From Daphnia pulex (taxonomy: Eukaryota; Arthropoda; Branchiopoda; Diplostraca; Daphniidae): DNA of 64,000 bases. The notes beneath the pieces are model-generated. The model searched no databases, was not told the origin of the DNA, and saw only the letters and a program-made list of their open reading frames with translations. The DNA lies in assembly GCF_021134715.1 (NCBI RefSeq), contig NC_060028.1, positions 4,052,501 through 4,116,500 on the forward strand, given 5' to 3'. The position numbers and the translations under genes are program-made. This document shows positions 1 to 64,000 of the stretch, one piece after another (the stretch's first letter is position 1; every line of letters starts with the position of its first letter).

Positions 1-362
1 GTGTTTTTTCTTTTTTTCAAAGTGAATGCTGTGAGTGCGTGAGTGTGTGTGTGAGTGCAAAGTGAAAACACTGTGTGTTTCCGACAACAACAACAATCTA
101 AAGAAATGGTGAAGAAGAACTCTGTTTTTTTTTCTGATAAGGTAAGTTTTCCTTATATTTATTACTTCTTTTATCCTTCAATTACTTCTGACCGGTCTGT
201 ACCCTTACAAATTTTAATTTCGATCATTCTCTTTGTTTTCTTACAATTTCTTGTAAACTTAGTGGCAAATTTTTTACAATGAATTATTTAAATCAAAATA
301 ATATTTACATTTTGTTTATCACGAAGTTTGTTTGTTCGTCGATGTTGTCTACCATGGTTTGT
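1..362. other. Gene-free left edge
   Basis: The first bases are a GT-rich, GTGAGTG-like simple stretch followed by T-rich sequence. I see no domain or splice-consistent coding exon. The minus-strand RNase III gene ends at 363, so this is its 3' flank. Confidence 0.4.
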
Positions 363-2024
363 TTATTGGTAGAGAACATACTTAGATGCAGCTAGTTTTG
401 CCTTGTGTTTCGTATTGCCCTCCCCCCTGTAGACTTCTCCGTCGATGGTTATATTGCATATGAAACACCCACTGGGCGATTTCGTCTCCCTAATTTATTA
501 AAATTTATTTGTTGGTTAGTTAGGTAACTTAAGTAACGTTCGTTATTTGTACATACCTGATTGACATACTCGGATGACGTGTTGGCAGAATTTCAGTTGC
601 CGGTGGCTTGAAGTGAGCTATGGAAAATTATTATTTTTTTAAATTATTTTAATGGGAGGTCTAAAATTCATTTTTTTAACTGTTAGCGTCATCGAGGAAG
701 GGTTGAAATGAATTTCGTAAGGGAACCTTCGGAATCGATGAAAATGGCTCCTGCAATCGACTCGAAAGTACGTCTGGCACCTTAATGCATCGTGCTGCTA
801 TTGGACACTGAGGTCCCGAGCTTGCCAAGCTATAAGACTGAGTAAATTCATTGTTAATTTTAAATTTATTGGAATTAAAAAGGTTTTTTTACCATGTTTG
901 AGTAGGGATGAGCGGCCTTTTCTTGATTCTCTGCAAATTCGTTGACGTTGTGCAGCCATGATGGCGGCAGGCCCAGTAAGAATTTGTGAATTCCGAATTT
1001 TACAGTCAAAACACCAAAGCAGTCGTTGCATGTAAGGGCAGATATGTGACGAGTCAAATCTCCTGGGTTGTACATCGTAATGGTTCTGAATAGTCCAATG
1101 GACACGAGTATTCCTAAACATTTTAATATTTATTTTAAATTTATAATTTTTAAAAAATGAGTTTAAGATTGAAGGAGGAATGGAGGAGGTGCTCCATGGA
1201 AAGAAAAATGACCGATCGGCATTGGCGAATGAAACACTTATTCCAGGGTAGTGCCTCCTCCACTCCTCCTTCGCCGGTAAAGCTGGGTCTACACTAGCTG
1301 TTTTTACAGACAAGTTACGGTCGTAATCGGTTTCTCGTGTCTGAATAAATGGCCGTTTCTCTCCTGTTGTTGCACAAATGCCTGCAAGACTAATTCTTGG
1401 GCTGGAGATGTCTCTTGCAACAGGAGATGCAAGTTTGTTTTGATGGCGATGACGGCCAGTGTATCGTTGCAAACCAGTTCAGACTTGATTCCGGACAATT
1501 GTCCTGCTCCGTAGTTTTCATGCCGCTCGAAGCACTCCTCGATCATAATTAAGTCTAGAAGAAACAAACAATTAAAATATAATTTAACCTCCCCATAGAT
1601 GTAACGACAAATTACCTAGTACAGCATCTCCAACTAACTCCAATCTGTCTCCCTTCTTGACTGAGCTTTTAAGGCTGGCCGTCGGTCGTTTTAGGGCCTG
1701 GTGTAACATCTCCTCGTCCTTGAATTTGTATCCGAATATCTCTTCGAAATACACCGCTGCAGTTACTGGTTTTGGGGGAGTATCGTTAATCTATAGTAGG
1801 AAAAAGAAAAGGTTAACTGTATTCTGCTCACTCATTCATGAGACGTGTGGGGTTAGGTTAGGTTATGTATTGGATTTGACAAAAACGGTAACTAAAAATT
1901 TGCCGAATTTGTCAAGTCCAATACATTGACTATCACATGTTTAACTAATTACCTGTGATGGTTCTGTGCGTTGTGCGTCGTCCATGTATAAGGAAAGTTC
2001 CATTTCTGGTCCGAAATTCGCACT
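363..2024 (-). pseudogene. Dicer-like RNase III + dsRNA-binding gene, 5'-truncated
   Basis: Seven minus-strand exons can be followed. Exon 1953-2024 is a linker. Exon 1616-1790 starts the RNase III fold and holds the signature GDRLELVGDAVL. Exon 1319-1554 continues with GAGQLSGIKSELVCND. Exon 893-1113 is a second version of that exon, reading GDLTRHISALTCND. About 690-792 holds the second catalytic box, FESIAGAIFIDS. Exons 557-617 and 363-489 form a dsRNA-binding domain (CNITIDGEVYRGEG, then KHKAKLAASKYVL) ending at a TAA at 363-365. Most junctions have GT-AG ends and matching phase. The order RNase III then dsRBD, and motifs such as FESIAGAIF, match the C-terminus of Dicer (RNase IIIb + dsRBD). 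No PAZ or helicase is seen. The 690-792 segment needs a 2-nt frame change after KVPDV and then meets TGA, so the copy is probably decayed. Confidence 0.72.
1865..1926. repeat. Short inverted repeat (hairpin) in an intron
   Basis: Two 19-base arms (1865-1883 and 1908-1926) are reverse complements except at one position, around a 24-base loop. The hairpin lies inside the intron 1791-1952 of the RNase III gene. It could be a tiny fold-back insertion or a hairpin RNA. A few TTAGG-like units lie directly to its left. Confidence 0.6.
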
Positions 2025-2059
2025 CTAAATAGAAATAGCAAAATTTAATTTTTTATTTT

Positions 2060-2858
2060 TTATTAGGAGCGCAACTGAATCCCGCACCACCCACTGTTTC
2101 TAATGTGGAAGGTGTTCCTGGAGAAAAAAAATCTACGGAATGGGACAAGGACGAAAGTTCGACTACAACAGAGACGGAACCTGTCACAGCTTCTGACCTT
2201 TTGGAACCTGAGCCAATTGCAGTGAGACATTGCGGAGAGTCATACGGTGCCTCTCCCACCTGATACAGAACTGGGGATGAAAAAGCTCGAACTTCAACCT
2301 ACTAGCCTACCGTCAGCAATTAAGATTTCCAAAAAAGGTGCACACCTGTCTTGGGAGCCACCTCAGAGTACGGCTGGAGAGATAACAGTCAACCTGGAAT
2401 AGCCTACAAGTTCTTAGTAGCTGGTGTCAACTCGTGTGGAAGAGACTTGTGTAGTGAAGTTTTCGCTTTCAAAACATGTCTCCCTGGATTCCCTGGTGCA
2501 AAATTTTCTGTTACCGTCAAATGGTGGAGGTATTGAGGAAATGTTAGATCACGAAACGGTGACTCTCCCACCTGATACAGAACTGGGGATGAAAAAGCTC
2601 GAACTTCAACCTGGAATAGCCTACAAGATCCTAGTAGCTGGTGTCAACTCGTGTGGAAGAGGCTTATGTAGTGAAGTTTTCGCTTTCAAAACATGTCTCA
2701 CTGGATTCCCTGGTGCTCCGTCAGCAATTAAGATTTCCAAAAAAGGTGCACACCTGTCTTGGGAGCCACCTCAGAGTACGGCTGGAGAGATAACAGAATA
2801 TTCAGTCTATTTGGGTGATAAGGAACTTCAGCTTAGGTTATTCGCTATTGCTTTGTAA
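2060..2858 (+). pseudogene. Duplicated HCF-1-like fibronectin III fragment
   Basis: The stretch 2530-2830 reads in one frame as a piece of host cell factor 1 (HCFC1), in its C-terminal fibronectin III region. It runs from [20 protein letters not shown] through [15 protein letters not shown] and AFKTCL to [24 protein letters not shown] is a nuclear chromatin adaptor that is cleaved and reassociates through this region. At 2250-2510 the same blocks appear again in a different order: the LSWEPPQ block is joined in front of the [11 protein letters not shown] block. An acidic, Thr-rich stretch at 2070-2260 may be the linker before them. There is no intact frame across the repeats and no start or end of a full HCF gene. 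This looks like a locally duplicated gene fragment. Confidence 0.65.
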
Positions 2859-3133
2859 CTTGATCTGTTATCTAATTTTATTTTGAAATCCAAGTAAATT
2901 TATTATAAAGATAGAGTAATAATAGAAGAGAAAGAAAAAAAGAGAGAAAGAGAAAAAGAATTGAATCACAATTCACAACACTTACTTTTGCTCCCGTCAA
3001 CGTAGAAATAGTGGGGAAGTAGTGGTTTAGTAAAAGTAGTCAATTAGTAAAAGACTTGAACAACAGCTTTGAAATTCAAATTATTCTTGCAGAACTCTTG
3101 TGAAAAACAACAGCAAAGAGATGGGAAGGGAGA

Positions 3134-3177
3134 TCAGCTGATGGGGCGCACAGCTGATGGGACGAACAGCTGATGGC
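3134..3177. repeat. Three tandem CAGCTGATGG-containing units
   Basis: CAGCTGATGG occurs three times about 16 bp apart, separated by GGCGCA and GACGAA-like spacers. It is upstream of the BicC-like exons. Each unit contains a CAGCTG E-box, but a regulatory role is only a guess. Confidence 0.45.
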
Positions 3178-3403
3178 CTTGTCTTCGAGAATTTTCGAAA
3201 ATTTTTCGAATGTCGGCCATCTTTGTTTTCGTCTGCTGTATCTTAGGTAGGCTATGCCAGTCAAGGTATGGAGAGGGTCTCCATTGGTAAATTTTCATGC
3301 TAAAGCTTCAAAATACTATTTTTATAATTTTTTCTATGGGTAAAATAACTACTTTGAGTGAACCATGTTTCTTTTCGTGCTCGTTCTCGTGGGCCTCGTC
3401 CAG

Positions 3404-5814
3404 GTTTGGTCGTTAGAAAAGGAAGTGAATCGGACGTTGCTCCTCTCAAGGAAACCGTTAAAATTCTTGTGGACTATTTTTGCGTAACATTGGCTGTAAG
3501 CAATATTTCTGAATAATTTTTTACTTATTTTGCATCTGTTCTGCAGAATCAAGTGCAAGTTTGCATGACACTGGAGATCTTGCCCCAACATCATGCTGTT
3601 GTTAAAGGTGGCAATTAAATGAATTTGCAGCACATCCGCACAGTCACTGGAACTACTATTATGTTTCCTGATCTGACTGATCCGCACATTCCTCCTCTTT
3701 GTAAAAATACCATTTCAATCAGAGGGTTGTTGGATAGTATACTTTAAGCTCATTTGATGCTGATGTTAAACATTTCATTCTACTACTTAGTGTCTTGTTA
3801 GTTTTACCTAACTCTAAATATTAACAGGGGGTTCACTTCCTCTTATGTTGACGTTTGATTTACGTGAAGAAGCAGAGCCTGATCCATTGACTGTTTCAAA
3901 GCTGGTCGAAAAATATGATGTCATTATCTCGATTAAGCCGAAACCCAAGCTCTCAGTCAAATCGGTGAACATTCGTGGTTATGAGCGTAATGCTGGTAAG
4001 TTGTGTGAATATCATGTATTGGAAATCGGTAATTAATGTCTCGCGTCTTTGCTAGGTAACATCTACGAAGCCCGCCTTATGATCTTGGGGTGTTCAGATG
4101 GCGATGAGAAGGTGGTTGATTCGATTCCATCAGCATACATAGTTACTTCAACAGATCCTTCGTTTAGCTTCCGTAAGCTCAATTAATATCGAGTTTTAAT
4201 TATTTATAATTATTATAGCATAAATAATTCGTGATTGTAATAGGTCATACTCTCTGTCAACTCAACAATTTACTCCGTTTACCACCAAGGTGGATTCGGT
4301 GTTACTCGTCACCCACATCTCCAACGTCCGCATGCTCATCAACGTCGCCATTGGGATATCACAATATTCAACCAATGGCTTTGACTTACAACTGCTTCCC
4401 TCAAGGATTTCCAACTCGACCGCCTCAGGCTTATGGGGTTGTTCCTGGTATTCATCCTGCTGCTGCCCAGTTTCAGCACCGTAATACGCTTTTGGCTAAA
4501 AATCTGCAAGCCTTCAATGCCTACCAGACTCATTTGTACCCAGACGTGTACACTGACTTTCGTCAAGGTATATATGTAAAAAAATTATCGGCTGTTCAGT
4601 GGAATACTTTCTTTTTTCCAAGCAGGCCTGGATCGAAATCGAGCAGTGGAGTCTCAAGCCCGACTTTTCCGTCTGGCTCCATAAGTCCTTGTGATTTCCC
4701 TTTCGGCCATCAAAATACTATGCTGCATGATTTCACTGGCAAGTTTTTCTTTGTTTCAGTATGTGTTATTAATTAGTGTAATTTATTATAAATTGTAAAA
4801 TTGAATTGTAAAGCAGAACTTCAAAACCGCATGGCATCCCAGATGAACGATGGGTTGGCTAACTGGGAACGAGATCGTCGTGTGACCTCTTGCCCTGATT
4901 ATGAGGAAAAACAACTTTTGGCTTCGAATGGTAATTCAATTTTATTTCTTATTTTTGATTTTTTTTCTTCCAGTATTCTTAGACCATCCTTCTTATTCAA
5001 TTGTACACAAAACATAATCTTTATCTGCTAAGAAAATTGTACTGCATGAAATTGTTTGAATGAATGGTAAAACAGTGTTATAATTGTCCTATTCTTTAAA
5101 GCCATGAGACAAACTCCTAATCCATCGCAAGCTCGGGTGCCAACTCCTACTTGGGCTGGTTATGGTTTCAGCAAATCGTCGCGCCAGACTTCGACATCCG
5201 AAAAGGGATTATTTTGCGATACGCCGGATTCAACTACTTCCATTAAGGTATTGCATATTTGTTTTTTTAATCAGCCGAAGGCATTTAGTAATTTGGTAAC
5301 ACTAACAGAATGGGACCCATCAACGCCGTAGTCCGTGGGATGACCCTATTTCTTCTGTGAAAAATGGACCAGACTTTGGCTTCAGTAGCAATTTGATTGA
5401 CTCTGTCTCGTCTTTACCGAAACCCAGCGTTGCTGCTGCTAAAGACCTTTCTACTCTATTGCATTCCATGGGACTCACTAAATATATCGGTAACATTCTT
5501 AATTTAAGTTGTACTGAATGGATTTTAAAATATTGCTTGATTGAATAGAACTTTTCGTTGAACACGAAATCGACTTGGAATTGTTTAAAACTCTGACGGA
5601 GAATGAACTTCGTGATCTTGGCATTCACGCCTTTGGCGTGCGCAGACATATGCTACTCACTATTGCTGGTAAGTTTACACAGTTACTAGTTTTTGTTTGA
5701 AGGAACTTTTATTTTGCGCTTGTGTTTGAAGAGCTGAACAAGAAGACCGTATTTTCTGGAAGCGCTGCTCCGGGAGCCGAGCGTCGTGCTGCCGTAGCAT
5801 CCAAGGACGTTTAA
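3404..5814 (+). pseudogene. BicC: Bicaudal-C-like KH/SAM gene, 5'-truncated and decayed
   Basis: Exons at 3404-3495, 3547-~3766, 3828-3995, 4056-4172, 4244-4567, 4626-4738, 4814-4930, 5102-5247, 5309-5489, 5549-5668 and 5732-5814 encode a Bicaudal-C relative, an RNA-binding translational repressor with N-terminal KH domains and a C-terminal SAM domain. KH pieces include LEILPQHHAVV, GSLPLMLTFDL, IISIKPKPKLSVKS and GNIYEAR. The SAM domain reads HEIDLELFKTLTENELRDLG and GVRRHML. The first KH domain and start codon are absent. Defects: TAA at 3615-3617 in the GXXG loop region; a second in-frame TAA before AHLMLM (about 3744); a donor site there that appears lost (ATG followed by TTAAAC); and a frame mismatch between the exons ending at 4567 and starting at 4626. 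The 4738 junction would use a GC donor. The last five exons join cleanly, so a short SAM-containing product is conceivable. Confidence 0.8.
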
Positions 5815-7190
5815 ATTTATTGCAAGTTGAAACTTTTCAGATTGTTTGAATTAAATCCTTATTTTTTCATAGCAGCGGAATCTCTTCCTTCTTCTGTCCT
5901 TCCGATTATTTATTGCTAATAACGGTTTGCCTCTTTGATTTTTTCGATCGATATAAGCACAACGCGTCACTCCCCTTCTATCTTTTGATATTTGATAATT
6001 CCATTTTGTTTGCCATTTCCTCTTTAATCTTTCCCACCATCTACACACTTCTCTTGGTGTGACTTATATATATATTGAAAATTTTTGATAATATTCTCAC
6101 ACTCTTAATTTTAAAAAAATCACTAACGAAAAGAAAATAAAGAAAAAAAAATAATAAGTGCACACGTTTGGCTCTACTATGACGACTTTTTTACTCTACT
6201 CCAAACTTGAATACCTTGATCTTTGTGAACTCACCTCTAGCTTTTTTTCACGCTCATAAATACTCCCAAGTCGTTTTCTATTCAACTTAACCCTCTAGAT
6301 CCCTAAAAATACTTCGATAAGACCAAAAGAATCCTTGACTTCTTTTTTCTGCTCTCCTTTTTTACGCATTGGGCTGTGTAAGAACACTCAATTTTGCACG
6401 AATGTTTTTCATAAAGGATTGATTGTAAACTTGTGTTATCTCAAGTCGATGGATGATGTATTTTTTTGTCACCTGCCACCCATTTTTTGAACTTTTATTG
6501 CTATTACCTAATTTTTTGCATGTTGTCTTGTTGATTAAGGCGCCATGACCGATAGCGTGTTATTGGCCTTCCCTTTCTCACATGTTGATTTATTTCTACT
6601 TTGTACACTTGGTGCGCTCTTCCTTCACAATTTTTTTGCAAGGTAAAAAAAAATACAAGCAGTTAAAGCATAAATATTACTTTTGAGATTTTATTGGGAG
6701 CATCTTCTTGTGGGAATGATTAGGAAATAACCGAAGTATCAAGGGATTTGTCTTGTCTTAACTTACGAGTAAAAATAAGGTAGCTTTAATCAAAAGCACG
6801 AAAACGATAAATGAGTTTGGCCGGTTTAAAAATGCTGGCTACGCTATATTATTACTATTGATAAGAACTAAGTGAAGAAAATCCTTTTTTGCTATTACCA
6901 TTACCAATTAGCTGGTCTATGAAAATTGAAACACATCGAAGCAGCTCGACTCGTTTTGGCATTTGGAATAGATCCATTTTCTTCCGCTAGATGATTAGAA
7001 TTGTCAAACGAAGGCAGCAGACGATCTTACTTCGTTACAACTAACTAATAAAAGAGAAGTGATGTAAACATTCCAAAAGAAATAAAATGATTACTTAGTG
7101 ACTTTTCAGGAGCTACCATATTTACCTATTTTTATTGCATTAGGTTCCCTTGTGTTAGTCTTATTGTTTATCTTTGCGAAAAGACAAATA
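5815..7190. other. BicC-like 3' flank and gene-free stretch
   Basis: This is AT-rich sequence with homopolymer runs and no domain that I recognise. The first few hundred bases would be the 3' UTR of the BicC-like gene. An AATAAA-type signal is present near 6137. Confidence 0.4.
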
Positions 7191-7248
7191 ATGCGATTTA
7201 CTTTACGATCGAGAAGGGGTCCACATGTTCCAATTGGTCATTCCGCAC

Positions 7249-8286
7249 TAGTGGTGGCATTACTAGGTTAGTAATACCTAGTATTACCTAGTTACCTAGT
7301 AATACCTAGTTTTTTTTCAGCTACTTTTACCTAGTTTTCGGGAAAAAATCTATTACTAGGTATACCTAGTAATAGTAATACCTAGTTTTTGAAAAATGAT
7401 TACCTAGGTAATTACCTAGGTATTTTCCATTTTTTTGCAGCATTGTCAAATAAATGGCAACTATGCTTTTATTTAATTTTAGTAAGCTTCTCTGCTTTCT
7501 GGTCGTTTCTGGTAGACACTAGACAGGCATCAGAAATCACAGGCCCGGCCGGCAGCCATTGTTTCTTGAATTCAAAGTCAAACGTATGGTTTATGGTAGA
7601 CTGAAATCCTGAATCACTGAAAAACTAAAACTGAAACACTAAACAAAGGAGATTTTCATGAGGAAGTGGACCCCTTCGTTTTCTGGAGAGAAAAGTCTGG
7701 GAGATTTCCTATTTAAGTTGTCGCCGATTGCTTTGCAGTATCTCGCCATGCCAGCTACTTCTGCCTCTGCAGAGCGTCTTTTTTCGTGTAGTGGTCGTTC
7801 TTGCAAAGGCAAGAAAAGAAATGTCTCCCCTGTCTTGGTAGAATCAAACACTTTGCCGATTCAACAAAAACTTTGACTTCTGAATCTGAATTCTCAGTCT
7901 CTAATTTTCAATTTCCGTTCTTATCGCTTAGTCGTTAGTCCTTTCTATCCTATCATTGATCTTAGCGGGACAGAAATTGCAATAAAAAGAAAAAATTCAG
8001 TTGCAAGTTGTTGTATTTGTGTTTTTTATGTAATTTGGAAGTATAAACAGAGAAATATCCAAACTAGGTAACTAGGTAACTAGGTATTTTTACCTAGTTA
8101 GGTACTTTACCTAGTTACCTAGTTTATACCTAGTAATAGTAAAAACCTAGTTTTTTTTCCCGATACCTAGTTGAATTTATTTTGATACTAGGTATAATAA
8201 CCTAGTAATACCTACTTTTTCTAAAATACTAGGTATTTAGTAATAGTAATACCTAGTTTTCAAAAAAAACTAGGTTGCCATCACTA
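7249..8286 (+). mobile_element. hAT-type DNA transposon, non-autonomous
   Basis: The ends are inverted repeats: TAGTGGTGGCA on the left and the complement of TAGTGATGGCA on the right. A perfect 8-bp target duplication TTCCGCAC flanks it (7241-7248 and 8287-8294). Eight-base duplications and TAGTG/CAGTG ends are typical of the hAT superfamily. Both terminal regions are filled with degenerate repeats of ACCTAGTAAT and its reverse, giving a long subterminal palindromic zone. The centre keeps only the C-terminal end of a transposase. Its insertion interrupted host sequence that reads continuously if the element and one duplication are removed. Confidence 0.9.
7638..7876 (+). pseudogene. hAT transposase C-terminal dimerisation remnant
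   Basis: About 75 codons remain, with LSPIALQYLAMPATSASAER followed by LFS and KKRN. This is the hAT dimerisation domain signature (L..A..YL..PATS..SER.FS..G). The DDE catalytic part and BED zinc finger are missing, so the element cannot encode its own transposase. Confidence 0.85.
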
Positions 8287-9085
8287 TTCCGCACCCAGGG
8301 TAAACAGAATATTTTTCATTGTATATTGAACTTCTAATAATGTTCAACTCATTTGTAATAAAGTGGCTTAGAAAAGAAATTGAACGCAGGCTAGACCTTG
8401 TTGGCCGAATCAAACATGAACCAAAACTTGTTTCTGAAGCTAGTTCAGCTGATACTCACAACCCTGAAACCTTTTGCCGGATGCAAGCTATGGATGACAT
8501 AAAGATTTTAGGTGCAGTCATTTTCACTATTAATTTGCATCTTAGTTAATATACAATTTTAATAACTGTAATTTTGAATTTTGTATGTCTGTAGAAATTC
8601 AATTGCAAGCTGCAGATCCCAAAGCAGGGAGAATGCCCAATGAAAACCTCAGCCCCTTTTTAATGGCTCAAATTAATACTGCAATGTGTGTGCATGCAAA
8701 CTTGGCACCGTCAAACAGCTACTGCATGAAGAGCTTGCCATTTCATACCCAGACAAGACACCTTTTACGAACACCAACATTGGCCAGTACCACAAATCCC
8801 TGAAACAAGCTATGAAATCTACCCTGAAAGTTTGACCTTCAACCAACCTGCTGAAAGCTATGATCTTCATCCATATTTTCCTGTTACACCATTTCTTCCA
8901 GTTGGCATTCATGAAGAAGATGAATTTCAAGGTTTCCCTCTGAATTCCGAAAATGATTCTACGCCTGAAAATTTCATGATGTACACCACAGAAAACGGCT
9001 CATTTTTTATTGAAAATATGCTTTCGGAAATCTCTGTATTTGCTTACAACAACTTGCCGAATTGGGGATTCTCGCATCCTTTGGG

Positions 9086-9514
9086 TGTTGAAATATGTTC
9101 TGTAGCAAATAATAAGTAGGGTGCTGTTTAGCCCTACTGTCTGTCTCTACCTTCTTTACCCTGCCCTAGCAGACACTCAGCTCAGGCCTCGTGTGTTATA
9201 TCGCTCACTCTCTCTTTCTGACAGTCACCTAAAGTAGTCACAACTTATATTGTCTATACAGTACTAAAGGTATCTCGATATTCCATCTAGTGTAACCCTA
9301 TCTTCTAACTCACAGGTATATATGCTTACACACGTAATTGCTTGTCTATCCATGTATGTGAATATTTGTATGTGTTGTTGGACAGTTTGTCCTATCCAAG
9401 TGACGATGTGCGTCAGCACATGTTTGCCCTATGGGAGAGCCATAGAGATGAGAATACAGAGTTCCTTGCTGAGATTGAAGTAATAAAGTGTGTTCCTTGT
9501 TTTATTCTTCAACA
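9086..9514 (+). repeat. 5' LTR of the copia element
   Basis: It begins TGTTGAAATATG and ends TATTCTTCAACA. AATAAAG, near its 3' end (about 9483), is the likely polyadenylation signal. It is identical to the 3' copy at 14166-14594. Confidence 0.95.
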
Positions 9515-9530
9515 GGTTATGGGCCCAGTC
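9515..9530 (+). other. Primer binding site, initiator tRNA-Met type
   Basis: GGTTATGGGCCCAG directly follows the 5' LTR. It is complementary to the anticodon arm of eukaryotic initiator tRNA-Met (which contains CTGGGCCCATAACC). This is the internal half-tRNA priming used by copia. Confidence 0.85.
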
Positions 9531-9553
9531 CGCAAGACCTGCGAATAAACAAG

Positions 9554-12500
9554 ATGGCAAATCTAAACCAGCAAGAAGGAGAGAATATCTCAAAGGATGT
9601 TAGTCACATTCCGAAGTTTAATGGAAAGAACTACCCATCATGGAAGTATGGAGTATGGCTGCTGTTCCGTCAGCATGGCCTCACAGAGATTGTTGAGAAC
9701 AATGCCACCAGACCAGCAGAAGTAAGACAAAGTCGTAACACAGTTGATTACATTAAAACTTATGCTCTAAATTTCTTACTGATAAGGCGACCAATGAAGA
9801 AGGTGTGGTCACAAATGGAGCTGTAATTGCTGCGTGGAATCGAAAGGACATTCTCGCAAGTGGTTTTCTGTATGCCACTGTAAATGAGGAGATGAGAGAT
9901 ACGCTCATCAACTGTGAAACTGCATCAGGCATGTGGAAAAGGCTATCCGATCAGTACATGCAGAATGCCACAGACAACAAGCATTTGCTGAAACAACAGT
10001 TCTTCCAACTACAATTCAGTCCTGGCCATGAGGTAATGCAGCATATCACAGCTATAGAAGCAATAGCAAAGCAGCTCAAAGACCTTGGAGAACCTGTCCC
10101 TGAGATTGACATCGTAAACAAAATCATCTGTACATTACCACCCAGCTTTCGAAACTTTCTGTCGGTATGGGACAGTCTACAAGAAGATGAAAAGACGGTG
10201 AGCTTACTCACAACCAGACTTTTGAAAGAAGAGAGAACAAACAAGAGGTTCAACAATGGTAAAAGCGACCCTGCAGATGAAGCCTTTTTCTCACCAAACA
10301 CTCAGCCAAACGAGTACAGACAAAGGCCACAGAACTACAGAGGAAGCCAACGTGGCAACAGAGGACATCGAGGATCGAGAGGTGGTTGGAGAGGTCAACC
10401 TGATGCAAAAAGAAGAAGAATGGAGTGTCACTACTGTCAAGAAGAAGGCCATTTCATTGCAAACTGTCGCGTTAGAATTCGAGATGAAAAGCAATCACAC
10501 GCTCATGTGGCAGAATCCAAGAAAGACCAGAAAGATCACGACTTTAGCTTGCAAAGCTCTACTAGAAATCGAAATGTTAGCTTTTCTGTCAGAAGCAATC
10601 TTGACTTCTTCGCAGACTCTGGTGCCACGTCTCATATGTCAGATCAACAACAGTTCTTCGACACACTCGAGATGATTGATTCAGGAACTCGAACAGTATC
10701 TGGAGTTGGTGGTGTCTCTCTTCCTGTTCGTGGACGAGGCGACATAAGAATTGAAACTACGGTGAATGGAACAACCCGAACTGGACTAATAAAGGATGTG
10801 CTGTATGTACCAAATCTTGGCACCAACCTATTCTCAATCGGCACAGCAACTGAGAACGGAACTGAAATACACTTCAACAACAACCAAGTCCATTTTTCAC
10901 GCGAAGGAGTCATATTTATGGTCGGCCAGCGAGCCGGAAGAGGCCTTTATCATCTTAACATCAGAGTGGTTCCAAAGGAAAAGGCAATGACGGGTAAATA
11001 GACAATCTTTTTTTTTTACTAAACATGCATATGTAAGAAATTTCTTTTTGGTTAATTTGAAACGCTCATTGGAATCTTAGCCTTGTATACTATCTGGTCG
11101 GTCAGCCCCAAGCTGTTAATAGATATATTAGATACATCACAGATTGATATAGACAATTTTTCTTTTTCTACAGCTGGAAGTAAGGAAGCTGAAATCAAAC
11201 TGTGGCATGAACGCCTTGGCCACATCAGTAACACTACAATCTGGAAAATGTTTCGGGAGAAAGCAGCTGATGGCCTAAATCTTACAACACGTGGCGACAC
11301 TCCAACCCCACTCTGCGCAGATTGTATGAAGGGAAAAATGACTCGATTACCTTTTCCATCTGGCCGTAATCGGGCCACTGACATAGGACAACTCATACAC
11401 TCTGATGTATGTGGACCCATGCAAGTTACCTCACCAGGAGGAGCACGCTACTACGTGATTTTTAAGGACGACTACAGTGGATGGACTGTAGTCCACTTCA
11501 TTCAACGCAAATCCGAAGTAGAAGAGAAGTTTAAAAATTATACAGCTCGACTGCGTGTTGAGAAGGGAAAAGCCGTCAACACACTCAGAACCGACCGAGG
11601 AGGAGAATATGTGGGGAAAAGCTTCAACGACTGGCTAGAAAGTGAAGGTATTCGACATGAGATGAGTGCAGCCTATACCCCACAACAAAATGGCGTCTCC
11701 GAAAGATATAACAGAACTGAAATGGAGTCAACTCGCTGCCTACTATTCGCCAGAAAAGTAAAGTTTATTTTTTTTGTTTTGTATTATATACATCATCCAA
11801 TAAGCTCTTTTTCTCTCCATCTCAAGGTTCCTATAGAACTTTGGGCTGAGGCTGCTAATTACTCGAATTACATCCGGAATCGAGTACTGTCAAGCACTGG
11901 TACAGTCACCCCTTACGAAATCTGGTTTGGAAAGAAACCAGACCTTTCCCATCTCCGAGTTTTCGGCTCACAAGCATTCATTCATATTCCGGACGAAAGA
12001 AGAAAGAAACTAGATGAAAAAAGTATGGAAGGGATTCTAGTTGGATATTGTGACACATCCAAAGCCTACAGAGTCTGGGATCCAGTTACCCGAAAAGTGA
12101 AAATCAGCCGTGACATTAGGATCAACGAGGGTGCGATTCCAGAAACAACACATAGCGCCCCAGAACTTGATGATCCAGTCACCTTTCTGCGATTCATGCT
12201 ACCAACGAGCCACATACAGATTCAAGAACCGGTACATGAGATCCCACAAGTAGAAGAACCGGACAATCCACCAGTAGAAGCTCCAAACATCAATGTTCCA
12301 GTCTGCGATGCAGTGCAAAATGATGAACAGCCTGAAGCAGTGGAAATCGAAGATGAACCAGCTGCCTCTAAACCACGCTCTACTACCAAGAAGATGCTCG
12401 AGCCAACAAGACACTCTAGGAGAATTGAAAATCAAAAACGAGGTGTGAGTCTTATGTCTTTGGAACAATACAGCGACGATCCTGATGAGCCAACAAACTA

Positions 12501-14199
12501 CAACGACGCACTTTCATCTCAGGACGGAATTCTATGGAAGAAAGCAGTGGACGAAGAGTACTCATCCCTAATTGAAAATGGAACTTGGACACTAGTACCA
12601 CTTCCGTCAAACCAAGTCCCAATAAAATGCAAATGGGTCTTCAAGATCAAACCTGGTCACAATTCTGTTGCTGCAAGATACAAAGCTCGCCTGGTAGCCA
12701 AGGGCTACAGCCAAAGAAAAGGAATCGATTACAAAGAAACATTTGCGCCAGTCGTAAAGCACACTTCACTTCGATTGATCCTGGCCATAGCAAGTAAAGA
12801 AGACCTCGACATGCTACAGCTAGATATAAAGACGGCGTTTCTTTATGGTGACCTAGAAGAAGACCTGTATATGGAACAACCGGAAGGATACCTTGACGAG
12901 AACAAATCGGACTATGTATGCAAACTGAAGAAATGCATTTATGGCCTCAAACAGGCACCAAGAGCCTGGCATCAAAAGTTCAATGCTTTCCTACTGAAGT
13001 TTGGTCTCACTCAAAGCGCAGCCGACCCTTGCATACTATTCCGCCATCAACAGGGAGAAATAACGATTGTGGCAATCTATGTTGACGACGGATTAGTAAT
13101 GAGCAACAAGAAACATCTTCTTACGGAAATGACTGAGTATCTTGGCACTCACTTCCAGATTCGATGTCTACCAGCAGATCGTTTCATTGGACTGGATATC
13201 ATAAGAGATCGGTGTCAGCGCAAGATATATCTAAGCCAGCATCATCTGATAACAAAGGTGTTAAAAAGGTACAGCAGTAACCTTTTTTTTTTGTTTTGTT
13301 TTGTTTGTTTTATAAAGTGTTTGCAATATATATCTCACCCCCTCTTTTACCTAAGCAGATTCAATCTTGCTGAATGCAATTCAAAAGTGATACCGGCAGA
13401 TCCAAACAGTCGTCTCACATCACAAATGTGTCCCACTGATGAAAGAGCGATGGAGGCGATGACAAAGGTCCCTTACCGTGAAGCAGTAGGCTGCCTTATG
13501 TACATTATGGTACTATCCCGACCAGACATCGCATTTGCGGTGAGCCAAGTTGCCCAACACTGCCAGAACCCAGGGCCAGCTCACTGGAAGGGTGTTCAGC
13601 GAATTTTCTCCTATCTACATGGAACCTCAGACTACGGGCTCTGCTTCAATGGAAACGACCATGACGAGCTAATAGGTTACACCGACGCTGACTACGCGGG
13701 AGATTTGGATACCAGAAAATCAACGTCTGGATATGCCTTCATCTACCAAGGTGGAGCAGTGTCATGGGCCAGTCGGCGACAGCGGTGCACCTCTCTGTCT
13801 ACCACAGAGTCAGAATTTGTGGCTGCCTGCGAAGCAGCTAAGGAGGCTGTTTGGATCCAACGCTTACTCTCGGAGATCAAAAATTGTGAAGCCAAGACCG
13901 TTCAAATTCGATGTGACAACCAGAGCTCAATAAGTCTTATCCGAAATCCAGAGCATCATCAAAAGACTAAACACATCGAAGTAAAATACTTTTTTGTTCG
14001 TGACCAGCAAAAAGCCGGTAGGATCGATGTAACTTATATCGGCACTGAAGACCAGCTGGCCGACATGCTAACAAAGCCACTACCAAGACCTCGGCTGGAA
14101 GACCTACGCGGAAGGATTGGTGTGGTACTCGTGAAAGATTCAGCTACTTATAATTTGAGGGAGAATGTTGAAATATGTTCTGTAGCAAATAATAAGTAG
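9554..14199 (+). CDS. copia gag-pol polyprotein, split by four apparent introns
   Basis: Coding segments are 9554-9721, 9787-10993, 11174-11757, 11827-13268 and 13359-14199. Their lengths (168, 1207, 584, 1442 and 841 nt) keep one frame and give about 1413 codons, ending 34 nt inside the 3' LTR. Domains in order: Gag with zinc knuckle CHYCQEEGHFIANC (about 10428), aspartic protease DSGAT (about 10617), the HHCC pre-integrase zinc region (LWHERLGH, CADCMKG), integrase core with Asp in HSDVCGP, Asp in RTDRGGEY and Glu in NGVSERYNRTEME, reverse transcriptase with YVDD (about 13081), and RNase H with YTDADYAGD and TESEF. The gaps (65, 180, 69 and 90 bp) all begin GT and end AG after a T-rich tract. 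They interrupt conserved regions exactly. The 69- and 90-bp gaps also lack stops, so unspliced RNA would insert 23 and 30 residues there. No disabling mutation is seen apart from these. Confidence 0.93.
14157..14165 (+). other. Polypurine tract of the copia element
   Basis: GAGGGAGAA abuts the 3' LTR. This is the expected plus-strand primer position. Confidence 0.75.
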
Positions 14200-14594
14200 G
14201 GTGCTGTTTAGCCCTACTGTCTGTCTCTACCTTCTTTACCCTGCCCTAGCAGACACTCAGCTCAGGCCTCGTGTGTTATATCGCTCACTCTCTCTTTCTG
14301 ACAGTCACCTAAAGTAGTCACAACTTATATTGTCTATACAGTACTAAAGGTATCTCGATATTCCATCTAGTGTAACCCTATCTTCTAACTCACAGGTATA
14401 TATGCTTACACACGTAATTGCTTGTCTATCCATGTATGTGAATATTTGTATGTGTTGTTGGACAGTTTGTCCTATCCAAGTGACGATGTGCGTCAGCACA
14501 TGTTTGCCCTATGGGAGAGCCATAGAGATGAGAATACAGAGTTCCTTGCTGAGATTGAAGTAATAAAGTGTGTTCCTTGTTTTATTCTTCAACA
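14166..14594 (+). repeat. 3' LTR of the copia element
   Basis: It is identical to the 5' LTR at 9086-9514 over all 429 bases by direct reading. It contains the last codons and the TAG of gag-pol (14197-14199). Confidence 0.95.
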
Positions 14595-14767
14595 TTGGGA
14601 TATGTGCTAAAGAACAAACGAGGATTGTTCGGATGTTTCACTCTTCACTCTGGAAAGGCTTGGTAAATTGGTATTAAGCATGATTTACTGTTTCTCAATA
14701 ATTTTAAGTTATTTTACTTTTCAAGTTATGTCAAATTTTCGCCCTACTCAATCAAATTCTCGAGTAT

Positions 14768-15157
14768 TATACATTGCACCAGAGGTTATTTTCGTGGTTT
14801 GTTGTCATTCCGAGTAATAGCAACATAGTTCCTGAATGTTTTTTGTTATCACATCTGCAATACCCAAGCTTTATATGAACTCAACATTGTTGAGGAATTC
14901 AATAGGTAAACATTAAACATATTTTACAGTAACATTTTTTTTACTGCTACACCAACTACTTTACACAAGGTGTAGGATTACCTTGACATTGATAACAGCA
15001 AATCATAAACAAGGTTATTTATTTTTTTTGCAATTTTCAGGTTCTTTCTTGACCTGAGTTATTGGTACTTTTACATTGCTCAGTGTTGTAGGGAAATGCA
15101 TTCCCAACAGTTTTGATTTCCCAATACAAAGAATGCAACCAACTTCAATCCACTGGT
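14768..15157. repeat. Dispersed ~390-bp repeat, copy 1
   Basis: It is nearly the same sequence as 31363-31745 and in the same orientation, starting TATACATTGCACCAGAG and ending near AATCCACTGGT. On the minus strand both copies read WIEVGCILCIGKSK and SNVKVPITQVKKE, so the repeat may come from a gene or an element with coding capacity. I do not recognise that protein. Copy 2 has a stop between these two pieces. Confidence 0.75.
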
Positions 15158-15792
15158 AGAGATGGAGCTGTTCCATTATATTTATTTTTCCTAAATGTTT
15201 AATTGAAAACAGTTTGTGGTTGTTTTCAATAAAAAATTGACAGATGACAACCACCAAGACCCTATTATTTTATCACCACAACCGCACATCATCCTTTGTT
15301 TATTAAACCTCTGAAGTTTGGTGCTCTTTGAAACCTCCAGGGCAGTGATACCGGAATACCAATTGCAGCATCATCTTCAATCACACGGCAGTAGCAATAC
15401 TGCTTGCTGTTGTGCAATTCCTTCCTTACATTCTTCCTTGCTGCAAGCATCATATTTGACTATCCGAGCGACTACCCAACCGACGTCCAGGTGGATAACT
15501 CTTACTGCCTCCTACTACCGTGCTCTCAACAACAGCAGAGAGTTTTTTTTTTCTTTATTGTTTATTTTTTTGTGATTTGTAATGGCGCCATGGCGGTTTC
15601 TTGAGTATGACGAGGCGCAGATGATTATTAATTGCGAGGAGAATATTGTGAGTATCAAGTGTTATTTTAAGAAAATCGATGAGCTATAGAGCAGGCATCC
15701 CCGAGGATAATAACTTTCTTCCTTGAATAACTAAGTTAATTCATAAAAATTTATTATCAGTGTATTTCATGTTACAACTAATACAGATGCAA

Positions 15793-16921
15793 CAACAGAA
15801 ACTAATACAGATACAAGCTGTTTAGGCTAATCTCAATAGCGAAAAAGAGAATTGATCCGACGACTTCTATTTCCAGCAAATAGAACGCTCCTTGCAAGCT
15901 TTCTAACAAGAAAGAAATGCGCTCGTTGCTGGCTTTCTTCGGGTTCCACTTGCCCAGTTTTTTGGTGAAAATCGCCGTGTGGTGGTCGATCAAGCCGGAT
16001 TCGATCAAACGCTAGATGCCTTTGTCAAAGTACGATTTTAGCTAAGAATTCTTCTGCAAGCCGAAAGCCACCCAGGCCGGCACGATATTCTCCTCGATGA
16101 GGTGAACTCTGGTCACGGCGGCCGTCTTCGGGTACATGGTGACCGCCACGTAGAGAAATTTATTCAAATTGGGCGGCCGAGGAGCCGCGGACTCGAGTGA
16201 CAAGAACATCCCCGCGAGGTTGTAGTTGGGAATCAGGTCCTCTCCGATCTTCTTCTCCAGCTCCTTGGTCTAATTGAGGGGAATAGACTTGAGGAAACCA
16301 CCGAAAAAGAGTTTCTTCAATCAGCTGTCGACCAATTGTTGGAGGGTATCGATGCTCGGCGACGTGAACGGAAACGTCATGAAGGAAATGAGTCCCGAAC
16401 GGTAGCCGGTCGTCAGGATGAGGGCCCCGAACAGCTACCAGATTATGAACATCCGGTTGGCGTTGGATGTGATGTTCTGCGACTGGACCTGCATGATGGA
16501 CAAGTTTCCGATGACGTAGACGCAGCAGAACTAAAAATAAGCAAAGACGTTGTTTCTTGTCGTCGACGGAGAAGCTTGGTACGAGTAATTGGCCACCAGG
16601 TAGAGCATGATGACCACAACGACGGCGGAGGCGATGGTGGCCATCCAGGTGGGCCAGGTGAAGGAAAAAAAGGGCCGTTCATTTGGCGTAGGGCTGCGGA
16701 GCCGGAACGAGAAACGTTTCGTAGCCAATGTTGTAGACTTTGGTGTAGCTAATTAAGGGTGCCCTGATGATAGAAATGTAGATTCCTCTGACGACGTGGT
16801 CGACTTCCTTCCGGGCCAGCTTGCCCAGAAATCCGGTGAAAGAGAAATGACCTCCGGAACCGAAGATTTCGCCCCACATTTCGTTGAGCGACGCCTGGAC
16901 AAAGTCGTAGGTGAAGTGCAA
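15793..16921 (-). pseudogene. Ionotropic receptor (iGluR family) pseudogene
   Basis: The upstream segment (16683-16921) resembles the ligand-binding S1 region (NEMWGEIFGSGGHFSFTGF, then KVYNIGYETFLVPAP). The next segment (16531-16728) has FFSFTWPTWM and a hydrophobic first membrane segment. Then come the pore/second-membrane region (LTTGYRSGLISFMTFPFTSP), S2 sequence (VPAWVAFGLQKN, RLIESGLIDHHTAIFTKKLG) and a last membrane helix (LLEIEVVGSILFFAIEI). This is the layout of arthropod ionotropic chemoreceptors, which act as cation channels in sensory cilia. After one frame change near 16680, a single frame is kept for about 290 codons but is broken by stops at 16531, 16435, 16321, 16270, 16042 and 16012; five are TAG and one (16321) is TGA. 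No introns are apparent. The segment is visibly more GC-rich than its surroundings. Confidence 0.8.
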
Positions 16922-17317
16922 ATGATCGGTATTTTATATCATCGGTATGATATTTTATATTCCTTGTGCTCCTTATGGCACAATGAGAAGTCATGATTTG
17001 CGTCCCTCATTTTTGGAGGGATTAAACTTCACGGGATAGAAAAGGGTTTTCAAATAAAACAAGGGGGGTGTTCTTAATAGCTTGGTGGGTACTGTACATC
17101 TAGTGAGTCAGCAATTTTAAGGCACATTTTCTTGTAACATTTGTTACAAGACAAGACATTTGTTCATTGCAGGGAATTACTGCTCATAAGCATCATCTTC
17201 TTCGTAGATAAACGGAGAGTTTGAATTAATTTTTTGCTTTCCTATAAAACTATTCATTTTTTCCCATGTTGCATGCAACACAATATGGAAAAAAACATGG
17301 CAAAATTTCTTAATCTT
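16922..17317. other. Stretch without a recognised feature
   Basis: This is AT-rich spacer between the receptor pseudogene and the F-box fragment. A small direct repeat of ATATTTTATATCATCGGTATG-like units lies at 16926-16960. Nothing else can be defended. Confidence 0.4.
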
Positions 17318-17608
17318 CTAATAACTAATAACACATAACTGATTCACAGAGTAAAACAGATGGAGATGGCTGTACAAGTGGTAAAAGAATTGGGAATAGT
17401 GTGCCCGATTTGAGCTTACAATCCTTTTAAAAAGCTGTTCCCATAATTGTCCACTAATGAATGCTTCTCTCAATACAGACACTCTTTCAGCTGCATTCAA
17501 ATCATAAACATCTAAATATTGCAGAATTTCAACAGCAATTTCCCCCAGCAGCTTCCTTCCTTTAAAAAGCCAATGATAAAATCGGAATAAATAGCACAGC
17601 GTAAACAT
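17318..17608 (-). pseudogene. F-box domain fragment
   Basis: The minus-strand frame reads LLGEIAVEILQYLDVYDLNA, then AERVS, LREAF and GQLWEQLFKRIV. This fits the F-box consensus (LP.EI...IL.YLD..DL..AE.VC..W......LW..L..R), closest in feel to the beta-TrCP/FBXW family of SCF ubiquitin ligase adaptors. Only this one domain is present; no WD40 repeats or leucine-rich repeats follow. It may be a single exon of a longer gene or a stranded duplicate. Confidence 0.55.
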
Positions 17609-18586
17609 GAAGGAGGAATAACGTAAAGCAATGAGAGTTGAAAGGCTAATTGTACTAAGAAGGTTGAAAATAATATCATTTAAACAACTAGATTGGGTTT
17701 AACTCAAATTTTTGCACTGCTAAATACGTCTTCAATTTCAGAGCACACACGAAATGGCAAAATGCAGTTAGTAATTTGAAGCTTTAGCAAGTTTACATTT
17801 GCAACTACCGTAGATTGCAGAAGAAGCTGCGGAACACAAAGATAGCTGACATTAGAACGAATTTTCCCTCTCAGATCAAAGCCATCAGCTGTTTGCCTGC
17901 TTCTGCGTAACTTGCTTTTATAGTAATTTCATTTGTCAGGATAGTTCTACTCGTAGTTTGTTTTGGTTTTTTTAACTATTGACTATTAACAAGAGTTTAA
18001 ATTTCACTACGCTATATATTTAAAGTTGAGTAAAAGTTTGAAGCAAGTCAACATTTCAACGTCATTTGGCCCAGTCAACATGAGTACTACAGATGCTGGT
18101 ATAGTTGGTTTGAATAGAATTCTACAGGAACCGGGGAAAAGTAACTATTATGCTTCTGAAATACATCATTTTGGTTCAAACATTTGGGGATACTCTTTTT
18201 CCTTTTATCGAGTTTTTTGTGTGGACTGAGACTGGTTTTAGTAAGTAAATATTCTTTTGAATCAGTCCCTTTCAGACACAATTAAATAGATCTGACAACA
18301 CACAGGAGATTGGGCAAGAGTTCATAAAGAAATTAAAGACAGATAGGAGCGGATGTATCACAGAAGTTAACCAATAATATACAATATAAAAGGTAGATGA
18401 GAGATTTTGTGAAAAAAAAAGAGTATGTAAGCAGAGAACAGAGATAGATGGAGAGAGCGGGGAAAAATGGGCACATTTCAAACAAACAAAAGAACAAAAC
18501 GTTTTCTCAGTGGATGGGTTCTTTTAAAAACAGAGACAGCGATGAGAAGAGTGACTAGGAGTAAAAAAAAAGAACAAGAAATGTAG
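17609..18586. other. Stretch without a recognised gene
   Basis: This is low-complexity AT-rich sequence. A short plus-strand frame near 18026-18229 has no recognisable domain. Confidence 0.35.
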
Positions 18587-18778
18587 AGCCTAGTAAACAA
18601 AATAATGGACTAGTAAACGGCCGAACGGCCTAGTGAACAGGCTAACGGCCTAAAAAACGGACTGACGGCCTAGTAAACGGCCTGACGGCTTAGTAGACGG
18701 CCTAACAGCCTAGTGAAAGGCCTGATTGTGACGGCATAGTAAACGGCCTAATAAATAGCCTAGTGAAAGGCTTTACTG
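18587..18778. repeat. Minisatellite, ~20-bp units
   Basis: There are about nine degenerate units of CCTAGTAAACGGCCTGACGG. Most units are 19-21 bp; two are lengthened to 24-26 bp. Units differ from each other by several substitutions, so the array is old. Confidence 0.85.
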
Positions 18779-19094
18779 AACAGCTTATGTGGGATTTTTT
18801 AGACAAAGTTGCCATATTTGAAGAGAAAACGAAAATTAATATGGCGACATGGTAAAGAATAAATGTTTGGTGCCAGAATTACCTTGCGGTTAAAGGGATA
18901 AGACAACGAATTTTTAGTTTCCCACAAGTGTGTTAGTGTTTAGTCACGTATTTTTCAGTAGGTCATGCGGAAAATAGTTTAATACACGTGCCATTCGCCA
19001 AAATTTTAACACAGTTGTGCGTATTTTTGTTTCCTGTGTTTGTGTACTTGATTTTTTGGGATTTGTATTTGAAAAATAGAAGAACTTGAAGACA

Positions 19095-20089
19095 ATGAGA
19101 AATTCAAAAGAAAAGCAAGTGGAGGAAAAACCATGTCCAAATGATTGGACAGCAAATGACTTGTTGGATCTAGCATTAATGAAAACCAACAGTGAAAGCT
19201 TAAGTTTATTTGCTGTGCAATTCGACAAATTCTGTAAGTTTCCTCCCTTTTAACCATTTCTTTCCGGGGTGATTGTTTTTACTATTGTTGGGGAAAATTT
19301 ACCCGATGACAAACGAGAAAAAAAAGTCGCTAGACAAGTACTTTGGTTCAAATAAAAGCTGCACACAAAAAACGAGTGCCAAGGCTTTCGTTTTTTCCCC
19401 GTCTGTTTACACAAGACGTTTGTGCTTTTTAAACGAAAGAGAGAGATTTGCGGCAAAAAAATCACGTTCTTTTTCAAACGAAACCCCTCAATAACCTTGC
19501 CATCGAGCAAGGTTAAAAGCAAACAAGCAACAAAGAGACTGTATTGGGCAGTATTTTTCCTGTTGAGGTAGCGAAAGAGAAAGGGGAGACTCTTCTCTCG
19601 GGGAGCTGATCGGTTTGGTTTTAAAAGATTAAAATCAAGGGGTTATTAAAATTAGAATAAAATTAGATTAAAACCTTGGGTTTAACAGATTGAACAATTA
19701 ACAGATCATTTTCAATTTTTAAATTAACAGTGCAAGGGGACGACGAAATGTTATACCCATTACCTCCGAGAAAAAATGGTTTCAAAAAAATTAAGGACGT
19801 CATGGAAAATATTAACGTCCATGCAGAAGATCATGGATGGAATTGCATGAACCCAGGACATCAGGGATCTGTATCCAATCTAAAAATGGTAACCCATTTC
19901 TGTGACACCTGTCATTGTTCTGGTCAGCCTACTACAAAACTGAAAAAATCGACTCTTCCTAAATTGATCCCAATTATTTCTACAGGACCGATCTTCATGG
20001 TTGTTCTGGTGTCTCGATCCTCAAGTGGTAAGAAATACCACAGAAGATATTATAACTTGAGGCAGACAATTGTTACAAAGAAAAGGTAA
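19095..20089 (+). CDS. Unidentified two-exon gene
   Basis: ATG at 19095 opens exon 1 (to 19233), beginning MRNSKEKQVEEKPCPNDW. The donor GTAAGT is followed by a 497-bp intron ending TTAACAG at 19730. Exon 2 (19731 on) joins in phase and reads LQGDDEMLYPLPPRKNGF, later HGWNCMNPGHQGS and HFCDTCHCSG. Cysteines and histidines in exon 2 hint at a metal site, but I recognise no family. The frame stops at 20087-20089; a donor-like GTAAAA overlaps that stop, so the true 3' end may differ. Confidence 0.4.
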
Positions 20090-21130
20090 AATTCATTATT
20101 GTTTTTGCTATACTTCTGACCGTGGTAACGGCGGCAGTACCACCGATGCAGATTACGACCTGGCTAGCCGAGACTACTAGAGTAATAGGTGGTGCATGTT
20201 TGGCGCACAAGCACTTACACAGTTAAACCAGGGGACTCCCCCCTTTTTATTTTTTTCACGAAATTTTAACAAGCTAGAGACTAGAGAGAGACGGTCAGAA
20301 GAAGTAAATATCTAACTCGGTCTACGCGAATTCCTGAAGATCCAGACTGGCCTACACATCGGTCGCTAGATGATATACAGAGAGAGGGAGAGCTCTCTGC
20401 TGGCACTGGCCTTGCCTAGTGCCAGAAAAATTATTCCACCTTTCTGTTCCCAGAAATCAGACCCTGCAGAGTTTTCCCCCTGAGAACTGACGAACTCTTT
20501 CCATTTTTGGTTTATTATCTGTTAGATTTCATCAAATATAATTAACTGGAGACTCCAAAAGTCTCCAGAAATACTGATTCCTCAAAAGTGAGAATGGTGC
20601 CCAGAAATTCGGCAACTAACATGCTTCGGCAACACAGAAAAAGAAAGTCGAAAATGAATGAAAATAACAACTGAATAAGAAATAAGAGGGAATTCACTAA
20701 CTGACCAAATACAGAGTCACAAACACCAACACCAAAGCAAACGTCCACGACACTTTTTATGTTTTACCAAAATGAGAAGAAGGCTGCATATTAGGTATAG
20801 ATTTTTTGCATTCCCATAACATTACATTAGATGGAACAAAAATAAAACAAATGAAAATGGGTACCGTAGACAATTATAAAGTAATTAAACTGGACCAGTT
20901 AGAAAATAAAAGGTTTCCCTTATACCGAGTAGTGGGTCAGCCAAGTATAAATTTTGGCATTTAACACATCAAAGAATTTTCATTGAGAAATAAATTTTTT
21001 TGAGTATTTGTAAAATTTTTGGTAATTTTTGCTAGTAAATTTACTGTGTTAGGAAAACAAATGTACTAAAACACCAGATCTCCATAATTGGTACAAATAT
21101 ATCAGTACGCCCATTAAAAATTCCCTTCGT
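20090..21130. other. Stretch without a recognised gene
   Basis: There is some GC-richer sequence at 20130-20450. The Ty3-type reverse transcriptase fragment follows, so part of this could be a decayed retroelement 5' region. I see no LTR pair. Confidence 0.3.
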
Positions 21131-21139
21131 ACTCCGTCC

Positions 21140-21615
21140 GTTTCTCGAAAGACAACCAACAGAAATGGAAAAACACGGCAAACTCGAGCACAGCACTAGT
21201 TCATATCGGGCACCCTTGGTAATGGTAAAAAAGAAAAGAGGAGACATTCGCGTTTTAAAAGATTTTAGACAGGTGAAATGCGTAACTATAAAAAACCGCT
21301 ACCCCTTACCACTCATAGAAGATATACTACATCTACTGTTTGGAACACCATTTTTTTACCATACTCGATCTTTTCAGTGGTTTTTGGAAAATAGAGATCG
21401 CAGACGAAGACAATTTTAAAACTGCCTTCTTATGATAATTCGGCCATTTCTATTACCCTCGAATTCCATTTTGATTGTGCGACGCACCCAATTCATTCCA
21501 ACGGGGAATGGAAATCATTTTACGCCCAATCACAAACAAATTCTTCGTGGTCTCCATCGAAGTCATTATTGTGTTCAACAAGAATATTCTACGTGGTTTT
21601 GGTTGGAAAAAAGGT
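21140..21615 (+). pseudogene. Ty3/gypsy reverse transcriptase remnant
   Basis: The frame from 21165 reads KLEHSTSSYRAPLVMVKKKR, then LKDFRQ and IKNRYPLPLIEDIL. These are the first conserved blocks of Ty3-type reverse transcriptase (I.PS.SP....V.KKDG, D.R.LN, YPLP.I.D.L). At 21420-21600 other frames keep GLCDAP, MEIILRPI and VIIVF-like pieces, so several frameshifts have accumulated. The catalytic YVDD-type box is degraded. Confidence 0.8.
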
Positions 21616-22600
21616 GACCATTTTCCGTCTGTTGAGGGTTGGACGCGGTAGTCAAAAAATTTACCGCTACCCGGTAGCGGTTACCACAAGATTTTGATTT
21701 TCTACCGCGGTACGTTACTACCGTGGTGTTCGTTTGCGGTAGCACGGAGTACAACAACTTTGGTACAACACCGCTAGGTTGTCAATCCTGACGCACGGCA
21801 ACGTCCTTGAAAAGTCGTATGCCAAGTCCAAATGTCGTATCTTATTCCATTGAATTGGTTACGAACCCACTCACCTACCCTCGTCATACACCACCCACCA
21901 ACCCACCCGTCCTTGACGCGTGAGTCCAAATGTTGTATCTTCCATTTATTTGGTGACTAGCCCGCCCACCCAGCCACCCCTCTCGTAAAACCCCAACTAC
22001 CAACCCACCCAAATTTGAAGTTGAATAGGTGGGTGACGAGATAAGAGAGAAAGAGAGATACAACATTTGGACTTGGCATACGACGCGTCAATACTTTGCT
22101 GTGCGTCAGGGTTGACACCCTAGCGGTGTTGTACCAAAGCGCAACAGCTGCTTCGGTCCCAACCCTCCCCTTCCGATAAAGTTTTGATAGATATCTGGGC
22201 AGCAAGCGTTAGGGACTGAGGAAATGACGTGCTGCCTTCTATTTTTTTATTTAAATATAGTTCATTTTCTGGCTGATAGATGGCGTTTATCTACCGCTAC
22301 TGTGCGGTAGTATACATTACATGCGGTAGTGCGGTAATTGTGAAAATTTTGAGCATACCGCGGTAAAAGATTGCGGTACTACCACTACCGCGCGGTGGTC
22401 CAACCCTGAGTGTTGATCCACAAGGATCTTTAGGAGTAATGCGGAACTCAATGGAAAGCTGTGTTGTATCAAGAAATGTAAACCCTTTTTGATAGAAATG
22501 ACGACCATTGTATCATTTACCCACCAATGCCAATTTAAGATTCGAAAATTTTCCCGCCCCATATGTATGGTTCCGAAGAAAGCATTTTTCAAGTACATTT
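21575..22600 (-). pseudogene. RNase III-family exon split by a hAT element
   Basis: At 22415-22600 the minus strand reads TYGAGKFSNLKLALV and then, after a 1-nt frame change, NDTMVVISIKKGLHFLIQ and LLKILVDQ. This parallels the exon at 1319-1554 (NYGAGQLSGIKSELV, NDTLAVIAIKTNLHLLLQ, LQAFVQQQ). The match resumes at 21634 as QTENGHLF (compare QERNGHLF) on the other side of the insertion 21635-22407. It is therefore a fourth-generation relic of the same Dicer-type RNase III exon. Confidence 0.7.
21635..22407. mobile_element. Fold-back hAT-like element
   Basis: It is 773 bp long with AGGGTTGGAC ends. The flanking 8 bases GTCTGTTG (21627-21634) and GAGTGTTG (22408-22415) match at six of eight positions and fit hAT target duplications. 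Inside are long inverted arms: about 21745-21860 pairs with 22048-22140 (TGGTACAACACCGCTAGG, GACGCAC and CGTATGCCAAGTCC on one strand, their complements on the other). Both ends are packed with CCGCTAC/GTAGCGG motifs. No coding sequence is seen. Confidence 0.8.
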
Positions 22601-22692
22601 GGTTAAATATACTGCGATGTGTTTAATTTAATCGCATCGAAATTGGAAACTGAATGCGCTTTGAGCATATAATGGAAAGGTGCCATATAAAT

Positions 22693-22716
22693 ACATTCAT
22701 TCATTCATTCATTCAC
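22693..22716. repeat. (ATTC)n microsatellite
   Basis: Five uninterrupted ATTC units. Confidence 0.9.
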
Positions 22717-23436
22717 AATTAAGTCTGAAAATTTAAAAACAACAAAAAAATTTAATTGTAGTTTATTCCCTTTTTTAATTAGCCCTAGCAAACAATTATA
22801 TAGGACGGAATATCTAAGACCCTGCAACCCTTTTTAGTTCTTTATTGGGCATTTTAAAGGTAAAAAAACACAAATTTTACTTTATTTCATAGACGTTGAA
22901 CAAAAAAAAATGAATGGTTAACGAAAAAAAAAACTGGAACATCAAAGCTACGTTGTGAATTTCTAAAACATAAAACTTTAGTTGTAAGATATTGGATATT
23001 TTACTTTAGATTTGGGAAGGGGGATTAAACTTTGTTTAGCATCCGGTTTTGTTCCTTTTTCTGCCGCTTCCGCTGGCTTTACCACTCTCACATTCTCCTT
23101 CACTTTTTATTATTTTTCTTTTTTAGCCCATCTTATTATTCTCTCCTACCCTTGGCAGGATTGTGTGGGAATGCATTCTAGGGTTATATGTAAGCGTTCC
23201 CTTCTGGCAATTTTGGATTGGTCCTGTTTTTTTCTTCAAAGTGGGATAGCTTATTAGTTTAACTATTATGTTTTGCTTATTTTACTGTCATGATGGCTGT
23301 ATTTTTATTATTTACCTAAAGATTACATTGGACATAATGTTAAATACTCTCCTTATCTGGCATATGGAAATCCTTTATAAGAAATTTTCTATTAAACAAA
23401 ATTAAGTATTAAAGTTTCACAAATTTTTCCGATTTC

Positions 23437-24251
23437 TTACCAATTGTTTCTTCCATGGTATGAAGAATTCCTTTGCGTGTCTTTTTCGCAATCTTTGTGA
23501 ATAACGCCAAGTACCGCCTCAAATACGTTGGCATGGATTTTAGTGTAATCCATTTCCCAAACCATTTCCCAAAAATTTGATTGATTAAGAACCATTTTTC
23601 TGTTAGACTAAGGCGAAGATTGTTTTTAATACTTGGTGGATAAATACTTTTTTATGGGACAATAGCTGTCTATTTTCCGTCTGTTGATCCACGAATTTCA
23701 TCAGGTTTGATTTGGAGTTCAGTGACAACTTATGTTATATAAAGACATGCAAGCCATTTTTTATGTAAATGTTGGGTAATGTATCATTACATGTAAATGT
23801 CGATTTGACATCGGAATATTCGCCAACTCCATAGTTAGGTTTCCGTTCAAAACATTATTCAATTTTTTTATTTGCATGAACAAATGAAAGCTATTCAGGC
23901 TGGAAATTTAACTTAAGATGTAAAAAAGCAAAATGGTCTGGAAATTTAAAAAAAGAAAAACTCATATAAATGTTTATCACTGCTTTATCCGGTAAGTAGG
24001 GTTAAATTATTGGGGGAAATCATCGTGAAGTGCAAACATCTTTTAATTCGTCTTTCCGACAAGTTACCCAATACAGCATCACCGAGAACCTCCAACCTGT
24101 CTCCGTTCTTGACTGTGCAGCTTGTTAGGTTGGCCGTGGTTGAGTCAGGTTGAGTCAGGGCCAGATGTAGTCTTTCGTTTTTCAAGCGGTCCACCAGAAT
24201 TTCCTCCAAGAACACGGTCGCAGTTACTGGGTTTTGGGCAGGTGAGGTAGG
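23437..24251 (-). pseudogene. Dicer-like RNase III gene remnant
   Basis: Exon 24068-24251 keeps intact splice ends and the first RNase III half: FLEEILVDRLKNERLHLAL, then NGDRLEVLGDAVLG. Its end phase equals that of exon 1616-1790. At 23690-23870 the next exon reads CFERKPNYGVGEYSDVKSTF and CNDTLPNIYIKNGLHVFI, followed by TAA; its acceptor AG is gone. At 23437-23600 the second catalytic box is KIHANVFEAVLGVIHKDC, with Asp replaced by Asn at the metal-binding position. No dsRBD follows before the next inserted element. Confidence 0.75.
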
Positions 24252-24454
24252 CTATAGTATAAAAAAGTTAAATTGTATTTTTGTAATATTCAGTAATGTG
24301 AGAAATGCGAAGAATTTACGATCATAATCCAAAAGTGTATTTTTTATGGCGCCCTCCGGGATCAAGAAATAAGCTAACGGTTTATGAGATGCAGCTACAA
24401 ATATTCGGGTCAATTTTTCCTCCTTTTATCTGATTGATTGATCTGAACTCAATT

Positions 24455-25601
24455 TTCAAGAAAGCCGTATGACCAACCGACTGGACCTTTGCCAGTTTAT
24501 CGATGCACGATGTCGCCACCGTTCGACGTCACCGGCGTCGATTTCGCTGGGCCAGTTCATTATATACGTGGGTCTAACGCAAAATCTTGGATTTGTCTCT
24601 TCACATGCGCGGTGACCCGCGCTCTTCATTTGGAATTGGTGCAAACGCTGACAGCCGTCGGTTTTCTTATGGCGTTCAACCGTTTCGTATCAAGATTTGG
24701 GATTTGTCGAATAGTCTATTCAGACAATGCGAAGACATTTCACCGAGCCAACAAGGATTTAGCCGAAATTTGGAAAGGGGCCGAACCAGAAATTTTGACC
24801 GATCTTGCCAACCGCGGAATCATGTGGAAATTCATCCCAGAAGGTGACTCCTGGTGAGGTGGCTTCTGGGAGCGAATGTTAAAAACTACGAAACAAGCAC
24901 TAATCAAGATAACCGGAACGGCTCATTTAACCGAAGAGGAGCTCCGAACTACACTTTGCAAAATAGAAGCAGTAGTGAATTCGCGCCCTCTTACGTTTGT
25001 TTACAACGACCATGAAGAAGTGCAGCGACTGATTGATGACTCGACCCCAATCACTCAATCCGCAACGGAAACTAATGCAACTCAAAGAGAGCTGGTTGAG
25101 CGAGTTGAATATTATGGGAAGCTCACAGCTGATTTCAAGAAAAGATGGCATACAGAATATCTGCAAGAACGAGCTCTTCATTTTAAGCATCAGCATCGAG
25201 TTGAACCTATTCGCATAGGAGAAGTTGTCCTGATTCAAGAAGACAATATGAAACGTCGGCAGTGGGACATTGGAGTCATCAAGGAGACCATCCCGTCATC
25301 TGACGGTGTCGTCCGACAAATTCTTCTCCGAACTGCTTCCGGCCAATTGCGCCGACCCGTGCAAAGGCTTTGTGAGCTGGAAATTAATGAAAACAATCCA
25401 TGGGAGAATGAGCTTCTATCGGTTGTTCAGAATGACGCCGAAGCGGAGGAGATTCATCCGTCAGTGTCATTTGCCGACGCGATCTCACAACCGGAAGAAA
25501 ATCAACCGGAATTATTGCAAGACGTCCCTCAAGACGTCCAGCAAGGGGGGGAGTGTAGAAAACTCCGTCGTTGCGAGAGCCGGCCTGAAGGTGCGCCCTA
25601 G
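24455..25601 (+). pseudogene. BEL/Pao integrase and pol C-terminal remnant
   Basis: The frame reads PPFDVTGVDFAGPVHYIRG, CLFTCAVTRALHLELV, then YSDNAKTFHRA and IPEGDSW. After a TGA at 24855-24857 it continues GGFWERMLK, TTLCKIEAVVNSRPLTFV and WDIGVIKE. These are the integrase core (D, D, E) and the C-terminal domain typical of BEL/Pao pol. The TGA stands where W is usual (PWWGGFWER), so a single nonsense change broke an otherwise open frame of about 380 codons. Everything 5' of integrase is missing. Confidence 0.88.
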
Positions 25602-25990
25602 AAAGAGACTGGACCTCTGAGCGGGAGAAAGGGAGCCGAGTCGAGTGGCACTACAAGCGACGATACGCCGACCAATTTCTTTTCCATTCAGGGAAAAATC
25701 ATATTCCAAACAACATCTGTCTCAGAAACAACCAACCGAAAACCGCTCTGTGCGAAAAAAGTGCCAAGTGTTTATTTCCTTTGTTCTTTCACTCTCGTTC
25801 ACCTTCATTGATTTATCGCCCCCTTTCATTATTCCATTGGATTTTTCAAGTATCTAGTTTCCATTAATAGTTTGTGTACTTCATCAATTTTCAATTATTC
25901 ATACATCATTCAAGTAAAATCCCAGCGTTTCATTTTATTAATTTAATGGTGATCTACGATATCTATTAGCGTGTGGATGGAGCATGAATA
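25551..25990 (+). repeat. Probable 3' LTR of the BEL remnant
   Basis: A GGGGGGGAG purine tract ends at 25551 and TGTAGAAAACTCC follows, the usual position of an LTR start. The right end is unclear and no 5' partner lies in the window, so the boundary is a guess. Confidence 0.4.
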
Positions 25991-26134
25991 TAAACAGTAT
26001 AAAAGCGAACGGGGGGGATATAAACTGCGACCCGGGTCGGGATAATAGGTCAAAAGGAGGATTCGATGCAATCGTCTTTGGACATTTGACATTTTCGGGA
26101 AGTTGAAAGTCCCTTTCAAAATGGTACTGAATGT

Positions 26135-26329
26135 TCAGCTCATTTCCGCAACGCTTCCCTCGGCATCCGCGCTTTCGGACAGAACTTTCAACAAGTTTCT
26201 GGCGTAAACTTTTAATCGGATATTCGCTTCGCTTTTGTCGTCTGCTTCTTCTAGGCTTGTTGTCAGAATAAAAATGGCTTCGGCACTAGTATTTCTATAC
26301 AAAAAAAATTTTATTGCGGGGCGTAACAA
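26135..26329 (-). other. Coding-like minus-strand fragment, unidentified
   Basis: The frame reads FILTTSLEEADDKSEANIRL, then KVYARNLLKVLSES. It has a coding-like composition but no recognised domain. It lies among the RNase III remnants and might belong to one of them. Confidence 0.25.
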
Positions 26330-26574
26330 TTTGAGTTAGGGCACACAAAGGCTTCGAGAAATGGCAAAACGGCAGAAGTTTTTTTTTTCAAATATAACAT
26401 TTTTTAGCGTAACAATTTGACTCAGGGCACAAAAGGCTTCGAGAAATGGCGAAATGGCAGAAGTTTTTTTTCAAATATCAAATTTGTTTAGCGTAACAAT
26501 TTTAGTCAGGTCACAAAAAGGCTTCGAGAAATGGCGAAACGGCAGAAGTTTTTTTTCAAATATAAATTTTTTTA
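26321..26574. repeat. Tandem repeat, three ~85-bp units
   Basis: Units start GCGTAACAATTT at 26321, 26407 and 26491. Each contains GGCTTCGAGAAATGGC, then GGCAGAAG and a T-run. Units differ by only a few bases. Confidence 0.9.
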
Positions 26575-26689
26575 GTGACGACGTAACGTTTTTTCTGAAA
26601 GGGGGTGGGGGTAGCTTCGGTTATCATGCAGACTTCATCTTCTTTCCGCCTGTTCCGCCGGCATTACTGCTTCCACAACTGTTCATAGT

Positions 26690-27240
26690 TCTTTTCCTAT
26701 TCATGCCGGAGTTCACCCAAGGTAGATGATTGAGAGCAAGTTTTGCGGCGACCATCTTTGTCGTTTTGAATGATGACCCTGACCTTTGGAAAGATTTTGC
26801 GGGGCCGGATGGTGTCGAGGCGATCACTTCCAGCGTAACGTGGGAGTTTCCGTTCGGCAACTGTGGATTGTTCCTGTTTGGTATCAAAGTGAAGCAGTTA
26901 GGATAAAAAAATTTTTATTTTCTTTTCATTTACCTGAACTTTGCCTGAGGGTTTATGTCATATACCCTTTTCAATGAGCACACAGTTCTGTTTAGGAAGT
27001 TCACTATAAAACCAAAATAATGATTTTGGTTTTAAAAGTTAAACTAATTTAGTTAAATTTTTACCGATTGTTTCTTCCATGGTTTGAACAACAATTTTCC
27101 GGACGACTCTCGTGTCCTTTCCGCAATCCATGTGGCCCCAGAACCGAATACGTCAGCATATGCTTTGGGATATTCCATTTCCCAAAGTACATCTCCATTA
27201 GGGGTCGAAACCAGTTGTTGATCCTGGAAAAACATAAAAA
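26690..27240 (-). pseudogene. RNase III second catalytic half + dsRBD remnant
   Basis: Exon ~27065-27230 has a clean acceptor and reads WEMEYPKAYADVFGSGA, the D...E box with Glu replaced by Gly. A roughly 10-bp deletion then shifts to DCGKDTRVVRKIVVQTMEET before the donor. The exon at about 26700-26890 holds a dsRNA-binding domain: NSHVTLEVIASTP, then SFQRSGSSFKTTKMVAAKLA and LNHL, fitting the GxG.SKK.AK..AA..AL helix signature. It belongs to the same family as the gene at 363-2024. Confidence 0.72.
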
Positions 27241-27854
27241 AAACATTTGTTTGATTAATAACCATTTCTCTGTTAGATTAGACAATGCTTGTGCTTTTGA
27301 TATAGGGCTGTTCAACATCTATTTTTCGTATTTGATTCCATCATCGAACGCAGCATTTTATTCTAGGTTTCGTCTGCTACAATAGCCCGCACCTCCTTGT
27401 CTGAGGTAATCTGACCTTCGTGAATTGGTCCAACAAATCCAGACAAGGTATGGGCTAATTATATTGCTATTGTTTCAACCTTTCAAGTTCAAATTGAAAG
27501 TTGAAAGTTCAAGTTGAAATTGAAGTTGAAAGTTGAACATTGTTTTTCAACGTGAATTTGCCGAGTAATATTCTTCTAGCACGCTGTTAGAACCTGACAA
27601 GCTTTCCTACAACAGATCTTCAGTCGCTGTTGTGTGCTTCCTCATTCTCATTCCTGACGAGAAAGTTATCCGATCATCGTAGGTCAATCTTCCAGAACAT
27701 CTAGTCTGGAGACCGGAACGACAGCACACCGAAAAGTTTTGTCTAATCTCCTCGTCAGCTGGATTTTTCTTCTTAGTTGATTGATTTCACTACTGATAAT
27801 CTTTTGATTTCATCAATGGATAACCTTGGATTTTTTTTAAATAAAATTCTGCAG

Positions 27855-28780
27855 GGAATAACATCTGAATATGAAGTTAACTATGTTAATATTGGGAGAT
27901 CTGTTAATCCTAATGGAGATGATTTGATTAGGACCATATAACGGTTAACAAAAATGGAAAGAAGACCCCAGTAGTCTTGATTCATGGGTTTCTTTCGGCA
28001 TTGGGATTATGGATCCACAACATAGATCAACTTGCAAGAGACAGAACAGTCTATGCAATTGATGTTTTGGGTTTTGGATCCAGTGGAAGACCAACTTTCA
28101 GCAATGATGCATTGGAAGCCGAAAGGCAAATGATTAAATCCATTGAGGCTTGGGTAACGATGGTGTTGGGTTCAAGACATTTTGTTCTTGTTCCACACGG
28201 CTTGGGTGGTTTTCTTGTTTCGGCTTACTTCCTACAGCATCCCGAACGGGTTGCGCACCTAATCTTGGCAGATTGTGGGGGTTTCCTACTGAAGAGGCCA
28301 ACGGAAACCTTCCATTTTGGTTGACGCCAATAAAACTCACAGGGCTTTTTAACTCGATGGCGGTCCTCCGATTGTCTGAAGGTTTAGGGCAATTTCTATC
28401 GCGTCAAGGTGATGGTATCTTGCTCAGAAGTTTACTGGAGCAGTCGAAGATGCTTATGAGACAATTACTCAGTATCTTTATTATTGCAACTCACAAAGTC
28501 CAACGGGAGAAACGTTCTTCCACCATACGATCATGGGAAGGAGCAATTATCAGTGTGCGAAATATCCAATGGTAAATTGCCTCTCAGCAATAGAGCCAGA
28601 TATTCCTATCAGTTTCATCTACGGAGCGAGCTCATGGATTGTAAGGGAGAGAAGGGTCGTATCGACTGTAAACCTCCATGTAATTACTGGGGCTGGCCAC
28701 CACGTGTACAGAGACACCAAAGAAAAATTTAATGAACTTGTTTTGGGAGCATGCATGGAGACTGACAATAGAAGGTCAGC
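27855..28780 (+). pseudogene. ABHD4/5-like alpha/beta hydrolase pseudogene
   Basis: After an acceptor at 27854, frames read YVNIGRS, then VVLIHGFLSALGLWIHNID, VYAIDVLGFGSSGRP, HGLGGFLVSAYFLQHPERVA, WGFPTEE, LTPIKLTGLF, QYLYYCNSQSPTGETFF, ISFIYGASSW and ITGAGHHVYRD. The order and spacing match the ABHD4/ABHD5 (CGI-58) lipid-metabolism hydrolases. Defects: a 2-nt frame change before HGF (near 27938), one before WGFP (near 28270) and one near 28445. The nucleophile motif reads HGLGG, so the residue that is Ser in ABHD4 (Asn in ABHD5) is Gly. The 5' exons are missing. Confidence 0.82.
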
Positions 28781-28989
28781 TGCAGCAACTGCCGGAGTCG
28801 GGCATCACTCACCACAAACCGCGAGCGCGCTCTGAGCTTTCTGCTCAGTCCCTCAAAGTTAGCGCGCCTCCAGCTCAAGCTCACCACAATTTTCTTTTAG
28901 TTGCTATTTTTTTGCCCAGTCCTTCTCTTGGGCTGTGGCCAACTTCCGTCGGCTTCCAGCTTCGTCCGTGACCAGTCACGTTCCTCATT

Positions 28990-31362
28990 TTTTATCCCGG
29001 GACGTTGAATTTTTTCGTTTTACTGTTGTGCGAGGTGGGCTTTTGTGGCAGACAAAATATGGAATAATATGCTGCGATGGACATTATTTCAACTTTCAAC
29101 AAGATGATAAAGAACAAGAAGGAGAATAGGAAGAGGATTCCAAAGAATAAGATGAAAATGGAAAAGAAAACAAAGAAAAATCAAGGGGCAAATGGAAAAA
29201 AAGGAGAAAAATAATTTTGCAAGCTTAATTAGTTTAAATCTTATTTTTTTTGGTTGGTGCTTTTTGTAAACCGATGATGATTCCTCCCTTAGAAGATTAA
29301 CTTACTTCCAAAAAGACAAGAATGGAAATTAATGAGAAGAAGAAAATGATTTCCAAGAAGAAGAGAATAAAAATGAAAGAAAAAGCATTTCTGGTTAGTT
29401 TTTTTAGTATCTTTAATTTCAACCCACATTTTTGGATTAAATGTCTTTTTCTCTGTCAAACTATTGAAGTTTATGGCAGGAATGTAGCCAAGGGGTGAAA
29501 GATGCAACAATCTTTTCTGGTTCAACAATAATTACGTTGTTATAGCTGTCTGTCATATTTAGGCGAGAAGCTCGTCGAATACAGAAGGAATCCTCGGCTG
29601 CCCAAAGTGCTTTTTCTGTTGTAAAGCTGGAGCCTCCAAAGTTGCCAGATCAGGGAAAGAAAACACTTAAAAAAAAATAAAAAATAACACTAAAAATCCC
29701 TAAACACAATTTTTTTTTCTTACCCAAGAAATTAAAAATACCCTAATATCAAAATTGAAAATTAATTAATACCTGAATAAAACAATATTAAAGTACACAA
29801 CCGGAATCAATAAGTGACTAAATGGGTCCAAAGATTGACACATCAAAATGCGATAAAAACATTATGGAACTTCTTTTGTGTTTCCCACAGTCAAAACTAT
29901 TTTATCCCATGCTTCTACTAGTAGCATACGTAACAACATTTCCGTTGTCTGCATTAAAAACATCATTTTGTAATAAATCGGCTAGTCTGGTTATATTCCA
30001 TTTTCAGCGAAAGTTTTCCGAACTGTCTCTTCTCTCTTTGAGTTTTCCCAATAAGCCAATAATGCCATAGGCATATAGACCTTTGTCGAAACCTTTTAAA
30101 TACTTACGTACTTTACTTATTGTGGCTCTGTTTAGTTGCTGCAAACTCTGAGTTCTACTGTTCTACTCAGTCCACAATTTTTGCTTTTTCTCAAAGCAAA
30201 AAAAAAAATATCCTGACGTCTGTCGCAAACTCAATTGCAGGACTGCGAAAATTAAAGACGTCATTGTCGACTCTTACAGTCTTACTAATGAACAATAGAT
30301 TTTGATTTTCCATTGATTGATTTTATTTTTGATCATGATACATACAATATGATAACATTTGAATTTAAAAATCAAAACTTATTTGAAGGTTGAACTCAAT
30401 AGTACTCGTCCATGAGTTATACACGTCCGCATCGAGTATCTCTAGGGATCTCCGACGCTAGATAGCATTTTTGAGGCAGCAATGTTTCTGTCAGCCATAT
30501 TCGTTTTTCCTTCACCTAAATAAAGAAACGATTGAGGCGTTTTCGAAAAATTTTGTGTTTGTCAAATGAAATTGACCCAACCTAAAGTAAAGTACGAAGT
30601 GTCGTGACATGACATTATAAAAATCAAAGATGATCCCAAGCCTTCGGATGCAATGCCTTTATAAAAACGCAAGACACGACCTCTTTCCTTGAGCTATTTA
30701 GCGAGAATCCTACGCGAATTTTCTTCATTGGAATCTCTACGTATCATTTTAAGAGCAGCACTCCACTTGGCGTTGTCTATTGTCTTCCAATGCCTACACC
30801 TGGGTGTAAAATAGGCTAGATGTAAATTGCACAAAACTCATTGAAGATTTCCAAAATTGGTTTTTTTCGGGAAGCTCTTGCTTTTTCCATAGCGAAGTTC
30901 CTCCACTAGACATCTGTTGCTTCTTCCATTAGTATTAATCTTTCCTGAAATAAATTGTAGATTACACAGAAAATAATAAAATTACCACTCAAGACTCAAA
31001 GAAATAATTTTCTGGCTTGAATGTTTAGACTATGAACACTGATCAGTTCTACTTTCTTTGAATTACTAAGAAGTTTTCTAAACAGGGTTAGGAAAAAAAG
31101 TAATCAAATAAATATGTGAATCAATTGTTTTTCAATTTTAGAAGACTAGACTAGATATCAAACGATAGACTAGATACCAATGAGAGACGTACCCACCCCC
31201 AGGAGGTTATATATTTTCCTTTTTCTTTTTTCTCTGTGTTAAGAGTTTCATAATTTCTTTTTACTTGTTTTTACAAACCAAATTCAAACGTAAATTTGCT
31301 AGGCAAGCAAGTATTTAATTGAAAACTGGACATCTTCTTTTATTGCCGTACATATAACTGTA
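28990..31362. other. Mostly gene-free, one coding-like remnant
   Basis: At about 30600-30950 the minus strand has broken frames reading MEEATDV, NFAMEKARASRKKPILEIFN, then HWKTIDNAKWSAALKMIRR and LKERGRVLRFYKGI, with stops between. It looks like a decayed exon of a protein I cannot name. The rest is AT-rich with no feature. Confidence 0.3.
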
Positions 31363-31745
31363 TGCTATACATTGCACCAGAGCTTATTTTCGTGGTTTGT
31401 TGTCATTCCGAGTAATAGCAACATAGTTCCTGAATGTTTTTTGTTATCACATCTGCAGTTACCAAGCTTTATATGAACTCAACATTGTTGAGGAATTCAA
31501 TAGGTAAACATTAAACATGATTATTTTACTGCTACACCAACTACTTTACACAAGGTGTAGGATTACCTTGACATTGATAACAGTAAATCATAAACAAGGT
31601 AATTACATTTTTTTCAATTTTCAAGTTCTTTCTTCACCTGAGTTATTGGTACTTTTACATTGCTCAGTGTTCATAAAGTAGAATAATGTTTTCCCAAAAA
31701 TTTTGATTTCCCAATACAAAGAATGCAACCAACTTCAATCCACTG
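31363..31745. repeat. Dispersed ~390-bp repeat, copy 2
   Basis: It is the same sequence as 14768-15157 in the same orientation, with small indels (for example about 30 bp missing after CATTAAACAT). The shared block ends near AATCCACTGGT. Confidence 0.75.
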
Positions 31746-33734
31746 GTTGATGCCAAATGTTTCATTTTGGCATTCCAGAGAAAGTTGGCTCGGAATTATT
31801 AATTATTTATTGCACTTGCTAAAAAAGGAATCTATAAACTAGATAATCCACTATTACAATTTTTGTATGATAAAAATTTAAAAAATAACTTACAATCTGG
31901 TATTAGCGAGTACTTTTGATGAATTAAAATTTATTTGCGTTTTCTCATGAATTTTCAGACTTGATATTGATTCAGAATGATATTGATAATAATAATTAAA
32001 CGAAAATGGCGGAAGATGGCCAAACGTCGCCCATCCCAAATTACTTTTGACACTCGAGTGGGGCCCACGACGAGTAGCCTTTAAACCAAACTTTGAAGAA
32101 AAAAACAAGTTCATTTTTATTACAAAAATTCGGTTTGATGGGCTAATTTAAGTATGCAAGTTTTAGTAGCTACATAAAACAAATGAAAAATTTGTGACTT
32201 TGTGTGAAGTTGTCGTGAATCATTTCTCTGAGTTCTGAATTCTTGCCTGGGGGTACCAATATGGATACAAAAACCATTCGTCTTATCGTTGCTCTCCCTT
32301 ACTCCGTTTTTGATTAACTCAGCTACCATTATTGTTCTTCTGGGCTTTGCTTTTTTTGTAGCAGCTGCAAGTTGTTTTTACCTTTGGTTTAATCCCGGTT
32401 GCTTCATCATGAATGTAAGCACATTTGAAATTGTTTGAAAATTTGTGGTAGATTTTAAATTAGTGAATTATTAGTTGAATTTGAATACCTCAAATCTATA
32501 TTTTTAAATCTTAAAAATTGTTTTTTATTTACTAATCCGGTGTAATTAAATTGTATGGGTGACTACCCTTTTCTCAATAGCCTTGTCTTGGATTTTAAGG
32601 GAGACCACCCGAACTGGCCCTAAAGGAAAAGAAGGGAAATTTTTTTTATTTTAACAAAAACAACAGTCTTATTTAAAAATACTGAAGCGTTCGCCATGTG
32701 CTAAACTTTGTGTGGGTACTGAAAATTTTTTGACTACTGAAGAGACCTTCAAGATCCTTCTTCCAGGAGTTTAAAGAATAGATTTTAGACTATAACATGG
32801 CCAGAAATATAATCCTTAAAAAGGAAAGAGAATTCGAAATGGTTGGTAGGTCAATTTGGTTGGTAGTACACACATAGTTAGAAAAGAAAAGAATGATGTG
32901 ATTTGTGCTGCAATAAGTATTAAGCTGTAAGGAAAGGAATAAGCTGATATACGCAAACATGATTTTTAGTTACGCTAGACATTTTAATTCGATATACGAC
33001 ATAGAATGATTTCTTTTTTGTAAAACTTTATTTGTATTGCTAGATGGCAGTGGTGTTTACTTTGAAATTTGATCCTAGACATCAGTTGAAATAGCAAACG
33101 CTACCTTAAATCATAACAGAATTTTCAGTTAGTGCTTGAGGTTTTACGACGGAGAAAGAGATGCTCACCCGGTATTTCACAGTTCTTTCTTTCACACAAA
33201 ATATTTTTTCTTTTTTTATCTAATCATTATTCATCACTGAATTAACTACCGTTCCAATAATTCAATCACTTAATGGGAGTCATTGATTAAAATGGCGAAA
33301 CTTTAGCGAGGTTTGTCTGAGGGGGTTACGTGTGTGAGTGTGGGTAGGGGATTGAGAGGATTGCATAAAACCGGTAACCAAAAGAACGGTACTAGAAAAA
33401 CACATAAAACATGAATGTTTAAGCATTCTTGAGGTTTATTGTAAAAATTAATGGCCTTGGGAAAAAGTTTAACTTTTTTTTTGAATTTCTTTTGCTTATT
33501 GATTCTTGATAGGGGATATGCTTCTACTATTTGCATTCACTGTGATTCTTTCCTGAGGCTGTGGTAAAATTCCTTTATAATTAAACTTGAGCAACTTATA
33601 TTGACTTGTAAAAAAATAAAAATAAAAGCAAAAAGTACAAAAGAAATGCTTAAATTTTTTAAAAATTGTGAGACGCTTTCAGTCACGGATTCGTAGTCAA
33701 ACAAATTTTTTTTTGCTTTCTGGCTTCACAGAGT
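31746..33734. other. Stretch without a recognised feature
   Basis: AT-rich, homopolymer-rich spacer. No domain, repeat array or splice-consistent exon that I can defend. Confidence 0.4.
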
Positions 33735-34555
33735 AAAGAGATTCATAAGCAGTCAACTCAGTGATCATAATCATGGTGCCGTCTTTATTCTTTCTGCCTG
33801 TATTGGGGATAGAATTTTCACTAGTGAGAACAGGAATTGATAGAGTAAAGTCGATTTTACCAACAGGGGTGTCGTCTTTTGAAGCGCGACAGTTCTGAAG
33901 ATCTTTCTTTAGCTGGGCAATTTTAGGGTAACAAGATGAGATGGTTTGGGACTTAATGGCCTTGGCAAATAGTTTCTTGATGTTGAAAGAGTGTGGATTT
34001 GTAAGTTATTTGAGTTAAAGTCGTACCTGTTCTACTGCCAAGAAGCGTGAATTCCACGTCGGTTGTATCACAAAAAAAAACTACCGACAACGATTACTTT
34101 GTCTTTTTTTGTGTGTCAGGATCTCCGTACAACTCCATTAAAATGGGCTGATTGTTATGCACAATGTTGTAATCTGAGCATATTTCATCTTCAATACGAT
34201 TCTCATTGTCTGACTTAAATCGTTTTTTTACTGTTGCTGTCAGAGGTATACCAGTGAATTCATTATCTTCTTCTAAGAATCGTTTGACTAGGATGTGTAA
34301 ACTTTAAAGATTACTAATTTAGAAATACTAAATGAAGCATTAGATTGATAAATGCTTACGTTCAAGCCCGTGTCTATTGCGAGTTTAGTTGAAATTATTA
34401 CGAAAGACATCTAGAGTGTGCTCTAAGAATTCGGGATCGAGTTTGTAAACGGCGACAACCGTGGAATCTTTACTTATCTTTCCTTCAACAAACATCTTGT
34501 CGAGAATTTTCTGAGCTGCCCAAACTGGATTTATACGTGTCCACCGAGGACCCAT
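33735..34555 (-). CDS. Unidentified spliced gene, possibly decayed
   Basis: Exon 1 (34360-34555) starts MGPRWTRINPVWAAQKIL and ends with a GTAAGC donor. An intron of 72 bp follows with a TAG acceptor. Exon 2 (from 34287 down) reads VKRFLEEDNEFTGIPLTAT, then FKSDNENRIEDEICSDYNIV and ILMELYGDPDTQ, reaching a TAA near 34103. A later exon-like stretch at 33735-33990 reads LFAKAIKSQTISSCYPKIAQ, GKIDFTLSIPVLTSE and TELTAYESLYSVKP. An in-frame TAA sits near the end of exon 1 (VFRNNFN, stop, TRNRHG). I recognise no family. Composition and splice sites support real coding origin. Confidence 0.45.
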
Positions 34556-34919
34556 ACTTATATAATTTGAACAACTTTCTACGCCTATGCACTGTTCACA
34601 ATTTACAGCTCAGATATGCCTAATGCATTTTTTTCGAAGTGGCCAGATCTGACGTAATAATTTTTTTTTAAAATCAATAATTTAAGTTTCTTACTTATTT
34701 TAAAAAGTTGTTTGAACTAGAATTATTAACACATTAAAAAAACTATTCCTTCAGATCCGACAACGCAAACAAATTGTAGGAGACTGAGGACACTGTATTT
34801 TGTTGGTTTATTGTGTGTATTCTCTGCTTTTTAGTTTTGATCCATGTCCTCCGTTGTTACTTTTTGGAGTATTGGTCACAAAATAACTAAACGCGAAATG
34901 GAGGGAAGTATTAGTCTAG

Positions 34920-35560
34920 GCATTCGAAAATCTAGAGACTTTTTTGGGAGATCCCCATTTGTGTGTGTTGTTGTTTGGGACTTGTTATAAGTTCATCGGC
35001 CAAGAAAGTCATCACCAGAACACCTTTTTATGGGCATTGCTGCTTTTAAAGCGCTCTACAATCGAGAGCGTGAATGTGGTTCTTGTTGGTGTTAGGGAAA
35101 AAATCTTTCGCAAAAAGTGGCCTCACACCTCCATTCGTCTTTTAGCAAACTTGCCAGTGGTAATTTAAATTCATTTAAGCTCTTTCGTAAGTTTATTTTA
35201 AAATTTCCTGTCATTTAATTCATGAATAAAAGATTGATTGGGATAAGCGTTTTCAAAACGCTCCAAGAGGCACGTCGACACTCGTTTCTCTGGACGGAAC
35301 AAACTTCAGAATCATGGAGCCCACAGAGTTCGATCCCAAATGGTGGTCACTCAAATTCAAAGGCCCCGGTTAACGCTATGAAGTAGCTCTTTGTATCCGT
35401 TCCGGGCACATAATGTGGGTCAACGGTGGACTTCCTTGTGGAAAATGGCCTGACCTTAGACTCGCTCGGAATGCTTTGACCATCTTCAGCCGGGAGGATA
35501 CCGCGACCAGCTTTACTTTAATTTGCCAACGGTGACCTTCGAAGACGAAAAATACTAGTG
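34920..35560 (+). pseudogene. ISL2EU-type DDE transposase remnant
   Basis: The first frame reads FGTCYKFIG, HHQNTFLWALLLLKRSTIES, then KIFRKKWP and LLANLPVV. After an intron or frame break (to about 35232) it continues STLVSLDGTNFRIMEPTEF, WWSLKFKGPG, a stop, YEVALCIRSGHIMWVNGGLP and CGKWPDLRLAR. The SLDGT.FRI.EP and G..PCG.WPDL..AR blocks are the DDE core of ISL2EU (PIF-related) transposases found in many invertebrates. A nonsense codon follows KGPG and the last acidic residue region is frameshifted. Confidence 0.78.
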
Positions 35561-36799
35561 AGTCATGAAACTGTCAACAGCTGCATCAAAATGTAATGTT
35601 GTATGAGTCAAAGATTTCGGCATTCTTTGTATTTTCACCCGCGTTTTTTTTCATGCTATTGTTAACTTAATTCAGTTAATGATCCAAAATGGCGAACCAC
35701 TGTTTCTAGTTGATTTTTGATTAGAAAATAAAATATCGTAGCAAATCTTTTGTTATTTTCTTCAAAAGGCGTAAACTGTATATTCTCACCTCATTTTTCC
35801 TTCCCGGCTGTTCCTTTACTTTCTGGTTATACTTTGTTAAGAGTACTTTTTCTAGTACTTTTTTCAAACCAGAGAAAGTTATAAAGGGAAATTTTTCTGA
35901 CCGCAGTTTTTGCAGATTTTTGTGAGCTCCAATTCAGTTCATTTGAAAATAAGTTTCAGTTATTTTATTTCTTTCTTTTTTAAATATCATTCTTTGTATA
36001 GAAATTACGTTAGGGTTTTTAATACACCATCCACATTGGGTATCTAAAAATATTTTTGATGAAAGCACTGCAAATAAAAAATGTATTTAACTAGTTTTAT
36101 TTTAATACTGAAGATAGTCTCTTCCATGATTTAAAGAAATGTCTTAAAAATAAATTCAAATCTCTTTTACTGTCAGCAGGAGGAGACCGGAGAGGAGTAG
36201 GAAAATAGGGTACAACGGGGTTCAAAAAAAATAAAATCACCAGACAATGGATATATGAAATCTTGGAGCAGCCACCAACTTTCAAGGTAATTTTAAGCCG
36301 ATAACATTCAAGTCATATAGAAAATCTTCAGCAGTAAAAATTCAAAATCAGCTAGAACAATATTTGAATTAAATTCCAACTGATTTCAATATTGATGCTG
36401 TTGGGAGTCACTTATTAATGGATCACTTGCTGGATCACTTATGATGGAGCCCAGGCCGATTACCGTCAACTTCCTCTCTCTTGATTGTGACGCAATTGTC
36501 CGGGTTCTCAATGGTGATGGTCCCTCACTGAACTTAATACCGACTTTCTCAGTTATTCGCAGTATCTCAGCAGCAAGAAATCCAGCAAAACCATCGATGT
36601 ATTATTGTGTGGCAATCTTATGATTTGTTTCCTTTAATAAGGAAACCAATCAGTTTTGTTGAGGAAACAACTCAATTGTGGTGTAAAGAATATGATGGTT
36701 TCTGAAAGATTCTGAGTTCAAAACTCGATAACGAGGAAGTGAGGATATCTTTAAATTGTCTGTCAAAGGGTTATTTTTTTTAGTTCTATAATGAAATGT
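35561..36799. other. Stretch without a recognised feature
   Basis: AT-rich spacer. A short frame at 36441-36600 has a coding-like composition on both strands but no domain. Confidence 0.3.
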
Positions 36800-36945
36800 T
36801 TTAAAGTGATAAATCACCAAAGGAATGATGTCATTAAGGACGGACTTTTGCACATGTTTGACATTCATATCAAAGTTATTAATAATCACCAAAGCAATGA
36901 TGTAATTGGCGACGTACATTTGCTCATATTTGACATGCATGAAAG
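36800..36945. repeat. Two-unit imperfect tandem duplication
   Basis: AATCACCAAAGGAATGATGT...TTTGACATTCAT is followed about 78 bp later by AATCACCAAAGCAATGATGT...TTTGACATGCAT. Confidence 0.7.
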
Positions 36946-37389
36946 GTGGTTTATATCAACATTACGATTACTTTGATTTTCCCGCTTTATGATGGCTGAT
37001 TTTGACAGTTTTTGGTTTTCGTTTTTAGTCACTTGCCGAAAAATCAACATTGAGCTGTAGCCTAAGGCTATTGCATGCGGCTATTGCAACCGCTTCGTAA
37101 GTTCAAGACAGACTGCTGTTTCATTTATAACTTTTTTTTTTTGAGGCGGGAAGACATGGCCAGCAGTGGATAAGTGAGCCTATCACTTCTATTTCTTTCT
37201 TCCCACCTTTCGCTTTGTTCCTAGCTTCCCAAATTTGGGCTAAAAGCATAGCATAGTTTCCTTTATAATGTACGTCGGTAACTAGAACTGATGAGCCAGT
37301 TCTTTATAAGACGAAAGGCATCATTAAGAATGTGTTTATGTGTTGTCCGTGGACTATACATTTCGTATTGTTGTTGTTATGTAACAGGC

Positions 37390-37745
37390 AACAAGACTTG
37401 CTAGAGGGCGACGCTGCCAAAGGAATCGGACAGATGGTGAAATCAATTAAGCAAGTTTTAGAGAGCAAACCCGAAGTCAAGAAATCAAAACCTCCCGAAC
37501 GAATCCTCAACGACATTAAAGAGGATTGGATCAACTATCGCAAAAAACTTGGGATTGCGTGTGGCTGCGATTGATGACGCGGAGTCGCGAGATATCACAG
37601 AGCCACGAAATAGAGCAAGTGATTCACCGTACCAAGCAGGATCTGAAGAAGAAAAAAAAAACGTTGCAGTGACTGACGAAGAGAAGTACTCGCCCTCAAA
37701 CACAGATAAAACAGGATTCGAGTTGATTAAAAAGATTTTTCATTC
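37390..37745 (+). pseudogene. Coding-like exon, unidentified
   Basis: After an acceptor (GTAACAG, 37388) the frame reads QQDLLEGDAAKGIGQMVKSI, then KPPERILNDIKEDWINYRKK. It then needs a 1-nt shift near 37548 to continue GLRVAAIDDAESRDITEP and EEEKKNVAVTDEEKY. The charged, lysine/glutamate-rich composition looks genic. The family is not recognised. Confidence 0.3.
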
Positions 37746-37879
37746 GTCTTCTTGTATGTATTTTAATGTGCCATTCATATGCCATTGCAATTTGAACGAA
37801 CTTAAACACAGCAATAAAACAGAAAATCGTCAATATCGCAACTTTTACTTTTTATTCGGGCTCCAAAAAATACTCTTCC

Positions 37880-39725
37880 TGCCATGGAACATTACAGTCA
37901 TTGTTAAAAAACTTCCTCTGGTAATTGCGATCTTTCGCTGCATGTGAGGCATTTTGGCCCATTTTGGGAGGCATGTCTTGGAAACAGCAAGTCGTGCATC
38001 TCTTTCGCCAATGACTTGACGCCATTGGCCCGCTGATAATCTGCCGTTCTGGTAACGGTCACCTTAGTTTTCATCAGCATACCCCGGATAAACAACTGAT
38101 AGGAAATTGTGCAGCACCATTTTTTCCAGGACTAAATGTTTCACATTCTTTGGATGACAAGGAATCGTTTTAAAGAAGACGCGCCAGTGCTGCCATGATC
38201 CCAAAAGCGTTTTCAATAGCCCGTTTTCTGCTCTGGAGAGCCTGGCTAATTTTTAAAAGAGCGGTTTCGATTTTAGAAGAGATTATGTCGCCCACGTTTG
38301 ATTATTAACAATAATATGTTACCTGTAGTTGTATATCATCCACGATCTGGGGATGAGACCCGTGCAGCAACCTGGAAAAGGCTTTCTATGTACACTTCTT
38401 GAGGAAATGTGTCATCAGCTACAACACCATAAGGCATCTAAGGATAATCAATTGAATTCGTGTCTGGGAGACGACTAGGTGGGGGCAGTCCTATTATTAT
38501 TTTTAATTTTTTAATTTTTTGTATTTGTTACGCGCACTTTCCAATTAGATCAAGTGTCGCGCAAGACGAGATAAATGTCAAGGCAGGATGTACAGTCAGA
38601 CAACAAAAGATATCATTTACAGTTATTTGGCATTATTCAAAGAGTACACACGCGAGAACAGATAGTTCTTGAGTCGCGACTTGAAATCACCCAGAGAGGA
38701 TGAACACTTCACGATGTCGGGTAAAGAATTCCAAATTCTAGGTCCCGCTACCGAGAAAGCTCGATCACCTTAATGACAAACAAATGACCAACAAATGACA
38801 ACCTTGATATATCAATACCGACTAAATTAATATTAATAATTTAATCAAATTAGCCCACCCAAGGAGTTTTTTACGAACTGCTTTTTCAATTTTGAATAGT
38901 TGTAGACACTTCTATCGTTTTCTCTGCCATTCGCTCCGAAGTCAACAAGCGTGAAACGATAATTAGCGTCAAAGATTGCCAGAAACACCATACTGAAAAA
39001 TTCCTTATAGTTGTAGTATAAAGATATTTAATATATATAATAGTAATGATTATTTATTATCAATGTAAACATGTGATAGATCGCACAATTATTACGAACC
39101 TGAGTGGGCAGGATATTGGATTGATATGTGTTTACCATCAATTAGCAGCACCAACGCAGTTGGTGAAATTCCAGCTGTTTAAGAAGTCAATCGCCTTTGT
39201 TTTCCATTCTTCTGTTGAAGGTTTTTTCTGTACGTCTCCTGTTAGAACTTGAACGAAGGCTGCTGTGATGGTATTAAACTGATTCCGTTGCAGTGGAATG
39301 CCAAACACGGAAGGCGTAGCCGAGGATCCTGAGGTTATCGCCAGTAGCAAGAAAATAGAGTGTGAGGGCCAGTCGTGCAGTTATAGAACAAAATATGTAA
39401 TGCATTAGTGTTCATATTTCAATATCTTTGGTATCTAGTAGGATGAACTTGCGGAATTTTGTGTCCTGTTTATGCAATGACTTCATTGTACCCAAACGCA
39501 GAAGAAGATCCTTAAATGTAGTTGGTGTCATTCTTGTGATATTAAAGAAGATGACTTGGTCGTGCATTGCAACTCCTCTTAAGATCGTATTGTACCATGA
39601 ATGTATTTCACTTTTTTCTTCGGTGTTATGTAAACGTCTCCACAACCTTCCAATCGGCCGTCTTCTACGGGCACCTGCACATTTTTCCAATGACAACTTC
39701 ACTTCCCAAAGTGATAACATGATGT
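37880..39725 (-). pseudogene. PIF/Harbinger transposase remnant
   Basis: On the minus strand from 39720: VIFFNITRMTPTTFKDLLLR (N-terminal block), RLALTLYFLATGDNLRILGY, KKPSTEEWKTKAIDFLNSWN, DGKHISIQYPAHSGS, YKEFFSMVFLAIFDANYRFT with DFGANGRENDRS, PYGVVADDTFP, RKRAIENAFGIMAALARLL, and LVLEKMVLHNFLSV. These are the successive conserved blocks of Harbinger (DDE_Tnp_4) transposases, including DGKH, DANYRF..VD.G and ADDTFP acidic residues. Frame changes and stops are scattered throughout. Some gaps may be introns. The element is split by a non-LTR insertion at about 38470-38770. Confidence 0.88.
38470..38770 (-). mobile_element. 5'-truncated non-LTR retrotransposon inserted in the Harbinger remnant
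   Basis: The minus strand reads AFSVAGPRIWNSLPDIVKCS, then LGDFKSRLKNYLF, and a stop. This is the conserved C-terminus of CR1/L2/RTE-like ORF2 proteins (FSVAGPR.WNSLP......F...LK..LF). It is followed by an A/T-rich 3' tail (38490-38530 on the plus strand). Only about 300 bp remain. Confidence 0.75.
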
Positions 39726-39729
39726 AAAC

Positions 39730-40500
39730 AACCTTCAGCTTCCAAAACCAAAGATCGTACTCATAATTGCTCTCTTATATTCCTACTTACGTTTTAATTG
39801 AAAAAAAAGAGTAATCACAATAATCAAACACGAAAATCAGAAAATAACCGAAAATGTCAGTGAAAGAACCGTGTCCCTCTAAAAAGTAGTACTAAAAAAA
39901 GTACTAGTTAAGCTGTTTAGAGTGAAGGCCCCTCAAACATTTTCTTCTTCCTTTTTTTGCAAATCAGAGAGAATTAATTGTGCCTAGAACGTAATAGATT
40001 CCTTTCTTTCACATTCAAACATTTAGCTAATAATCAGTCGTAAACAATAAATGAGAAACCTCTGCCTAAATTTTTTTTTTCTCTTAGCATAAGGGAGTGG
40101 CCATTAAGCACGCCGAGTTTCCGTGTGGGCACATAGCTCTTACTGCTCTGTACACAACAAAAAGACGCCATTTATCTCACCCCTTCTCCAAATTGATTGA
40201 TTTTATTGGCGTTAGGGAATTTCTTAGCTCCCCCGTTACCAGCAGTAACGCCACTTAAAATTTCAAAAATTGGCTTGGTCGCCATTAAGCATTAGACTTC
40301 CCTTAACTTATGTGTCGTCGGTAAAAACAAAAAACCGATTATAATTTTTTTCTGTGGGGGGGGGTCATCTCGCACAAGCTATCATGATTTATCTCTCTCT
40401 CCTTCAAGTCTCATGCTATTGTCATCCAAATTGCCGTTAAAAATCTTCTCTGTCTCTCAACATATTAGTAGAGGAGCCGAAAGGTCTCCAAAACCTTCTT
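39730..40500. other. Stretch without a recognised feature
   Basis: AT-rich spacer with homopolymer runs. Confidence 0.4.
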
Positions 40501-41390
40501 CAAATTAGGAAAGAGGAGCCAGAGGATCAAGAGGGCGCAGTTGCGTCGAGAAGGGCTCTTGCCCGCTTGGGTGGAACCACCACCTCATCCCAAAGCACGA
40601 GAGCTAATCCAAGACGACAAGTTGCCGTCAGGTGCTCTTTACCATCATCTGCGAGGAATCCTACCCATAGCCAGGAGATTCCTCAATGCAGAGCAATTCG
40701 CAAAAGCTCTTTGCCCATGATTCAAAGGCGACAGTCGTTATCGAAAAGCAGAGGACCCGGCCCCTCAACTGGTCCCAGCGCCAATTCAGGCTCCATTGCC
40801 GGACATAATCTCAGCTCCGCGTCCAGCTGCGCTTCCAGCTTCGCGTCCAGCATCAACTCAAGCCCAAGGTCCAGAGCCAACGCAAGCTCTCCAGGAGCCT
40901 CAGAAGCCAACAGCGGCCGCAGCGGCTCCATCCAAGCATACATTCGGCCCAGCCGAAGAGAGTGAAGACGAGTGGGAGGTAGCTGGGGCAGCGGCTCCAA
41001 GAGTTCTAACATCCCAAGCCGGAGGACGAGCTCCAACTCTGCTGGATAAGCACATGCTATTTGTTAGAAGAAGACTCCAGCTCTACAGACGAAGACCAAC
41101 GTGGATTCAACCGGGAGTTGGCGAGGAACCCAGCCTTTGCCACAGTTTACGCCAGAGCAGAAGAGGCACGAGGTGCGCAAGGCCACTTCAATGCGCGACC
41201 GGGCCTGGGCTGGACCAGGAGGTACACCAGGGGGAAGGAGACATGGTCGTCGTACGAATATTTACCAACATTGGATTCTTAGAAGGAAGATTATCATCAT
41301 TCGTGCATTCAAAATCCAAACTGTATCCAAATTCAAAATCCAATCTGGACGAGTACCGTGGGTTCTGTCTCAGTTTAATACATAAAAATT
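40501..41390 (+). other. GC-richer, Pro/Ala/Gln-rich coding-like region
   Basis: Frames change along this stretch. The first reads EEPEDQEGAVASRRALARLG; from about 40740 another reads APQLVPAPIQAPLPDI, TQAQGPEPTQALQEPQKP and FGPAEESEDEWEV; from 41061 a third reads DSSSTDEDQRGFNREL and ARNPAFATVYARAEEARG. Low-complexity linkers, acidic patches and a basic end resemble the gag region of a retroelement or a disordered nuclear protein. No zinc knuckle or protease is seen, so I give no name. Two frameshifts make it probably non-functional. Confidence 0.35.
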
Positions 41391-43554
41391 AGGACGACAA
41401 TTTTTCATAGAATCAATATCAGTTTCCTGCCCTCAGTGTTACCGTGATCGAAATCAATTTTCAATGGAGATCAAACTCAAACTCAAAATTAAATCGAGCA
41501 AAAATATACATTTTTTTCTTTCTTCTCAAGTAAAACTAAAATTCAACAATTAAAATCATTTTTTGTAAAATAAAGCTCTCTCTCTTTTCATCTTACCTTG
41601 CTAAAAGTCGAAATAGGAAAGTACTGCAAAAATATCAGCTGTGTTCAGCTCCACTTGCATCAATAATAATTCAGCATTTTCGAAATTTGGATTTACTTAA
41701 TCCTGCCACAGAACTGTTTTACCCTGTGCAATCAAAATTTACATCATCATGGGAATAAGAGAAAAACTTAAAACATATTTGTAGTACAGAACCAAACCAG
41801 CATTCCGTTTTACAGGATGAAAACAGAACTGTACCAATGATAAGATACAGAGATAAAACAGCAATGTGACATCTATTTTATTACGGGTATGTAGAACAAA
41901 CCAGTAACACATCTGTTTTCTACATGGATTGACTCGAAAGGAAACACTTGTTTGAACCATACCTTCTTGATGAATCTACTGAAAAATATGTCATTACTAT
42001 AGCTTGTGTCAGTTCTTTACGCACTCAAATTTATCTCACACACAATCAAAATCTGTTTGTGTGAAGGCTGATTCAACCTGAATTAATCCCTCTTGGTACT
42101 TTTCTTAAACTATTCTTATTCCAAGGAATTGAATAAAAAACCGTACATTCATTCTGGTCGGTGGCCACGAGCCACTTCCCGCGCCAACTTTATCTACGAA
42201 GAAGCTTTGCTTGAATTTTGATTTAATTTGAATCATCAATATTGTGGGGTAAAAATTTGTTGTCATTTTAAATAAGATGGCTATGAACGACAAAAGGGTA
42301 AATTTGTGCTAATTGCTGTTTACTATGTTCCTGTTACCGTTTTTTTGTTTTTCGAGTTAAATTAGAAGAATTTTAATTAAATTGAAATCGTTTATATTTT
42401 ACTTTTGATTTCCTATAGCTTACGAACATTCTATTCTCTAAATAGATCTATCTAGGAATCCCAAGACCTAAAAAGATGAATTCCATCTTCAGTTCTTCGC
42501 GGTGCTACTTCTATTTGGGAAGTCAAGATGCTCGAAATGTGGATTCTGATCTGGGTCCACGGTTTATCTCCAATTATTCCCTAATTATGTTTATGTTGCA
42601 ATTTTCCAGAATCTTCGTTTCGCAACCTTCTCTTACCCCCTTTTTTGACACCCCCTTCGCTAGAAAAAAGCAGAAGTCACCAGGCCCGCTTCAAAAAAGT
42701 TCACATCTTATTCTCTCTCTCAGACAAATCGCCTCTTGACCTCGCTACCACAGGTTACATTTTCTCCCTTCCCGTGAGTGTTCCCGTCTGGCAACTTTTT
42801 TCGGTTCCTTTTTTTTTATCAAAATGAATAAAATTTGGTTAATATACATATATATTTTTTTATTTACACTCATGTTGACTGTATTTTCAACATTAACCCC
42901 TTGTTTTTGGATACATTTTTAAAATGGAAATTCTACAAACATTTTCTGTATTAGTGTCGCAACTCGTTATTCTCACATTTATGAATTCGGTAAAAAAATG
43001 TTCTCTGAATCGAAATTAAATTCGACGACGGAATATTGTGACATTGTTAAAACAAGTTTTCATGTTTTTAAAGTCAACTGAGGAAAACTGTTGAGGGAAA
43101 ATTTTGTTCATTTTAATCAGTGAGTTTTTCAATGTTTTTGCTTCTTATCTTAGAATCCACTTTTGTTCCTTTTACGTTCGACTTTCATTCCTCTAGTACT
43201 CGGTACTGCCTAGCTGTTTGTAAGTTTTCGTGAAGATTTTTACCTTCAATCAAGGGAAAAAGAGCTGTTGTGTTTTCCAATTCAAGAGTTCCCCCAACTC
43301 TGTTGCTGAACCCAACTGTTGCCAAAACCTTTCTCTTCCACTTCTTCTTGTCAAAGTTTCCTTCGTCTGCTATGCGACGTCTTATAAACTTCTTCTTCTA
43401 CTTCAACCGCGTTTCAACATATAAGTATTCTGTCTGAATTTATCATCTGTAAAGTGTGAAGTGTGTTCTCGTAAAGTATACTTTGGTATTAAACTCTTAT
43501 TATCTGTCAATTGCATGCATTTATCATTTAGTTTTAACATATAATATCTACAGG
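41391..43554. other. Stretch without a recognised gene
   Basis: AT-rich. Short frames at 42476-42739 and 43230-43424 show no domain. Confidence 0.35.
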
Positions 43555-44912
43555 AGCCAAAGTGAATTTTGCTGCCGCAGTTTTTGCTGATTTGATTGTG
43601 GGTCTAATTCCTTTAATGAGTTGTTCTCCGATTTTAGTAGAAACGCAGATTCTTACATCTGCCGGTTGTTTTTTGTTACCGTTGTGTGCAGTGCTTCCAC
43701 TTTTTGTTTCTGGGATACGCCCGGACTTTGCCAGAAAACCTAATCTAAGGGTTTTTTTTTTAAGTAAAAGACCCCAAAAAAACCCTGCTTTTTAAAATGA
43801 AAAACCCCGAAAAACAATAGAATTTTGTTAAAAAACCCTGTAAAATTTTATATTTACATCCTTTGATCATTTCGGATTCGAAAGGTGATTCTTTAAATTA
43901 GAGCGATTGGTTAAATGGTAATGACACCGTCCTTGCCAAAAAAAAATCAGATTTTGTTAGACAGAATTTCTGATTCTATCAATTTCGTTGAAAAAAAAAT
44001 GGAAAATTTTTGAAAAAAGGGAATGCAGTTTTCTCTGTCTTGAACCTTTGCCTTCTTTCATGGGCATTAACCGCTCTTTCAACTTTGCTACCATTATTAA
44101 ATTTTCTGTGATCAGCAGAGCTGAAATTCGAGCCCAGAGTGGCCAGCAGAGTCAAACGAATAGGACAGACTCCAGTGCGGTACCTAGCGGTTGGCATAGG
44201 CATAGCAAATAAATATAAGTTCGGTTGTTACCGTTTATATTTTGCCGCCTCAGCTGCGCTGAGGCGGACTTTTGGTTGTCAGTGAACACTGACCATGGAC
44301 TACTCTATACTAAAGGACTGGACTCTTCAATGATTCCTATGTCGGCCGTGTAATTTTTTTTACGTCGATATCAGAAAAAGCATTAAAAAACAGCTATCGT
44401 CTTATTAAATATACCTATACTTAAAATCAAGTATGTAAAAGATATTTATATTTTACTTGCAGGAAAAGGCTGAAGAAGGGGAAGTTCGGCGAATTGACTC
44501 ATTCGCCATCTACCCACCAAACAGCCTAAGCTCTTGTAAGTTGTGTCTGCAAGTAAGAAGATTTAATCATCAGCTGTTGATATCGGCAAAAAAAACACGT
44601 CCAGCCTTGTATGCACTTGTAAACTACCCTAGCGGTCAGCATAGGCATAGCAAAATGACAAACTTCTCCGTCAAGCAGCGCTGAAGCGATCGTTTTTGTT
44701 AAACAAATTTGAAATTTTTGAAAACCTGAAAAAACCCTGGATGTATAGAAAACCCTAGAAAGTTTTAAAACCCCAACTTACAAAAAAATGGGTCGAAAAA
44801 CTCTAAAACAGGGTAAAAATTCTTGAAAGTGGAAGCACTGGTTGAGTGAAATCAAACATTGTTCATACAACTCTTTATCTATTTTTGTTGGTGCTTCGCA
44901 TCGTGCAGGTGC
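43555..44912 (+). pseudogene. Membrane-protein-like exon interrupted by a hAT element
   Basis: After an acceptor (TCTACAG, 43554) the frame reads AKVNFAAAVFADLIVGLIPL, MSCSPILVETQIL, TSAGCFLLPLC. The hAT element follows. With the element and one target duplication removed, the frame continues EIKHCSYNSLSIFVGASHRA up to a GTGCAAG donor. The first part is hydrophobic, consistent with two membrane helices. The family is not recognised. Confidence 0.4.
43689..44840. mobile_element. hAT-type non-autonomous element
   Basis: The ends CAGTGCTTCCACTTT and its complement AAAGTGGAAGCACTG form clean inverted repeats. Flanks GTTGTGTG (43681-43688) and GTTGAGTG (44841-44848) match at seven of eight positions. 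The subterminal zones repeat AACCCTG/AACCCC motifs. The interior has a perfect 10-bp-stem hairpin CCGCCTCAGC...GCTGAGGCGG (about 44245-44270). A duplicated GGCATAGGCATAGCAAA block occurs near 44193 and as GCATAGGCATAGCAAA near 44638. No transposase is visible. Confidence 0.9.
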
Positions 44913-45313
44913 AAGCTTTAACAGTCATATCAGGTTTGTTTTCTTAAAATTGTCTAGAAAAGGATTATTAAATTCTTTATGTATTTTGAAATTGTTATAT
45001 ACCTCTTAGAGATTGATGTCAATTTAATGAATTTAAAATATTTTACCGATGGAAAAATTCTTTATGGCGTGAACAAATTTGCAGAAAGCATCGAAATGTT
45101 TGTTGCAATCAACGTATATGGACGCTGCCATTGCCTCAAACAGAACAGCAAAGACCTTCGGGTAATCAACTCCAGTTGCAATCCTTTTTCCTAGAATCTT
45201 TGATTGGATTAGGGTAAGAGTCTAAAAAATGGGCATAAGCTCACGGACTCGTGAGGATAAAGATTTCAATTGTTAGGTGGATGTTGAACAAATTTATTTC
45301 TTTAATTTTTCAT
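44849..45313. other. Stretch without a recognised gene
   Basis: Right flank of the hAT element. Its first 60 bases belong to the interrupted exon. Nothing else is recognised. Confidence 0.4.
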
Positions 45314-45795
45314 TCATTTCAAGGCCAGTAAATTAGAAGTTTTGAGATTATGGTTTAGGTATAAATGCAGTATATTTTTCACTGCTTGTACTGCAAACGT
45401 ATCTTTACAAGTAATTATTGACTTTAAGTTTGACAAGTCGCCTTCCCCATAAGAAGTTTTTGCCCCTTCCATATGTGGCCCCGAGCTTTGGAAGAAATGC
45501 ACAGTATTTACTTTCAACGTAACGTGAAAATTCTCGTCTGTCAGGGGTGGATTATACATTTTTAAATAAAGGTGGAAAAAATAACTTAATGTTTTCTTAA
45601 TTTTATTGTTTTTTACGTGAAAATGACGCTTGACTTAGTTTTAGGCACCAGTAGAATTGGGCACATTAGAATTTTCCTGTTAAAATTAACTAAAAAATAA
45701 AACAAATTTTTTAAGTTCAACAAATTAGTTTATAATCTATTACCTATGATATCTTCCATAATATGCCGAATGACTTTTCGGATAATTGCCGAGAT
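45314..45795 (-). pseudogene. Rearranged RNase III/dsRBD remnant
   Basis: At 45745-45793 the minus strand reads AIIRKVIRHIMEDI, like the helix after the second RNase III catalytic box, ending in a GTAATAG donor. The next exon (about 45470-45560) starts like a dsRBD, PPLTDENFHVTLKV. It then runs in the same frame into SYGEGDLSNLKSIITCKDTF and AVQAVKNILHLYL, which is the earlier RNase III exon (compare NYGAGQLSGIKSELVCNDTL). The order of pieces is thus scrambled but in one frame. A Harbinger fragment truncates it on the 5' side at about 45794. Confidence 0.65.
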
Positions 45796-46215
45796 GGCCA
45801 GGATCTATGCATGACACCCGTGAATATGAAAATAGCGAGCTAGGGCGAACGCTGCCTGACAAATTTGCTTGCGATTACGTGGTAATCGCCTATCTTGCCT
45901 ATCCTCTTTCGAACTATTTGCTGAAATCATCCCGCGAGAAGGTGCAACGGAGGTATTATATTGTGTTGTACACTATGCTAAAATTTAATTTCGTCTTTTA
46001 AGATTTCTAAACATGTTTAGACTTCATTTAATACCTAGTGTCATTATTGCTAGCTGTTGCGTGCATAATTTCATAATACAAGTTGACGGCGTTGACGATG
46101 ATGACGATGATTGTGTCGGAAGTGAGAAAGAGGAAGACGAAGACGGTATCTTTCCCATGGATCACAAGCGTCATATTGGACATATTCAAAGAAACCGAAT
46201 CGCATCTCTGTTGTA
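45786..46215 (+). pseudogene. Second PIF/Harbinger transposase fragment (C-terminal)
   Basis: It reads PRWPGSMHDTREYENSELG, then AYPLSNYLLK and VQRRYYIVL. After a frame break it continues IIASCCVHNFIIQ, followed by an acidic run (DDDDDD, then EKEEDEDG) and IQRNRIASLL. This is the C-terminal third of Harbinger transposases (WPGS.HD.R, GD..YPL..YL, CCVLHN, R..I...L). It is not contiguous with the minus-strand copy at 38-39.7 kb and comes from a different element. Confidence 0.82.
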
Positions 46216-47515
46216 ACCTTCATCAATCAACTTCTTGCAACAAATAAATGTTCATACTGTATTGACCATGTCTCTGTTTTATAACAAATCGTTTTACCTT
46301 TTTAAAGATACAAGCTGGACGATATCGCCAACTCCCAAACAATAGTAAATTGAACGAAGAGATCCTTATCGTCATTGTCGCCAACCCTGGGCTTCTTTTT
46401 CTCATTCCGATTGTAGGGCAAAATCACATACGACAATCGTTAGATTGTCATTACAAGGCCTCAGGCTGTGTGTAGAGAAAGTGATTCGAGGGGTGGACCA
46501 CTTTAGGATCACATGGTCGATGCTCCATGGAATTTTTTCTAGAATAGAAAAAGAAAATGACATATAACTCAATGTCAGCCACATCGATTTCTTAGCCTTA
46601 CTTACAAGTGGTGTTCACGACATACACCCGGAAACCGAAATATATTTTACCATTCTTCCCTTATACCAGCTCCCTGTCGAGCGGCTTATCTCACCCGACT
46701 GATGAGATTAGGTTATGTTTATGTTCTCTCCCACTTGGACGGTCATTTGGGTCACATCTGAAATTCAATAAAATAAACGTTGAATTATTTTTGCTTGGAA
46801 TATTAGAAATTAACTGAAATAGTTACCTTCGTTACTTTATGACGCATGGTAGTTGCTGGTTGTATTAAAAGTTTTGGTTGAGTGTTATCCGCTGGAAAAC
46901 CTTGGATATTTAGAAACACAATTTAGAGGTAGAGGAATAACCAAAACGGAGAAATTACAATCATGTATGGTTTAAGAATAGGAAATGTTTTTACCATGAT
47001 TGGGTAGAAACTAGAAGAAGATTGTGTTCTGGATAATGCCGTTGTTTTCCCCTTCCGGCATCCCGAGCTATAAACCAACCCAAACACCGGTAGCAAAGTC
47101 CGACATTCCGAAATACCTACAATGACAATGACAAATTGTCAGTTTGGTATTAGGTGAAATTACAACTTAATTACTTCCTTAGTGTAGCTGCTTTGGCTTT
47201 GTACACCAATATTCTATCGCCAACGTTATCCCGCATCGTTTTAAGCATAGCTCTTCAGGCTGCCCTCGCAGCTGGTTTCTTGCATTCGTTTCTGACAGGC
47301 GGCGCGTTGCCGCACTTGTTTTCTGTAGACTGAACTTCCTACAATGTGCAATGACCTGCTTCTTGTATGGGATGTGCAGATATCGTTCTTTGTACTTTCG
47401 GACTTTGATCCATTTTAAATTCATCTGGAACATTTTGCCATAACATATAAATGAATTATCACCAAAGTTAATGTGAATGCTACCTGATAGGATTTTCCAA
47501 GGCAGCATCCATAAA
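46216..47515. other. Stretch without a recognised gene
   Basis: A minus-strand frame at 47179-47508 (KWIKVRKYKERYLHIPYKKQ) is basic and coding-like but has no recognised domain. The remainder is AT-rich spacer. Confidence 0.3.
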
Positions 47516-47517
47516 AA

Positions 47518-48560
47518 TTGAAAGGAAACCGAGAAATGAAATCGGAGGTTGGGTTACCAATTTTTCACATCGGGAAAGATTTGGTTTTCGAATGGCAGGG
47601 TAAGGGTAACGAACGCTTGCGAGGCAAATTTCTACACCTACCAACTTTTGAAAGGCCGGTTCTCAGTAGAGTTTCCGAGCGAAAGCACGGCCACGTCTTC
47701 TCCAACTGAATACAGCTTCAATGTCAAGTCTGGATATGACGTGTTGAAATTTGAGGTCCCCTGTGGAGGAAGTTTGTCTAAACAGGTGTCACCTGCTTAC
47801 GAAGAAAAATTCTTGACAGGTACTTATTTACAAGTTTGGATTTTAGAAATGGTAATTATGACGATTACAATAAAATTTTTGGTTTTATCGTGATTTTACC
47901 AGATCTCGATTTGAATTGAGTGTAGCGGAGACCGAGTGTTTTCTCGCCATCATGGAAGCAATGAATGAGCGATTTGAAAAATGTACCAAACAAAGAAAAC
48001 AACTGTGGAGAACGGTAATCAGTATTAATTCTTCAAATTTTTTTTGTAATAAATACCAATTTACTATTAACATTCAACAGGTTGAAAATCAGATGAAGAA
48101 AGACGGATTCAGTAGACGGTCCGATATAAATTTTCTCGGTGAAATGGAGTAACCTAAAAAGACATTTCTTGAAATTGTCTGTTTCTGGAACGGATCCCTC
48201 GATGGCAAAGGAGCGACAAGCCTGGCCATAAATGGAAAGTATGAGGCAAATTCTTAAAAGTAACCCTACGGTGACCCTAGAAAATGTCACTGTGTTGGTG
48301 GACTCAGTAAAGGTGAAGGTAACTCATATTCAAACTAAGAACATTCTCAAAGTAATAACTGTCGTGATAGGTAAAATTTTCTGGCGCACATCAACCGAAA
48401 GGAAAAAAGAAGATTAAAAAAACAGGATGCTTGAAATCGAAGAGAAACGAGCAGAGTCCCTTTCAATCAAGGCAGAATCTCAGCGTGGGAAGAACGAAGC
48501 AATTAGCAAGATAGCCATGGTAATTGCAGCATTGGCTTCCTGCAAATAACGCCTACTGTT
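47518..48560 (+). pseudogene. Myb/SANT-like (trihelix) DNA-binding gene, frameshifted
   Basis: An upstream exon (47549-47821) reads SVEFPSESTATSSPTEYSF and ends at a GTACTT donor. The next, starting near 47902, reads SVAETECFLAIMEAMNERFE, then QRKQLWRTV. A 61-bp gap follows, then NQMKKDGFSRRSDIN, then in a shifted frame NLKRHFLKLSVSGTD and QAWP, a TAA, MESMRQILKSNPTVTLENV, and finally LEIEEKRAESLSIKAE to a TAA near 48557. This is the trihelix Myb/SANT layout (W/F-E...LI.....RF......LW..V...M...G...) with a C-terminal coiled coil. Such proteins occur as the second gene of Harbinger transposons and as host genes. Frame changes near 48140 and a stop near 48228 suggest decay. Confidence 0.7.
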
Positions 48561-49266
48561 CTACAACACATGGAATATATAAAATAAACAAATTAATCTT
48601 GCCTCTTTGTCCTTTTGTCCTTAGTTTAGTGGCTCGTCTAAGTGTCTGTTGGAAAGACAAAAAAATGACTTTAAAATTAAATATTTCAAGTTAGTAACAT
48701 TTACTTTGTTGGCGGTAGTAGCATAATTGTTGAAGAGTTCTCCCCCGTCAGTAAAGTGTTCCTAAAGAACACATAGAAGCTAACACATAACATAGCAGTT
48801 ACTACACGTCTAAGCTGAGAAAAATAGGTCAGGGATTGGAATGGTCGCAAGCTAAATGGTATACGACAACTAAAATGAACTTAGAAATGAACTACAATTA
48901 CAACTTTATAACCCCTACATTACTTATGTAGTCATGTTTGATTGCTGTATCGATGAGAATCGTTTCTCAACCATTAGTTACCATTGAGAGGCCATTGAGT
49001 TGAATGCTCCTTCACAATGGAAACAAAGATTAATTAATGCAATTCTAAATGTGTGACAGAGTATAAACTTACGTTGACTACACGTTAATCAACGCAATCA
49101 CAGAATGACGCCTTATACACGGTGGCCCAGCACTGACAATATCTGCAAAAGAAATTCTTGCATAAATCGTCAAAGCAAACAATGACATCCAACTTAGTTA
49201 AAGCAACGGTGAAATTCATATGACTATACCTTAACATGAGAAAAGAACGTTACAATCTAAAGAAAC
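48561..49266. other. Stretch without a recognised feature
   Basis: AT-rich spacer up to the solo LTR. Confidence 0.4.
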
Positions 49267-49685
49267 TGTAAGGCGCTTTTCACGGGCTTGAAAAGGCGCG
49301 CTTACTTCGAAGAATAACTCGGATTATTAGGCCGAACTAAGTTTATTGTTTAACACTGCACAGAATACAAAAAGGAGTATAATAGAGATCGACTTACAAC
49401 TGGAGCCACAAGCAGTTGAGGAGTGAGAGGACTAGTCTAACTTTTGGAGGGTGCGGCGGGAGTTTATATACGGATTCCCGCGCGGCTATTTGGAAGGGGA
49501 TGTGGGTATCGATAATTAACGTAGTTCCCATCGCGGGACAAAACGATCCTGTCTTGGAAGAAGTTATTTATGAGGGGACAACATGATTGTGGCTATTGAA
49601 AGGGGAGAGCGAGAAGGGGGCGGGGTTACAGACGATACATATTAAACGGTATGCACTCTTGGTCGGCGCTGGGCTGCGCATTACA
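49267..49685 (-). mobile_element. Solo LTR, Ty3/gypsy-like
   Basis: It is a 419-bp unit with terminal inverted repeats TGTAAGGCGC and GCGCATTACA, flanked on both sides by AAAC (49263-49266 and 49686-49689). On the minus strand it has a TATATAAA box (about 49460) and, about 120 bp downstream, AATAAA (about 49336). It is GC-richer than its flanks. No internal retroelement sequence adjoins it, as expected after recombination between two LTRs. The 4-bp duplication suggests Ty3 type. Confidence 0.75.
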
Positions 49686-52239
49686 AAACTCTGCGACATG
49701 GTATGATTCTGAAATTAATAAACAAGAAATTACGATAAAGTGTCGACTGCAGAGAAATTGCTCGGATTCATTCAACAATTCTCACATCCCTCTACCGGTA
49801 ATCAGTTGGAACTAAATTTCCCGTGTATGCTTATGGGAGACCAATTCTTCAATTGACGTGCCCCAGGTCCGTATATCATATCCAAATTTGCAGAACAACT
49901 CTGGCTGAAAAAACGAACGACTAGCAGACGGCAGATTTGACAAGATTCAAACAACATAAGAAGAACCATCTGGAATTCTGGTGGTTATGGATCAAATCAA
50001 CTCATTGACAGTTGGCATCAGTTCAAAGCAATTCCGTGCGGATTAAGAGCCTACAGCACTCCATTTGTGAAAATGCAAGACGTTCCAACAAGAAAAACTT
50101 CATCTCGAACGGTTCAAAAAGTAATTCAACACCTAATCTCTAATACTTATTACTCATCAGCAAAAGTTGCGACATCATTTACAATAGCATGTGCAAGTTC
50201 ACCTAAAGTCTATCAAACCCAGTCGAAAAAAAATTTCTTCGAAGACAGGAACTTCTAGTCTCCACAACAAAGATGAAAAAAAATTACTCTCGTATGTACC
50301 AGATGGAACAGAAGGAAACGACGACAAGAAATGGAGAAAGAAGAAATTTTCTTCTTGAAAGCAACCCGTAGTATGTTGAGAAAACGAAATTTATTTTTAA
50401 TTGTTTTTTTTTATTGAGGAAACTTATGAATACGATGGTTTGTCACTCCTTCTTCCTGATGATCAATCTGGTAATGTTTTTCGTTTACTTTTTCAATTTC
50501 AAACAATACGGACATAATCACTGTGTAATATTGCTAGTAGGGTCATTTTTCTTCTCATCATTGTGGTCCCGTTGATGAAGTCTTTTTTGAAGAAGTCACC
50601 TCCAGATTAGGGGAGAACCCAAAAAGTGAATAATGAAAGCATAGATGAAAGCATAGTCTCCAAATTTCCTTGATGGTGGCTTTTTTGACGTAACTCCAGG
50701 TGTCTCGGATCCGTTTATTGGTCTTCTCTAGGAAAAGATCCAAAGTTTGGTTTTCGCCAAGTGTTTCGAAAAAAGATGCTGGTATCATTCCGTTCGAACT
50801 TAGAAAATACGGTTCCCAAATATTTCTACGAAGTAAACGGATAGGCATACTCCCGGTACTATGGCTCTGGATTCTCATCATCATTCTCCCTGTACTCTTC
50901 ATCCTCGTTAGTCCAATAGCTCACTGGCTTCCAATGCTTGATAATGGCTTTATGGTGTGCGATTAATTTTGCATAGGCCTTTCGTTGCATTCTAAGCAAC
51001 GTTCTTTATGCTTCAGCGCATCTGAATTTACTCTTTCCTTAGAAGTCCTAGAAATGCGAGGACTACGATGTCTCAATTTTGCATTGGTCAGTCCAACCAC
51101 CAAAAACCACCAAAACCTTAGTCCTGATCAATAACCGGCTCCTTTTCAGGTGCCAGCTTCTGAGCGTCAACCAAATCCTCGGTGGAATTTAACTCCGTTT
51201 CATTGTCTTGATCATTAAGTCCGGTATTAATATCGATGGAAGGCTCTTTATTCCCAGCTTTTCGTTCTCTTTCTTTTTTTAATTGCTTCCTTTTTATAGC
51301 ATATGCTTCCGCGGCTTTCTAGGAAGATTGTTTCACCGCATTTGACTTCTTATGTCTTGTGTCTCTATTTTTTTTGCCATTTTTATTCAATCTTGAAACA
51401 CAGAATCGAAAAATGCTTGATAAGTCTTCTATTTTGACCAAAAGGATCCAAATTAGTTTTATTATACGACGGTCGACCATGCAGGCTCATGCATGCACAT
51501 GCGGGGATAGGAATGGATTACGAGGATTGATTCTTTTCCTGTGCCTTTCACTTTCGTCACAGGAGTGACCTGAATCGACAGTTGTGAGCAACGCATAGAT
51601 AAGAAAGTACAAGTGGCTTTTCTGACCACCCATTAACGGGCACTGTAGATATTGAAAGATTGCTGGTGGGATCAGGAACGTTTCTAGGCGGCATGTTGAA
51701 TCGGAGACATTCTTGTTTCGGAAAGAATACTGAGTAAGCGTACCCGAATCGTGCTTTCAGCAGGATAAGATAACAATTCTCCATTTTTTCTTTGTTCCAC
51801 AAGTTCGCATTTAGGTTCTATTTTTCAAGACAAAGCACAGTTCCTTGTGATAGATTAATATCACCTGTCACTTTGTCTCTTATTCAACCCATCCAATACA
51901 CCGCTCTCGACTATATTCATCATATCAAGACCATTGCACGAACTTTGTACAAAAGTTCATCTTGGGCCGGTGATTAGAAAACGAAGATGAGAACTACTAA
52001 GAATCGAATTAAGGGAATCTTCTCTTTTCGTCTTTAGTCTTTCGCTATGCTGTTCCATCGGCAATAAAATGAACGAATCTACTTAGGATGCTTTTTGATT
52101 CATCAAATGATCTGGCAGACCGACTATTCGAGACATTCTGATCCTACATAGGTCAACCCTCTGTCCTTCTCAATCTTTCGTATCGGATATATTTCTTCCG
52201 GCCGTAGACAGATGAGCACTAAAAGATCGAGAAGCGCTC
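49686..52239. other. Stretch without a recognised gene
   Basis: The minus-strand frame 50558-50902 (FETLGENQTLDLFLEKTNKR) is coding-like but unassigned. A Ser/Lys-rich low-complexity segment lies near 51150-51330. Otherwise AT-rich. Confidence 0.3.
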
Positions 52240-52670
52240 AAACGGAATCAAAACTGAATCCCATTGAAGCGGTGATCGGAAAGGAGGTTTACCACGGAGG
52301 ACACTTCCCGCTCTTCGTTTTAAAAGCTCCCCGTAGAACGAAGTTTTCCTTCGAAATTAATAAGAAAGTTCGCGCTTTATGTCCGTCTCTTTCGCTTCAT
52401 TGATCTGTCCTACCATCGACTTTCATTTCTTTTGCTCGCCAAGCCATCTTCTCTCGTTCTCTTAAGTGCCCGTGCGGAGTCAAAATAAAATCTAACGATT
52501 GACGAAAATGAGCTTTACCACGGATGAATGAAACTACTAACGCCGAACCGGACACTTCCTATCCTTCGTTTTTGCCCTACATTGCAATAGCTCCCCGTAA
52601 AACGAATTTCCGTCGAAACTAATAAGAAATTTCACGCTTCCTGTTCGTCTTTTTTGCTTCTTCGATTTAT
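52240..52670. repeat. Imperfect direct duplication of ~170 bp
   Basis: 52295-52440 (GGACACTTCC, AGCTCCCCGTAGAACGAAG, CGAAATTAATAAGAAA) recurs at 52545-52690 (GGACACTTCC, AGCTCCCCGTAAAACGAAT, CGAAACTAATAAGAAA). Spacing is about 250 bp and there are many small differences. Confidence 0.7.
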
Positions 52671-54829
52671 CCTACCATTGCTCGATTCCATTTCTTTCCG
52701 ACAACGCAACTGCCTGGCTAATCCACTTCAGGGGATTTGAATATTTGCTTCCACCTCGGAGAAAAATCTGCCGAGACATAAATGTCCCGACAGGCGGTTC
52801 GCGATTAAAGGATCTCGTGTAGACTTCGATGGAGCCGCCTGTCGTCGCAGATTTGTTCCTATACCAAAAAATCGTTAAAATACGAGAAGTCGTACGAAGT
52901 GACTGCAACTTTAACCCTCTACCAAAGGAAGGACATTTAACATATAATGAGTTGGCAATTCATTTCTGTAGTTGGGATTTCGATAAAACAGCTTTAGTCT
53001 GAGGACTTCTGATTTCTGAACTCCCGTGTGGATGGGCATTGCTGCCGCTAGCCCAACGGAAAATTCGTAAAAAAAAATTTCCCGACGGTAGATAAAGGAT
53101 TAATGTAACGTTAACAAAATCATTTAAATAAATTAATATTTAGGAGTGGAAAAATTAAATTAAAACAATTAGTTGCTAAAAACACTATACATTTTATGAA
53201 TATTACGTGAAAGACAGTGAACGGAAAAAATTTCGACCAAAGCGAGAGTCCAACTTGTTGTGAACCAGACTGCCAAGACAACGCTACACATATAAGCTAA
53301 CTATAAGAATATTTATCTCTAAATGTAGCATTAAAAAATCTGAGTATTGACTTAAATCAAAGCGTCAAAGCGCGTCCTATACGTATAAGCCAACAACACT
53401 TGTAATTATTAAAGAAAGCAGGAATATTATTTAGCATGCGTGCTATTTTTTACAGATTAAACCATAAATAGCAGCCGGTGTAGAGCGATACAAAAAGATC
53501 TTTCTGAATAAAGGAATACAAAAAATTCTGGATACCCCCCCCCCACAATTCTTTGGAATCAGGAAGAGGAGTCAAGGATATTCTTACACACATCAACACT
53601 TAGCCATTTGTATTCATGAACCTACCTTATCAGATAGAATAAAATACTTGATAGTATGAGCTGAGAGAGACGTTGACACGTAGGTGGCAGAAAGTCAAGA
53701 GAGCTAGTTCCACACTTGTCATGTCAGAAGAAGAGAAGAAGAGGTTGGGGCATCACATAGGGCTAAATAGTAGGAAAAGAGTTCAGGTATTACTAAACAG
53801 TAATACTGAGGTTAGCCTATTTCAACAGGAATTACCTAAAACGTACTTGGACTTGTTGAATTTCGTGATAAATTCCCCCCAAATTTTAGTCATGGGCATT
53901 ATATCGGAACTGTCCACGGGCCACAGTATGTTGGACATGTGCCGAGCTGCTATCCATTCCTTTACGGTTCGGGAAGAGCGGACGGAAATTTGATTGTGAA
54001 CGGTGGTTCTTCCGACCTGGGCGAAACTCTCAAGCACATCCAAATATTGTAAGATATTTGGACGCCCTTCTACGCGGTGGAGCTCCCTGGGATAGTCTTC
54101 TTACACGCATGTATTAACAAGTGTAGACCTTTGACAGGACCTTTGCTTTTGGAGTGTAATTAACTACAAATCAGGATTTAATCTAAATGGCATTGCAAAT
54201 CATGAAATGAATAATAGCAATTAAAGAAATAAAACCGTAGTTTAACTTTCCCAAATCTGTTCGCGTCGATAAAAATGGAATTTTGCCGATAATAGAAGGA
54301 AAAGGGGCTATACGTGCCAGCAAAAAGTTCTCTCTGCGTCATTTTCAATGGCTTGAGAACGTGGAATGATAAAGCTAAAGTGAACGCGCACCCTTATGTA
54401 GCCAATTTTCTCATCCTTTTAACCCCCCCCCCCATCCCCACACATCTTATTTAGTAAAAGTAAGCGAGGTGATATGAGCAAAGCCATTCTAAAATTATAT
54501 TTGCTATGGAATTTTCCTATAGATGCCACTTTATGCCATTAATTAAATGCCATAAAGTTAACTCACACAGGGGATGAGAGCTATAAAGAATTCTGTCTAT
54601 GTCCAGTTTTTAAATTCTATAAAATTGCAACCCCAAAAATAAATGAATATGCATACCATAGCTACAGACAAAAATTCTTATTTTTCCTTAGATAGTTTTT
54701 AGTCTGTTTTGAATATTACAAGTGGTCAGACATGTTTCGTGAAGACCAGTAACGTAAAATTCTTAATAATTAAGAGCGAGCAACTTTTATCGCTTTTCTT
54801 GAGTGTGAAAAAAACCCTTTAGTCACCTG
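52671..54829. other. Stretch without a recognised gene
   Basis: A minus-strand frame at 52672-52908 and a plus-strand frame at 53673-53993 (EEEKKRLGHHIGLNSRKRVQ) are open but unassigned. Poly-C runs occur at about 53537 and 54423. Confidence 0.3.
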
Positions 54830-57690
54830 GATTAGTGATAAATTGGGAGTTTCGTTATCAACAGTTTCACATAGGAAAAAAGACACCAAGAAACTGGTGA
54901 TGTAGAAGAAAAGATGGATCGGGAAAAATCACACAAAAAGATGAAGAAAATATAGTTTTCATTGATTTAGTGAAACCTATAACAACGGACGAAGAAATCT
55001 CAGGTAAAATCAATTAAAAATTTCCTCTAAATACAAAACTTTAGAATCTTTCATTTGTTACGAAAGATGTAGCCCAAATAAATGCCTCAGCCTCTACGGT
55101 CATTCGCGTGCATAAGAAGCACAATATTCATCGACGTAGGGCGGCCAGAAAATTATGCAGCGCTCAATTGTTGCCCGTAGTTTCGTGAACGAGCCTTAAG
55201 AATGGTGGCAAGATGTGAAAGCGCGTGAAAACGGCCCACATAAATCAAGAAATCAACAAAGCGCTCGGAAAGAAATAGCTCTTCAAGGTGGTTGATTCCT
55301 TTCTCATCAAGAAACCGGGCCTTAAACTTCCACGCGACGACTTCCTGCAAGAACTGGTGTAGCGGTTCAGTGGCCAATTCACGACCAAGGTCACCAACAT
55401 CCGATCCAGGCTTGATGCTGCTCGTTGCTGCCACCCTGCCGCTGACACTCCACTGGATTTCCCCCCCCCCCCTTATCCTCCTTCGTTCGTGTAACTGTTC
55501 CTGAAATTGTTGCTCTCATCAAAGATTGCCCCTCAAAGTCCTCGTCCCGTGATCCAATTCCTACTTCCCTAGTCAGGAAATTAGCTGATTTTCTTGCTGT
55601 TCCGATAACTGATGTGGTCAACATGTCCTTGTCTCTTGGTGTTTTTCCTGATGAAATGAAGCTTGCCTATGTCACTCCTCTTCTAAAGAAGCCCTCCCTC
55701 TGCCCTGATGACCTCAAAAATTATCGCCCCTTCTCTTTTCTCTCTTTTCTTTCCAAGCTAGTCGAGCGAGTGGTGTTTAAACAACTTGCCAACCACCTCA
55801 TCAAGTGCAACCTGTATGTACCTGTGCAGTCGGCCTACATACCAAACCAGTCCAATGAGACGGCTCTCATGAAAGTCGTAAACGACATTCTTGTCGCAAT
55901 CGAAAATGGTGACGGTACTGATTTGGCAATACTTGACCAAAGCGCTGCGTTTGACACTATAGATTATTCTATACTTCTTAACCGTCTTAACGCTTGTTTT
56001 GGCATCACTGGCTGTGTCTTGTCTTGGTTCACATCCTATCTTTCTCACCGTTCTCAATCTGTCTCTATTGCTGGTGTCACTTCAGCAGCCGTCTTGCTTC
56101 TTTATGGCATGCCTCAGGGGTCTGTACTTGGCCCCATTCTTTTCACTCTCTAAAACAGCCCAATTCATTCCATCTCTTTGAAGCACGGCGTCTCTGATCA
56201 CTTCTACGCCGATGACGAGCAGATCTACTTGTCGTTTCCTCTCATTCCGGACCATTCTGCCCAGCTCCGTACTTATTCCATGGTCTCAAACTGCGTTGGC
56301 GAAACTAAGTGCTGGATGGCTGACAACTTCATCCAGTTTCACGACTCAAAATCCGACGCGCTGGTTTGTTATTCTAAGAGCAGCCGCCTGAAACCGGCCA
56401 ACATTTCTCTTGCACCGGGTGAGGCATCAGTCACTCCATCTGACGCAGCGCGACAACCTTGGCGTATCACTCGACACCCACCTTACCATGCAAAAGCAGA
56501 TTTGGAAATTGTGCAGCTCCGCCTACTACCAGCTGAAGAAGATTTCCAAGATTCGCAAGTACATCACTCGCGCTACTGCCGCTCAACTTGTGTCAGCACT
56601 GGTCATATCCCACATTGACTATGGTAACTCTCTTATCGCCGGTTTCCCTGCCAGTCGCCTTCATCCACTGCAAAAGGCTCAATATGCTACTGCCCGCGTC
56701 GTCACTGGTGCTCGTCGTCGTGATTCAATGACGCGACACCTGAAAAACCTTCATTGGCTTCTTATCAGCTATCACATCGATTTAAAGATTGCTGTCCTAG
56801 TGTGGAGCTGCCTCAACGGTTGTGCTCCGTCAAACCTGTCTTCTCTTCTCAATCGAAGCAATCTTGGCATTCGCACCCTTCGTTCTTCTTCCGCCCCCTC
56901 TGCTCTATATGACCTCTCTCCTCCTTCTACTCGCATAAAATCCTACGACAGACGCGCTTCCACCAACTATGCCCCCACTCTGTGGAACAGCCTGCCCGTT
57001 TCCATCCGCTCCAGTCCCACCCTTCAAATATTTCGTTCCAATCTTAAGACCCACCAGTCCACCTATTTCATGAAGCTTTCAATAACTAGTTTCCCTGTTT
57101 CAATCGAGAGTTGTTTACAGCGCCTTTGGTCATTTGTCAAAACTAATGGAAAAGGCGCTTTTCAAATTGAATACATTATTATTATTATTAAGGTGTTATC
57201 TTTTCCGAAGAAAAATCATTCGGGTATTATTAGAAATGATTACATTATGGATTTCCTATTTCATATAATTCATTTTTCCGTGTGTTGTAAGTTCGGATGA
57301 ATGCAGACGCGTGTTTGCCTGTCGAGAAAACGGAACGCGTTTTCAAGAAAACCATGTGCAGGTCAAACCCAGACGTTGAAGATAAACTGTGCCTGTATGG
57401 ACTTGGTTTCCGCAAGTGGAGATGGGAATTTCGTCCGCATAAATGGGAGGCTGGATGGTGAAAAATATCTTGCTATCACTGGAGATCTTTTGCATCCGTA
57501 TATCTGTACAAGATTCCCAGGGAAGCGAGTCAAATTCATCTAAGACAGATCCCCAATCCATCAGGTTATCAAAATCAAGGAGTGGTTTGCAGACCATGAA
57601 ACAAAAAGAAAAGAAAACTGGCTCACTTGGCCAGCTAAAGAAGCTGACATGAACCCCATCGAAATTGTTTTTTGGGGATAAAGTTAAAGA
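54830..57690 (+). pseudogene. Tc1/mariner transposase remnant split by an L2 element
   Basis: The left part (54830-55145) reads KLGVSLSTVSHRKKRHQETG, then DVEEKRW, and after an intron-like gap DVAQINASASTVIRVHKKHN and IHRRRAARK. This is the helix-turn-helix and linker of Tc1-like transposases. The right part (57270-57690) keeps the catalytic domain: SSDECRRVFACRENG with the first Asp, VRINGRLDGEKYL, a QDRSPIH-like second Asp box (preceded by a stop), WFADHETKR, then WPAKEADMNPIEIVFWG with the third acidic residue. Stops and frame changes separate the blocks. The L2 element at about 55190-57190 lies between the two halves. Confidence 0.78.
55190..57190 (+). mobile_element. L2-clade non-LTR retrotransposon, 5'-truncated
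   Basis: Reverse transcriptase reads PDDLKNYRPFSFLSFLSKL, AFDTIDYSILLNRL, GMPQGSVLGPILF and FYADDEQIYLSF, followed by TQRDNLGVSLDTHLTMQKQI, ISHIDYGNSLIAG and WNSLPVSIRSSP. The 3' end carries the L2-type tail sequence (GGAAAAGGCGCTTTTCAAAT) and an (ATT)n run. Defects: in-frame TAG at 55378, TAA after GPILFTL (56152), and a 1-nt frame change near 56450. The endonuclease half is missing, so only about 2 kb of ORF2 remains. Confidence 0.92.
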
Positions 57691-57700
57691 TTCCGAGTTT

Positions 57701-60700
57701 TTCCTTCCACGTTCAGCATGTGTTTGATCTTTCATTGTGGATATAGTAGAAACCTCAACTATATATTGGCTCAATTCGGTACATAATATGGTCAAGAGAC
57801 TGGGCTGTGTTATCGAAAATAATGGTTTCTTGGCTAAATATTAGAAAAACAATTAACTGAATCAAATTTTTTCCTACCAGTGCAAACATTTCTGATTTTA
57901 TTTTAAGTGTTCAGTAATAAAAGACTATGAATAAAATGCCATAGCAAAAATAATGTATGAAATCCCATTGCATTACTTAAGCACAATATATCAACACAGA
58001 AATAATAAATGATCAAAGTATTACCGGTCTTTCCATCTAAATTTCTCCTTATATCATCTGAAAACTGCTAATAGGCATGAAGAAGGAACAGGCAAATAAG
58101 TGTTGAATACTGCAACGTCCTTTGTTGTCATGGAGTGATAGTAGTCTTGTGAAATGGAAGCCTAACAAAAACACAGAATATGTTGTTACTTATTCAGTGA
58201 TTGGTTTTTTACATGTAGTAAGTCGTTATAATACTTACACAATTTGAAGCTTATGCACATTCAAAGCAATTATTAGCGGTCTCTCCATCACATATTCTTC
58301 CTATATAATCTGTGAACTGCAGTAGTAGGAACGAAGTGACAGAGGTCTTGTGATTGGAAGCCTAAGAATAAAACAAGAATACCTTGTGAATTAAGTGATT
58401 TCTCGTCATCATATAGTAATTTAAAATCATACTTACACCATTTATAAACTTATTCACATCAAAAGGTCATTGAGTATGGCCCTTCTGTATGTGTACACTA
58501 GTAACTAAAAGTCTTCGTATTTTCAACAACTCTCCTGCATTATGTTCTGGGAATGAAATGATAAAACATATCTTAGTTATTTCTAATTGTATTAAGAAAG
58601 AATATTCACCTCATACTCTCGCCAAAGCAATAGCAAGGTCTATTCAAGTGAAAGTGTTTAAAAGATCTTGCAAGCACTAAATCGAAACAAATAAAAATAA
58701 CAATTATTTTTTAATAAAATAATATTGATAACACCGAAACACTATCGTTTGTAGCAGTCAAAAAAGTTACATGTTGTTAGTCCGTTGCCAAATGTCAAGT
58801 TTTCACCGATTATGTTGCTGTCTCAAAAAATCTCATTTATTAAGTTTACAACAGAGTAAACAGATAATAGTAAACAGCATTACAAAATCAAAACCAAACA
58901 GATTTAAACTGGAAACTCCCCTACTAGTCTTGGTGTACTGTTTTTTCTTTCGGCACCAGCATCTAGCGGTCTGACGATGTGTTTTTTGTGTGCAGGATAC
59001 TGTATATATAATGAGCTCTATGACTATGAAGTAGCTGTTCTGAAGTGCCACTACAACTCTCCGAGGATACTTGGATTCCCCAAGGAGTGTGTAGAAGAGA
59101 AAGCCGAGGGAGAGGACGAACATCCAATGATCCCGACGGAAGAAGAAAAACACCGAGACAGGGAAGAGGAGCTCGACGTTGGACAGAGATTGAGCGAGAT
59201 CCAGGGCGTATGGACTCTTGAGACGCCAAGGAGTCAACATCCTCCGTCCACCGAAGACAACGAAAAAGATGAAACAGTCAGATGGATCGAGTGGTTAGCC
59301 CAACGGGGCCCTTGAAGATTGCATCAAGGATACTGAGTGGCCTGACGAACTAATCGGCTAAACACGTCTACTCTGGGCACATATTTTCGAAGCCAGCTTT
59401 TCAAACGAAAACATATGCAGTGGAAAATCCATGCAAATCCCTATATGGAACTTGTATGTACTTGAATGGAATGTTTTATCCCCAAAGTGACTTCTTATAA
59501 TCATTTTCCGTTCACCACAGCAGAACGAAACCCTTTGCTGACGGAAGAAATCATTTTTCACGTCGGACCAATGAAATCCTCTAAAGGAACTGGAGCTTCG
59601 CAAAAATTGGTAAAAACTGTTGCCAAAAAATTTCCCTGAGCAAATTTCCCTGGTTTGACTAGTGGAAAGTTCTAGAAAAAGAACTCTCAGCGAAGTATAA
59701 CCAGAAAGTAGTGGAACAACCGGGAAGAAGTATGAGAGAGAATAAATAGCGAATGCAAATAGCTGAAGCTGATCCCCCATTGAAGATCAATAATAAGATG
59801 TTTGTTTTGAAGAAGAAGAGAAAAGGGATAGTAAACAAATAAAATCTACCATTGGCATACCTCTCATTTAATAAAAATTGAAAAAAGGAAAAGTTAATCT
59901 ATTTTATTTGTTGCTAACCAAAATGAATACATTCAACTGTGAGTAAACTCAGTGACTATAAAAAGTCATGTTGTTTGTATTGAACGGGAAGACACACAAA
60001 TTTAAAATAAAAAACAAACACGTGACGCACATGCGATGACGAAACAAGAAAGATGGAGCCATGAGCTGTGCCTTACAGCAAGGCGTCGCTGGATCAGACT
60101 GGTCGCCCTGCCTCTTCCGGCTCCACGTAATTAATTTTATAAATATTTGAGCCACTTCCTTCATCTTTGTTTCTTTAGAGCATTCCACTCCGGACTCGCT
60201 ACCCAATATCCAGCTTCGCAGAAAGTGTTACGAAAAATCCTTTTGAAAATGTTGACATCCGAATTTGGCAACTCTTTTTCTTCTAACCTGACGCAGCTTG
60301 CCGTGACAGCGGAGACACTTAATTTTTTTTTCTACAATTTAAAGTCCAAGAGCCTGCATTAGGTAAATTTTTTCAACATTTCGCAGACTTCACAAAATAT
60401 TTTAATCTCAATATTTTATCGTGGGATATGGAAGTCTGCCGTTTCGCAAAAGGTTCCCTGGGCGGTACTGGCTCACTTAGTCGGCTGGAATTTCTCAAAA
60501 GGGTAAAAAATTAACAGCTGTAAAATTCAAACAAAGACCAGCTTTCAGCAAAAAAAACGTGAAATGTTGTTCTAAAGCCCTTCAGACCAGACGAAAAAAT
60601 TGGGTTCCCAATACCGAACAGACGCAGGTGCGTAACGGTTTTCACCATGAAAATAATTATATCAACAATTGCAAGGTCGAATCAAAACCGCCAAATTTAA

Positions 60701-60835
60701 ATTCTTTTCCATGTTCAAGTTCATCTCCGTGATTACAAATACTGTTTACTTAAAACGTAAATTGTATAATGTTATGTCTTAGTACTGTAATTGTATATGA
60801 GTGACCAACATGATAATTTCTGCTAACAACGACGT
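57701..60835. other. Stretch without a recognised gene
   Basis: A plus-strand frame at 58977-59315 (PRILGFPKECVEEKAEGEDE, then VRWIEWLAQRGP) is acidic and coding-like but unassigned. 58020-58100 and 58270-58330 share a short ATTATCGGTCTTTCCATC-like motif. The rest is AT-rich. Confidence 0.3.
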
Positions 60836-60945
60836 TCAGGCCCGGTCATTAAGGCCCGCGTCTTTCAGGCCCACTTTTATTGGGCCTGAACGTCGCAAAA
60901 ATTGGGCCTGAAAGGCGGACTTGAATGTCATTCAGGCCCAATATA
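60836..60945. repeat. Cluster of alternating TTCAGGCCC motifs
   Basis: TTCAGGCCC or its complement occurs five times within 110 bp. GACGTTCAGGCCC and GGGCCTGAACGTC form one perfect hairpin, and TTGGGCCTGAA with TTCAGGCCCAA another. It is possibly a very small fold-back element. Confidence 0.7.
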
Positions 60946-61486
60946 ATTTTTTATGTTTTTTACAGTTAAATAAGTTGGAAATACATTTCATACCTAAGAA
61001 TATGAGTCTATTATCAACCTTTTTAAATACTGATCAATCAGTAATGATCAATTAATTTAGGCTATACATGAAAACGAATCCAACAACTACAGATATATCT
61101 TCCATTCTGAGGTCTACGGTTCAAACCCGGGCCATTTAAAAACGTATATATCAATTGGAAAAATGTGTAAATGAAACAGATATTTTCTTCTTAGATTTCG
61201 AATCTCGGTTAAGTCGGTTAGGAAAACTAAGTTTAATTTTTGAAAACTTCAACTTGAAAACCTTTCAGAGTTAGTGAAAGATATCTATCATAATCATACC
61301 TGTAAAGATCGCGATGACTGTGGAGAGAACAAGGGAAGAAGATTAAATGAGTATAATCTAACATTTCTAACATTTTAAAAAATTCGACCACCGATCTTCC
61401 ACTTATATTAGCTCCGGAAGCTGATTATCGGCCAACTGGCATGTAAACTTCCTTAGTTCAGTTGTAGAACCAATATAGTAGATATA

Positions 61487-61763
61487 CAGTCACGCTTGTT
61501 TATTTCTTGAGCAGGCAAATTTGCTCTATATATTTTTATTTTAAATTGACGGAAGGTATAGCTGAGGAAGCTCACTGTTCCTCAAATTTTTTTTCATTCT
61601 GGTGAGAAAGTTGAAAGAGAGAAAGGGAGGGAAGAAGAGAATGGAAAAGCGTAAAAGAAATCTAAAAAGGGGGAAAGGGGTGCTTTTTAGTATACCTTCC
61701 GTCAATTTAATATAAAAACATATAGAGCTATTTGCCTTTTCAAGAAATTAACAAGCGTGACTG
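61487..61763. mobile_element. MITE with ~75-bp inverted repeats, TA-flanked
   Basis: It starts CAGTCACGCTTGTT and ends AACAAGCGTGACTG, with a TA dinucleotide on each side. The inverted repeats extend about 75 bp to GACGGAAGGTATA and its complement, around a purine-rich centre of about 130 bp. TA target sites point to the Tc1/mariner superfamily. It has no coding capacity. Confidence 0.88.
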
Positions 61764-61872
61764 TATGTACCGCTGTTTAGGTAGGCTTATCTACCATCAA
61801 GCATCTCAAAGTAGATATAAAGCAAGTGGCACAATAATATGTAAAGAAATATATACCATTAAAAGATTTTAG

Positions 61873-61999
61873 CCAGCAATAGCCGAAATAACCGAAGGTT
61901 TAGAGGTCTTGATACCAGCAAAGGCTCCTCCACCATCGGTCAATCTGAAAAGCTTTACTGGGATTTTTCAACCAATTGGAATTGTGGAAAGTGAAAATG
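61873..61999 (+). other. Possible exon, unidentified
   Basis: After a TTTTAG acceptor the frame reads AEITEGLEVLIPAKAPPPSV, then NLKSFTGIFQPIGIVESEN, up to a GTCAGT donor. A further stretch at 62270-62380 (ALESRTFFDYFRHSG) may be related. No family is recognised. Confidence 0.25.
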
Positions 62000-63059
62000 G
62001 TCAGTAATGATGAAATAATCATATTTCCAAGTTTTCGATGCTATATCTGGTAAATTTACATTATGGCAAATGTAACTAATGATGATTTACATCGTTTTTA
62101 TGCCATTAACATGAACCCATGTGACATTCTTATCTTTTATTTGCATTTTAAAAAATAAAAAAATCGGCCATTTTGTATTTTTTTTAGCATTTCAACATTT
62201 CAAACATAGATGGCAAAAATTGTTAAGTAAACATTAGTAACTAGACTGAATTTGTAGTTTCAAACGGTGGAAACAAGCTTTGGAAAGTCGAACATTTTTT
62301 GACTACTTTCGGCACTCTGGCTATTATGAGTCAGAGAAAGGGGATGGGAAATGCTGGATCCATTCGGCAACAGAGGAATAGCCAGTATGTAGGCCGTGAT
62401 TGTAGTAGGCCATGCTTTCATTACAGGACTTTCTACAAATGAAACCTTTCCTAAAGTTCCTAACACCGTATTCAACTTAAACTTAAACTCACTTAAAATC
62501 CCGAAGGTGCCCAAGGGGCTTTATAAAACTGTTTCTACGGCAATTGGATATGGCAGTTATTAACATATAACAGTTATTAACGGTTAACGTGCGATCAGTG
62601 CAGTGACATCTTATTTTTCCAAATTGGTCGACCCAATAGTAGGGGAATTATTTTTGTTATATGGCGAGTCACGAGGTATTTATTGTATTTCTGGTTTTCT
62701 CTAATGAAAAATTTATTTGGGAAATGGTAGTTTCGCTTTCGTTTTGCTCTTTGCAACTTCAATCTTTGGTTTTTTGTTTTTTCTCGTTCATGGAACTTCT
62801 AGATTCGTTTGGTTGTTGCGAATTAATGTTGCAGCGAAAAAATGAGACAGTCGAAGAGGGGGGCGTAGACCTATCAATTGCTTCAAATCGATGCACGGGT
62901 TTATTCGTCAATACAAAATTGGACAGAGCACAAAATTCTCGCACAAATTGCCTAAATTAAGACAGAATTAGCAAACACAGATTTCGATTGAAATAATAAC
63001 TAGCTCTCACCTAGCATCCACAATTTACCGGCTCCCGGTCAATAAGGTATACTAAGCAG
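62000..63059. other. Stretch without a recognised gene
   Basis: A plus-strand frame at 62661-62960 is hydrophobic at its start but has no domain. Otherwise AT-rich. Confidence 0.3.
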
Positions 63060-63099
63060 GGAATTGCAGCATACTGAGTGCTTTGTTTCCGTCCTAGGA

Positions 63100-64000
63100 C
63101 GCATCTCGATCGATGGCCCATGCTTTGTATTAAAAGTTCTCCGTCTACACCTAGATGCGCGAACCTGCATCAAACATCTATCCCCCCTTTCAGAATCTCT
63201 GGTTGTCTGAGAACCAAAAGAAAAAGGCTTTTACCCGTATACAAAGAGGATCGAAAAGATTACACAGAGACAACTATTTTCGGAGTTCGACGACGCCCGC
63301 TATTGCGTGGGGCCGAAGGATCGACGTGGGGAGGCGGTTCTCGTGTTGTCAGTGCGTGCGCTCGTTCCATAGTCGCCCGACTCTTCCGCGAAGTGTGACG
63401 CACCGGCTCTGGGACAAATGAGCGACGCTGGTGTCCGAACACCATTTGCGTGGGCGAAAGACCATTCTCGAGGGGGGGGGGAATTTTGGAATTCCAGGAG
63501 TCCCTGCTTGAACTCCTCCGTGTCCAGTCTCCGGATGGGGAGATTTTCTCAACCAACTGTTTGACAGCCTTGACGGCCGCTTCCGCATGGTCGTCGTTAC
63601 TTTGGCTGTAATTTGGCGTAGAGTTGCTGACAGCGACGCCCCATTAGTCCATAGCGGCGCGGTAAACGCCATCGTCAAATTGGGCCCGTTGTCGGATCTG
63701 AAACGCATTGGGACGCCGAGCTCGACGAAGTTGTCAATGACTGCATGCAAAACCTTATGCGCGGTCGCATAAGATTTTGCGGGGGTCCCGCTTCCAGATG
63801 TGAACTACTGGCCATTCAGACAGTCGGTCGGCGTAGACAAACACGTGCAGCTAGCCCGACTGGAACAGATCTGCTGAACGTCCTCGAGTACATGCGTTGG
63901 TAGAGGGTCGTTCTTCAAGGGCTGGTGGCTCGGCAGACATTCCTGGCATGTACATTAAGTGGCTAGGAACGTCGTAATTTCATTTGTAATACCCGGCCAG
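63100..64000 (-). pseudogene. Ty3/gypsy integrase remnant, runs off the right edge
   Basis: On the minus strand from the right edge: CQECLPSHQPLKNDPLPTHV (end of the HHCC zinc region), HVFVYADRLSEWPVVHIWKR with the first catalytic Asp, AVIDNFVELGVPMRFRSDNG with the second, then frame changes to VSNSTPNYSQSN, VEKISPSG and NGLSPTQMVFGHQRRSFVP. This order is the integrase core and C-terminus of Ty3-type pol. At least two frame changes and stops are visible, including one inside a G-run near 63471. The region is GC-rich compared with its neighbours. No LTR is recognised at its end. Confidence 0.82.

What the first reader, a model, noticed from the sequence alone, without database searches (positions are those of the whole stretch)
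9554..14199. Recently transposed copia element whose gag-pol carries four spliceosomal-type introns
Gaps at 9722-9786, 10994-11173, 11758-11826 and 13269-13358 all have GT-AG ends and T-rich 3' tracts. They fall inside conserved regions (Gag, the end of the protease part, integrase, reverse transcriptase/RNase H linker), and removing them leaves coding segments whose lengths keep one frame throughout. The LTRs are identical, so this copy was made recently, by reverse transcription of an RNA that still held the introns. Elements that move through RNA normally lose introns. Either the packaged genomic RNA escapes splicing as a regulated step, or the family gained introns. Daphnia is known for recent intron gains.
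Basis: partly seen in the sequence, partly recalled or inferred. Interest (0 to 1): 0.88.

Follow-up and report, generated by a model that had tools for sequence, protein, structure and literature searches.

The report
Intron-bearing copia jumping genes in Daphnia
A young jumping gene in what is probably the water flea's genome carries four ordinary-looking splicing introns inside its protein-coding region, and sister elements show that copies are usually made from unspliced RNA while spliced RNA is only now and then copied back, so these elements keep introns that RNA-borne elements are expected to lose.

Summary
Window 9086-14594 is a complete copia LTR retrotransposon: identical 429-bp LTRs, a 5-bp target duplication, a primer site. 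Its gag-pol is cut by four GT-AG gaps. Two relatives in the same genome (dS around 1, dN around 0.1) have gaps at the same four sites with diverged sequence; in the better-kept one all four lengths would break the frame. Gap 1 (in gag) is older: of 31 copia loci examined for that join, 21 have a gap there, 7 lack it, 3 are undetermined. Gaps 2-4 were seen only in the window's lineage. Splicing is shown indirectly for intron 1 in two sister families: in each, one near-identical, LTR-bounded copy with a target duplication lacks exactly the GT..AG segment. In the larger family 21 of 22 places keep the intron, and 10 of 11 intron-bearing copies tested carry their own 5-bp duplication. So unspliced RNA is the usual template there, though spliced RNA can be used. 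Most likely spliced RNA is the mRNA and unspliced RNA the genome. How the RNA is sorted is unknown, and introns 2-4 have no direct splicing evidence. Intron-bearing LTR elements are known in plants; the searches made here listed none for animal copia.

The parts
9081..9085 (.). 5' target-site duplication TTGGG (repeated at 14595-14599)
9086..9514 (+). 5' LTR, 429 bp, identical to the 3' LTR
9515..9528 (+). primer-binding site GGTTATGGGCCCAG, directly after the LTR; match to the anticodon arm of initiator tRNA-Met is recalled, not tested
   Evidence: the same motif is seen in two other families
9554..9721 (+). exon 1, start of gag (56 aa)
   Evidence: matches in relatives; no Pfam match
9722..9786 (+). 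intron 1, 65 nt, GT-AG, phase 0; the old site shared by many copia families
   Evidence: precise loss in two sister families
9787..10993 (+). exon 2, rest of gag and protease region
   Evidence: Retrotran_gag_2, Pol_BBD
10994..11173 (+). intron 2, 180 nt, GT-AG, phase 1; interrupts the frame with a stop
   Evidence: same site in relatives; a 97% identical protein P0001 ends in the same residues read from the intron start
11174..11757 (+). exon 3, gag_pre-integrs and integrase core
11758..11826 (+). intron 3, 69 nt, GT-AG, phase 0, no stop in frame
   Evidence: same site in relatives at 70 and 67 nt
11827..13268 (+). exon 4, SH3-like and reverse transcriptase
13269..13358 (+). intron 4, 90 nt, GT-AG, phase 2, no stop in frame
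   Evidence: same site in relatives at 85 and 80 nt
13359..14199 (+). exon 5, RNase H region to the stop codon, which lies inside the 3' LTR
   Evidence: no Pfam match; RNase H by position, recalled
14157..14165 (+). polypurine tract GAGGGAGAA before the 3' LTR
   Evidence: read by eye
14166..14594 (+). 3' LTR
14595..14599 (.). 3' target-site duplication TTGGG

Best explanation
The element is a young Ty1/copia LTR retrotransposon whose gag-pol is divided by four spliceosomal introns. Its transcripts have two fates. Spliced RNA is the mRNA for Gag-Pol. Unspliced RNA, which here can encode only a short Gag fragment (ATG 9554 to a stop ending at 9826), is what is normally packaged, reverse transcribed and inserted, so introns pass from copy to copy. 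Shown: anatomy; intron sites conserved in relatives; purifying selection on exons; intron-bearing insertions with their own target duplications in a sister family; precise removal of intron 1 in two sister families. Inferred: that the window's own four introns are spliced, that spliced RNA is the Gag-Pol mRNA, and that sorting of the two RNAs (slow splicing, a separate RNA pool, or capture before splicing) keeps most templates unspliced. Introns 2-4 look like later gains of this lineage. Intron 1 is an old feature of this copia group that has been lost at least twice within families.
For: Same four gap sites in both relatives with diverged sequence. Exons under purifying selection: against the C12 relative, ten aligned stretches give dN 0.038-0.217 with dS 0.52-3.6, dS not computable in one of them (30 codons); against the C8 relative dN is 0-0.249 with dS 0.34-3.0 over eleven stretches. 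Intron 1 site: gap in 21 of 31 loci, absent in 7, undetermined in 3. Gap sizes in 71 paired exon 1-exon 2 hits fall into two classes, 19 at -6 to 24 nt and 52 at 64 to 512 nt, none between. In the gag-only family 21 of 22 places keep the intron and one lacks exactly the 510-nt GT..AG segment. 10 of 11 intron-bearing copies tested have a perfect 5-bp duplication. A second family shows the same precise loss in one of three copies, that copy with identical LTRs and a TSD. Three of the four intron lengths (65, 69, 90) are near the 63 and 77 bp medians reported for two D. pulex assemblies (PMC5427498, passages).
Against: No RNA data: splicing is inferred from DNA copies. No spliced-derived copy of the window's own family was found; it has one copy and no solo LTR in the search, so introns 2-4 rest on site conservation alone. 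Gaps 3 and 4 are open in frame in this copy, and intron 2 of the C8 relative is 69 nt, a multiple of three. Both relatives are broken copies; the C8 one has damaged 3' splice sites at introns 1 and 4. One of 10 flank pairs has no matching duplication. Spliced RNA can be packaged, so sorting is not absolute.
Confidence: 0.84

Rival explanations
1. Only intron 1 is a real intron; gaps 2-4 are insertions or fast-evolving coding linkers of this lineage.
For: Gaps 3 and 4 are in frame and open in this copy; direct loss copies were seen only for intron 1; gap 2 of the C8 relative is 69 nt.
Against: Gap 2 brings a stop; gaps 2-4 are GT-AG at the same sites in the C12 relative, with lengths 73, 70 and 85 that would break the frame; exon matches resume on both sides.
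Confidence: 0.08
2. Introns are kept because copies arise by DNA duplication or gene conversion, not through RNA.
For: Some copies are identical; one of 10 flank pairs tested lacks a matching duplication.
Against: 10 of 11 intron-bearing copies tested have perfect 5-bp duplications, all ten different in sequence, and the window copy has its own.
Confidence: 0.03
3. The template is antisense RNA, which the spliceosome does not recognise, as proposed for Penelope elements (PMC3846280, passages).
For: It would explain retention without any sorting.
Against: An LTR element needs a sense RNA with primer site and polypurine tract, both present in the usual order; two insertions derive from RNA spliced in the sense direction.
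Confidence: 0.03
4. The gaps are chance debris of a dead copy.
For: It is one copy in the assembly.
Against: Identical LTRs, open exons, and the same gap sites in relatives.
Confidence: 0.02

Closest known systems
Ogre (plant Ty3/gypsy) and its spliced intron
   Same: LTR retrotransposon with an intron that is spliced, yet present in genomic copies (named in PMC3735527 and PMC12786077, passages)
   Different: Plant gypsy element that splices between ORFs; here a copia element, probably of Daphnia, with several introns inside gag, integrase and RT regions, and an old shared gag intron
BARE1 and EVADE (plant copia) splicing for subgenomic Gag RNA
   Same: Copia elements; separate RNA pools for translation and copying in BARE (PMC3735527, passages)
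   Different: [quoted passage not shown] here removal of the gaps would join Gag to Pol, and the unspliced RNA cannot give full Gag. The EVADE comparison rests on one sentence of a review
Penelope-like elements with introns
   Same: Invertebrate retroelements that keep spliceosomal introns (PMC3846280, passages)
   Different: Not LTR elements; retention is ascribed there to an unusual mechanism, perhaps an antisense template
Cer1 of C. elegans and retroviruses
   Same: Unspliced RNA is exported and packaged despite splice sites (PMC10309623, passages including the abstract)
   Different: There Gag is made from unspliced RNA; here Gag should need splicing. No CERV or Rev-like gene was looked for
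CoDpu copia clade of D. pulex
   Same: Daphnia copia elements (PMC2996953 and PMC3587641, passages)
   Different: Neither main text contains a word starting intron or splic; membership in the clade was not tested

Membership tests
Ty1/copia LTR retrotransposon | LTRs starting TG and ending CA, short target duplication | tested here: met
Ty1/copia LTR retrotransposon | order Gag, protease, integrase, RT, RNase H, with copia-type RT | tested here: met
   Retrotran_gag_2, gag_pre-integrs, rve, RVT_2 in order; protease and RNase H by position only
Spliceosomal intron | GT-AG ends at a conserved site in relatives, sequence diverged | tested here: met
   the C8 copy has damaged 3' ends at introns 1 and 4
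Spliceosomal intron | precise removal from RNA | tested here: inconclusive
   met through DNA copies for intron 1 in two sister families; no test for the window's own four introns
Introner (mobile intron family) | near-identical intron copies elsewhere in the genome | tested here: not met
   intron 2 found only itself; introns 1, 3 and 4 were not searched genome-wide
Ogre | Ty3/gypsy type pol | tested here: not met
   RVT_2, with integrase before RT; that this order marks copia is recalled
BARE-type subgenomic Gag splicing | splicing gives a Gag-only frame | tested here: not met
   exon frames and lengths would keep one frame through Gag-Pol
CoDpu clade | clustering of RT with published D. pulex elements | not tested
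   no published RT sequences were compared

The most novel reading that the evidence does not exclude
In this animal copia group splicing of the gag intron is a conserved switch between mRNA and genome: the unspliced RNA cannot make Gag and is reserved for packaging, the reverse of the retroviral scheme. Selection then keeps the intron although precise loss copies keep arising.
Probability: 0.3. Interest if true: 0.88.

Novelty: new variant of a known kind. Interest (0 to 1): 0.76.

Why it matters
[quoted passage not shown] Here is an LTR group, probably in Daphnia, in which one genome holds intron-bearing insertions, precise intron-loss insertions and lineage-restricted intron gains side by side. 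That makes the spliced-to-unspliced template ratio countable, and makes it testable how a retroelement splits its RNA between translation and packaging.

Tried and rejected
Chance debris, DNA-level duplication and antisense templating were considered and are scored as rivals. An intron-borne packaging signal that is strictly required was rejected: two spliced-derived insertions and several intronless families exist. Introner origin was rejected for intron 2 only. A viral-contig scan found no relative. The protein search gave P0001-P0056, used only for P0001 and for two Daphnia magna names. The 17-row RT tree has only 3 starred branches of 13; it shows intron 1 on both sides of the midpoint but does not fix the number of losses; the intron state of rows L052-L058 was carried over from gag loci of the same element by their coordinates. 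A run of 8 or more T within 35 nt of the 5' splice site in introns 2, 3 and 4 came up in 46, 345 and 228 of 5000 shuffles, so it is only suggestive.

Full report
What is there. Window 9086-14594 is one complete copia element: two LTRs identical over 429 bp, TSD TTGGG, and GGTTATGGGCCCAG straight after the 5' LTR (the tRNA-iMet match is recalled). It is the only full copy found in the 133.19-Mb, 13-contig assembly, with no solo LTR found; the tool gives lower bounds. The assembly size fits Daphnia pulex (recalled). The only hits of the gag search that carry an organism name are two from Daphnia magna, so the genus is likely and the species is not proven.

The four gaps. All are GT-AG. Exon frames and lengths give phases 0, 1, 0, 2 and a total divisible by three. 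Pfam domains fall in copia order on the separate exons. Gap 1 shifts the frame and gap 2 brings a stop. Gaps 3 and 4 are in frame and open in this copy, so the window alone does not prove them.

Close relatives. A DNA search with the RT piece found two other loci at 81% identity: C12:5.19 Mb (L010) and C8:0.58 Mb (L029, L031). Both have gaps at all four sites. In L010 the gaps are 65, 73, 70 and 85 nt, all GT-AG. In C8 introns 1, 3 and 4 are 64, 67 and 80 nt by the boundaries used, introns 1 and 4 with damaged 3' ends, and intron 2 is GT-AG and 69 nt by my count of the stretch printed. Between the window and the relatives introns 1, 3 and 4 are 64-70% alike; shuffles scored as high in 0 and 0 of 200 for intron 1, 4 and 0 for intron 3, 9 and 16 for intron 4. 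Exons are held by purifying selection, dN mostly about 0.1 with dS around 1, stretch by stretch. Both relatives also share a fifth gap in exon 4 (605 nt starting GTAAGT in C12, 91 nt with a changed 5' end in C8) that the window lacks. More distant copia loci lack gaps 2-4 and this fifth gap, for example L011, L012, L015, L018 and L019, where matches run on from exon 2 to exon 5. Parsimony then makes introns 2-5 gains in this lineage (inference).

Intron 1 is older. Among 31 loci examined for the exon 1 / exon 2 join, 21 have a gap beginning GT at that site, 7 join with 15-30 nt of in-frame sequence between the matches, and 3 had no exon 1 match. Twelve further loci had no exon 1 match and were not counted (two of them are parts of the C8 relative, whose exon 1 is in L031). 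Some of the 21 are near-identical copies of one family, the exon 1 match of L037 is weak (E 0.14), and the C8 relative's AG is damaged. Pairing of hits by coordinates gave 71 pairs: 19 with -6 to 24 nt and 52 with 64 to 512 nt, none between (typed rows). Of the 52, 14 are one family. A tree of 17 RT rows (window plus 16 of 27 loci offered; broken or short ones dropped) places intron-bearing families on both sides of the midpoint, with at least two changes among 14 scored rows.

Signs of splicing and of unspliced templates. A gag-only copia family has 22 places matching exon 1 - intron - exon 2: 20 at 100% and one at 93% with the intron, and one, C8:3686472-3686902, without it. That copy is 99.8-100% identical outside the intron, has identical LTRs of about 200 bp and TSD GTCAC, and lacks exactly the 510-nt GT..AG segment. 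Of 11 intron-bearing copies whose flanks were read, 10 have perfect 5-bp duplications, all ten different: 9 of 10, and L060. A second family has two copies with an 86- or 90-nt intron and one, C8:5499 kb, without it. The three are 97.7-100% identical elsewhere in the stretches compared, and the intronless copy has LTRs identical over 344 bp and TSD ATCAT. One of the intron-bearing copies, C10:7620 kb, has an open frame of 1409 aa and TSD GTTAA. These two intronless copies are natural products of the intron-reporter experiment: the RNA was spliced and then inserted. They also show that spliced RNA can be packaged, so the intron is not strictly needed. The ratios, 1 of 22 and 1 of 3, are small-sample, and the second family was picked because it shows a loss.

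A further sign for intron 2: protein P0001 (source jgi), 97% identical to exon 2, ends with the same residues read from the start of intron 2. So another sampled copy carries the gap at that site.

How it most likely works. Transcription from the LTR gives one RNA (inferred). Unspliced, it can be translated from ATG 9554 only to a stop ending at 9826, so Gag-Pol should need splicing and the unspliced RNA should be left for packaging. Retention over long times is shown by site conservation at dS around 1. The sorting step is not shown. Slow splicing, a separate RNA pool as in BARE (PMC3735527, passages), or help with export as in Cer1 (PMC10309623, passages) are all possible.

What is known. 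Plant LTR elements generally lack introns, with Ogre and EVADE as exceptions (PMC12786077, passages). Penelope elements can keep introns (PMC3846280, passages). Two papers on Daphnia and crustacean copia contain no word beginning intron or splic in their main text. The searches listed no report of introns in animal copia gag-pol that I recognised. I saw listings and passages only, and subscription papers and Repbase were out of reach, so novelty is provisional. Drosophila copia's spliced Gag RNA is recalled, not looked up.

Verdict. The kind (intron-bearing LTR retrotransposon) is known; the multi-intron animal copia with an old gag intron and precise-loss sisters is a new variant.

Noticed in passing
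L013 near 3790-3860 and L020 near 4660-4755: Two further intron-like gaps, one in gag (GTATTC..CCCAG) and one in integrase (GTTTGG..GCTAG, with the same stretch in L022); read by eye, and L013 is a broken copy, so tentative.
   Followed up: partly
window 10994-11173, 11758-11826, 13269-13358: Runs of 8-10 T lie within 25 nt of the 5' splice site of introns 2, 3 and 4 but not intron 1; meaning unknown.
   Followed up: partly
window 8730-9085 and 14600 on: The element sits in an open frame: with one TSD kept, the empty site reads 140 aa without a stop, perhaps a host exon.
   Followed up: no
L060 463-2625: A gag-only, 2.16-kb copia element, with what looks like the end of the RNase H region after gag; 20 places identical at 100% over the stretch searched: a young non-autonomous family.
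   Followed up: yes
L022 4124-4733: A further insert of roughly 500 bp sits beside the integrase gap and by eye has inverted ends; perhaps a small DNA transposon.
   Followed up: no
window 55446-57300 and 24858-25601: ORFs that by eye look like a non-LTR reverse transcriptase and an integrase of another LTR element (labels recalled).
   Followed up: no
window 26321-26575: An 85-bp tandem repeat, three copies.
   Followed up: no
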